Virus record (IMG/VR): IMGVR_UViG_3300046167_000039
Location: 1-35,577 of that record
Direction: 5' to 3' (one strand)
Source of the DNA: a virus
Length of the DNA stretch: 35,577 bases
A model generated the notes under the pieces. The model was given only the letters and a program-made list of their open reading frames with translations, did no database searches and was not told where the DNA came from. The translations under genes were made by a program, and so were the position numbers. Below, piece after piece: positions 1 to 35,577 of the stretch; the first letter of the stretch is position 1, and each line of letters opens with the position of its first letter.

Positions 1-186
1 TCTGTCCAAAGCATCCGCAATTCCCGTACTTTTCTTTTCTCTATGTCTGTTGAATACATCCCAACCAACGCCCAGACTACGGCAAATGTCCATGATTCCC
101 AGACCTTGAGAGGCCAAATGCTCAACTCTTGCAGCATCTATTACAACTGGCTTTCGCCCTCTTTTCTTTGGTATTTTTGTTTCCAT
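1..186 (-). CDS. terS: Terminase small subunit, N-terminal part (continues at 35577)
   Basis: This is the first 62 codons of a minus-strand gene that starts at ATG 186 and is still open at base 1. The codon phase matches exactly the frame that enters at 35577 and ends at 35305, so the two pieces form one 152-residue protein. The N-terminus is basic (KKRGRK) and is followed by a helix-turn-helix of the type ASQGLGIMDICRSLGV, as expected for the DNA-recognition domain of small terminases. The family binds the pac or cos site and feeds DNA to the large subunit, whose gene lies next in the operon. The gene starts beside the AT-rich divergent region 187-336. The assignment rests on the HTH, the C-terminal half and the position before terL. 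Confidence 0.8.
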   Translation of the reverse strand, partial: METKIPKKRGRKPVVIDAARVEHLASQGLGIMDICRSLGVGWDVFNRHREKKSTGIADALDR

Positions 187-336
187 ATTCCGTTTAATTG
201 TACCTTATAAACTTTTTATTTATCGGATTTATGTATTTAATTGTATATATATTGAGTATAAGTGTTGATATTTATAAATATTACTATATGATTAGTATTG
301 TAAAGCAATAAAGTTTTACATACTTTGGAGAAGTAA
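187..336. promoter_or_regulatory. AT-rich divergent control region with plus-strand promoter
   Basis: This gene-free stretch separates terS (minus) from the small plus-strand genes. A plausible sigma70-type plus promoter is TTGATA at 265-270 and TATGAT at 287-292, with a 16-base spacer. A perfect 14-bp palindrome, ATATTTATAAATAT at 268-281, sits between and over these elements, as an operator would. A GGAG ribosome site at 327-330 serves the first small gene. I could not fix a convincing minus-strand promoter for terS here, although one is expected because this is the head of the late operon. Confidence 0.5.
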
Positions 337-429
337 ATGACAAACTTAATTAACAAACTATTAAACAGAACCACCAAACGTAAAGCGTGGCACGGCTCAT
401 ATCTTATTAACCATTTCTTAAAAAACTAG
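337..429 (+). CDS. Small basic hypothetical protein, 30 aa
   Basis: This 30-residue frame starts at ATG 337, eight bases after a GGAG ribosome site, and stops at TAG 427-429. The product is short and basic, containing NRTTKRKAWHG, with no recognisable domain. It is the first gene after the candidate promoter at 265-292. The next gene's ribosome site overlaps its stop codon, which is the usual spacing for compact phage early genes. It has no known function; early phage peptides of this size often modify host proteins, but nothing here shows that. Confidence 0.5.
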   Translation: MTNLINKLLNRTTKRKAWHGSYLINHFLKN

Positions 430-439
430 GAGCAAACCA

Positions 440-538
440 ATGATTAATTGTTTACAAGTTTTACTGGTGCTTTCATTTATGGCTTTTTGCATACATGGAG
501 CATATTTAATAATCACCAAAGAGGATCAAGAGAAATGA
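440..538 (+). CDS. Small single-pass membrane protein, 32 aa
   Basis: The frame begins at ATG 440 after AGGAG (428-432) and stops at TGA 536-538. Nearly the whole product is one hydrophobic segment (LQVLLVLSFMAFCIHGAYLII) followed by a short charged tail TKEDQEK, so an inner-membrane micropeptide is likely. Its stop overlaps the next start by four bases (ATGA at 535-538), implying translational coupling. The function is not recognised. Confidence 0.55.
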   Translation: MINCLQVLLVLSFMAFCIHGAYLIITKEDQEK

Positions 539-630
539 AAATAGATAGAAGACGAATACCAAAGCATTTGAGAAATCTAAGAGATGACCAGATACAATTA
601 TTAATTTTACTATTCACGGCGAAACAATGA
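535..630 (+). CDS. Small basic hypothetical protein, 31 aa
   Basis: The start is ATG 535, overlapping the previous stop as ATGA, with GAGGA and AAGAG upstream. A longer in-frame version from a TTG at 448 would read through the membrane peptide gene in another frame and is unlikely. The product has a basic N-terminal half (KIDRRRIPKHLRNLRDDQ) and a hydrophobic tail. It ends in ATGA overlap with the next gene (627-630). The function is unknown. Confidence 0.5.
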   Translation: MKIDRRRIPKHLRNLRDDQIQLLILLFTAKQ

Positions 631-809
631 CATTTGACCAAGCACTAGGAAAGTACACAGCACACATGCGCGATAATGGAGTTACTGGAGAGTTACCATT
701 CGCAACAACTGAACACTCTAAGACTGACGGAGACGGCGCGTGGTTGCTTAAAGACATAGACGGGGACAACATAGCCTTTGTAGACAACCACGGCGTTGAG
801 AGGCTTTAG
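627..809 (+). CDS. Hypothetical early protein, 60 aa
   Basis: The 60-residue frame starts at ATG 627 in a four-base overlap with the previous gene. The product is acidic and soluble, with a GDGAWLLKDIDGDNIAFVDNHG stretch suggesting a small beta-rich fold. I recognise no family. Its place in the run of overlapping small genes on the plus strand supports it being real. Confidence 0.6.
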   Translation: MTFDQALGKYTAHMRDNGVTGELPFATTEHSKTDGDGAWLLKDIDGDNIAFVDNHGVERL

Positions 810-811
810 AA

Positions 812-991
812 ATGACCACAGAGGAAATAATGAAACTAATGCGCGATAAATACGGCTTAAGTCAAAGCGGTGGATGGAAAAACGGCCTAACACCAGAGAA
901 ACTATTAAGAATCGTATCTAAAGATGACCGCGCGAAACTAACAGAAGCGTTTGCAAAAGATAAACGCTATAAACATATTAACCAGGAATAA
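812..991 (+). CDS. Hypothetical early protein, 59 aa
   Basis: The frame starts at ATG 812, two bases after the preceding stop, and ends at TAA 989-991. It encodes a charged, mostly helical protein (TTEEIMKLMRDKYG ... DDRAKLTEAFAKDKRYK). No family is recognised. The next gene begins three bases downstream, preceded by an AGGA in the last codons of this one, so the two are probably translated from one message. Confidence 0.55.
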   Translation: MTTEEIMKLMRDKYGLSQSGGWKNGLTPEKLLRIVSKDDRAKLTEAFAKDKRYKHINQE

Positions 992-994
992 ACC

Positions 995-1180
995 ATGAGC
1001 GTAATATACAACGAGCAACAACTAGAAAATATATATGATGAGGTTGTTGAAATGGATAACAAAGGATTATTAGAAATAGAAATAACAGACATGGTTATCA
1101 ACTACGGCTTACACCCAGATGACGACCGAGACGAAATATTACAGTTAATAGCTGAATCAATTTTAAACAACCAGGAATAA
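995..1180 (+). CDS. Small acidic hypothetical protein, 61 aa
   Basis: The start is ATG 995, with CCAGGAATAAACC just upstream acting as ribosome site. The protein is strongly acidic and helical (NIYDEVVEMDN, DDDRDEILQLIAESIL). Small acidic phage early proteins are sometimes DNA mimics or anti-host factors, but nothing in this sequence decides that. It is followed closely by the last gene of the plus-strand cluster. Confidence 0.6.
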   Translation: MSVIYNEQQLENIYDEVVEMDNKGLLEIEITDMVINYGLHPDDDRDEILQLIAESILNNQE

Positions 1181-1183
1181 CCA

Positions 1184-1309
1184 ATGACAGGCAAAGGCAG
1201 CACACCAAGACCAATTCCAGATCGTAAAAAATACGAGTCTGAGTTTGATCGCATCTTCGGCAAGCGCGAAAAGAAAAAACCAACCAAAGAGAAAAAAGAC
1301 AAGAAATGA
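1184..1309 (+). CDS. Small lysine-rich phage protein, 41 aa
   Basis: The frame runs from ATG 1184, after CAGGAA, to TGA 1307-1309. The sequence GKGSTPRPIPDRKKYESEFD followed by RIFGKREKKK resembles a short conserved phage protein with the pattern P-x-Y-x(2)-x-F-D-x-I-F; this is from memory. The C-terminus is a lysine-rich tail. It is the last plus-strand gene before the terminator at 1322-1391. Function unknown. Confidence 0.6.
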   Translation: MTGKGSTPRPIPDRKKYESEFDRIFGKREKKKPTKEKKDKK

Positions 1310-1321
1310 TATAATAAGTTT

Positions 1322-1391
1322 GAACTAGCGGAGGCCAATTATCTTCTCCAAAGATAAACTCCCCCTAAAAGCGCTTTCGCTAGTTCTTTTT
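1322..1391 (+). terminator. Branched stem terminator between convergent operons
   Basis: GAACTAGCG at 1322-1330 pairs perfectly with CGCTAGTTC at 1378-1386 and is followed by TTTTT at 1387-1391, giving a rho-independent terminator for the plus-strand cluster. Inside the long loop there is a second perfect 7-bp stem, TTATCTT 1339-1345 with AAGATAA 1351-1357, plus a shorter GAG/CTC pairing, so the RNA would be branched. The same stem could act weakly on the convergent gene ending at 1390. Confidence 0.65.
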
Positions 1392-2229
1392 AATCGTGAC
1401 AAAAGCAAGTCATTTGATCATCATCATTAAATAAGCTTTGTTGTGATTTGCTGATATCAACCAGTTTTATATATTCTGGTCTGTCTTTTCTAAATTTTGC
1501 ACCAGCATGGCTACCAAATTTTTGTTCTTGCTTGATCCACCAATCTGCCATTTCAGGCCTTTCTTTTAATATAGATATAGTAGTGTCCATGCCTTTTAAA
1601 AAACAAAGATCACAATTACCCGCTGGAGTCTTGCCATTAGCATTAGTTAAATTAAGATCAAAGTTTTGTTTATTCCAGAACTCAGTAACATCTTTAACTG
1701 TATGCTTTGCATCATACATTGGCGTTATGTTTGTCCATGATTCGTAATCATTTGCTTTTTTTGAACTAGCAACCCTCCTAGGCTCATCATATCTAAGGCC
1801 GATAACACTATTCCATGTTTTGTAATTTTTAATTTTTCTCATAAATCTTTGCATTACCTTTATCTTTAACTCGCTAGTACAAAACCTAGATGTTGGATTA
1901 GGCAAGTAACCCCTTTGATTTAAAAGTCTTTCAAATGGCTCTCCATTTCTTGCGGCAGTTTCATAAGTCACTTCTTTTGTTCTATGTATTGGTCTTTCTT
2001 CTCCAAAATAATGTTCTAGCCAATGAATGTGTATATCCCATTTTTCTGATATCTCATTAACAAAGTTTAAAGTTTCAGGTGCTTCTTTTCCTGTATTAGC
2101 AAACACAACATATATATCATCTGGTAACTTGCCACCATATGCTTGTATTATGTTATGCAACATAAACCCCGAAGTTCTACCACCGCTAAAACTAATTAAC
2201 GCTGGGCCATCTATTTTATATGGATTCAT
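1390..2229 (-). CDS. PAPS reductase / DndC-like PP-loop enzyme
   Basis: This 279-residue protein has an N-terminal PP-loop SFSGGRTSG (residues 13-21), the ATP-pyrophosphatase signature of the PAPS-reductase and DndC superfamily, then NTGKE (45-49) and RFCTSELKIK (115-124), close to the RxCTxxLK element of that family. Further cysteines, C206 and C209 (CDLC) and C275 and C277 (CFC), could hold an iron-sulfur or zinc site. Family members adenylate substrates or move sulfur, in sulfate assimilation, tRNA thiolation or DNA phosphorothioation. The phage substrate cannot be told from sequence. It ends the replication operon and has its own promoter-like region at 2230-2292. No other dnd gene is visible, so a complete phosphorothioation pathway is not supported. 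Confidence 0.8.
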   Translation of the reverse strand: MNPYKIDGPALISFSGGRTSGFMLHNIIQAYGGKLPDDIYVVFANTGKEAPETLNFVNEISEKWDIHIHWLEHYFGEERPIHRTKEVTYETAARNGEPFERLLNQRGYLPNPTSRFCTSELKIKVMQRFMRKIKNYKTWNSVIGLRYDEPRRVASSKKANDYESWTNITPMYDAKHTVKDVTEFWNKQNFDLNLTNANGKTPAGNCDLCFLKGMDTTISILKERPEMADWWIKQEQKFGSHAGAKFRKDRPEYIKLVDISKSQQSLFNDDDQMTCFCHD

Positions 2230-2292
2230 AAATATCTCCTTTTTAAATTATTATATACCCTCACCCCCACGCCTCCCCACGCGCCTAACCAA
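2230..2292 (-). promoter_or_regulatory. Promoter-like G-rich leader of the PP-loop gene
   Basis: Read on the minus strand, this gap holds a G-rich run (2261-2280 region) with G4, G2, G5 and G3 tracts, directly followed by TATAAT (2250-2255) and then AAGGAG before ATG 2229. The TATAAT is a good -10 box. No clear -35 is seen, and the G tracts could form a quadruplex on the non-template strand. Confidence 0.4.
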
Positions 2293-2724
2293 TCACAGAA
2301 GATCAACCAAACCAACCAACAAAAAATGCTTCTTACCACCAGGTTGAGACTTCCGCAAGCGCTTCTGCTCACCCTCTAGCACACACCAAATAATTTCTTT
2401 CTCAATTAACTCAGTCATAGCACGCCCAGATGTCTTTCTATTCAAACCAGTCATCTTTGCATAATAACTAATCGCATCATGCGAGGACCAAGTTTCATAC
2501 CTCCACCGCTCGCACACCGCCCACATGGTAAGTTTCGCGCTAGGCGATAAATCAGTGCTTCCACACTCGCGCCTAAACCATGCCCACACTATCCCGCGCA
2601 CTCGCCCAAAGTCTGATTCCTTCCGCGCAAGCGCTAAAGGTATAAACACTCCTGCTTTGTCGCTTGGGTTCTCATGGGTTGTAATCCACCAATGATTCTT
2701 GTCTATCGTTTTAAATCTTTTCAT
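2293..2724 (-). CDS. Winged-helix replication initiator-like protein
   Basis: I chose ATG 2724 (143 residues); an upstream TTG at 2766 would translate through the strong hairpin at 2748-2779. The segment DAISYYAKMTGLNRKTSGRAMTELIEKEII is a winged helix-turn-helix like the DNA-binding part of phage O or plasmid Rep type initiators. The N-terminus contains WFRRECGSTDLSPSAKLTMWAV, a typical lead-in to that fold. The gene lies directly downstream of the iterons at 2816-2879 and next to the primase-helicase, so a role in origin recognition is inferred. A transcriptional regulator is the alternative. It is rich in CGC/GCG codons compared with the structural genes. Confidence 0.6.
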   Translation of the reverse strand: MKRFKTIDKNHWWITTHENPSDKAGVFIPLALARKESDFGRVRGIVWAWFRRECGSTDLSPSAKLTMWAVCERWRYETWSSHDAISYYAKMTGLNRKTSGRAMTELIEKEIIWCVLEGEQKRLRKSQPGGKKHFLLVGLVDLL

Positions 2725-2747
2725 TTCTTTGCTTCTCTCTTTTCTCT

Positions 2748-2779
2748 GGAAGCTGAACCCCCTCAAGGGGTTCGCTTCC
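2748..2779. repeat. 13-bp hairpin in the origin region
   Basis: GGAAGC (2748-2753) pairs with GCTTCC (2774-2779), and GAACCCC (2755-2761) pairs with GGGGTTC (2767-2773), leaving one bulged T and a five-base loop. It stands in the leader of the initiator-like gene, about 25 bases before ATG 2724. It could be a transcript-level control element or part of the origin. Confidence 0.7.
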
Positions 2780-2780
2780 T

Positions 2781-2798
2781 ATACCATGTTAATGGTAT
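2781..2798. repeat. 7-bp inverted repeat in the origin region
   Basis: ATACCAT (2781-2787) and ATGGTAT (2792-2798) form a perfect inverted repeat around a four-base spacer GTTA. It lies between the large hairpin and the iterons. As DNA it would suit a dimeric protein site; as RNA it is a short hairpin. Confidence 0.6.
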
Positions 2799-2815
2799 GG
2801 ATATATGGGAGTGTT

Positions 2816-2887
2816 TTACTAGAGTTATGTCCCTATCTTACTAGAGTTATGTCCCTAACACTCCCATAGTATGTCCCTAACACTCCC
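2816..2887 (+). repeat. Three 22-bp iterons
   Basis: Tandem repeats with a 22-bp period. Copies 1 and 2 share the 20-mer starting TTACTAGAG; copies 2 and 3 share TATGTCCCTAACACTCCC. A period of two helical turns places each copy on the same face of DNA, as expected for cooperative initiator binding. Confidence 0.8.
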
Positions 2888-2896
2888 TATGGTTAT

Positions 2897-4744
2897 TTAA
2901 AAATTATCATATAAATTGATTGGATTTTGCACTTCCTCTAACAATTCAAGCACTCCATCCTTTCTAAATAATGTTTTGGTATCGTAGTCAACATTACCAG
3001 AATTAGATTTTACTAATGCTGCTTTTACTACGGCCATGCGGTCATACTTCACGCGCATTTCCTCACAGATTCTTTCGCAATCCTCCGCACTCGCCAACCA
3101 TAAACTCAATGCAAATCTTACTGAGTCTGTAATTGAACTCGCACCTCTGATCTCAGCTCTATGGCTCATGGCATCATCTGAATCATTGGTTAATGCACCT
3201 TTGTTTAAATGATGAATCGTAAGCGTTGTACAACCTAACCGCGCTGATATGTTCGCGCAATAAGATCCCCACAATTGGCCTGCCTCATTACTGCTTGATA
3301 CATTACCAGTTGTAAATGCTTGTAACGGGTCAAAGCAAACCAACTTTAAATTTGGTATGGCTTGCAACTCTTCCACCAGCTCTTGCGCGATAGGTGTAAC
3401 CCCTTCTTCTCGCATCAAGATCATGGGTTCTTTTTGCTCTGGGACTGGAAACACATAAACGTCAAACGAGGAGTTAAAACGTCTGCCTTTGGGGTCAAGC
3501 AGATCTAAACGCCTATGTATTTCCATTAAATCATCTTCAGCACAAAAAATTACAGCATTACCATGTTCTTTAACATCCTTCCCCCACCACCGCGCGCCTG
3601 GACAAGATATTGCCAACGCTAGCTGAATAATACTAAGTGACTTACCCACACCACCAACGGCTGCTAAAATGCCTGGCTTGGCTATGGGTATTAATCCATC
3701 TACTAAAAATTTTTGTGGCTCTGGCTTACCGACTAGGTTTCTGATCGCGTACTTTTGTATGCCTAACTTATGCTCCATGAGTTCAGCTTTCACTTTATCT
3801 AAACCATGCTTTAAATATAAGTCGTTGTAGTCTCCGCGCTCGCTCGGTAAGCGCACTGCGCAATTAAGCACGGCACTTGCACACTCTTGCGCTTTCTTCT
3901 CACCCACGCCGTTCTCATCATTATCTAGGGCTAAAATAAATCTAGCACCCGTTAGCTTACGCAATTTAGAGACTGCATCCAACGTAAAGTTGGCACTAAA
4001 TACGCAAGCCACGGGAATCTGGGTAGCTTCATAAACTGAAGCAGCAGTTGAGTAGCCTTCAACTATAATTAATTTTTCTATATCTTTTAGATCTAAAAAG
4101 GTAGTACCAATTAAAAATACATTACCTTTGATTTCTGATGCAGATTTGAATCTTTTGTTGCCTTTTTTATCTATAGACTGTAGAGAACGAATCTCGCCTG
4201 TAGTAGAATAGACAGGAACAATTAAGTTACCATTTAATTGCTTCAACCCATAACTTTTAACTTTTTTATTCGTGAGATATTCATGTTCAGTAGCCTCGTG
4301 GCATATATTCATTCTTTCTTGTGCCTCTACAGCAACCTCATCTTGTCTCAGTTTCCTCTGCTCTTTCGCTTGAGCAGATGCCTGTTCCATTTGTTTATGT
4401 AGTGCTTGCTTGTCAACCACACTTAGGCTGTTGGTATCTATAGAAGACCATTTGCCTTCAAATCCAGTCTTCCAATTACCATAAGTGCAGAACATGTGTT
4501 CACCCACCTGGTTTACCACATAGTATCCACTACGCTGGCCACCTGTATCTGGTTTACTGTTAATTGCTTGAACTGGCACTCTGATTATCTCGCCAGTAAT
4601 TTCTAAGAAGTCTACAAGCAATCCTTGTGCTTGCATCTCGTTTATTAAATCGTGTGTACTCTTTCCTGTACTAAATCCTAAATCGTTATAGAGTACGTCC
4701 CTCTTTAGGTACTTTGTTAAATCCATTTGCAGCTCTCTGGTCAT
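2897..4744 (-). CDS. TOPRIM primase / RecA-fold helicase
   Basis: This 615-residue bifunctional replication protein has an N-terminal helical and beta region, then a TOPRIM domain with LIIVEGYS (VEG about 228-230) and LALDNDENG (DND about 274-276). It then has a RecA-like ATPase with Walker A GGVGKS (364-369), Walker B LVCFDPL (468-474) and TTLTIHHLNKG, like the RepA or KaiC-type replicative helicases. It should prime and unwind DNA at the fork. No CHC2 zinc finger is present, although the neighbouring gene encodes a small Cys-rich protein. ATG 4744 gives a 59-base overlap with that gene; ATG 4726 (MDLTKYL), with GAGAG upstream, is an equally good start. Confidence 0.85.
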   Translation of the reverse strand: MTRELQMDLTKYLKRDVLYNDLGFSTGKSTHDLINEMQAQGLLVDFLEITGEIIRVPVQAINSKPDTGGQRSGYYVVNQVGEHMFCTYGNWKTGFEGKWSSIDTNSLSVVDKQALHKQMEQASAQAKEQRKLRQDEVAVEAQERMNICHEATEHEYLTNKKVKSYGLKQLNGNLIVPVYSTTGEIRSLQSIDKKGNKRFKSASEIKGNVFLIGTTFLDLKDIEKLIIVEGYSTAASVYEATQIPVACVFSANFTLDAVSKLRKLTGARFILALDNDENGVGEKKAQECASAVLNCAVRLPSERGDYNDLYLKHGLDKVKAELMEHKLGIQKYAIRNLVGKPEPQKFLVDGLIPIAKPGILAAVGGVGKSLSIIQLALAISCPGARWWGKDVKEHGNAVIFCAEDDLMEIHRRLDLLDPKGRRFNSSFDVYVFPVPEQKEPMILMREEGVTPIAQELVEELQAIPNLKLVCFDPLQAFTTGNVSSSNEAGQLWGSYCANISARLGCTTLTIHHLNKGALTNDSDDAMSHRAEIRGASSITDSVRFALSLWLASAEDCERICEEMRVKYDRMAVVKAALVKSNSGNVDYDTKTLFRKDGVLELLEEVQNPINLYDNF

Positions 4745-5093
4745 CTAACTCGGCTTGCACGTTCGCCCAGTTTAGATATTCTCTAACAATAGAAGTAAAT
4801 ACTTTTTTACGATTCTCCCTATCCCATTTATGCAATGGTTTGTCTTCTTCTTCTAATGTTAAATCTAAATATAAATTCTTGGTTTGCGCTATTGAGTATT
4901 CAACTCCATCATCATTTAATTGTGCTTTGTTTGGCAGTCTCAAACCTTCACCAATCTTTTTTAAATGATCCATACAGCACGCTCCAAGCCAATGTTCTCC
5001 GTCTTGTTTTAAAAACGGGCCTGCTGGACGCTTACAATAAGCGCATAAAGCAGGCCTTCTATTACCATCAAAATTAAAATGGTGCTTCATCAT
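4686..5093 (-). CDS. Cys-rich zinc-finger-like protein
   Basis: The 135-residue protein has CAYC at residues 17-20 and a later CCxxH (GACCMDHLKK), a likely zinc site, followed by a charged helical C-terminus. It sits between the SSB-like gene and the primase-helicase and overlaps both, so its product probably acts in replication. It could supply in trans the zinc-finger function missing from the adjacent primase, but this is inference. Start ATG 5093 or the next codon, ATG 5090, are equivalent. Confidence 0.65.
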   Translation of the reverse strand: MMKHHFNFDGNRRPALCAYCKRPAGPFLKQDGEHWLGACCMDHLKKIGEGLRLPNKAQLNDDGVEYSIAQTKNLYLDLTLEEEDKPLHKWDRENRKKVFTSIVREYLNWANVQAELDDQRAANGFNKVPKEGRTL

Positions 5094-5562
5094 CAGCTGT
5101 AGATCCTACTGCTGCTAAGTCTGCCTCTGATGGGCCAGCTTGTATTGGCTTTTCACTAACAACCTTTGGCTTTGCATCAGTTGACTGCCAAGTCTTACCC
5201 CAATCCTCATTAATTTTTAGATATCCGTTCTCATCTTTTACAAGTTCAGCAGATACACTTTTACCCATAAATGCAGTAGATGTATCTTTTGGTGGCTCTT
5301 TAACACCCATAGCTTGCGCCATAAGTAAAATAGATTTAACACCACTATCCACATACTTAGGATTGTCATGTCCAACTGTAAAGGTATGGTTGATTCTTAT
5401 ACCAGAATCACCTACCTCAAAATACATCTTGCACCCGCGCCATCCGTTTCTACCTTCCACTAACGCTTCTTCTTCGCCTTGCCAATGCAGAACATGTCTA
5501 CCTGGCTCTATTTGTCCTCTGCCTTCACCGACAGAATCAACATTAAAATTACTTAGATCCAT
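5074..5562 (-). CDS. DUF669-like ssDNA-binding protein with SSB-type tip
   Basis: The 162-residue product resembles the DUF669 phage family (EPGRHVLHW, GRNGWRGCKMYFEV, YVDSGVKSILLMAQAMGV), which is usually encoded beside Sak4-type ATPases. It ends in an acidic tail, ADDEAPF. This is very like the DDxxPF tip with which bacterial SSB recruits partner proteins. A role as the phage single-strand DNA-binding protein is therefore likely. It starts at ATG 5562 after AAGGAGTAAATA, a strong ribosome site, and overlaps the next gene by 20 bases. Confidence 0.75.
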   Translation of the reverse strand: MDLSNFNVDSVGEGRGQIEPGRHVLHWQGEEEALVEGRNGWRGCKMYFEVGDSGIRINHTFTVGHDNPKYVDSGVKSILLMAQAMGVKEPPKDTSTAFMGKSVSAELVKDENGYLKINEDWGKTWQSTDAKPKVVSEKPIQAGPSEADLAAVGSTADDEAPF

Positions 5563-5577
5563 TATTTACTCCTTTTT

Positions 5578-5706
5578 TTAAATCCAACATTTATATTCAA
5601 CGCAATCATCCTCTTCAGACCCACAGTAGTTACAATAACCATCTGTAAACTGTGGATCTTCACCAGGATCATACTCGTTGTACTCTAATAGCAATATCTC
5701 ATTCAT
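5578..5706 (-). CDS. Small Cys-rich acidic protein, 42 aa
   Basis: This 42-residue frame starts at ATG 5706, overlapping the Sak4 stop as ATGA (5706-5703), and ends at TAA 5580-5578. It contains CNYCGS followed by two more cysteines (DDCVEYKC), a four-Cys pattern suitable for one zinc ion, in an otherwise acidic chain. Its position in the replication operon and the coupled start support it as a real gene. Function unknown. Confidence 0.65.
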   Translation of the reverse strand: MNEILLLEYNEYDPGEDPQFTDGYCNYCGSEEDDCVEYKCWI

Positions 5707-6431
5707 CTCAACATCTGCTCTCTGATTTCTTTCCAATCAAAAGGCATCTCGTTATCCAGACCAAACCTGTTCTTAGCTTGGAAGCCTGGTGTTTCTTGAG
5801 TGAAGATAGTTCTATCACCTTGTTTAAGTTTGGTAGTCATACCACCGCCTTTGCCTTTTACTTGGATAGTACCTATCTTGTAATTAGCAAATAAAACAGC
5901 GTCACTATGCTCTATAATTAGATCAGCTGCTTTTCTATGCAACTTAATCTGATGTCTGTCATGTGGCTCGCTTGATGGGTCTTCATACCTTTTAACTTCA
6001 TTGTGTGCAATTTGTAGAATAGTAAATCCTTTTGCTCGCAACTCGTTTAACAAACTTAGATACTCTTTCCATGTCTCAAGACAAGCCGCATACCCTTTTC
6101 CGTAGGCTGGTGCAGATATATCTGGCCATCCATTTTTCTCACAAACATGTTCGTGCATTAATGTTTCTAACCAGTCAAGACTATCTATAACAACAGTTTT
6201 AAATTCGCTGTCATCATTAATTAGTGCTTTTAAGTTATTTTCAAACTCAGTATATGAATTAGCCACAGGGAAGTGTGGACACTCAATCTTACCGATACCA
6301 TCTTCAGCTTGCACTATAATTGGTTTATTCATAGTTGCGCCAAAAGTAGTTTTACCAATACCACCAGGTCCATAGATAACCATGATTGGTGGTTTTAGTT
6401 TTGCCTTCTGTCTTATATTAGCTAACGACAT
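5703..6431 (-). CDS. Sak4-like single-strand annealing ATPase (AAA_24)
   Basis: The 242-residue protein has Walker A GPGGIGKTTF (21-30) and Walker B TVVIDSLD (79-86), and a compact RecA-like core typical of phage Sak4 (AAA_24) proteins. These work with the phage SSB in homologous recombination and genome repair. The neighbourhood fits: DUF669-like protein downstream and DUF2800-like nuclease upstream are the usual Sak4 partners. The start at 6431 overlaps the preceding stop (TAATG). Confidence 0.85.
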   Translation of the reverse strand: MSLANIRQKAKLKPPIMVIYGPGGIGKTTFGATMNKPIIVQAEDGIGKIECPHFPVANSYTEFENNLKALINDDSEFKTVVIDSLDWLETLMHEHVCEKNGWPDISAPAYGKGYAACLETWKEYLSLLNELRAKGFTILQIAHNEVKRYEDPSSEPHDRHQIKLHRKAADLIIEHSDAVLFANYKIGTIQVKGKGGGMTTKLKQGDRTIFTQETPGFQAKNRFGLDNEMPFDWKEIREQMLR

Positions 6432-6694
6432 TACTGCACCTCAATCTTAGGTTCATCTTCTGGCTCAACAATTTGCTTCATGCGAGCTTCATAAGATGCA
6501 AGCAAAGTATTCAGATCATCAATATCGTTTTGTGCTTTCACAGTAAACTCATCTCTGACCTGTCTCTTTTCTTGCCATCTAGCCATCAATCGTTTTGCTT
6601 CGTCTGGTAACTCAGAAATCTTATGCTCCTTACCATCCTCAGTAAATTTGATCGTTGGATCTTCTACGTTCTCTGTTTTATTTTCTTCAACCAT
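6431..6694 (-). CDS. Hypothetical helical acidic protein, 87 aa
   Basis: I chose ATG 6694, which follows GGGAG closely and lies just after the upstream stop; a longer frame from 6805 would overlap the nuclease gene by 110 bases. The product has an acidic N-terminus (EENKTENVEDP), then HKISELPDEAKRLMARWQEK and a long coiled-coil-like helix. No family is recognised, but the position between the nuclease and the Sak4 gene suggests a recombination accessory. Confidence 0.65.
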   Translation of the reverse strand: MVEENKTENVEDPTIKFTEDGKEHKISELPDEAKRLMARWQEKRQVRDEFTVKAQNDIDDLNTLLASYEARMKQIVEPEDEPKIEVQ

Positions 6695-6695
6695 T

Positions 6696-7430
6696 TTAGT
6701 CTCCCTTTTGGTTTTGTTTATAGGTATCACACACATCTTTAGCATTACACCAACGGCATCCGTCTTTACTATAGTTATATGTGGGTATTTCTTCAAAGCA
6801 AGCATCTGCTGCTGGCTTTAAAGTTTCATAAGCCCATTCAACCAAATTAATAGCTGATATGGAATATGATCTGATAGGACCATCTTTATGCCAACCTCTT
6901 GGCTGTACGATAGTCATTTGAACTGTGCAATCATCACCGTATCTAGTCAATGCACCAAGTGCATAGATACGCATTTGTGGGTTATCTGCTTCAACCGCCC
7001 ACTTACCTGTTTTTAAATCTATTATTTCTATGGTGTCTTTACCAATAAGAATAGCATCTGCTGTACCCCAAAGATCTAGGTGTATCTCTGGCATGTTTAC
7101 CTTCTCTTCAATTAATGGTCTTTTAATGTCTAGCTCTTGTACTCTTTGGTCTATGTAATCCACATAATCATTAGCACAATCAATCATGTCTTGGTCAACT
7201 GTGATGTCGAAGTCTTCTACATGATGTGTAGTACCGAGATAATATTCTTCTATGGTTAAGTTATTTAACCTACCTTTAAGTAGTGTCTCTACCATTTCGT
7301 GAATCAACGTACCAGTAGCAGCGGGTATGCCTACCTTGTATTCTACGTTTGCGCTTGCAAGTAATTGTGGCATGCCTGGACAAGCCATCCATATCTTTGC
7401 AGCTGATGGACTTAACTTAGCGTGTGCCAT
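6696..7430 (-). CDS. PD-(D/E)XK exonuclease, DUF2800 / Cas4-like
   Basis: The 244-residue protein shows the RecB/Cas4-type nuclease layout: H44 (LIHEM), D125 in GTADAILI, D138 and K140 in IIDLKTGK, and QMRIYALGA. It also has a cysteine set, C17, C225, C228 and C234, that matches the iron-sulfur ligands of Cas4 and AddB-like enzymes. DUF2800 members are phage exonucleases thought to make single-stranded DNA for annealing. It is encoded upstream of the Sak4-like and SSB-like genes, giving a complete recombination set. Confidence 0.8.
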   Translation of the reverse strand: MAHAKLSPSAAKIWMACPGMPQLLASANVEYKVGIPAATGTLIHEMVETLLKGRLNNLTIEEYYLGTTHHVEDFDITVDQDMIDCANDYVDYIDQRVQELDIKRPLIEEKVNMPEIHLDLWGTADAILIGKDTIEIIDLKTGKWAVEADNPQMRIYALGALTRYGDDCTVQMTIVQPRGWHKDGPIRSYSISAINLVEWAYETLKPAADACFEEIPTYNYSKDGCRWCNAKDVCDTYKQNQKGD

Positions 7431-7632
7431 GTACAGAAATATAAGAGTCTTGTTCCATTCTTTTCACATCATCTAGATCGTACTTGATCTTACCGCCAAT
7501 CTTAAAATAGTTTGGGCCTTGGCCTCTATACCTTCTATTGTCAATTGTTTTCTTGCTGACTCCCCATCTCTCTGCTAGTTCGTCAACCTCTATGGTATTT
7601 GATATGTCAAAATTCTTTTCTAATATTTCCAT
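7417..7632 (-). CDS. AlpA/excisionase-type HTH regulator
   Basis: The 71-residue protein has a MerR/AlpA-like helix-turn-helix: VDELAERWGVSKKTIDNRR, then a wing GPNYFKIGGKIKYDLDDVKRM. It is the first gene of the minus-strand replication operon and borders the divergent region 7633-7721, which holds several AT-rich palindromes. Autoregulation there is the simplest guess. Members also act as excisionases, but no integrase is present. It overlaps the nuclease gene by 14 bases. Confidence 0.75.
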   Translation of the reverse strand: MEILEKNFDISNTIEVDELAERWGVSKKTIDNRRYRGQGPNYFKIGGKIKYDLDDVKRMEQDSYISVHGTR

Positions 7633-7721
7633 AAATTTCCCTTTTATTAATATTTTTGTTTATAATAAACCAATATTACTAATTTACAAGTGATATATTA
7701 ATAAAAAAGTGGAGAAATTTT
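7633..7721. promoter_or_regulatory. Divergent promoter region with operator-like repeats
   Basis: TTTTATTAATAT (7642-7653) and ATATTAATAAAA (7695-7706) are a perfect 12-bp inverted repeat separated by 41 bp, and each half carries the palindrome TATTAATA. A further 13-bp palindrome, GTTTATAATAAAC, lies at 7658-7670. A minus-strand promoter can be drawn as TTGTAA (7689-7684) and TATTAT (7667-7662) with a 16-base spacer, overlapping that palindrome. GTGGAG at 7709-7714 serves the plus-strand gene starting at 7722. Confidence 0.6.
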
Positions 7722-8054
7722 ATGAATAAAACTATATATGCACATACAGATATAGGCAATGAAAAGGATTGGGATCAAGCAATAGACAAGCTTGCAACTA
7801 ATAACCAAGTAGCTGGAACGCATTACAAGCAATCTAGAATACAGCCTATAGACTATATATACGCTAATAATTTGTCATATAACCTTGGTAGTTGTCTGAA
7901 GTACATAACCAGAAGTAAAGGCGAGAAGAGTGATAGAGTGACTGACTTATTAAAAGCCAAACACTTTATAGATCTTGAATTACAAATGGTACATGGTGTA
8001 GATGCAAAGGGTAATGACATAGGTAAGTATTCTGTAGAAGTTTCTCTTGATTAA
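7722..8054 (+). CDS. DUF3310-type phage protein
   Basis: The 110-residue product contains AGTHYKQSRIQPIDYIYANN and LGSCLKYITRSKGEKSDRVTDLLKAKHFIDLEL, the characteristic DUF3310 (SaV-like) pattern common in phage early regions. Its function is unproven; related proteins are often found fused or next to nucleotide metabolism genes. It starts the short plus-strand operon opposite the HTH regulator and follows a GTGGAG ribosome site. Confidence 0.8.
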   Translation: MNKTIYAHTDIGNEKDWDQAIDKLATNNQVAGTHYKQSRIQPIDYIYANNLSYNLGSCLKYITRSKGEKSDRVTDLLKAKHFIDLELQMVHGVDAKGNDIGKYSVEVSLD

Positions 8055-8064
8055 TGAGGTAACT

Positions 8065-8280
8065 ATGAACTTATATGAGTTTGACGATCCAATTCTTAAA
8101 GAAAGAAACGGAAGAAAACCAATATATGTAAACAAACATCTTGCTAAAAAGTTTAAGGATTTTTGTGAGAGCGAGCAGAAAGAACCACATAAGGTGGCTG
8201 AGTATCTAATATCTTTAGGTATGAATTCTGTTGAGCATTACGAAGATCCTATGGTGTCTGTTGACATTGAAGCTCTTTAA
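8065..8280 (+). CDS. Small hypothetical protein, 71 aa
   Basis: ATG 8065, ten bases after the DUF3310 stop and preceded by GAGG, is a better start than the in-frame TTG at 8047. The product is charged (KERNGRKPIYVNKHLAKKF) with an acidic tail. KVAEYLISLGM could be the second helix of a ribbon-helix-helix-like fold, but this is weak. Its last 32 bases overlap the convergent minus-strand nuclease gene. Confidence 0.6.
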   Translation: MNLYEFDDPILKERNGRKPIYVNKHLAKKFKDFCESEQKEPHKVAEYLISLGMNSVEHYEDPMVSVDIEAL

Positions 8281-8662
8281 ATAGATCTTCTGTATTTTGC
8301 AACGAATCTGTTGCTTGGATATCTTTGTCTTCAACGGTTATCTGTCCTTTACCACAAGGGAAAGAATACATTACTTTTTGACAATTTAATGCTACTAAAG
8401 CATACACATCTATATCACCCTTCTCATAAAACCTATTTCTAGAATGAGAACCACAACGCAAATCAAACCGCCAGTTCTTTCTGGCTTTCTCTATTTGCTT
8501 TTGTGTTTTGACCTGGCACTTATAAAGAGTGTTACCAACTTCAAAGATGATATCGGCTTTAGAACCATGTGGCATTACAGTTACAGTATCAGAATGGGAA
8601 GAAAGCACCGAGGCTACTAAATATTCTCCAGATCGGCCAACTCTTTCTGATTGGCGGGACAT
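8249..8662 (-). CDS. Small PD-(D/E)XK endonuclease-like protein
   Basis: The 137-residue protein has GRSGEYLVASVL (E13), SKADIIFEVGN (D37) and YKCQVKTQ (Q50, K52), the spacing of a PD-(D/E)XK core in the QxK variant seen in group I intron-type endonucleases and resolvases. It is the last gene of the late operon, after the internal virion proteins. A role in DNA processing or competitor-genome cleavage is possible. No intron or homing site is visible, so I do not call it a homing enzyme. Confidence 0.6.
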   Translation of the reverse strand: MSRQSERVGRSGEYLVASVLSSHSDTVTVMPHGSKADIIFEVGNTLYKCQVKTQKQIEKARKNWRFDLRCGSHSRNRFYEKGDIDVYALVALNCQKVMYSFPCGKGQITVEDKDIQATDSLQNTEDLFKELQCQQTP

Positions 8663-8666
8663 GTGG

Positions 8667-10712
8667 TTATTGTGGCGTTGGTTCTTGTTGCAATTGTTCA
8701 GAAACCATTGGAACAGCTGGCTGTACTGCTATTGCACTAGGAGGCACGGGTACGTCTGGTAATTCTGGTATTGCCTTTAAAAACTTTTTCATAAATTCTT
8801 CTTTTTTACCAGCTACATTTCTACTGGCACTTTTTAATAAACTTTTATCAAATGGGTTTGACAAAAATTGGTTTAACACTCTGAGAAAACCAAATCCTGC
8901 AAAAGCACCAACACCACCACCAGCACTTATACCTGTTGTACCAATTAATGCTGTTGGTCCTAATGACTGTGCTGATCTTAATAAACCAGATCTAAGTATA
9001 AATGTGTTGACATCTGGCAACGCTTCAGGAAACTGTTTTAATATGTCTAAGAACTGAAAAAGGTCTTGTGCATTTGTGTATTTATAATCTTTTAATAATT
9101 CTTGAGTAGCTGCGTATCTTTTGCTTTTTAAATTATCAAAACCTAGTTCATTATATAATTTACCAAAATCTCTTTTTTCGCTTTTTAGATATTTATTAAA
9201 TATATCATCTAAATAATTAGCAGCTAATTCATTTACCTTCTTTGTACCAATAATTCCTTTTAATTCTTTTACTGCTTCTGGTGATTTGGCGTTACTAAAT
9301 GTTTTAGAATATAAATCTTCTATTCTTTGTGATGGCGGTCTGCCTATACCTGGTCGCAAAGCTCCTTTTCCTAATGCTTTTTGAAACTCTTTACCAGTTT
9401 TGCCCTCTACCACAGACATATATTCTTTAAAAAGCCTATCTCCCGCCGACATTAGTCTGCCAGCTTGATCTTTTGGATCTCTTAACTGTTTTTTCATAGT
9501 ATCTTGTAAAGCAGTAACCGACCTATACGCATAATTGTTTGGTGTTGCACCCTTGGCTGGGTCATATTTTTTAGCTAAATTGGTTAGCTTAGTGTCTAAG
9601 GCTTCTACATCATTGTAAGATAATTTTCTTTGCACAGGAGCTAATCCTCTTCTACTCATAGCAAAATCTGATTTGTATATTCGCAGTTCATTTAATAAAT
9701 CTAAAACATCTTGTGGAGCATCTGTAAATTTACTTTTGGGATAAACAGTATTAGCTGTTCTAACTAAATTTGTTGTGTCAAAAAAATTACCTTTTTTCTT
9801 GTTTAAATCTTTAGCTTTTCTATAAACAGATGTATAAGAATTTCTCCAATCTTTAAAAGATTGCATGCCTAATTCTTTAATCATTTTTGATCTTTCAACC
9901 TCAGTAAGAGGCATTTTTTTAGCAGTTGGCGATATCCTTTTGCTTAATGCTTTATCAACCTGTTCAAAGGTTGTGGCTAATTGTTTTTGACCAGGAGTTC
10001 CTGCTAATGGCATGCGACTTGTTAAGTTATATATACCCCTAACAAATGGTGATGTGCTAGCTTGACCAAGTGAAAGGTCTATACCTTCTTTAGCTAGAAC
10101 CTCTGCTTGTTTTGCAGCCTCATCAGTTATACCCATTTGTTTTTCTAAAAAACTTACTGTTTTTTGTGGGTCAGCTGATTTTTCTACTGCTGCTTTCTTT
10201 GCTGCTTGTGCTTTGTCTACAATTTTAGAAACGACTGGTTTTAATGCTTTACCAGCAACAGGTACTGCGGTTGTCAGAGCCGCATCTACTGCGCCAGTTA
10301 CAGCAGCATCTTTAATTCTTTCACTTGCGCTCGGTGCTGGCATATCAGGAGCTAATAAGTCGCCTAAAAAATCTGCTGCTAAAGAACCACTACCTGCGCC
10401 AACCCCTGCGCCCGCACCTGCGCCAGCAATTATTCCTGGAAGTCCTGCGGGTGTACCAGCTATACCACCTGCCACCGCGCCGACAGTACCACCTACAACT
10501 TCTAAGAAACCTTCAGCCCATGAGGGCAATCTGCCTGGATAATCGTTTGGGCTTATAACGCCTAGTTCAATGCCTATTTTTCTTGTTCTAGCATAGTATG
10601 TCTTTGCATCAATTTTGCCTTCTTGCAACAATTTATAACCATCGGATTTTATTTCGTTAAAAACCTGTTGTTTATTTTCTGCTTTTTTGAGTTCTTCGTA
10701 TGTGCTAGCCAT
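8667..10712 (-). CDS. Internal virion / DNA ejection protein with Gly-rich membrane segments
   Basis: This 681-residue protein has a short helical N-terminus, then a long glycine- and alanine-rich hydrophobic tract (about residues 73-110) that could span a membrane. A central charged helical body follows, with a second Gly-rich hydrophobic stretch near residues 580-610. Such proteins are ejected with podovirus DNA and form a channel through the cell envelope. The position among tail and internal virion genes agrees. I recognise no enzymatic motif, and the body is AT-rich and lysine-rich. Confidence 0.6.
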   Translation of the reverse strand: MASTYEELKKAENKQQVFNEIKSDGYKLLQEGKIDAKTYYARTRKIGIELGVISPNDYPGRLPSWAEGFLEVVGGTVGAVAGGIAGTPAGLPGIIAGAGAGAGVGAGSGSLAADFLGDLLAPDMPAPSASERIKDAAVTGAVDAALTTAVPVAGKALKPVVSKIVDKAQAAKKAAVEKSADPQKTVSFLEKQMGITDEAAKQAEVLAKEGIDLSLGQASTSPFVRGIYNLTSRMPLAGTPGQKQLATTFEQVDKALSKRISPTAKKMPLTEVERSKMIKELGMQSFKDWRNSYTSVYRKAKDLNKKKGNFFDTTNLVRTANTVYPKSKFTDAPQDVLDLLNELRIYKSDFAMSRRGLAPVQRKLSYNDVEALDTKLTNLAKKYDPAKGATPNNYAYRSVTALQDTMKKQLRDPKDQAGRLMSAGDRLFKEYMSVVEGKTGKEFQKALGKGALRPGIGRPPSQRIEDLYSKTFSNAKSPEAVKELKGIIGTKKVNELAANYLDDIFNKYLKSEKRDFGKLYNELGFDNLKSKRYAATQELLKDYKYTNAQDLFQFLDILKQFPEALPDVNTFILRSGLLRSAQSLGPTALIGTTGISAGGGVGAFAGFGFLRVLNQFLSNPFDKSLLKSASRNVAGKKEEFMKKFLKAIPELPDVPVPPSAIAVQPAVPMVSEQLQQEPTPQ

Positions 10713-11742
10713 TGTTTAAGTATAAATTTTGATATTTACCAGAGACACCAAAATCACTTGGTGGCTGCAATGTTTCTTCTTTTTTTCCTTTAAGTGAAAG
10801 AATTGCTGAATCTAACTTTTTAGACAGTAACAGGCTTTTGTTTAACTCTTCTCTATATTTTTCTTTATTAGCATCAGATACTATAGATGACTGCATCCCT
10901 TGTTTTAAGTTTTTTATTCTTGCATCAACTTGATCTTTAACATTTTCATATTTTTCTCTAGCATCTGCGTGCGATGTTGCTGCGCCCATTGGTAAATTAG
11001 CTTTTAAATTTTCATAAATTAAGACATTTGGTCTACCTGTAAAATCAGCAGCTAAATTAGCTAATATTTCTGTATTTAAGCTGTTTCTAGCTCTAACCGC
11101 AGAACTTGTTTTTTCATCTATATCAAAACCCATCTTTCTTGTTATTTGACTCATGCCTTCTTGTAAAGCATCTACAGGCCCAAATGCTTGATCTAAGTTT
11201 GCAAATGTATCTAAAATATCGGTTTCTTTTACGGTTTCTTGGACATTTTCTTCAACATTTTTAATTATTTGTGCATCAGATATGCCAGTTTGTCTTAAAT
11301 CCATCACATCTTTAATTTCAGCGCCAGCTAATACTAAATTTATTTCTTGGTCAGAAAATCCAGCACCTTTTAATCTTTGTATTTGTTGTTGTGAAGAAGC
11401 TAATCCCTCTTGTTGTTCTTGTTTTCTTAGGTAGCCTTGTTGCAATCCTCTTTCACCAAAAAGTTCATACATTTTAGCAAGGTTTGGATCTGTCTCTGCT
11501 AAACCTTGTAATTGTTTTTTTCTTTGATCTTCTAATTTTTTTTGTTCTTGTTGGCTTTTAAGTTGTAACGCTTGTTGTGCAAAGTCTTTTTGACCACGCA
11601 ATGCACCACCTAATGCGTAAAGCATCATACCAAGGTTACTGTTGTTTTTAGGCTTTAGCCTCGGCGCTGTCACAACCGTATTTGGAACCATTTTATTACC
11701 ATAAGGTACTAAACTGTCTGTTGAAAGAAATCCGTTTGCCAT
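10705..11742 (-). CDS. Internal virion-like coiled-coil protein
   Basis: The 345-residue product has a coil-prone Gln/Lys-rich region (ALQLKSQQEQKKLEDQRKKQ) after an N-terminal segment NLGMMLYALGGALRGQKDF. The C-terminal half is helical. It overlaps the ejection-like protein gene by eight bases and follows the S74-tailed protein, a cluster typical of internal virion proteins in marine podovirus-like genomes. No catalytic motif is seen. Confidence 0.55.
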   Translation of the reverse strand: MANGFLSTDSLVPYGNKMVPNTVVTAPRLKPKNNSNLGMMLYALGGALRGQKDFAQQALQLKSQQEQKKLEDQRKKQLQGLAETDPNLAKMYELFGERGLQQGYLRKQEQQEGLASSQQQIQRLKGAGFSDQEINLVLAGAEIKDVMDLRQTGISDAQIIKNVEENVQETVKETDILDTFANLDQAFGPVDALQEGMSQITRKMGFDIDEKTSSAVRARNSLNTEILANLAADFTGRPNVLIYENLKANLPMGAATSHADAREKYENVKDQVDARIKNLKQGMQSSIVSDANKEKYREELNKSLLLSKKLDSAILSLKGKKEETLQPPSDFGVSGKYQNLYLNNG

Positions 11743-12831
11743 TTATAAAACTCCGTAATTAACCATGTAATAACCATTAGCATTTTTGGTTACTGCTTCT
11801 GGCATATACTTCATAATTTCTTGTGCTATTACACCTGTTGTTGGATCGGTGATACCAAGCTTTTTAGCTTTATCATTCCATTCCCATGTGTATAAGTTGT
11901 GTCCGTTTTCTGATTTGCCTATTGGTTTTATGTTGTCTTTTAGTTTTTCATCAGATAAAAAATACATACCAGCAAGCTGTGCAGCTGTTCCTAAAATATC
12001 ACCAGACCCAGTTTTTTGCTGTCCAGTTGTTGTTTGTGAAATGAGCGGTGTACCCATACCAGCTTGTAATAAACCAATCTGTTGCTGTGGATATGCCAAT
12101 GCTCTTTGGAATTCGCCTCTTTGCGCTTCGATTGCTCTTTGTTGTAGTTGTTGCTGCTGCGCACCCGCTTGCCCTAGCAATCCTAATCCTTGTAACTGAC
12201 CAGTTTGTAAACCACCTAGCAAGCCTGCTTGTTGCTGCCTTGCTTGTAATTCAAACTGTGGCGCAAACATTTGCATTTGTTGTTGCCTTGCCACATCACG
12301 CTCCGCCGCCGCTTGCGCCTGCTCAAAACCAGACTGCCTTAAACCAGCAGCTGTTCTAGCCATTTGCTCTGCGTAAGGTTTTTGTGACTCAGACTCTAAT
12401 AATGCTGATCTTGAACCACCAAATGCGCCTGCTCTAATCGCACGCTCCTGCGCACCACCTCGCGCTATATCAGCTTGCTTTTGTATATCGCTCATAGCAA
12501 GGTCTATAACTTGTTGCTGATAAGGTGATTGATATGCTCCGATGTCTTGACCAAGCAAAGATGCAGCTTGACCAGTCATAGGTCTTTGCTCTTGTGCTAA
12601 TCCTTGTAAGGCTTTTGTTGGGTCGTAACCCATACCCGTTTCAAATAGTCCTCTAGTCGCCTGAAACTGTCGTAATTGATCTGGGTTGAATCCAGATACC
12701 ATTGGGCCTGTGTAAGGTATAAACGGCTGTTGAGCCATTCCTCTAGCTGTTCCAAATAACTCTTTAAACTGTTCTTCTTGGAAAGCTGGTAAGCTTGCTT
12801 CAGATACTGTTGTGGTTTTTCCTTTACTCAT
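11743..12831 (-). CDS. Gln/Ala-rich virion protein with S74 autocleaving chaperone tail
   Basis: The 362-residue protein has a long Q/A/R-rich helical body (ERAIRAGAFGGSRSALLESE, QQQQLQQRAIEAQRGEF). It then carries a C-terminal domain starting at about residue 293 with SDEKLKDNIKPI, the Ser-Asp cleavage signature of intramolecular chaperones (Peptidase S74), and GVIAQEIMKYMPEAV. In this family the tail folds a trimer and then cuts itself off. Such domains usually end tail spikes, so its presence on an internal virion-like body is notable. It overlaps the GNAT-like gene by ATGA at 12831-12828. Confidence 0.7.
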   Translation of the reverse strand: MSKGKTTTVSEASLPAFQEEQFKELFGTARGMAQQPFIPYTGPMVSGFNPDQLRQFQATRGLFETGMGYDPTKALQGLAQEQRPMTGQAASLLGQDIGAYQSPYQQQVIDLAMSDIQKQADIARGGAQERAIRAGAFGGSRSALLESESQKPYAEQMARTAAGLRQSGFEQAQAAAERDVARQQQMQMFAPQFELQARQQQAGLLGGLQTGQLQGLGLLGQAGAQQQQLQQRAIEAQRGEFQRALAYPQQQIGLLQAGMGTPLISQTTTGQQKTGSGDILGTAAQLAGMYFLSDEKLKDNIKPIGKSENGHNLYTWEWNDKAKKLGITDPTTGVIAQEIMKYMPEAVTKNANGYYMVNYGVL

Positions 12832-13253
12832 AAGTCTTTTCTAATTAAATATTCTGTTTCAAATCCTAGATGTTTTAGTTTTCTTGTCCATCCTTTTCTA
12901 CCGCCACCATACAATCTTTTGATGCCAGCTTGTTTTGCAAAGGCTTCTATAGATGGTAGCATTTCTTCTAACTCTTTATAATCACCACCACAAAATAAAA
13001 GATTCATTGCTTTAACTTGTGGATATATTACAAATTCTGTTATGTATGCAGACTTTTTGCCTGGCCATAAATGGAATATACCTTGTCTTATTTTATCCTC
13101 TATGTCGTCAATTGTATAGGAATCTTGATGTTTAACAGCTTTTGCTATATAGGGTTTGCACCTATCCCATTCAACTTCCCAAGGTTCTTTTTTGACCTCT
13201 TGTATGTTAATTACTTTGTTAGTCGCCTCTTGCATATTCCACAACGCTTGCAT
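12828..13253 (-). CDS. GNAT-like phage protein
   Basis: The 141-residue protein has PWEVEWDRCKPYIAKAV, a beta strand AYITEFVIYPQVKAMNLLFCGG, and KRLYGGGRKGWTRKLKHLGF, which resembles the acetyl-CoA-binding and last strands of GNAT-fold proteins found in podovirus structural regions. Whether it is an active acetyltransferase is unclear. It overlaps the upstream gene by 35 bases; ATG 13235 is an alternative start with less overlap. Confidence 0.5.
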   Translation of the reverse strand: MQALWNMQEATNKVINIQEVKKEPWEVEWDRCKPYIAKAVKHQDSYTIDDIEDKIRQGIFHLWPGKKSAYITEFVIYPQVKAMNLLFCGGDYKELEEMLPSIEAFAKQAGIKRLYGGGRKGWTRKLKHLGFETEYLIRKDL

Positions 13254-13581
13254 AAACCGTCAGATTACCAGCGCGATCTGCTTGTATTTTTACTATATCG
13301 CCTTGGTGTAAAATGATGCTACGAGACAACAACTCTGCAGTGTTGTACGCACTAATAGTATATTCTTTAAATATTGTGTATGACACACCAGCATTTGTTA
13401 CAGTCACAGTTATATTAGTTTGCTGGTTGTCATGGTCGCATACTAATATAGATTCTATTACTGTAAAGCTGAAATCATCACCGCTTGGCGATGTGTATAA
13501 AGTTGTTAAATCCGTAGTAGTAAGAATTTGATGTGCTGCTTCTGCACGTTGGATATATTGTTCTTTTGCAGCTAATCGCAT
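13219..13581 (-). CDS. Hypothetical beta-rich virion-associated protein, 120 aa
   Basis: The N-terminal helix (RLAAKEQYIQRAEAAHQIL) is followed by alternating hydrophobic strands (FSFTVIESILVCDHDNQQTN, ITVTVTNAGVSYTIF, TVYASVVEY), consistent with a small beta-sandwich. It lies between the beta-propeller tail protein and the GNAT-like gene and overlaps both. It is probably a minor tail or decoration component; I recognise no family. Confidence 0.6.
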   Translation of the reverse strand: MRLAAKEQYIQRAEAAHQILTTTDLTTLYTSPSGDDFSFTVIESILVCDHDNQQTNITVTVTNAGVSYTIFKEYTISAYNTAELLSRSIILHQGDIVKIQADRAGNLTVYASVVEYARGD

Positions 13582-15092
13582 TATCTTCTACCTCTTGGTC
13601 TTAAGTTGAGTCTTATTTTGCCAACTTGAAAGTCTTGTGTAGTACCACCTGTTACAGTCATTTGTACTTGTCTTGCTGTGAATCTTGCATCGGTATAACC
13701 ATCATTTTCAAAAGTAAATGATCCAAAGTCTGTTACAGAACCCATCGGAGTAAATTTACCTTTGAAGCTTATAACCACACCAGGTAATGTATTTGCTTCT
13801 TCATCTGGAATGATTTGATTGCATTGCACATAGTTATCACCATTGCCTAATTCTATAGGACCGCTTGTGCAAAAAGGCACATCCGAGTCTAGATTTGGTG
13901 AGTTTGATAGCGTAGTGGATTCATGCTCATAAATAAAACCAAGTGAATCTCCTGCAATCGGGAAGTCAAATGCACCCTGGTCAATCCAACAGCCTCTATC
14001 TAATGATCCAATGGACCAAGTGTTTTCTAGGTAGTTCCAAATGATATATTTGTTTGGCCTGTATTGGCTTGTGCCTACTGGGAATCCCCACCATATCTCA
14101 TTAAAGTTTGAGTTGTGTCCACCCCATGATGCGTTTCTACCTGGAACATTTAGGTTATCATAAACAAAGTCATGCACTTCACATGGTATTTCTCTAACAA
14201 CACCATCATAAACAAAGTATGAGTTTTCACCCATCCATGCTAAGAAGTTACCTGTTTGTACTACTGACCTTCTGCTGATAGCTTTACAGTTAGCACCAGC
14301 TGTTGTAATACCATACACATATGGTGAGCCAACATAGCTCATTCTATCTATACCAGTATCACTAAATATGATGACATCGTTTTGGTATTTAATACCTAGT
14401 AACGCTCTACCGCCTGTAGGTATTTGCAGATCACCTGCCTTGTTATTGGCCTTAGATGTCCAGTTGGTATTATCTTCTCTATCGCTCCATGCTACCTTTC
14501 TAGGATCTCCGCCCGCACCAATAGCAACTAAATGTCTTTCGTTGGTTACTAATACTGATTGATTGTCTATCGGTGCATTGGGAACGATTGTGCCGATGGT
14601 ATCAGGCGAACCACCTGATGAGTCTGGTCGCCATTGATAGATCTTACCGTCACCAGAAAAACAAAAGATTAGGTGTTCACCCCAGTTGTCAAAGGAGAAA
14701 TGACCCTGTTGTAATGGTAAACCTGATTGTGATCTAGCATCACCATAATCTTCAACACCCCAATGGTATGCACCATAGCCCAATGGATCAGCTGTAACAT
14801 CGTTTACAAATCCCGATGGTGTTATATCGGTCCAAGTGTTGTCGTAAAGTACATAGATCTTTTGTCTAGTACCAACTGCTAGTACGTTATTACCAGCATT
14901 ATCTTTATAGGCGTACATGCCAATAGGCTCGCCGTCTAATGCTGTAGCTCTTAATTTAGACCAACCGCCTATAGGTTTTAGGTAGCCGTTTTCAAAACGA
15001 ACTAAGTTGCCGTCAACCCAACGACCTTTATTAGCATAGTCAGTTCCATTTTTGACTATTCCAGCTGGCGGAGTTACAGGCAACAGGGCCAT
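13581..15092 (-). CDS. Beta-propeller tail protein
   Basis: This 503-residue protein is made of repeated strand-rich units (GKIYQWRPDSSGG, GRALLGIKYQNDVIIFSDTG, YFVYDGVVREIPCEV, KYIIWNYLENTWSIG), as in propeller-type tail proteins of P22-like and marine podoviruses, including packaged-DNA stabilisation or hub proteins. It should form part of the short tail that seals the portal. It follows a small conserved virion protein gene and overlaps the next gene by one base. Confidence 0.65.
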   Translation of the reverse strand: MALLPVTPPAGIVKNGTDYANKGRWVDGNLVRFENGYLKPIGGWSKLRATALDGEPIGMYAYKDNAGNNVLAVGTRQKIYVLYDNTWTDITPSGFVNDVTADPLGYGAYHWGVEDYGDARSQSGLPLQQGHFSFDNWGEHLIFCFSGDGKIYQWRPDSSGGSPDTIGTIVPNAPIDNQSVLVTNERHLVAIGAGGDPRKVAWSDREDNTNWTSKANNKAGDLQIPTGGRALLGIKYQNDVIIFSDTGIDRMSYVGSPYVYGITTAGANCKAISRRSVVQTGNFLAWMGENSYFVYDGVVREIPCEVHDFVYDNLNVPGRNASWGGHNSNFNEIWWGFPVGTSQYRPNKYIIWNYLENTWSIGSLDRGCWIDQGAFDFPIAGDSLGFIYEHESTTLSNSPNLDSDVPFCTSGPIELGNGDNYVQCNQIIPDEEANTLPGVVISFKGKFTPMGSVTDFGSFTFENDGYTDARFTARQVQMTVTGGTTQDFQVGKIRLNLRPRGRR

Positions 15093-15094
15093 GA

Positions 15095-15436
15095 TTAACC
15101 TATTGTTTTAGTTACAGATGTTGGTGTAATTAGTGCTGCGATTTTTGCATCTAGTCCAGACTTTAGACTAGCTACCTCATCTTCGCCCATACCTGTTGTA
15201 ACCCAACCAGTAACTGTGTCATTGGTAAGATCTGCAAAAGGCACAAAGCTAGATATGTCATCTGCATTAACGCTGTGAGTACCATAACTTGTAGCTGTGT
15301 AGTTATTACCTTCAGAGTCTTGTTGATCGCTTTGTGCATTGAGACGCCAATGAACATTGTAAACAACGTCTGAGTGACTGTCGTGTGTTGGGTAAGTATC
15401 TACTGTTTTACAGTCCCAAGTATATGTATTTGCCAT
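15095..15436 (-). CDS. Small virion-associated hypothetical protein, 113 aa
   Basis: The sequence TYTWDCKTVDTYPTHDSHSD and VVYNVHWRLNAQ, followed by SDQQDSEGNNYTATSYG, resembles a short protein widespread beside phage tail-fibre genes; this is from memory. The strand-rich middle and helical end (DEVASLKSGLDAKIAALI) suggest a small accessory domain. It follows an AGGAGAATAATT ribosome site, close behind the tail fibre gene. Confidence 0.6.
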   Translation of the reverse strand: MANTYTWDCKTVDTYPTHDSHSDVVYNVHWRLNAQSDQQDSEGNNYTATSYGTHSVNADDISSFVPFADLTNDTVTGWVTTGMGEDEVASLKSGLDAKIAALITPTSVTKTIG

Positions 15437-15454
15437 AATTATTCTCCTTTTAAA

Positions 15455-17698
15455 TTAAATTGCTGCAATAATAAATGCTAGAAGTTCGCTATAACGTACT
15501 CCTAGTCTTGTTTGTTCTACTCCATCATCATTAGTCCAAGTGCTACTAATAAACATACCATAGTCACCTGCATCTAATCCTTCAGCAGTAAAAGCATCTT
15601 GTAAGTCTTGAGCTATAATTCCGAAGTGGATTCTAGCATCATCACCTTTTGAAGCTACAGCAGACTGCCATCTGAACTTTCTTAATAGTCCTTTAGCTGC
15701 AATAGCTACTCTAGTTTCTGTTTCTGATAGAGCTTCTATATCTTGTTTTTCGTTCCTGTCTGAAGTGTTGATAGTGCCATTAGTTGCGTAGATGTCATCG
15801 AATCTAACATTACTACGTCCAAGGTCTATAGCATCATCTCTTGCACCAGTTACAGAGCCTATAGGAAATATAGCGTCAATAGATGGAGCAAAAGCCAAAC
15901 CAGTATCACCACTAATTATTGATAACGCGTCACTTGAATAATTACCAATACTTCCAACTGTTGAGCCGTCTTTGAGGAAGTGAGTGATAGGGCCATCAGT
16001 GCCTGTGCGGTTTAAGTAAGCAACAGGTGCGAAAGCTCTTGCTATTGCTAAAAAACCGTCTGCTCGCAAAGCAATACCGTTATCCGTAGTGTTTCCTGCG
16101 TTATTGTTTGAAGGGTCTGTATCAGTAGTCCCAACCAACAGATTACCTGATGAGTCTATTCTCATAGCTTCTGAGCCACCTACATGAAAATAAAATGGAT
16201 TACCAGTATTATTATTTTTAATGCCATAATATCCATAAGACGTACTATTTGTTGCATTGTAAGCTGCTGTTATTTGATAGTCTTGAGCAGATAATATTGT
16301 TAAAGGTTCGCTTGGACTAGCAGTTCCAATTCCAACATTTCCGCCAAGCGGTTGTAGTGATAAAGGTTTTAAATTATTTGTACCATCATCTTGTATAGAT
16401 TGCATATAACCATAATTGTAACCATTAGAGCCTATCCAAAGTGAAATTGCACCACCATTATTAATTTTTGCAGCAGGTGTTGAAGATGTTGAAATTGTTG
16501 ATGTATCTGCTGGTCCTTGTACGTGTAGTCTTGCACTAAGTGATGTTCTTCCAATTCCAAGCGATTCAGCACTTGCATCCCAGAATAAAGCTGCAGTTGA
16601 GCCTGTATCTTCGTAGAAGGATATGTCTCCGTTGGATGCTATACGGAGTCGTTCATTTGTTAAAAACTCACCAGAAGCTTGACCTGTAAATAAGCGTATA
16701 CTGTCTCTAACGCCCATTGCTATAGTACCACCTGTTTCGTTTGCTCTTATATAGTTAGTGCTTGGTCGTACTAAATTAAAAAGACCTGAAGTTGATGTAC
16801 CAACATCTAAAGTTCCGTTTATATCTGCATCACCATCAACAGTCAAACCATCAGCAGTAACTGTTCCTGTTACGTCTATGCCTGTTGAGGTTGTGGCTAG
16901 TTTTGGTAAGTTGTCGTGGTAAAGTTTAACATCCGAATTTATATTAAATTTAGCCATAAACTCAGAAGTAGCAGGATTATAAATATTTACTCCAACTCCA
17001 TTGCTTCCAAGGTATAAACTTCCTGTTCCAAGGTCTTTTATTAAACTGTCTGACCCTGAGTGAAAAATTTCTAAGTCTCCGCTTGTCCCAAATAACACTT
17101 TAGAATTATCAGCAAACGTAATGTCATCGCCAGTACCTACTGCAATGTCTGTACCACCTGTAGTATTACCATTTGCTAATATTTCAGAAAGTGTATCTAC
17201 TGTTCCTACTTGACTGTCAACGTAAGCTTTGATGGATTCTGATGTTGCAACTGTTGTGGCTGATGCTGTACCAAATGTATCGTCATCAATGAAGTTTGCA
17301 ATATTGATACTACCATCTGATAAAGTACCAAAAGTAACTGTTCCTGTTGTTGTTATAGCTGATGAACCATTATCTATTGATCCGAATCCTGATGTTATAG
17401 AACCACCATTCAATGCACCTACGCTTGTTATGTTTGTTTGTGCCGCTGTAGATAAAGTTCCTACAATTGAAGTATTAGCTGTAAGTGTTGTGAATGTACC
17501 CGCAGCTGGTGTTGTGCCACCAATGACAGAGCTATCAATAACTGCTCCGTCTAAGTTCATAGCTACTGATGTACCAGTAGCGCTAAATAAACCATCAACA
17601 GTATCGAGATCGGTATTTAGCTTTGTTCCCCAAGTATCGGTAGATGCTCCTACTTCTGGTTTTGTTAAGTTAAGGTTAGTTGTAAATGTATCTGCCAT
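15455..17698 (-). CDS. Tail fibre with S74 intramolecular chaperone
   Basis: The 747-residue protein begins with a common fibre N-terminus ([21 protein letters not shown]), then has a long Thr/Ser/Gly-rich body of repeated beta motifs ([20 protein letters not shown]). It ends in an S74 domain starting at about residue 646 with [12 protein letters not shown], followed by [12 protein letters not shown]. In this family the Ser-Asp site cuts itself after trimer folding. It is the likely host-recognition fibre. AGGATAAAATTTT precedes ATG 17698. Confidence 0.85.
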
Positions 17699-17711
17699 AA
17701 AATTTTATCCT

Positions 17712-18374
17712 TTAAGCTGCGTCTTGTTCGCCTAATTCTTTCCAAGTAGTAGATGGATTAGATTGATCTGACCATGTCGTACTTGTTTGTAAATCTGTCC
17801 ATGATGTGTCTGGATTCGCTTGGTTTGTCCAGGTATCTGCTATTATATCTTGTTCTGTCCATGTGTCATCAGGAACAATTATATCTTCCCATTTTAGACC
17901 ACCAACTGCATTAAATCCACTTGTTTGTGTAATTGTAGATGAGGCTCTATCTATCTGATGACCGATAGCATCAAAGCCACTTACTGCTTGTATGTCAACA
18001 ATTCCTCTGTCTATCTGTCTACCAGTAGCAGTCATTCCTGATACTGCTGGTCCAAATACAACACCTCGGTCTATTTGATGACCAGTTGCTGTCATTGCGC
18101 TTGTAGAACTTATGGTTGATGCGCCAAGCGCTATTCTTACACCAGCAGATGTTGCGCTAGAGGTAGCAACAATTAATGCTGATCCTAAATCTATTTGTGT
18201 TCCGACTGCTATAACATCAGATGTTGCAGATATGGTCGCTTGACCCCTGTCTATTTGTCTACCAGTTGCGGTAGCTCCTGATGTTGCAGATATAGTGGCT
18301 GCGCCAATTTGGAAAACAGGAGTCCCAAAATGAGACTTCCCGTATCCACCATATCCGTAGCCTACTGAGGCCAT
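17712..18374 (-). CDS. Repeat-containing tail-associated protein
   Basis: The 220-residue protein has a Gly/Tyr-rich start (GYGYGGYGKSHFG), then about seven units of 17-18 residues of the type ATISATSxxxAxGxQIDRG. It ends with four Trp-centred units (DTWTEQ, DTWTNQ, TSWTDL, TTWSDQ). Regular beta repeats fit a fibre or neck protein. It sits between a small tail protein and the main fibre, so a structural role in the adhesion apparatus is inferred. Confidence 0.6.
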   Translation of the reverse strand: MASVGYGYGGYGKSHFGTPVFQIGAATISATSGATATGRQIDRGQATISATSDVIAVGTQIDLGSALIVATSSATSAGVRIALGASTISSTSAMTATGHQIDRGVVFGPAVSGMTATGRQIDRGIVDIQAVSGFDAIGHQIDRASSTITQTSGFNAVGGLKWEDIIVPDDTWTEQDIIADTWTNQANPDTSWTDLQTSTTWSDQSNPSTTWKELGEQDAA

Positions 18375-18378
18375 GTTA

Positions 18379-18771
18379 TTAAGCTAATGTTATATCTAAA
18401 TCGCCAGCGTCAAATCTGAATACGTCACCTGAGCTTACAGTTTTAGAAGTTGTTAAGTTTGCGTAAGCTAATAGATTACCACTTGATGAGGCATCTAGAA
18501 TACCAACTGCTACTACTGTACCGTAATCAGCTGTTGCTGTTGGGTATTCGATTGCAGCTGTGTTAGTTGCTGTTGTTGGATTTGTACCAGATATAGTAAA
18601 TGCTCCTGATTGTCTTGCGTACGCTCCGCCTGATACTTCAGTACCGCCACCTGTATCAGTAGGTGCTACAGTATATAAAGCAACATATAATGTTCCTGGT
18701 GCTGTATAAGCATTACCACCAAATACATGGTCTAATACTTTGTCCTCTAAATAATCACTAAATCCAGCCAT
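18379..18771 (-). CDS. Small tail protein, 130 aa
   Basis: The product (AGFSDYLEDKVLDHVFGG, then APGTLYVALYTVAPTDTGGG and TEVSGGAYARQSGAFTISGT) matches a family I recognise from phage tail regions, with a helical N-terminus and a beta-sandwich body. It is encoded directly after the tail adaptor and before the repeat protein. The exact role is unknown; it may be a fibre attachment or decoration protein. Confidence 0.65.
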   Translation of the reverse strand: MAGFSDYLEDKVLDHVFGGNAYTAPGTLYVALYTVAPTDTGGGTEVSGGAYARQSGAFTISGTNPTTATNTAAIEYPTATADYGTVVAVGILDASSSGNLLAYANLTTSKTVSSGDVFRFDAGDLDITLA

Positions 18772-18779
18772 ATTGTCTC

Positions 18780-19430
18780 CTAATTATTATTCCAATAATA
18801 TATTTTTTTACCAGACTTGCCATAAGTTCTTCTTCTTTGCATTAGAGATCCTTTGCCAAATTCTGCTTTCTCTTGTTCCATTCTCATTTCTTCTAATGCT
18901 TTTTCAAATTGTGCTGTAAATAAAGGCACTCTTTCGTCTTCCATTAGATAGATAGAAGCATGTTTTAAAGCACCATATAGATAAGCATCTGGATATCCTG
19001 TGGATATAAAGTTTGTAGCATTAGAACTACTTAACGCATCTATAGTGCCGTAGTATGTTAATTGTAATGTATAACTTGCATCAGGAGTAGGTGCTAACTC
19101 TAATGAGTTATCTACAATTGCATAATATATTGGTTGACCAGTAACATTGTTATTGGCTTTTCTATATACATCCAATGATTCTATTGATTGTTGGAATAGT
19201 GGTCTAAAGTCGTTTGATGTAATTTCTATATTAATGGCTTCTAACCAATCTGTTGGTAAGCTCATATATTGACCATCTGCTGTAGCGGTAGCACGCTTTA
19301 CCATGTCTTTGTTTCTTAATCTTCTATTAAACTCTGACTCAGTAGCATCAATAAAAAAGTCAAGTTGGTCTGTCAGATCTGACCTATTTAAGAAATTAGC
19401 TATATTAGTTTTTAGTTCATCGTATGTCAT
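18780..19430 (-). CDS. Head-tail adaptor / tail accessory factor (gp4-like)
   Basis: The 216-residue protein contains YDELKTNIANFLNRSDLTD, FIDATESEFNRRLR and YLMEDERVPLFTAQFEKAL, a helical pattern typical of the P22 gp4-like adaptor family that sits below the portal and receives the tail. The gene follows the capsid block, where such adaptors usually lie. It overlaps the preceding small gene by ATGA (19430-19427). Confidence 0.7.
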   Translation of the reverse strand: MTYDELKTNIANFLNRSDLTDQLDFFIDATESEFNRRLRNKDMVKRATATADGQYMSLPTDWLEAINIEITSNDFRPLFQQSIESLDVYRKANNNVTGQPIYYAIVDNSLELAPTPDASYTLQLTYYGTIDALSSSNATNFISTGYPDAYLYGALKHASIYLMEDERVPLFTAQFEKALEEMRMEQEKAEFGKGSLMQRRRTYGKSGKKIYYWNNN

Positions 19431-19717
19431 ACTTTACCTTTCCATGTTCTAAATGGTTTATTGTCTGAATGGTTTAGCCATTTTTTCCATTGTGCTGAAT
19501 CTTGTGACCAACCCTCTCGGATTGCTTTTTGATATACAACCATTGGTATTTCAGCTACATGTCTGAAATCTTTACCAGGTTTGTATTCAGACAAGTTTTT
19601 CACATAGTCTAAAGTAGGTTGTATGTTTTGTTGTGTGTGATAAACAACCTTGTCATCCTCTGTAGCAAATACAGATTTATAACCTTGCTTGTGATCTATT
19701 AATGTAGTCTTTGCCAT
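19427..19717 (-). CDS. Hypothetical structural-region protein, 96 aa
   Basis: The protein is mixed alpha and beta, starting TTLIDHKQGYKSVFATEDDK and ending KKWLNHSDNKPFRTWKGKV. It lies between the capsid terminator and the adaptor gene and overlaps the adaptor start by four bases. It is the first gene after the terminator at 19739-19762, so its expression depends on readthrough or on a separate start. No family is recognised. Confidence 0.6.
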   Translation of the reverse strand: MAKTTLIDHKQGYKSVFATEDDKVVYHTQQNIQPTLDYVKNLSEYKPGKDFRHVAEIPMVVYQKAIREGWSQDSAQWKKWLNHSDNKPFRTWKGKV

Positions 19718-19733
19718 GTACAGATTTTAGCAC

Positions 19734-19762
19734 AAAAAAAAGGGATGCCGAAACATCCCTTT
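19734..19762 (-). terminator. Strong rho-independent terminator after capsid gene
   Basis: On the minus strand, AAAGGGATG pairs perfectly with CATCCCTTT (plus 19739-19747 and 19754-19762) around the six-base loop TTTCGG, and the transcript continues into a run of U. It sits 17 bases after the capsid stop. It would end most capsid messages and reduce transcription of the tail genes behind it. Confidence 0.9.
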
Positions 19763-19779
19763 AAGGTTATTGACTAAAC

Positions 19780-20715
19780 TTATGATACGTTTAAGTCAGC
19801 AACAACACCATGAGCAGCTTCGTTGGATACTTCTAATCCATACTCAACTACGATCATTTTTGTTTCAGCATCGCCTATTGTAGCAATATCAACAGTTTTA
19901 AAGTCTCTTAGGTAAGACACTTTAGCAAACTCTGGATCTACTAATAATAGTGATGTTTCTCTTGATCTGTTTGATGGAACGATTTTTAGTTCACCAAAGT
20001 CAGATGAGTAAACAGATACTGAGGCTTCAACTGTATTTGCATCAACAAACTGTCTAGCTTGAGTTCTACCTGTGAAACCAGAGATAACTTGCTTGTTGTG
20101 TGGACCACAAATAGCTAAGTTTGGCTCACCACCATTTGTAAACATAGTTTGTAAAACACCTTTTAACAAGTCTTCAGTCAAGTCTCTGTCTGTTCCGTCT
20201 GTTGGAGCAGCACCACCACCAGCACCTGCACCACCAGAACCTCTGGATACGTTAGATGTTAGCCATGATTCAAAACCACCAGTTTTTCTTGCTGTAGTAG
20301 CATCACCAGTTGTTTTAGCGCCGTTTTGACATAGAGCTTCTTCCATGTCTCTTTTTAGTGCTTTAGACATAATAGCTAGCTGATGAGCCATTTCTGATCT
20401 TTTACCAGCTGCGTCTGAAGCATCCTGCGAACCTGTTACAGTTGCGTCTCTGCTTGAGATCATAGCAACATTACTTACTCTTGTTGTAGCTGTTGAAGCT
20501 GATCTTGATAATTCAAAACCCTCTAGTTGTCCAGCTGAACTTGGAGTAGGTAAGTTTTCTGTTTGCCAATCAAACACTACGTTTTTAATATTTCTTTTTC
20601 CGATTGACGACATAAACGGTGTCTGCATTGGAGAGATGTTGTAAATGATATTACTTAGATCTTCTCTGTCAGCTTGTGCTGAGTATGTGTCAAAAGCATT
20701 AGTTACTTTAGCCAT
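19780..20715 (-). CDS. Major capsid protein (SU10 / DUF5309-like)
   Basis: This 311-residue capsid protein begins VTNAFDTYSAQADREDLSNI, then YNISPMQTPFMSSIGKR and FDWQTENLPTPSS, as in SU10-type HK97-fold capsids. It has a Gly-rich flexible loop (SRGSGGAGAGGGAAPTDG) and ends with a strand-rich part (KMIVVEYGLEVSNEAAHGVV). It is preceded by the scaffold gene and followed by a strong terminator, the usual arrangement for the most abundant virion protein. Confidence 0.85.
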   Translation of the reverse strand: MAKVTNAFDTYSAQADREDLSNIIYNISPMQTPFMSSIGKRNIKNVVFDWQTENLPTPSSAGQLEGFELSRSASTATTRVSNVAMISSRDATVTGSQDASDAAGKRSEMAHQLAIMSKALKRDMEEALCQNGAKTTGDATTARKTGGFESWLTSNVSRGSGGAGAGGGAAPTDGTDRDLTEDLLKGVLQTMFTNGGEPNLAICGPHNKQVISGFTGRTQARQFVDANTVEASVSVYSSDFGELKIVPSNRSRETSLLLVDPEFAKVSYLRDFKTVDIATIGDAETKMIVVEYGLEVSNEAAHGVVADLNVS

Positions 20716-20735
20716 TTTTATATTCCTTTATAAAA

Positions 20736-21740
20736 TTAAATTATTTGTTCAAATACCTTAGCTGCATCTTGGACTTTTCCAGATTTAGCTAATTTTTGTC
20801 GCGCTTTCTTTACAGGTGCTGTCGTTTTTGGTCGGTTAGTAGTACCAGGTCTGGCAACTCTAGCAGGTGCTTTTTGTGTTGGTTTTTTCTTTGTGGCTTC
20901 AACTGTTTTAGAGTTTAACCAAGCATTTCTTAAACCAAGCAATGCACGATAATCATAAACCTGTTCAACTTCTTTTTGTGTGTACTCTAAGTTGCTGATT
21001 GCATAGTCTCGGATAGCCAACTTTTCTTTAGCAGCAATCTCAGGATTCTGCCATTCTGGGATAATTTCAAGAAGTTTTTGATTACCATATTCAACAAATT
21101 GTTGAATCTGTTGTTGCTGTTTTACAAGTGCCTCTTGTTGAAGCCTTTGTTGTTCAGCGCCTACAGCTTGTAATTTTTCTTTCTTTTCATCCCAAAGTTG
21201 TTTTTCTCTGACGTAGCCTACAGGGTCATCACTATATAGATTTTCCCAGTCTGGTTCGTTAGCCAGTTCGCCCTTTAGTTGGGCTTCCATCTTCGGTAAC
21301 AACTGCGAATAAATCGCATCTCTTTGCGCTAGCTCTGCTTGCTGCTGCTCAAAAGTTTTACGTTGTTGAGAGAGTTCTTGAGTTTTACGCGTATAATCTT
21401 GCTGACGAGAATATCCGTTGACGAGTTCCTCTTGCGTGACTTCTACCTCTTGGCCATCTACCTTTACAGTAAATGTTTGAAGTTGCGGAGCTTCCTCTTC
21501 AACATCTGTTTGTTCTTCTTCAACCTCTTCTTCATATTCGTCTTCTTCCAATTCATCTGCGATCTGTTGATCTATTTCTTCAACATACTCAGAATCATCT
21601 TCGATGACCTCTTCTTCAGTTACATTTTCTATGACCGCTTCTTCAACCTTATCCTCTTCAGGGGTTAAAAAACTTTCAAACATCGAAGTTGTAACTTCTT
21701 TATCAGTTTGTAAAGCAGTCGGTTTTCCGTTATTGCTCAT
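20736..21740 (-). CDS. Capsid scaffold protein
   Basis: The 334-residue product has an extremely acidic region (about residues 27-85, with EEDEYEEEVEEEQ) and then FTVKVDGQEVEVTQEELVNG. A long Gln-rich coiled coil (QELSQQRKTFEQQQAELAQ) follows, with a basic C-terminus (KKKPTQKAPARVARP). Acid-rich coiled-coil proteins directly upstream of the capsid gene are scaffolds, and the basic end would contact the capsid. The ribosome site is inside the hairpin at 21743-21773. Confidence 0.8.
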   Translation of the reverse strand: MSNNGKPTALQTDKEVTTSMFESFLTPEEDKVEEAVIENVTEEEVIEDDSEYVEEIDQQIADELEEDEYEEEVEEEQTDVEEEAPQLQTFTVKVDGQEVEVTQEELVNGYSRQQDYTRKTQELSQQRKTFEQQQAELAQRDAIYSQLLPKMEAQLKGELANEPDWENLYSDDPVGYVREKQLWDEKKEKLQAVGAEQQRLQQEALVKQQQQIQQFVEYGNQKLLEIIPEWQNPEIAAKEKLAIRDYAISNLEYTQKEVEQVYDYRALLGLRNAWLNSKTVEATKKKPTQKAPARVARPGTTNRPKTTAPVKKARQKLAKSGKVQDAAKVFEQII

Positions 21741-21742
21741 AT

Positions 21743-21773
21743 AAATACTCCTTAATTGTATTTAAGAGTATTT
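21743..21773 (-). promoter_or_regulatory. Shine-Dalgarno-sequestering hairpin of scaffold mRNA
   Basis: In the minus-strand RNA, AAATACTC (21773-21766) pairs with GAGTATTT (21750-21743), and TTAA pairs with TTAA further in, leaving a six-base loop and one bulged G. The 3' arm contains AAGGAG, the ribosome site of the scaffold start at 21740. With no U run it is not a terminator. It more likely limits or times translation, or marks an RNase processing site. Confidence 0.6.
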
Positions 21774-21802
21774 TATAACAATAATGTGTAGAAAGGGAAG
21801 TA

Positions 21803-22069
21803 TTAACCTATATTTCTAATTTTGTTAATATTTGCTTGTGTAAGTTTTCCTTTCTCAGCCATGATACGCAGATGTCTTTCAACCTCTGGCAATAGTAATA
21901 AAGACCTATGTAAATCTTCTCTTATGCTTACATGTTCTATATCTCTTGAGTTTAACCAATGTGTAATATATTCGTTTTTTAGATTTTCCAATGCTTCTTT
22001 AAAAACATCTGATGTTAGTATTTGCTCTGCTTGTGCAGCTTTGATTACGTCTTCTTGTGATACCGCCAT
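21803..22069 (-). CDS. Helical hypothetical protein, 88 aa
   Basis: The protein is short and mostly helical (VSQEDVIKAAQAEQILTSD, EALENLKNEYITHWLNSRD, VERHLRIMAEKGKLTQANIN). I recall similar genes beside phage scaffold genes. It begins in a one-base overlap with the long repeat protein and precedes the scaffold, so a morphogenesis role is likely but unproven. Confidence 0.65.
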   Translation of the reverse strand: MAVSQEDVIKAAQAEQILTSDVFKEALENLKNEYITHWLNSRDIEHVSIREDLHRSLLLLPEVERHLRIMAEKGKLTQANINKIRNIG

Positions 22070-24267
22070 TAAATTACCCCCTTAGGTCGTAGTTGGCTTA
22101 TTGGTGTTTGGTCTATTGAAAATGTACTTCCATTTGGTTGTTGTAATGCAGATAAACTAGTTTCTAGTTCAGATATTCTTGATAGCAAGCCAGATATGTC
22201 AGGTTGTTTTTGTTCTGGTATACCAGCAAGTGCTGCTTGTATGTCTTGTTGAGTTGCAAATTGTGATAAGTCAGGCGCTTGATATGTTGGTATATCAATA
22301 CCAGCAATAGCAGCTTGATTTGCAGCTATTTGTTGTTGTATCCCTGTAGGGTCAAACTGCGGTATCCCACCTATCTGCTGTTGTAGTCCACTAATCTGTT
22401 GCTCTAAACCACTAGGATCGTATGGTCTAATACCAGCTATGTTTGATTGCAATCCACTTATCTGCTCCTGTAATGCACTAGGATCAAACCCTGGTATAGA
22501 CTGTAAAGCTCCTATCTGCTCCTGTAATGCACTAGGATCAAACCCTGGTCTGCTTTGTAAATCTTGTATCTGCTGTTGTAGACTAGAAGGATCAAAACTA
22601 GGTCTTTGCTGTAAAGCGCCTATCTGTTGTTGTAAACCACTTGGATCAAAACTTGGTCTACCTTGCAACTCCTCTATCTGTTGCTGTAAACCTGAAGGGT
22701 CGAATCCAGGACTAGCTTGCAATTGACTTATATCCTGCTGTATAGACATAAAATCATCTTGCGAAGGAACTTGTTGTTCTAGCGCACCCAATCTTTGTTG
22801 TAATGTTGATGGATCGAATGGCGTTATCCCACCTATCTGTTGTTGTAAACCACCGATTTGCTGTTGCAATCCGCTTGGGTCGAAACTAGGTCTACCTTGT
22901 AGTTCTGCAATTTGCTGTTGCAATCCTGTTGGATCGAACTGGGGTATTTCTCTACTTTGCAACGTACTTATCTGTTGTTGTAAGCTAGTTGGATCAAATC
23001 CAGGTTGGCTTTGTAAATCTTGAATTTGTTGCTGTAATCCAGTTGGGTCAAACGTAGGTATATTACCTATAGATTGTTGCAATCCACCTATCTGTTGTTG
23101 TATTCCACTAGGGTCGAAACTAGGTCTTTGTTGCAAAGCTGTAATTTGCTCTTGCAAGGTTGATGGATCAAAGCCTGGTCGTTGTTGAAGTGCGCCTATT
23201 TGTTGCTGTAGGCTTGTAGGATCGAACTGAGGTATACCACCTATTTGTTGCTCAAGACTACCAATTTGTTGCTGTAGACCGCTTGGATCAAACTGGGGTC
23301 TAGTTTGTAGTTGGTTTATGTCTTGTTGTATGGACATAAAATCATCTCTAGTTGGTACTTGCTGTTCTAATAAACCAAGTCTTTCTTGCAAAGTTGATGG
23401 ATCAAACGGTGTTATTTGGCCGATATTTTCTTGTAACCCAGATATTTGCTGTTGTAAACCAGAGGAATCGAATCCTGGACGTGTTTGTAATTCAGATATT
23501 TGCTGTTGTAATTGTGTTGGATCGAAACCAGGTCTTTGTTGTAATCCAGTAATTTGTTCTTGCAAACCACTAGGGTCAAAGCCTGGCCTTTGTTGTAAAG
23601 ATGTTATTTGCTCTTGTAATCCTGACGGATCAAATACAGGTATTTGCTGTGACTCCAACGCGCCTAGTCTTGACTGTAAGCCTGTTGGATCAAAAGATGG
23701 CACTTGGCCCAATATATCTGCTGTTAAGGCCTCGGTATCTATTTGTGGTATTCCTAGCAATCCTTGTAAGCCTGTTCTAAATTCTTCTGGTATTTGTATT
23801 TGTGAAAAATCAATGTTTGATAAATCTATCTGTGGTAGCTGTGCTGGTACTTGTGGCCTATCAACAGGTATAGTTACCCCACCAATTCCTGTTCCTAAAA
23901 ACCCAGCATCATCAGGTACTTGTGGTATTGGAGGTGTTACAGGCGGAACAAATATTTGGTCATCTCTAACTGGTGGAGGTGGTGCAACAGGCCTATCTAT
24001 TGGCGTGTCACCATTGAGCTGTGCTTGCGTATACCCACTTGGTTGTTCTGGTGAGTAGCTCACACCTGGTGCTATAACTTGTGACATTGGCATACCGCCA
24101 GCTATAGAACGCGCATAGTCAAAACCGCTGCTGTATGCTTGGTTTCCTAAATTACTATAGTTGCCTGGTATGATGTTATATAAAGAACCTAGGTTGTTTG
24201 AAAATATAGAGTTATCACCAAAAAAACTTTGTATTATGTCTGCATCTGATTGTGGTGTCGTATCCAT
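22069..24267 (-). CDS. Gln-rich protein with about 22 FDPSGLQQQI repeats
   Basis: The 732-residue protein has a Pro-rich N-terminal third (PVAPPPPVRDDQIFVPPV). It then carries about 22 copies of a unit of roughly 16-28 residues, consensus FDPSGLQQQIxxLQxRPG, and a short C-terminus. The spacing (hydrophobic and Gln positions alternating with a conserved FDP turn) suggests short coiled-coil segments joined by turns, suitable for a long fibre. A larger block including LEQQVP-DDFMSIQQDI is present twice, about 590 bp apart. It is encoded between lysis and head genes; a whisker, neck fibre or internal protein are all possible. Confidence 0.65.
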   Translation of the reverse strand: MDTTPQSDADIIQSFFGDNSIFSNNLGSLYNIIPGNYSNLGNQAYSSGFDYARSIAGGMPMSQVIAPGVSYSPEQPSGYTQAQLNGDTPIDRPVAPPPPVRDDQIFVPPVTPPIPQVPDDAGFLGTGIGGVTIPVDRPQVPAQLPQIDLSNIDFSQIQIPEEFRTGLQGLLGIPQIDTEALTADILGQVPSFDPTGLQSRLGALESQQIPVFDPSGLQEQITSLQQRPGFDPSGLQEQITGLQQRPGFDPTQLQQQISELQTRPGFDSSGLQQQISGLQENIGQITPFDPSTLQERLGLLEQQVPTRDDFMSIQQDINQLQTRPQFDPSGLQQQIGSLEQQIGGIPQFDPTSLQQQIGALQQRPGFDPSTLQEQITALQQRPSFDPSGIQQQIGGLQQSIGNIPTFDPTGLQQQIQDLQSQPGFDPTSLQQQISTLQSREIPQFDPTGLQQQIAELQGRPSFDPSGLQQQIGGLQQQIGGITPFDPSTLQQRLGALEQQVPSQDDFMSIQQDISQLQASPGFDPSGLQQQIEELQGRPSFDPSGLQQQIGALQQRPSFDPSSLQQQIQDLQSRPGFDPSALQEQIGALQSIPGFDPSALQEQISGLQSNIAGIRPYDPSGLEQQISGLQQQIGGIPQFDPTGIQQQIAANQAAIAGIDIPTYQAPDLSQFATQQDIQAALAGIPEQKQPDISGLLSRISELETSLSALQQPNGSTFSIDQTPISQLRPKGVI

Positions 24268-24268
24268 A

Positions 24269-24508
24269 TTAGCCTGTAATTAATTTATCCATTTTTTCGT
24301 CTAACTTGTCCAAACGATCTATGACTCTGTCTATACTTATTGTAAGTTCAACTTTGGTTACATAATCCTTTGCAACCTCTTCGCGCGTCTTATTCAAAAG
24401 TATATCAACTCTCTTTAGCTCTGTCGCGTTAGATCTGATGTTGTGTATGATAGGCGCAAATACTAAAGTCATCACAATATTCCAAAACATCATACCATCA
24501 AATTCCAT
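24269..24508 (-). CDS. Membrane-anchored coiled-coil protein, 79 aa
   Basis: ATG 24508 overlaps the endolysin stop by one base (TAATG); ATG 24520 would overlap it more. The N-terminal hydrophobic segment (MMFWNIVMTLVFAPIIHNI) is followed by a charged helix (ATELKRVDILLNKTREEVAK) and RVIDRLDKLDEKMDKL, giving one membrane helix and a coiled coil. I recall similar phage proteins beside lysis genes. It may be a holin partner or spanin-like protein, without direct proof. Confidence 0.65.
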   Translation of the reverse strand: MEFDGMMFWNIVMTLVFAPIIHNIRSNATELKRVDILLNKTREEVAKDYVTKVELTISIDRVIDRLDKLDEKMDKLITG

Positions 24509-24879
24509 TAGTAGCTCCAAATGTGCGGTCTAGGCCTGCCTTGTAAGTCTTTAGATATATCTAAATGTATAAATCTTGCATTACCTTTTTGGTTTACACC
24601 AATACCAGTAAACCCAAAATCTTTAGCTTTTGATATTATTTCTAATGCTTGTTTTCCTCTAACTCCTATGTCTGCTGCCAAGCCAAGCGCGTGTGTTCCT
24701 GGTTTGGATTTTTTTGCTTCAACAGGATGGTCTGCGCTTCTGTAACCAGAAGTTATTTTGAATGGGAATCCACACTCTGTTCTTAATGCTTGTAGTTTAT
24801 CTATGAGTTCATGTTCTATTTTGTTTTCACCAGTATGCTTGCATGCAAATTCTTCTAACGTAAAGTTCTTCCAGCTCAT
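24508..24879 (-). CDS. Endolysin, M15 D-Ala-D-Ala carboxypeptidase-like
   Basis: The 123-residue enzyme has SGYRSADHPVEAKK, GTHALGLAADIG and RFIHLD, the zinc-binding set H63, D70 and H105 of the Peptidase_M15_3 family. It should cleave peptide cross-links in peptidoglycan at the end of infection. It has no signal peptide, so it needs the holin encoded just before it. It overlaps the holin gene by ATGA (24879-24876). Confidence 0.9.
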   Translation of the reverse strand: MSWKNFTLEEFACKHTGENKIEHELIDKLQALRTECGFPFKITSGYRSADHPVEAKKSKPGTHALGLAADIGVRGKQALEIISKAKDFGFTGIGVNQKGNARFIHLDISKDLQGRPRPHIWSY

Positions 24880-25256
24880 TTTGTTACTCCTTTAGTTTTT
24901 TCAAATGTTCTAAGTCCGCCAAGTCCTAGCATGCCCATTAACACAGTCATTAACGAACCCATGTCAAAAGTTGGTAAGTCAAATGATAGTCCAGCTGCTG
25001 ATAGTCCGAATATAATAATAGGCTGTAATAAAAAGTGGTACAGCATAGCAATCCCGCAAGTCCAACCCACAAAGGGCCTCCAGCCTGCAACGAATAAGGA
25101 TTTATGTCCAGCTTCAATCTTATTGATTTCAATCTGCGCCATATTCGCTTTATGCAATTCAGTTTTAAGTTCATGGTTTAGTTTTGCCTGCAAGTCTTTA
25201 TCAGGTACTAGTTTGCCTACTATGTCGCTTACTGGTCCTATTAGTTTATCAATCAT
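24876..25256 (-). CDS. Holin (3TM family-like)
   Basis: The 126-residue protein has an N-terminal amphipathic, charged half (VSDIVGKLVPDKDLQAKLNH) and then GWRPFVGWTCGIAMLYHFLL, followed by two more hydrophobic segments (PIIIFGLSAAGL, SLMTVLMGMLGLGGLRT). This order fits Holin_3TMs. It should form the inner-membrane hole for the M15 endolysin, whose gene overlaps its end. Confidence 0.85.
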   Translation of the reverse strand: MIDKLIGPVSDIVGKLVPDKDLQAKLNHELKTELHKANMAQIEINKIEAGHKSLFVAGWRPFVGWTCGIAMLYHFLLQPIIIFGLSAAGLSFDLPTFDMGSLMTVLMGMLGLGGLRTFEKTKGVTK

Positions 25257-25587
25257 CTTTTTTGTGTAATTTTAAAAAATACTCAGCATCTACTAATGCT
25301 AATGGTTTTGTTCTATTTCTTTTGATTATAACCAATGGTTCGTAATCTTTACAGTTTTCTTGTGATTGTTCGTATGCTTTCCACACATTTACGGCTTCTT
25401 GGTTTTTGCACTCTATAGAATACGGAAATTGCTTGCGTGATTGCACACCCATTATGACATCCTCACCATTAGAACCCATCGGACGGGATTCTAAATCTTC
25501 AGGGTCAAAACCAAGTAATTCAATTAGTTTATCTACTACCCATTGTTGCAAAGCTCTTCCTTTGGCTTTTGCGGATGATGGCCTCAC
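25249..25587 (-). CDS. Small PD-(D/E)XK nuclease (resolvase-like)
   Basis: The 112-residue protein has ESRPMGSNGEDVIMG (D43) and YSIECKNQE (E59, K61), the spacing of a PD-(D/E)XK core as in Hjc-type resolvases and VRR-NUC-like enzymes. It begins at GTG 25587, which overlaps the preceding small gene's stop (GTGA), supporting that start. It may resolve concatemer branches before packaging. It lies between the cyclase and the holin. Confidence 0.7.
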   Translation of the reverse strand: MRPSSAKAKGRALQQWVVDKLIELLGFDPEDLESRPMGSNGEDVIMGVQSRKQFPYSIECKNQEAVNVWKAYEQSQENCKDYEPLVIIKRNRTKPLALVDAEYFLKLHKKDD

Positions 25588-25664
25588 TTTTTAGTTTTTT
25601 TTGTTTTTTTCTTTTTAGGTGGTCTACCTACTTTAGATCCGTATGTTCCTTTTCCTTTTGGCAT
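25584..25664 (-). CDS. Tiny basic protein, 26 aa
   Basis: ATG 25664 to TGA 25586-25584 encodes PKGKGTYGSKVGRPPKKKKT and a lysine-rich end. Its start follows AGGAATAATT, and its stop overlaps the next gene's GTG. I recall related MPKG-type basic peptides in marine phages. It has the same MPKG start as the 48-residue protein at 30762-30908, so both may be nucleic-acid-binding or packaging-associated peptides. Confidence 0.6.
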   Translation of the reverse strand: MPKGKGTYGSKVGRPPKKKKTKKTKK

Positions 25665-25672
25665 AATTATTC

Positions 25673-27421
25673 CTATGTTGTATAAATAATCAAAGGCTTT
25701 TCTTTTCCTTTAACTTTTATTGGTTTTAATAATTTTAACTTAATTTTAGATTTATTTGCAGTAGATTCACCAATCAATATATCTACACCCACTTCTTTGG
25801 TTGCTGACTCTAGTCTTGCAGCTGTATTTACACAGTCACCAATAGCAGAATAATCAAACCTGGTATCACTACCCATATTACCAATAACAGCACTTCCTGT
25901 ATTGACTCCTATACCTATAGCTATAGGTTCTGATAATTCTTGTTGTAATTGTTGTATAGATGTTTTTATATCTTGCGCACACGCTATAGCTCTATCCTCG
26001 TGATTATCTAAATCCAATGGTGCTGAAAATATTGCCATAGCTGCATCACCGATAAATTTATCTACCATACCTCCATGCGCTTGTATGCAATGCACCTGTG
26101 CAGTCAATACTTTATTCATAATCTCAGTTACTTGTTCTGGTTCTAACTTTTCGCTTAGATTTGTAAAACCTCTAACGTCTGTAAATAAAAATGTAGCTTC
26201 TTTTTTCTCACCGCCAAGTTTTAACAAGTCAGGATTATTTTGTAATTCTTTAACTTGTCTTGGATCTAAGTAATGCTCAAACTGTTTTTTTATTTGTTGA
26301 CGTAATTTATATTGTTTTTTGTAGCTTAAATACAAAGCAATAGTAGAAATTAGTATTTGAGAGATAAAAGTCCATGAAAAATCTAGCAAAACACCTTTTT
26401 GAACGCTAAAAGCTCCTGTAACGCCCGTGGTTAAGAGTAAAATTACAGCAATACTTATGCCCTTAACTATACTGAGATAATTAATTACAAGCCACGTCAA
26501 CGACACAAATATTGTCAAAATTAAAATTTCCGCTGATAAATGCCAGTTTGGAATCTTTGGTGAGTTTTCTATCAAGATTGACTCAGATAATGCTGCTTGT
26601 ATTTTATGTGGCTCTAATAATCCAATCGGTGTTGCAATTTGTGGCATGATTCCCGAGGCGGTTACGCCAACAAATACAAATTTACCAGCAACATCCATTT
26701 CTTGTAAATTCGTTTGTGGTGTATCTACCCAACTAATCCACTTACGACCTAAACTGTCTGTGTCAACTGGTGGCAATCCTTTAACGCGTATTTGTTCTAT
26801 ACCAAGATCATTTGTTTTTATAACGTAAGTATCAGCACCAACTAATGCTTTTAATACCTCTGTGCCAAATGCAGGCACATATCCATCTGGAGTTCTTAAC
26901 AATAATGGTATTCTTCTTACTAAGTTGTCTACATCAGTAGGTGCGGTTGCAATACCTTCCTGTGCATAAGCTGTTAGTAACTTTATATTTTGTATGACAC
27001 CATTTGTATTCATACCACCCACATCATCACCAAGTATGACAGTACCTGTGGTTGGTGGATAATTGCCATTGGGATTTTCAAACATTGCTAGAATAGAAGT
27101 GCCATACTTTAGTGACTCTGCAAAGTGAGCGTCACCACCCATTCTATCTGGTTGTGGAAAACCTATAACGTAACCAACACCTATAGCTCCTTTGTTTATA
27201 ATCTCTGTGTGTATTTCACCTAGTCTTTGTCTTGGTAGTGGCCAACCACCTTCGTCAGCTATGTCCTCTTCTGTAATATTTAATATAGTAAAGTAACCAG
27301 ATGGTTGCTGTTTTGGCACTAGGTAATCAAATACTTTTAACTTTAATATCTCTGTGGGCGCTGACTGATATAACAAAGGCAATGCTAGTATTATAAGTGC
27401 GGTGAATAGTATTCGTTTCAT
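25673..27421 (-). CDS. CHASE2-domain class III adenylate cyclase
   Basis: The 582-residue membrane protein starts with a signal-anchor (KRILFTALIILALPLLYQSA), then a periplasmic CHASE2 sensor (about 25-290), three membrane helices (about 296-367), and a cytosolic cyclase domain from about 405. The catalytic set is present: D415 in FTDVRGFT and D459 in KFIGD (metals), K455 (adenine-type selector), N532 and R536 in GDCVNTAARLE (transition state). S525 replaces the usual Asp/Thr partner of K455, which is common in such bacterial cyclases. It should make cAMP on the inner membrane. It abuts FecR (one-base overlap), a pairing familiar in bacteria. Very unusual in a phage. Confidence 0.9.
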   Translation of the reverse strand: MKRILFTALIILALPLLYQSAPTEILKLKVFDYLVPKQQPSGYFTILNITEEDIADEGGWPLPRQRLGEIHTEIINKGAIGVGYVIGFPQPDRMGGDAHFAESLKYGTSILAMFENPNGNYPPTTGTVILGDDVGGMNTNGVIQNIKLLTAYAQEGIATAPTDVDNLVRRIPLLLRTPDGYVPAFGTEVLKALVGADTYVIKTNDLGIEQIRVKGLPPVDTDSLGRKWISWVDTPQTNLQEMDVAGKFVFVGVTASGIMPQIATPIGLLEPHKIQAALSESILIENSPKIPNWHLSAEILILTIFVSLTWLVINYLSIVKGISIAVILLLTTGVTGAFSVQKGVLLDFSWTFISQILISTIALYLSYKKQYKLRQQIKKQFEHYLDPRQVKELQNNPDLLKLGGEKKEATFLFTDVRGFTNLSEKLEPEQVTEIMNKVLTAQVHCIQAHGGMVDKFIGDAAMAIFSAPLDLDNHEDRAIACAQDIKTSIQQLQQELSEPIAIGIGVNTGSAVIGNMGSDTRFDYSAIGDCVNTAARLESATKEVGVDILIGESTANKSKIKLKLLKPIKVKGKEKPLIIYTT

Positions 27422-28614
27422 TAATCACTCTGTGTGATTTTTATTATACTACCAGTACCGCCATTAACCTTTACCATTTTAGATGCACCATCTTGTATAA
27501 AGATAACCGTGTAACTAGCAGACGAATCTATATCTACTCTCGCTGTATCATTTACGCTACGAATAAGTGTTAAAACCTCACCAGTTATATACGATGTTAT
27601 TTGTGTATTTAAGTCTTGCCCTAGCTGTGTGCCAACTATGTTAGTTGACGTAGCATCTTGTGCTAGTTGATCTTCCTCTTGGATTTCTTGTAATGCGTCT
27701 ATAACATCTAGCAAATCTTCAAGAAAGTTTACATCAAGATAATTTATATCTAACTCTGTAAACTCTAGCTCTTGCTCTGAATCTAAAAAGTCTTCCTCTA
27801 AATAATCTATATCTAAATCATCAAAGTCTAATATATTTTTCTTTTTTGTTTGTATGGTTTCTTCTATAACTTGTTCTTGTTTTGGTGGGTTTACGATAAG
27901 CATGTTATCTATCAGCTCTAGTGTTAGGTCTAGTATAACTGGCGCACTTGGTGACTTTTCATATACATCTACAGTAGTAGCTTCGTAAGGTTTATTGAGT
28001 GTAACCGTACCCATGGCTGTAGTTACTAATATCTCACCACTAGATAAACCATTAATGTCAGGTAATAGTATTAATAAACTGCGACCAGTTTCATCTACAG
28101 TTACAGTAAAATCAGTACCCCTTATAGCTATATTGGCTGTAGGCGTTTTGAGATCTATATTATTTTTATCTATCTTATTTAGGCTACCTGTAATAAATCT
28201 GGCTGTGCCAAGACCAAAGGTAATAGCCATTTTAGATTTGCTAGGGTTTGGATCAAAGATATATTCGTCTATGGTAAGTTGCGAATGTTCGGTTAGTTTT
28301 ACTTTAGAATCGTCTAAGAATGTAATAGCCATACGACCATTAGATGTAATGGCCTCATCGTTTTGCTGTATGTCAAAAGACTCTATTGCCTGGTATGGCT
28401 TATCTCTTACAACTTGTGCCGAACCAGTCAGCTCAGATATATTGCCTACGTCAACAGCTGGTTGTTGTTCCGCTATCGTTTTGGATGACGCAAATAGTAC
28501 CGCTAGACCCAGTAGAGTTAATCTGTAACCAATCAGCAGCAAGAGTTGATGACTGTATGATGTTAAATGTTCTACTGCTTCCTGTTTGGTCAAGGTAGAA
28601 GTATCCTCCCGCAT
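27421..28614 (-). CDS. FecR-domain periplasmic protein
   Basis: The 397-residue protein has a hydrophobic leader (LLLLIGYRLTLLGLAVLFAS), then a FecR-type domain: AITSNGRMAITFLDDSKVKL, STLTIDEY-like strands, LGTARFITGSL and TPTANIAIRGTDFTV. An acidic linker follows (DFDDLDIDYLEEDFLD) and a beta-rich C-terminus. FecR domains bind periplasmic or surface ligands and pair with signalling proteins; here the next gene is a CHASE2 cyclase. ATG 28614, with AGGA seven bases upstream, is the best start; GTG 28620 is the alternative. Either way it overlaps the curlin-like gene by over 160 bases, so a shorter start at an internal TTG is possible. Confidence 0.85.
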   Translation of the reverse strand: MREDTSTLTKQEAVEHLTSYSHQLLLLIGYRLTLLGLAVLFASSKTIAEQQPAVDVGNISELTGSAQVVRDKPYQAIESFDIQQNDEAITSNGRMAITFLDDSKVKLTEHSQLTIDEYIFDPNPSKSKMAITFGLGTARFITGSLNKIDKNNIDLKTPTANIAIRGTDFTVTVDETGRSLLILLPDINGLSSGEILVTTAMGTVTLNKPYEATTVDVYEKSPSAPVILDLTLELIDNMLIVNPPKQEQVIEETIQTKKKNILDFDDLDIDYLEEDFLDSEQELEFTELDINYLDVNFLEDLLDVIDALQEIQEEDQLAQDATSTNIVGTQLGQDLNTQITSYITGEVLTLIRSVNDTARVDIDSSASYTVIFIQDGASKMVKVNGGTGSIIKITQSD

Positions 28615-29161
28615 ATCCACTTCCTGTAAAGTTTACTGTGTTGCTATCTCCATCTACATCAACGTAGTTAGTAGCACCATCATAGTTAATATCAAAATCA
28701 AAAGTGTTTCCATCACCATTGATTATCCAATCTAAATCTAAGTTTTCACTCAACGCACTTGTGCCAGTATCTAGGGTAAATGTATTTGAACTACCAGTAA
28801 CATCTACATTGTAGTCTGACCCACTAATACCATAAGTATCTGTTGGATCACCCTGTATAGTAAATGTATTACTGTCACCATCAAATTCAAAGAATCCTGT
28901 TACATTGTCACCGTAGATATCACCGAGAAATTTATTACTACCACCTATCTGGTTGATATCTAGTGTTAAATTAATACCGTCAAGGTCTAGAGCTGTTAGC
29001 GTTCCAGCTATAGAATTTAGACCGCCAATAATGTTAGATGAGCCTAGTTGTTCTAGGTCTATGTTTGCTGTAGCACCTGCTTGCTCTACAAAGATTTCAT
29101 TATCAGCCGCGAATAGCGGTAACACAATCATTGTCGCAATCAATTGTTTTAAATTCTTCAT
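28451..29161 (-). CDS. Secreted curlin-like repeat protein
   Basis: The 236-residue product has a signal peptide (about 1-19, LPLFAA) and then degenerate strand-turn repeats of 20-28 residues built on G-x-S/G-N-x-F/x: FVEQAGATANIDLEQLGSSN, INQIGGSNKF, DGDSNTFTIQ, TGSSNTFTL, GDGNTFDFD, DGDSNTVNF. These resemble curlin (CsgA/CsgB) repeats with some Gln replaced by Asp. There is no obvious Gly-rich CsgG-targeting N-terminus. Two cysteines, C224 and C236, end the chain. Its place directly behind CsgG makes it the likely secreted substrate. It overlaps csgG by 59 bases. Confidence 0.75.
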   Translation of the reverse strand: MKNLKQLIATMIVLPLFAADNEIFVEQAGATANIDLEQLGSSNIIGGLNSIAGTLTALDLDGINLTLDINQIGGSNKFLGDIYGDNVTGFFEFDGDSNTFTIQGDPTDTYGISGSDYNVDVTGSSNTFTLDTGTSALSENLDLDWIINGDGNTFDFDINYDGATNYVDVDGDSNTVNFTGSGYAGGYFYLDQTGSSRTFNIIQSSTLAADWLQINSTGSSGTICVIQNDSGTTTSC

Positions 29162-29972
29162 AACTCCAATATCCTCTATTTGTTCCTTCTTTTATAGTTT
29201 GTAGTACAGCAGTTTCTATTGCTGTCTGTAGTGCTATATTGATTGACTCGTTTCTAACTAAACCGTTTTCTATTTCTACTAGTTCGGTTGAGTCAGTAAT
29301 AAAACGAAAGATATCTTGATCTATAGATGCACTTAATATCGTTTTTGTTACTAATACTTCTAGTAATACTTTACCCGTACTCACGGATACAGTACGCAAT
29401 GAGATGGTAACTGTATCTTGTTTGTACTGCCTAGACATTCCTATTCCAAGGTATCTAGCTCCAGCACCACCACTCTTTACGTTACTTTCGTATGATATCA
29501 CGCCACCTTGCATTATTAAACCCGCGAACATAAGTGGTTGTAATTTGGTATCTTTTTTAAACTCTTGCCTGGTGCTTCTTATGATCTGCCTTTCTTTGGT
29601 TACATGGTCTAGGCCTACGCGTTCTACTACCTCAAAGAAACCATTATGATTACTGCCAGCATGTTTTAATGCTCTAATTAAGTAAGCGTCTGGTGCTTGA
29701 GTTACCGCAGATGAGAAGGTTGCGTATGTGCTATTGCTTCTTCTTTGACCAGTTGCGTCTATGAAAGATCCTGCATATATTGCTACGACTGGTTTGGCTT
29801 GGTTAGATGCTTTGACGTTAGCAAGTTCTGGAACTAGTAAAGATCCTATCTCTGGCTTTTCTATTTTTTGTATGGGTGGTAAGTTGTTTTCTATTGGGTC
29901 AAATAATAAGGCGCAACTAGAAAGTAAAATTACCGATAGGCAAAGATATAGTTGTTGTATCACCATTTGCAT
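29103..29972 (-). CDS. csgG: CsgG, curli outer-membrane secretion pore lipoprotein
   Basis: The 289-residue lipoprotein has the lipobox LLSSC (Cys20) and matches E. coli CsgG closely over YESNVKSGGAGARYLGIG (161-178), LRTVSVSTGKVL (192-203), KTILS (210-214) and FRFI (222-225). CsgG forms a nonameric outer-membrane channel for unfolded curlin. The constriction loop reads STYATFSSAV; F86 aligns with E. coli F56, while positions matching N55 and Y51 appear to be Thr and Ser. The length is close to the bacterial protein. It overlaps csgF by 56 bases and the curlin gene by 59, so translation is coupled. Confidence 0.95.
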   Translation of the reverse strand: MQMVIQQLYLCLSVILLSSCALLFDPIENNLPPIQKIEKPEIGSLLVPELANVKASNQAKPVVAIYAGSFIDATGQRRSNSTYATFSSAVTQAPDAYLIRALKHAGSNHNGFFEVVERVGLDHVTKERQIIRSTRQEFKKDTKLQPLMFAGLIMQGGVISYESNVKSGGAGARYLGIGMSRQYKQDTVTISLRTVSVSTGKVLLEVLVTKTILSASIDQDIFRFITDSTELVEIENGLVRNESINIALQTAIETAVLQTIKEGTNRGYWSYEEFKTIDCDNDCVTAIRG

Positions 29973-30354
29973 CCGTTATTGTTAAAGTTATTATTCCGTC
30001 TACAACATTATACTCTATAGTGTTACCTTCCAATTCTAAGATACCGCTTTCGCTAGCAGTCTCTCCAAACAAGTTTTCTACTAACTGTCTTGATAGTTGT
30101 GCATAGATTCTTGACTCTAGGTTTCTAATAAACCTTGCAAGCGTAGTGTTTTCTTTGTCTCTTTCTATTTGATCTTGCAACGCTTTTAGTTCTGCTTTCA
30201 CAGTCATCTTACGCGTGTATTGTTGGTTCTCTATAGTCAGATAATGTGCAGATGTGCCGATACCAGAGAATGACGGTGACTTAAACTTATGCACCATTTC
30301 ATCTGCTGATACAGATAAACATAATACCAATAAACTAATCTTTCCTTTTGTCAT
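29917..30354 (-). CDS. csgF: CsgF, curli nucleation/assembly factor
   Basis: The 145-residue protein has a signal peptide (about 1-17) and then HKFKSPSFSGIGTSAHYLTI, equivalent to the FRNPNFGG segment by which CsgF plugs the CsgG channel. A helical middle (LARFIRNLESRIYAQLSRQL) and a C-terminal strand region (YNVVDGIITLTITDANGDTT) follow, as in CsgF. In bacteria CsgF anchors curlin growth at the cell surface. It opens the cassette and overlaps the preceding membrane protein gene by 20 bases, so it is expressed with late genes. Confidence 0.9.
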   Translation of the reverse strand: MTKGKISLLVLCLSVSADEMVHKFKSPSFSGIGTSAHYLTIENQQYTRKMTVKAELKALQDQIERDKENTTLARFIRNLESRIYAQLSRQLVENLFGETASESGILELEGNTIEYNVVDGIITLTITDANGDTTTISLPIGNFTF

Positions 30355-30685
30355 TTCTTCTTGCTTTTGCTATTTTGTTGGTGTCTATTAATTGTGGTAC
30401 ACCTAACATTGTTTTTATCATAGTGTCTTGTCTGATAATTTCGTTATCCAAAGATCTAACTCTATCTATCAATGCTACTAAAATACCATGTTGCGTGTCT
30501 AGTTTTGTGCCTAGCCTTTCCTCCATGGCTGTTAATGATGTATTAACTTTCTCATCTACAGTATCTAGTTTGGTTTCCATACCATCTATGATTCTATTTA
30601 TTAGTTTCCATACAAACATGCCAAGACCTATGGCCGCAGCGATAGGAAAACCTAGTTCGGTTATAAGGGTAACAATGTCGTTCAT
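30335..30685 (-). CDS. Holin-like membrane coiled-coil protein, 116 aa
   Basis: It has an N-terminal membrane segment (LGFPIAAAIGLGMFVWKLI) followed by a long heptad-rich helix (ETKLDTVDEKVNTSLTAMEE, VRSLDNEIIRQDTMIKTM). The family occurs in many marine phages, by memory, and is thought holin- or lysis-related; this is not shown here. The ATG at 30685 overlaps the upstream stop (ATGA), and its end overlaps csgF by 20 bases. Confidence 0.65.
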   Translation of the reverse strand: MNDIVTLITELGFPIAAAIGLGMFVWKLINRIIDGMETKLDTVDEKVNTSLTAMEERLGTKLDTQHGILVALIDRVRSLDNEIIRQDTMIKTMLGVPQLIDTNKIAKARRNDKRKD

Positions 30686-30765
30686 TTAGAATTAAATAAT
30701 CTATCTTCTGTTTTTTGGAATGAGCGCTCTAAAAGTTTATCTATAAGATTACTTATAAACTTCAC
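30682..30765 (-). CDS. Tiny protein, 27 aa, GTG start
   Basis: GTG 30765 overlaps the previous stop as GTGA, and its TGA overlaps the next ATG. The frame encodes KFISNLIDKLLERSFQKTED and a short end, an amphipathic helix. Stop-start coupling on both sides is the main support; there is only a weak AAGAAG ribosome site. Confidence 0.45.
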   Translation of the reverse strand: MKFISNLIDKLLERSFQKTEDRLFNSK

Positions 30766-30908
30766 TTCTTCTTGGCTGTTCTTTTTGCTTTCTTAAAAGC
30801 GCTAGCTTTGGGTGCGCCTTTAGTTCCAGGCTTTCTCATTTTCTCGTTAGAACCAGCTTTAATTCTTTTTCTTTTTGCATGTATGTTTGCGTATAGTCCT
30901 TTTGGCAT
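30762..30908 (-). CDS. Small basic protein, 48 aa
   Basis: ATG 30908 after AAGGAGATAAT starts a 48-residue, strongly basic protein (PKGLYANIHAKRKRIKAGSN, KKAKRTAKKK). It resembles short MPKG-type phage peptides that I recall from marine phages. The many Lys/Arg residues suggest DNA or RNA binding. It lies in a row of four tiny genes between portal and the holin-like gene. Confidence 0.65.
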   Translation of the reverse strand: MPKGLYANIHAKRKRIKAGSNEKMRKPGTKGAPKASAFKKAKRTAKKK

Positions 30909-30917
30909 ATTATCTCC

Positions 30918-31181
30918 TTATTTTCTTTTAGATTTAGCTCCTGCACATTTCCATCTTTTTCTAGATAGGTTGTTAGGAGTGTTGGGATCGTTTTGTTTTT
31001 TCTTAGAAAGTCTTTTCTTTATGCCTAGACTTCTTGCGCAGTAAGAGTCACCTTTAGATGTTCCTGGCTTTACTCTTGCTCCACCGCTTTTAGCTTTACC
31101 CGCTTGGCCGTAACTTACTTTTTTACCAGATGCGGTTATCTTTACTTTAGCTTTGCCTTTTCTTGGTGTTGCTCTTGCCAT
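30918..31181 (-). CDS. Basic DUF6321-like protein, 87 aa
   Basis: The 87-residue chain is Lys/Gly/Ala-rich (ATPRKGKAKVKITASGKKVS) with GTSKGDSYCARSLGIKKRLS and NDPNTPNNLSRKRWKCAGAK. This pattern recurs in phages as a small protein with a YCxRSxGI motif (DUF6321-like, from memory). It starts in a one-base overlap (TAATG) with the preceding gene. Two cysteines and the basic charge suggest nucleic acid or structural binding. Confidence 0.7.
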   Translation of the reverse strand: MARATPRKGKAKVKITASGKKVSYGQAGKAKSGGARVKPGTSKGDSYCARSLGIKKRLSKKKQNDPNTPNNLSRKRWKCAGAKSKRK

Positions 31182-31312
31182 TACTTTTTCTTCCTTGGTC
31201 TGCCTCTTTTCTTAATTATTGGTTTTGGTTCTAGTAAGTTATCTAACCAGTCTACAACTTTTTGACAAGTCTTCTTTATCCATTCCCATATTTTTAATAA
31301 ATATTTTTTCAT
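31181..31312 (-). CDS. Small basic protein, 43 aa
   Basis: ATG 31312 (TAATG overlap with the gene before) to TAA 31183-31181 encodes KKYLLKIWEWIKKTCQKVVD, then WLDNLLEPKPIIKKRGRPRKKK. It has an amphipathic Trp-rich helix followed by an AT-hook-like KKRGRPRK. The latter is a known minor-groove DNA-binding pattern, so AT-rich DNA binding is plausible. Confidence 0.65.
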   Translation of the reverse strand: MKKYLLKIWEWIKKTCQKVVDWLDNLLEPKPIIKKRGRPRKKK

Positions 31313-31524
31313 TAATGTACCATCCTTTCTTCGTAATAAATTATTTCAGAATCTTCTGTTACCTCTCCCCCAGACATCAAAGACATAATCTGCATTGCGT
31401 GATTTCTGTCCTTTGCTCTAATTTCTTTACCAACATAAACCATGTCATCCACAATCACTTCAATATCAAATATTTTGTGGTGGGACATTGTTTGTAAATA
31501 ATCCTTGAGCTTGAGCTTTTGCAT
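31312..31524 (-). CDS. Small hypothetical protein, 70 aa
   Basis: The frame from ATG 31524 overlaps the end of the portal gene by 59 bases; ATG 31488 (MSHHKIF) would shorten the overlap to 23. The product is alpha/beta (FDIEVIVDDMVYVGKEIRAK, NHAMQIMSLMSGGEVTEDSE). No family is recognised. It is directly followed by the AT-hook-like small gene. Confidence 0.6.
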   Translation of the reverse strand: MQKLKLKDYLQTMSHHKIFDIEVIVDDMVYVGKEIRAKDRNHAMQIMSLMSGGEVTEDSEIIYYEERMVH

Positions 31525-33619
31525 TTTGTCTTATTCCTTCTCTATCTCTTTCCATGACTGCATTGATTTCTGCGATATTAATTTGTGCGCCGTACTTAGC
31601 TTGCAGCTCCATGGCTTTAACTCTAAGCTGTGCCTCTTCAATATCTCTTTGCCTGTCATCGTCCATGATAATCTTCATTCTGTCTGTTTCAGCATCAATC
31701 ATTGCTTTTTGTGCGCTGACTTGTGCCTTCATAGCTTCGGCTTGTGCAAGCATTTCTGCTGGATCAGGCTTAGGTGGCTCTTGTGATTGCGGAGGCATTG
31801 GTGGAACTTCTGTATTTATGAAGCTTTGCGCGTCTTGGAAACCAGCCATTTCTATCATTCTAGTCAAAGTATTCGCGTATTGTTGCATTGACACTAGAGG
31901 ATTCTGTGGTCCTAGCGTTTGCATGATTTGTTCTTGTTTTTGTGATAATTGTGCTAAGACTTGGAATTTTTCTTCGTCAGATGACTTAGATATAGCTACA
32001 TTTACTATAATATCCTTGTCGTTATCCCAATATCTAGGGTCTACAGGTACAAATTTACCGTTTAATCTAAATACATCTTGCGCGTTTTGGTGCTTAATTA
32101 CCAAGCTATTTACTGTTTTAAACATGGTTTTTAGGCCACCTTCAGCAAAATGTCTACAAATAAGTTCTACTCTTCCCTGTGCGCCACTCATAGTAGCCGA
32201 TACAGCTGATGAGGTGCTAGATTGTAGAGCGTCTGCGTTTAGGCCAGCTGATGCTTTGGATACGCCAGTTCTATTTTCCTTAGCTTCGTCCAAATATCCT
32301 AATACTGGGAACGCTTCTTTACCCACAAACGGCACAGCAAATGGTTGTACCATTCCTGGCGCACGCATCCTAATAGGTTGCCCTATGTCGGTGTTTAGTA
32401 CATCGTCTATATTTACTTGTCCTTCAACAATACCCATGCGCGGGAAGATTGAATGACCTAGTGAATCTAAAGTGTCACGCATAATTTGTGACTTAGCTGA
32501 TTGAATTGGTTTTAGATAATCAGCAGGACATGAACCTATAGCTGTGTGCGGCTCTGGGTCAGGGCAGAACATACATATTGGTAGTTCATCCCATTGTTCT
32601 ACGTTTAAAACATTTAGTCCGTTACCCGCGGTGCATACTCTGACTCTTTCATCTATTCCATCACCATCATAATCATAGAACAAGTAATGCTCTACATAGA
32701 GTACATCCTTACCGCCAGCATCGTTTCTGTCTGGGTACACCATATTGTCAAATGGGTTTCTTGCTTCTTGCTCTTCGTAGCTTTCAGGGTCTAACGCACT
32801 ACCGCCGTATCCTGCGTATTGTTCTATTTCTTCTTGGTCGTATCCCATTGCTACTAAGTCGGATACTGATTTAATCATGCGGTGTGCAACGTAAGATGCA
32901 GATTCTATATCGCGTGCGTGCCTTGATATAAGTATTTCTTCGGGCGGTACAGACTCAATACATACTTGGTCTTTTGGTTTTAATCTTCTGATCGTTAGGT
33001 CGTAGCTTGTAGGTACTTCTTGGGTGACTTCTTCTTGGCTTATAGGATCAAAGGTTACTATCGTTTCATTGGTTACTGACTCTTCTACAACCTCTACGTT
33101 CTTATCCATAATTAACGCTTGGTAGGATTGCGGATCTAAGTTAGTAAATTCGTGCGTGGTAGCGGTTACTGAATCATCCCAAAACACTTTGACAAAACCA
33201 GTCTTTCTGACAAGCGCATCTTTGAATACATCATACAGAACTTGAAAGCCTGGGTTTTTTTGTTGGATAATATAATTAATATAATCAGTTTGCTGTTCGG
33301 CTAGCTGTATATCTTCTGGTCCTTTAGGTACAAACTCCACAATCTTCTTAGTGCCAAAGAATGTACGCATGATAGACGGCAACATAAACAAGATGCTTTC
33401 TCTAACATCAGTAGATACAAATTCTGACTGTAGCGAGCTAGTGCCTTCAGGCTCGTTACCAAGATAGTATTCTGTGGATTCAGCACGTTCCGCGCCGACT
33501 TGGTGTATAAAATCTTTAGCGTCATCCATTTCGGATTTGATTACGCCGACCAAATCAATAGACTTACTTTCTTCTTCTGAGATAGCTATGATTTCTTCTT
33601 CTTTGTATTGCTTTGCCAT
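31466..33619 (-). CDS. Portal protein
   Basis: The 717-residue protein fits the large portals of P22-like and marine podoviruses: an early helical region (KDFIHQVGAERAESTEYYLG), a core with STDVRESILFMLPSIMRTFF and TGFVKVFWDD, and PADYLKPIQSAKSQIMRDTL. It ends with a very long helical barrel-like region rich in Gln, Met and Ala. The portal forms the ring through which DNA is packaged and ejected. It lies four bases after terL, the expected order. Confidence 0.85.
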   Translation of the reverse strand: MAKQYKEEEIIAISEEESKSIDLVGVIKSEMDDAKDFIHQVGAERAESTEYYLGNEPEGTSSLQSEFVSTDVRESILFMLPSIMRTFFGTKKIVEFVPKGPEDIQLAEQQTDYINYIIQQKNPGFQVLYDVFKDALVRKTGFVKVFWDDSVTATTHEFTNLDPQSYQALIMDKNVEVVEESVTNETIVTFDPISQEEVTQEVPTSYDLTIRRLKPKDQVCIESVPPEEILISRHARDIESASYVAHRMIKSVSDLVAMGYDQEEIEQYAGYGGSALDPESYEEQEARNPFDNMVYPDRNDAGGKDVLYVEHYLFYDYDGDGIDERVRVCTAGNGLNVLNVEQWDELPICMFCPDPEPHTAIGSCPADYLKPIQSAKSQIMRDTLDSLGHSIFPRMGIVEGQVNIDDVLNTDIGQPIRMRAPGMVQPFAVPFVGKEAFPVLGYLDEAKENRTGVSKASAGLNADALQSSTSSAVSATMSGAQGRVELICRHFAEGGLKTMFKTVNSLVIKHQNAQDVFRLNGKFVPVDPRYWDNDKDIIVNVAISKSSDEEKFQVLAQLSQKQEQIMQTLGPQNPLVSMQQYANTLTRMIEMAGFQDAQSFINTEVPPMPPQSQEPPKPDPAEMLAQAEAMKAQVSAQKAMIDAETDRMKIIMDDDRQRDIEEAQLRVKAMELQAKYGAQINIAEINAVMERDREGIRQNAKAQAQGLFTNNVPPQNI

Positions 33620-33622
33620 AAA

Positions 33623-35155
33623 TTATCCTACTCTGATTATTCTAGATTTTAGTGGTTGTCTGAAATTATAACCTAAAAAACTAGTGCTTCCACCAAAACT
33701 TGCAGCGGAGGATGCCATGGTCAGCGCGAGCGCATCCGCCTTGTCGGGTGATTTAATCCCGCGCTTGCGCATTTCGTCTTTGCTTTCTATCTTTATTTTT
33801 CCAGTAGAGGTATATTTATATAATGGCGCAGCCAATTCCGAGACAAGCTCATCATCACTAGGAAGTCGGCAATCACGCTGCGTCAGCCAATCCTTGATAG
33901 CAAACCATAATTCCGCGCGCAAGTTTAAATAATTTTTCTTGGTGGAGGGTGCTTCGGCGACATTGACTCCGCGCACGGGTAAATTTTGTTCAGCTAGTCT
34001 ATCCACCACGCCTGCGCCTAAGCCGATGACATCTACCAATATTTCTTGTGGTTTTTCAATAGCAGTAGACTCGTCATACATATTCTTAATCACGCCACAC
34101 AATTGCATAAGATCCATAGACTTAAATGACTTGATACTCATTACATGGTTTCCCTGGCGTATACACAGCGCAGAGTTATCACCGCCGAATCGCGCTACAT
34201 CTAGTCCCCAGATAATCGGTGCGTTAGCAGTTAGCGAGACATCCCTATCAATCGCTGACTTAACCAATCCCATTGGTATTACAGTATCATCATCCGCGGA
34301 TGGAAACTCGCCCATCACCTCCACGCGCGCGACTGTGGAATCTTCGCCGTACTGCTCAATCATAGTTTGGAAAAGCTTTTGGTCTGTGCCTTCTACAGTT
34401 CGCGAGTCTATCTGTTCGTTTTTCCAGAAGGATTGCTTGGAGTTAAAGCTATCGTAGAATGGCCCAGTGTTTCGGCGCGGGTTGGAGAAAGTGAACCAGT
34501 ACCTATCGCGCGTGGGTTCGGAGAAGAACCCTTCGCTGACTGAGTAGATGGGCGCGGGGATACCCGATGCTTCATCCATGATTAAGCAAACTCCGTAGGA
34601 GGAGTGAATACCCGCGAAAGCGTCAGGATTCTCCTCGCTCCATAACTGTGCTTGCGCGTAGTAGTAACCAGTATCTATCTTGAGGTCGTTAATCAGCGCA
34701 TCTTCAAACCATTGCGCGGGTTTAATCGTGGTGGCAGTCTTAGTAAACCAATGAGAGTTTATAGACAGCGTGAGCCATTTGCCAAGTTCCGCCCATGTTC
34801 TTGAGCGGAGCTGTTGTTCGGTGTTAGCGGTAACGATAATGGTTGACCCCAGGCGCGTGGAGAGCATCCATAGAATGATCCATGCGACTAGTGCAGATTT
34901 ACCAATACCACGACCTGATGCTACGGCTAGTCTAAACATCTCTGGTAAATCTAATACGTTGTTACGCTCAATGTGTATTGCCATTTCTCGCAAAATTTTC
35001 TCTTGCCACTTTCTTGGTCCTTTGAAGTCTTCAAGGGGGGTGTCTTTCTGTCCCCATGGGAAGACATACTTAACAAAGTTTACTGGGTTGTCTTTGATTG
35101 GTCCTGACCATAGTTCGGTCATGAGTTCTTTTTCTAGTTTTACGCCGTATTTCAT
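33623..35155 (-). CDS. terL: Terminase large subunit
   Basis: The 510-residue packaging motor has Walker A GRGIGKSA (81-88), Walker B LIMDE (191-195), and the RNase H-like nuclease with WGLDVARFGGDNS (D319), ILVDVIGLGAG (D375) and SPDKADALAL (D471/D474). It packages DNA into the prohead and cuts it. It begins after an AT-rich leader and follows terS by 149 bases. The gene is richer in GCG/CGC than the structural genes after it. Confidence 0.95.
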   Translation of the reverse strand: MKYGVKLEKELMTELWSGPIKDNPVNFVKYVFPWGQKDTPLEDFKGPRKWQEKILREMAIHIERNNVLDLPEMFRLAVASGRGIGKSALVAWIILWMLSTRLGSTIIVTANTEQQLRSRTWAELGKWLTLSINSHWFTKTATTIKPAQWFEDALINDLKIDTGYYYAQAQLWSEENPDAFAGIHSSYGVCLIMDEASGIPAPIYSVSEGFFSEPTRDRYWFTFSNPRRNTGPFYDSFNSKQSFWKNEQIDSRTVEGTDQKLFQTMIEQYGEDSTVARVEVMGEFPSADDDTVIPMGLVKSAIDRDVSLTANAPIIWGLDVARFGGDNSALCIRQGNHVMSIKSFKSMDLMQLCGVIKNMYDESTAIEKPQEILVDVIGLGAGVVDRLAEQNLPVRGVNVAEAPSTKKNYLNLRAELWFAIKDWLTQRDCRLPSDDELVSELAAPLYKYTSTGKIKIESKDEMRKRGIKSPDKADALALTMASSAASFGGSTSFLGYNFRQPLKSRIIRVG

Positions 35156-35304
35156 ATATTAAAAAAAATTAAAAAATTTTAGTTGAGTAGTTATACATAT
35201 ATCACCACCGCCACACAAACAAAGGGGGGGTCAAATGCGATTTCTTGAGAGCTTGCATTAGTTAAAAAGGGAGTTTTAAAAAACTATGCTCGCATCTAAC
35301 CCCG
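35156..35304. other. terS-terL spacer with G7 tract, possible packaging signal
   Basis: This 149-base gap holds an A/T-rich run next to terL (35160-35180), a run of seven G at 35224-35230, and no convincing gene; an 18-residue frame from 35258 lacks support. Packaging sites often lie in or beside terS, so this gap and the GC-rich repeat at the end of terS are candidates. Nothing in the sequence alone proves it. Confidence 0.35.
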
Positions 35305-35577
35305 TTATTCATTCGCGCCCTCGCTTGCGCTGTCGCTCGCTGTCGCGCTTGCTACTGTCTTACGTTTGGGCAGCGCTTGCGCTGGCGCGTGTTCAATGAT
35401 CCTTTCGCGTGCTTGCGTGAGTACATCACCAAGATTAAGTTGATGATCTACAACGGCTCTGTCGCTCCAATCCTCTGGCGCGCGGTTGCGGAGGTAGAAA
35501 GAGATCGCGTTGAAGTTCTTGTCTTCTATTGTTTCCATGAGTTTGCTTGTTACAAATGCCAGGCCTTTGCTCTTTCC
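35305..35577 (-). CDS. terS: Terminase small subunit, C-terminal part (starts at 186)
   Basis: This is the remaining 90 codons of the 152-residue small terminase that starts at 186. The frame enters at 35577 (GKSKGLAFVTSKL) and contains DKNFNAISFYLRNRAPEDWS, a segment typical of small terminases, then LGDVLTQARERIIEHAP and a low-complexity Ala/Ser/Glu end. Read alone, an internal ATG at 35538 would give only 77 residues. The 3' end is GC-rich and repetitive (GCGAGCGACA-type units around 35330-35350), unlike the AT-rich surroundings. Confidence 0.8.
   Translation of the reverse strand, partial: GKSKGLAFVTSKLMETIEDKNFNAISFYLRNRAPEDWSDRAVVDHQLNLGDVLTQARERIIEHAPAQALPKRKTVASATASDSASEGANE

Follow-up and report, generated by a model that had tools for sequence, protein, structure and literature searches.

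The locus described here raises the question of what a marine phage gains from carrying, among its late genes, parts of the curli secretion system together with a FecR-domain protein and an adenylate cyclase. It lies in the linear IMG/VR virus record IMGVR_UViG_3300046167_000039, which is 35,577 bases long and is called the window in the following. The genes are all on the minus strand and follow the order terminase, portal, two small genes, a membrane/coiled-coil gene, csgF, csgG, a curlin-like gene, FecR, a CHASE2 cyclase, a RusA-like gene, a 3TM holin and an M15 endolysin, the cassette being flanked by portal and terminase on one side and by RusA, holin and endolysin on the other. The features are:

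33623-35155, minus strand: terminase, flank
31466..33619, minus strand: portal, upstream flank, which shows the lineage (phrog_1216, 1.3e-148)
30335..30685, minus strand: front gene, 116 aa, N-terminal membrane helix and coiled coil (weak PHROG holin match, phrog_4898, 6.7e-4)
29917..30354, minus strand: CsgF (Pfam CsgF 1.4e-18; phrog_35372 8e-45; alignment)
29103..29966, minus strand: CsgG, ORF 29103-29972 (Pfam CsgG 1.8e-44; PDB CsgG 3x2r 3e-61 by profile; alignment)
28451..29161, minus strand: curlin-like substrate (signal peptide, beta-helix, GxxN repeats)
28481..28519, minus strand: dual-coding stretch, in which the +1 frame of the curlin 3' end encodes the hydrophobic core of the signal peptide of FecR (third-position base bias)
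27421..28614, minus strand: FecR-domain periplasmic protein, ORF 27421-28620 (Pfam FecR 8.9e-10; phrog_37870 2e-61; start analysis)
25673..27421, minus strand: CHASE2 class III adenylate cyclase, membrane bound (Pfam CHASE2 2.3e-27, Guanylate_cyc 2.9e-21; phrog_35576 1e-122; PDB cyclases 1.5e-35)
25249..25587, minus strand: RusA-like / PDDEXK nuclease, downstream flank, outside the cassette (phrog_244, 3.2e-19)
24876..25256, minus strand: holin, 3TM GTA type, allele A (PF11351 2.2e-17; phrog_3427)
24508..24879, minus strand: M15 peptidase endolysin, flank (PF08291 4e-13; phrog_894)

The identity of the cassette parts is close to certain. An earlier note had read the five minus-strand genes at 25673-30354 as csgF, csgG, a curlin-like gene, FecR and a CHASE2 cyclase, and Pfam searches support CsgF, CsgG, FecR, CHASE2 and Guanylate_cyc. 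CsgF carries a signal peptide and, in its N-terminal part, the F.P.F.G segment by which its family is known, while CsgG belongs to the outer-membrane lipoprotein pore family and has an LSSC lipobox; its start is probably the conserved ATG at 29966, and its signal peptide overlaps the 3' end of csgF. The 5' end of the curlin gene overlaps csgG by 59 nt, so that the curlin signal peptide also lies over the 3' end of the preceding gene. Taken alone, the window curlin scores 0.65 for Curlin_rpt, below the Pfam cut-off; its curlin-like identity holds by the matches to this model in 11 of 22 aligned relatives (best 8.6e-6) and by a predicted parallel beta-helix (pLDDT 80). The GxxN motifs are spaced 22-33 residues apart and form invariant or nearly invariant alignment columns, and the repeats are degenerate, with Asp replacing many Gln. 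A fold search for a specific curlin relative returned generic beta-helices only (SufB/SufD, pectate lyases) and was set aside. The absence of CsgE was also seen correctly, as no PF10627 match is found in the window or in ten other cassette phage records, while the E. coli control is detected. CsgE is reported to be unneeded for basal curli (PMC7029224).

The cassette is phage cargo and not host flank, as had been proposed. A chimeric assembly is ruled out by the many independent contigs that lead from the portal across the cassette to RusA and holin with an unchanged gene order. The further claim that the set had gone unseen beyond csgG/csgF in myoviruses does not stand. csgF/csgG and their neighbours were found in pelagimyophages (Zaragoza-Solas 2020, PMC7029224), a curli set for which a gated pore or pinholin was proposed is present in methylophage Melnitz (Buchholz 2022, PMC9004378), and the module in its entirety, including FecR, curlin and adenylate cyclase, was described in HTVC023P-type podoviruses and myophages (Wittmers 2022, PMC9599517); cultured HTVC008M and Melnitz both have it. 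Wittmers 2022 also argued that the module is transferred from one viral family to another and named aggregation, superinfection defence and uptake among its possible functions (PMC9599517), and most of the roles of the earlier note (aggregation, superinfection block, pore, cAMP coupling) were already in print as hypotheses (PMC7029224, PMC9004378, PMC9599517). The gene set itself is therefore not new, and the window represents a further carrier lineage with some new anatomy.

The module of HTVC023P-type phages and pelagimyophages, which are marine phages, shares with the window the order front gene, csgF, csgG, curlin, FecR and cyclase and the lack of CsgE. The window differs from the HTVC023P-type module in having one curlin only, curlin 2 being optional in the published set (PMC9599517), in a front gene that is not a histidine kinase by Pfam, and perhaps also in its FecR signal peptide, which is overprinted on curlin. 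No match to HTVC023P-type PolA or TerL was obtained in the window or in 13 other cassette records, all of them, the window included, being fragments that were searched without a positive control, and the window portal and capsid fall in another group than those podoviruses. The HTVC008M and Melnitz cassettes have the same order as the window (CsgG 42% and 39%, cyclase 34% and 31% identity, respectively); unlike the window, they have a second curlin between FecR and cyclase and a FecR signal peptide that is not dual-coded, and the Melnitz cyclase lacks two catalytic residues. The extra curlin of HTVC008M combines a PA14 domain with curlin repeats, an adhesin-like make-up.

Among cellular systems, bacterial curli (csgBAC/csgDEFG) and alphaproteobacterial csgF-csgG loci have the CsgF, CsgG and curlin families in common with the phage sets, which in contrast to bacterial curli are without CsgE. 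Five chromosomal alphaproteobacterial csgF loci have csgG nearby and no FecR or CHASE2 cyclase within about 7 kb. FecR adjoining a CHASE2 cyclase is a known pairing in Campylobacterota, where the clusters, unlike the window, contain a cAMP phosphodiesterase and a TPR protein and are described with no mention of curli genes (PMC9239204). One genome-contig scan for a bacterial donor gave only MAG contigs with the phage-type cassette.

The search for contigs of shared gene order, which the earlier note had proposed, yields dozens of independent contigs and extends the unit by one gene. Of the unique cassettes that are flanked by sequence at either end, 32 of 32 contain the complete set of six genes in one constant order, and the gene at 30335-30685, which precedes csgF in every complete cassette, belongs to the cassette unit. 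The sole exception among interior cases is L149, which has the small membrane gene only, directly before the holin. A tree of 62 portal proteins shows about 10 changes between presence and absence of the cassette, at least 9 of them on well-supported branches, and these repeated flips indicate that the six genes are kept or lost together. A near-empty site is found in L111, in which the nucleotide match to the cassette-bearing L008 stops behind the genes on the portal side and begins again immediately ahead of RusA. The cassette is thus inherited all-or-none and was gained or lost at least nine times, which is new here. Relative to the window, csgF, csgG, curlin, FecR and cyclase have dN/dS values of about 0.02-0.2, with several comparisons saturated at synonymous sites, and the small membrane gene reaches 0.35 when compared with the most distant of its relatives. 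By these estimates all six genes are under purifying selection, which is newly shown, and this together with all-or-none inheritance argues that the set works as one system.

The window capsid and portal are related to those of LUZ24-like podoviruses, Microcystis phage MJing1, HTVC106P, Venkman and spring-water phages. The cassette is also carried by another group (G006 and G007, 52-54 kb), whose portal is related to podoviruses that we take to be the HMO-2011-like/CRP-3-like ones, HTVC033P and HTVC115P among them. Judged by these proteins, the LUZ24/HTVC106P-related podovirus lineage and also the HMO-2011-like podoviruses are new carriers of the cassette. The two carrier groups share 80-83% identity in CsgG despite the remote relationship of their portals; the cassette has therefore passed from one phage lineage to another, which agrees with Wittmers (PMC9599517).

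A new anatomical feature lies at the junction of curlin and FecR, where the 3' end of curlin also encodes, in its +1 frame, the overprinted signal peptide of FecR. The FecR start is probably the ATG at 28614, inside the curlin gene, giving an overlap of 164 nt. Curlin in the podovirus cassettes ends with a stop codon that lies across the first codons of mature FecR (gctgtTGA), and no FecR start codon that would leave a signal peptide is found after the curlin stop. Under the hydrophobic core, third-position A is present in 4 of 540 four-fold and Ile codons (0.7%), against 48.3% elsewhere in curlin, and in ten representatives less than 80% identical the values are 2/87 and about 46%. The +1 frame of curlin has 17-27 stops outside the dual-coding stretch, and the homologous codons of HTVC008M and Melnitz, whose genes are without such an overlap, have ordinary third bases. 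An ATG precedes the FecR signal peptide at codon -53 in the window's group, at -43 in another and at -41 or -27 in others; such an in-frame ATG is found in nearly every lineage, L053 having only a TTG near the expected place. A +1 frameshift fusion of curlin and FecR, suggested by the curlin stop always lying over the first mature FecR codons (tgtTGA), is rejected as the main reading, because the constraint reaches the hydrophobic stretch well upstream and because of these in-frame ATG codons. The overprinted signal peptide, maintained by selection, is thus a clear example of dual coding and shows FecR to be both exported and needed. The cognate ECF sigma factor and TonB receptor are not seen beside FecR, whose neighbours are curlin and the cyclase, and FecR is therefore to be read here as a domain name and not as an iron regulator.

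The cyclase of the window retains the class III catalytic set, which comprises two metal Asp, a Lys/Asp adenine pair, an Asn and an Arg (D415, K455, D459, D523, N532 and R536). D415, K455, D459 and R536 are invariant in 63 of 63 cyclases, and Melnitz, without two catalytic residues, is the only one of them to depart from the full set. In 79 genomes from the family of a Pelagibacter MAG (SAR11), 4 have a cNMP-binding domain; CsgG and a class III cyclase above the cut-off occur in 2 genomes each and share contigs, which makes these two probably phage. No cNMP-binding domain is found in 11 cassette phage records. If SAR11 is the host, it mostly lacks the cNMP-binding proteins that could receive the phage cAMP. 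This puzzle of a conserved cyclase and no known SAR11 receiver is directly testable.

The front gene has no kinase domain in Pfam. A relative with 65% identity is located directly before the holin in the cassette-less L149. A short protein described as a histidine kinase heads the published modules at the same position (PMC9599517), which suggests that what Wittmers et al. call 'HK' is likewise a small membrane coiled-coil protein of this kind, the HTVC023P-type proteins being compared by description only. At the other end, the holin of cassette-bearing loci in the window's clade is, wherever visible, allele A (67 unique DNAs with 88% or more identity to that of the window), whereas the holins of cassette-less relatives are different (26, with no more than 74% identity). 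Changes of cassette and holin coincide at more than one point of the portal tree, as in L100 among cassette-less relatives and in L111/L112 beside L008, so cassette presence tracks one holin allele in this clade, a further new observation. This association may reflect exchange of one block, that is, plain physical linkage of neighbours; it is not accepted as proof of a lysis role, because the genes are neighbours and other carriers, such as the cassette-bearing L135 with its quite different lysis genes, have other lysis genes.

We put at about one half the probability that the six genes form a working, complete minimal curli (type VIII) exporter with a cAMP-signalling arm, which gives infected cells surface fibres, and we infer its fibre formation, FecR-to-CHASE2 link, timing, benefit and cAMP target as follows. 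Curlin, CsgF and CsgG would cross the inner membrane by Sec; CsgG would form the outer-membrane pore and CsgF its collar, through which the beta-helical curlin would be exported to assemble on the surface. Periplasmic FecR would feed the CHASE2 domain of the membrane cyclase, by which the state of secretion or of the outer membrane would become cAMP, acting on a presumed target. The fibre would be made late, as the cassette sits among late genes, and on the infected cell it could block other phages or hold kin cells or virions together. A fibre is the best-supported reading because substrate, pore and collar are all kept, and export is also favoured by the signal peptides that CsgF, CsgG, curlin and FecR carry, that of FecR being kept by dual coding. 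The invariant cyclase residues, the adhesin-like extra curlin of HTVC008M and the FecR-CHASE2 pairing of Campylobacterota count in favour of the reading as well. To our knowledge amyloid has been shown for no phage system. The lack of a CsgE gate, the degenerate curlin repeats and the scarcity of cNMP-binding domains in the SAR11 family, with none in the cassette phage records, speak against this explanation, as do the Melnitz cultures, which are without clumping (PMC9004378).

The holin link and the position next to the lysis genes could instead mean that CsgG/CsgF is a gated outer-membrane hole or pinholin-like part that times or completes lysis, its gate being regulated by curlin, FecR and cyclase, as put forward for Melnitz (PMC9004378). 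The joint switches of cassette and holin A and the front gene, which resembles a lysis protein and adjoins the holin in L149, agree with such a role, which we nevertheless consider rather unlikely: L135 has different lysis genes, the HMO-2011-like and myophage carriers have other neighbours, the constant retention of a constrained curlin and of the cyclase would go unexplained, and CsgG pores are too small for virions (PMC7029224). It is unlikely, to a slightly greater degree, that the outer-membrane complex, FecR and CHASE2 are mainly a sensor that turns an outside event, such as adsorption of a second phage or envelope damage, into cAMP, with the fibre secondary. FecR-CHASE2 cyclase pairs are signalling units in bacteria, CHASE2 cyclases take part in signalling in S. 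meliloti and the catalytic residues are intact in nearly all phage copies, but a sensor needs neither CsgF nor a secreted curlin, and no cAMP receiver was found in the cassette phages or, bar 4 of 79 genomes, in the likely host family.

A variant joins these elements into an outer-membrane-to-cytoplasm signalling device, in which curlin secretion via CsgG would be sensed by FecR/CHASE2 and reported as cAMP in hosts without known receivers, timing the end of infection with the matched holin; we hold this to be less likely again. Uptake of a nutrient or cofactor through an ungated CsgG pore, already suggested (PMC7029224, PMC9599517), fits the lack of CsgE and leaves the joint retention of curlin, CsgF, FecR and cyclase unexplained, which makes it improbable. 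Patchy presence and nothing more would speak for non-functional hitch-hiking cargo or an assembly artefact, which has almost no probability left, being refuted by the selection and synteny data, namely omega of about 0.02-0.2 in most comparisons, the dual-coding constraint and the same order in dozens of independent contigs.

If the exporter with its signalling arm is the correct reading, its retention as a unit by unrelated ocean phages implies that highly abundant marine bacteria, which have no fibre-export system of their own, may have their surface remodelled during infection. The repeated gain and loss of the cassette in one phage lineage provides natural matched pairs, with and without it, in which its effect can be tested.

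As to the remaining anatomy of FecR, its structure model is unreliable (pLDDT 46); the protein has a long acidic C-terminal region, and its tail appears curlin-like.

The type of holin and the presence of the cassette change jointly on the tree of 62 portal proteins: in the window's clade, holin allele A is found where the cassette is present and other holins where it is absent. This was seen in the window and in the compared loci L093, L096, L100, a carrier amid cassette-less relatives, and L111, a near-empty site. Features of the window noted here are:

24876-25256, minus strand: holin allele A, co-occurring with the cassette
28451-28614, minus strand: FecR signal peptide sharing its DNA with the 3' part of curlin, read in the +1 frame
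1390-2229: gene for a phosphoadenosine phosphosulfate reductase (phrog_424, 4e-56)

In podovirus cassettes the 3' end of curlin also encodes the signal peptide of FecR, while myophage cassettes lack this dual coding. The C-terminal end of FecR (27421-27560) has curlin-like beta-strand motifs (QDG, KITQSN), and it may contact the fibre. The second curlin of the myophage HTVC008M (L002:5639-6964) has a PA14 domain (2.7e-6) beside curlin repeats (5.2e-8), a combination resembling a surface adhesin.

At least two alleles of the cyclase domain (25673-26200), the window type and the L007 type, are mixed among close relatives, which is a sign of recombination within the gene. The cyclase of the myophage Melnitz (L003:7826-9877) may be inactive or changed, since two active-site residues, the adenine Asp and an Asn, are missing.

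Phage contigs with the cassette have ended up in bacterial MAGs, both Pelagibacteraceae (G001:C1, G053:C11) and MAGs named Maricaulis, Rhodobacteraceae, Pelagibacter and Flavobacteriaceae (L162-L167), and such binning could lead to curli being wrongly ascribed to the bacteria of these groups. The reductase is a further auxiliary metabolic gene of the window phage.

Follow-up and report, generated by a model that had tools for sequence, protein, structure and literature searches.

A phage type VIII secretion module with a single acidic curlin-like cargo and an invariant terminal cysteine pair in an epsilon15-like podovirus contig

Sibling capture, lysis, uptake, and superinfection exclusion have all been suggested as the reason why ocean phages carry curli genes. 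Here, we analyzed the window, a 35,577-nucleotide stretch of DNA from a marine bacterial virus (IMG/VR record IMGVR_UViG_3300046167_000039), in which a divergent curlin-like secretion substrate with a terminal Cys pair had been predicted, and asked what this protein is and what it may do for the virus. The open reading frame at 28451-29161, on the minus strand, is a real gene; the original prediction gave its coordinates correctly but left the strand unstated. The gene belongs to a module that runs in the order small holin-like protein, CsgF, CsgG, curlin, FecR, and CHASE2-adenylate cyclase, with the following features.

30335-30685, minus strand: small membrane/coiled-coil protein, holin-like (YvrJ/BhlA type), 116 amino acids (phrog_18771, 1e-16; phrog_4898 holin, 7e-4)
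29917-30354, minus strand: CsgF, the pore partner (PF10614, 1.4e-18)
29103-29972, minus strand: CsgG, the outer-membrane secretion pore (PF03783, 1.8e-44; alignment; lipobox LLSSC)
28451-29161, minus strand: curlin-like protein of 236 amino acids, the sole cargo gene of the module, with a signal peptide at about residues 1-18, degenerate curlin repeats to about residue 223, and a Cys-flanked tail at residues 224-236 (CVIQNDSGTTTSC)
28454-28492, minus strand: terminal motif C-x11-C, residues 224-236
27421-28620, minus strand, start codon provisional: FecR-domain protein with a hydrophobic N-terminal segment (PF04773, 8.9e-10)
25673-27421, minus strand: CHASE2 domain plus class III adenylate cyclase (PF05226, 2.3e-27; PF00211, 2.9e-21)

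CsgG overlaps the start of the curlin gene by approximately 59 nt, and the overlaps between neighboring module genes suggest translational coupling. CsgF carries the N-terminal motif FKSPSFSG, and no CsgE was found in the window. The cyclase keeps the metal-binding Asp, Lys, Asp and Asn/Arg motifs (FTDVRGF, KFIGDA, and DYSAIGDCVNTAAR), so that it looks active, judged from its residues. The order CsgF-CsgG-curlin-FecR-(second curlin)-cyclase was conserved across the viral contigs compared, and the 116-residue protein, the first gene of the module, accompanies it in most relatives. The gene ahead of csgF, in the window as in L073 (2429-2779) and L258 (5971-6267 and 6267-6539), encodes a holin-like, single-transmembrane coiled-coil protein of 90-116 amino acids and is sometimes present in two copies.

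Next, the identity of the cargo was analyzed. The curlin alone matched PF07012 with an E-value of 0.65, below the cut-off; 59 of 94 relatives matched this family, the best at 3.3e-9, and a profile of the 94 relatives matched the solved curlin 8c50_A (E 1.3e-9). A hidden Markov model of the first curlin of pelagimyophage and Melnitz modules matched the window curlin over its full length (E 1e-39), and the gene is encoded beside CsgG and CsgF. The predicted strand-Gly-Asn rhythm was also recovered: a pattern of hydrophobic alternation plus GxxN occurred 10 times against 0.74 expected, a count that none of 20,000 shuffles matched. Two exact QX10Q kernels are left (QAGATANIDLEQ and QTGSSRTFNIIQ). 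At least 594 confirmed stretches in IMG/VR hold relatives of this curlin. A search among deposited phages found no close DNA relative. Among 63 distinct sequences, median dN/dS was 0.058 outside the overlap with FecR and 0.10 inside it, indicating purifying selection on the curlin.

The fold of the protein, which had been proposed as a check, was predicted by AlphaFold2 as a stacked two-sheet beta-solenoid of 17 short strands (pLDDT 82.9, pTM 0.80), with low confidence in the C-terminal tail (64). The best viral models in BFVD were phage proteins annotated as "Curlin associated" (TM 0.76). Solved parallel beta-helices superposed well on the model (VIA-align, Z 17.6), among them those of SufB/SufD, which are right-handed; the curlins studied so far are left-handed, in contrast to the right hand implied by our model. 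Since curlins modeled from sparse alignments often receive the wrong hand (PMC10192328), we do not regard the hand as a finding. Solved curlins did not figure in the Foldseek and VIA match lists, and their absence was given no weight. Homology and the modeled stacked beta fold thus support the prediction of a curlin-like secretion substrate.

We propose, with a probability of roughly 0.7, that the protein serves as the only curlin in a phage type VIII secretion module and forms an acidic curli-type fiber on the infected cell. Late in infection, the curlin would be exported by Sec, pass unfolded through the phage CsgG-CsgF pore, fold outside as a beta-solenoid, and stack end to end into the fiber. 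FecR and the CHASE2 cyclase, which may span the envelope, could sense the activity of the module or signal it across the inner membrane. The phage would probably gain from surface adhesion, by which host cells are held together or superinfection is blocked. Adhesion is favored because a PA14 domain, which may bind carbohydrates, is present in the second curlin of HTVC008M (L083, 7558-8880). However, Buchholz et al. observed that cells infected by the curli-carrying phage Melnitz did not clump (PMC9004378).

The portal, head, scaffold, and terminase of the window are of podovirus type, with epsilon15 among the terminase matches, and a canonical holin with three transmembrane segments (PF11351, 2e-17) and an M15 endolysin (PF08291, 4e-13) adjoin the module downstream. 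These genes bear on whether the CsgGF pore may instead be a pinholin-like lysis or leak device, with the curlin as a plug or passenger without a role in fibers, as put forward for Melnitz (PMC9004378). The holin-like protein at the head of the module and the position of the module beside lysis genes fit this idea. Nevertheless, lysis by CsgG is less likely here because the holin and endolysin are encoded just downstream; a lysozyme-like reading frame lies at that place in another carrier contig, and the strong purifying selection on the cargo would be needless for a passenger. We consider a lysis device unlikely.

The terminal Cys pair was then analyzed. The curlin has no cysteines besides C224 and C236, and C-x11-C was invariant in all podovirus-type relatives examined, down to 51% identity: it was kept in 81 loci chosen by their curlin, in all 71 tails of the set chosen by CsgG, and in four more distant contigs (51-67% identity). 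The FecR reading frame stays open through as much as ~170 nt at the 3' end of the curlin gene (28451-28620), and the last 30-54 curlin codons are likewise open in the FecR frame of the relatives listed. Within this overlap, curlin dS was lowered (0.68 versus 1.18), and dN/dS in the FecR frame exceeded 1, so the overlap lends no support for constraint on the FecR residues there. A conserved FecR ATG at codon -54 is uninformative, because TAT GCx (Tyr-Ala) in the curlin frame forces it. Codons 224 and 236 switch between TGT and TGC while the overlapping FecR residue changes between Val and Ala, indicating that the cysteines are under selection as residues of the curlin; this ruled out that the pair is a by-product of the FecR frame. 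The pair noticed in the original prediction is therefore real and selected, and the suggested disulfide is plausible from the residues. Such a bond would fasten the solenoid at its C-terminal edge or cross-link subunits. Cys pairs are also found in other phage curlins, internally in curlin-1 and as a terminal C-x4-6-C in curlin-2.

As predicted, no Gly-rich segment follows the signal peptide: the first 22 mature residues hold two Gly, and a targeting segment of the E. coli N22 type is absent from the window curlin. This is less unusual than had been supposed, since CsgAs with an N22-like sequence are the exception and curlins in general do not share it (PMC10192328). Across the phage curlins, the first mature repeat ranks with the best-conserved stretches, and this repeat (ADNEIxVxQxGx..DxxQxGxxN) may target the protein to the pore as N22 does elsewhere. 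The replacement of Gln by Asp was likewise confirmed (Asp 11.9%, Gln 3.7%; net charge -29), but it does not set this protein apart, because the curlins sampled from marine phages have a similar acidity (Asp 10-14%, net charge from about -22 to about -34).

Degenerate repeats, the net charge, and an invariant Cys pair at the place where the next subunit would dock might also describe a monomeric, soluble adhesin, secreted or on the surface, or a superinfection-exclusion cap, whose disulfide tail covers the solenoid edge and stops fiber growth. However, QX10Q kernels are kept in the edge repeats, and the acidic curlin R15.5 forms fibers (PMC12345197); such a monomer is thus rather improbable. 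A calcium-binding, RTX-like beta-solenoid, as the Asp-rich turns had suggested, is hardly credible, because no RTX nonapeptide GGxGxDx(L/I/V/F/Y/A) was found in the curlin, homology points to curlins, and the Asp richness is probably salt adaptation, as suggested by two relatives from other water bodies (charge -7 and -8; taken as freshwater from their sister contigs) that lack it. The alternative of a dedicated CsgB-like nucleator was not upheld, given that the protein aligns over its full length with curlin-1 of other phage modules. No second curlin was found beside this one within the window, which is a contig, so that a copy past its ends is possible.

Returning to the fiber-forming curlin, we compared its module with known systems. 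Curli modules of phages that combine curlin, FecR, and cyclase were reported in 2020-2022, as was their spread between phage families (PMC7029224, PMC9004378, and PMC9599517). HTVC023P-type podovirus pelagiphages and pelagimyophages (PMC9599517, PMC7029224) share the order CsgF, CsgG, CsgA/B, FecR, optional second CsgA/B, and cyclase, and also lack CsgE; the window has one curlin only. L073, a 59.5 kb contig that looks HTVC023P-type, encodes a curlin ~81% identical to that of the window, whereas the carrier here is epsilon15-like, a podovirus with a terminase dissimilar to that of the HTVC023P-type phage 023Pt_psg01. The first curlins of Melnitz (MZ577098) and HTVC008M (KC465899) occupy the same slot after CsgG and are homologous over their full length (28-30% identity), but the curlins of these phages lack the terminal C-x11-C. 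Bacterial CsgA/CsgB (R15.5 8c50, E. coli CsgA) share the QX10Q kernel, xGxxN turns, beta-solenoid, and CsgG/CsgF; in contrast, the window repeats are degenerate and Gln-poor, N22 is missing, a Cys pair is present, and FecR and the CHASE2 cyclase stand in place of CsgD/CsgE. The epsilon15-like carrier, the invariant Cys pair, the curlin/FecR frame overlap, and the reshuffling of curlin against CsgG were not found in the portions of the literature consulted and appear new. The separate canonical holin and endolysin beside the module are a new detail relative to the modules as described there; the main text of PMC9599517 mentions neither cysteine, disulfide, nor holin. An unrelated phage lineage is thereby added to the carriers, and a compact module that has one curlin, separate lysis genes, and a Cys pair open to mutation offers a simple version for direct tests of secretion and fiber formation.

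In the set of loci chosen by curlin, identities were ~83% for curlin and ~61% for CsgG, and the set chosen by CsgG reversed this (CsgG 82%, curlin 60%). The reading that the curlin is the most conserved module gene was therefore rejected, its apparent lead over CsgG being explained by sample selection and mosaicism. Mosaic modules were observed between L314-L328 and L046-L074, in which similar CsgG accompanies divergent curlin and vice versa. This suggests recombination inside the module, with curlin types reshuffled against CsgG types. A quite doubtful extension is that a self-nucleating, single-component curlin, locked or cross-linked by its C-terminal disulfide, is a cassette swapped among unrelated phages, so that the fibers of cells infected by different phages could co-polymerize and hold hosts together.

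A chromosomal origin was also considered and rejected, as the closest matches in genome_contigs were short contigs from MAGs that share this module and are probably phage. Four contigs assigned to Maricaulis and Pelagibacter MAGs (L245, L246, L247, and L258) carry the phage curli module and are probably mis-binned phage contigs.
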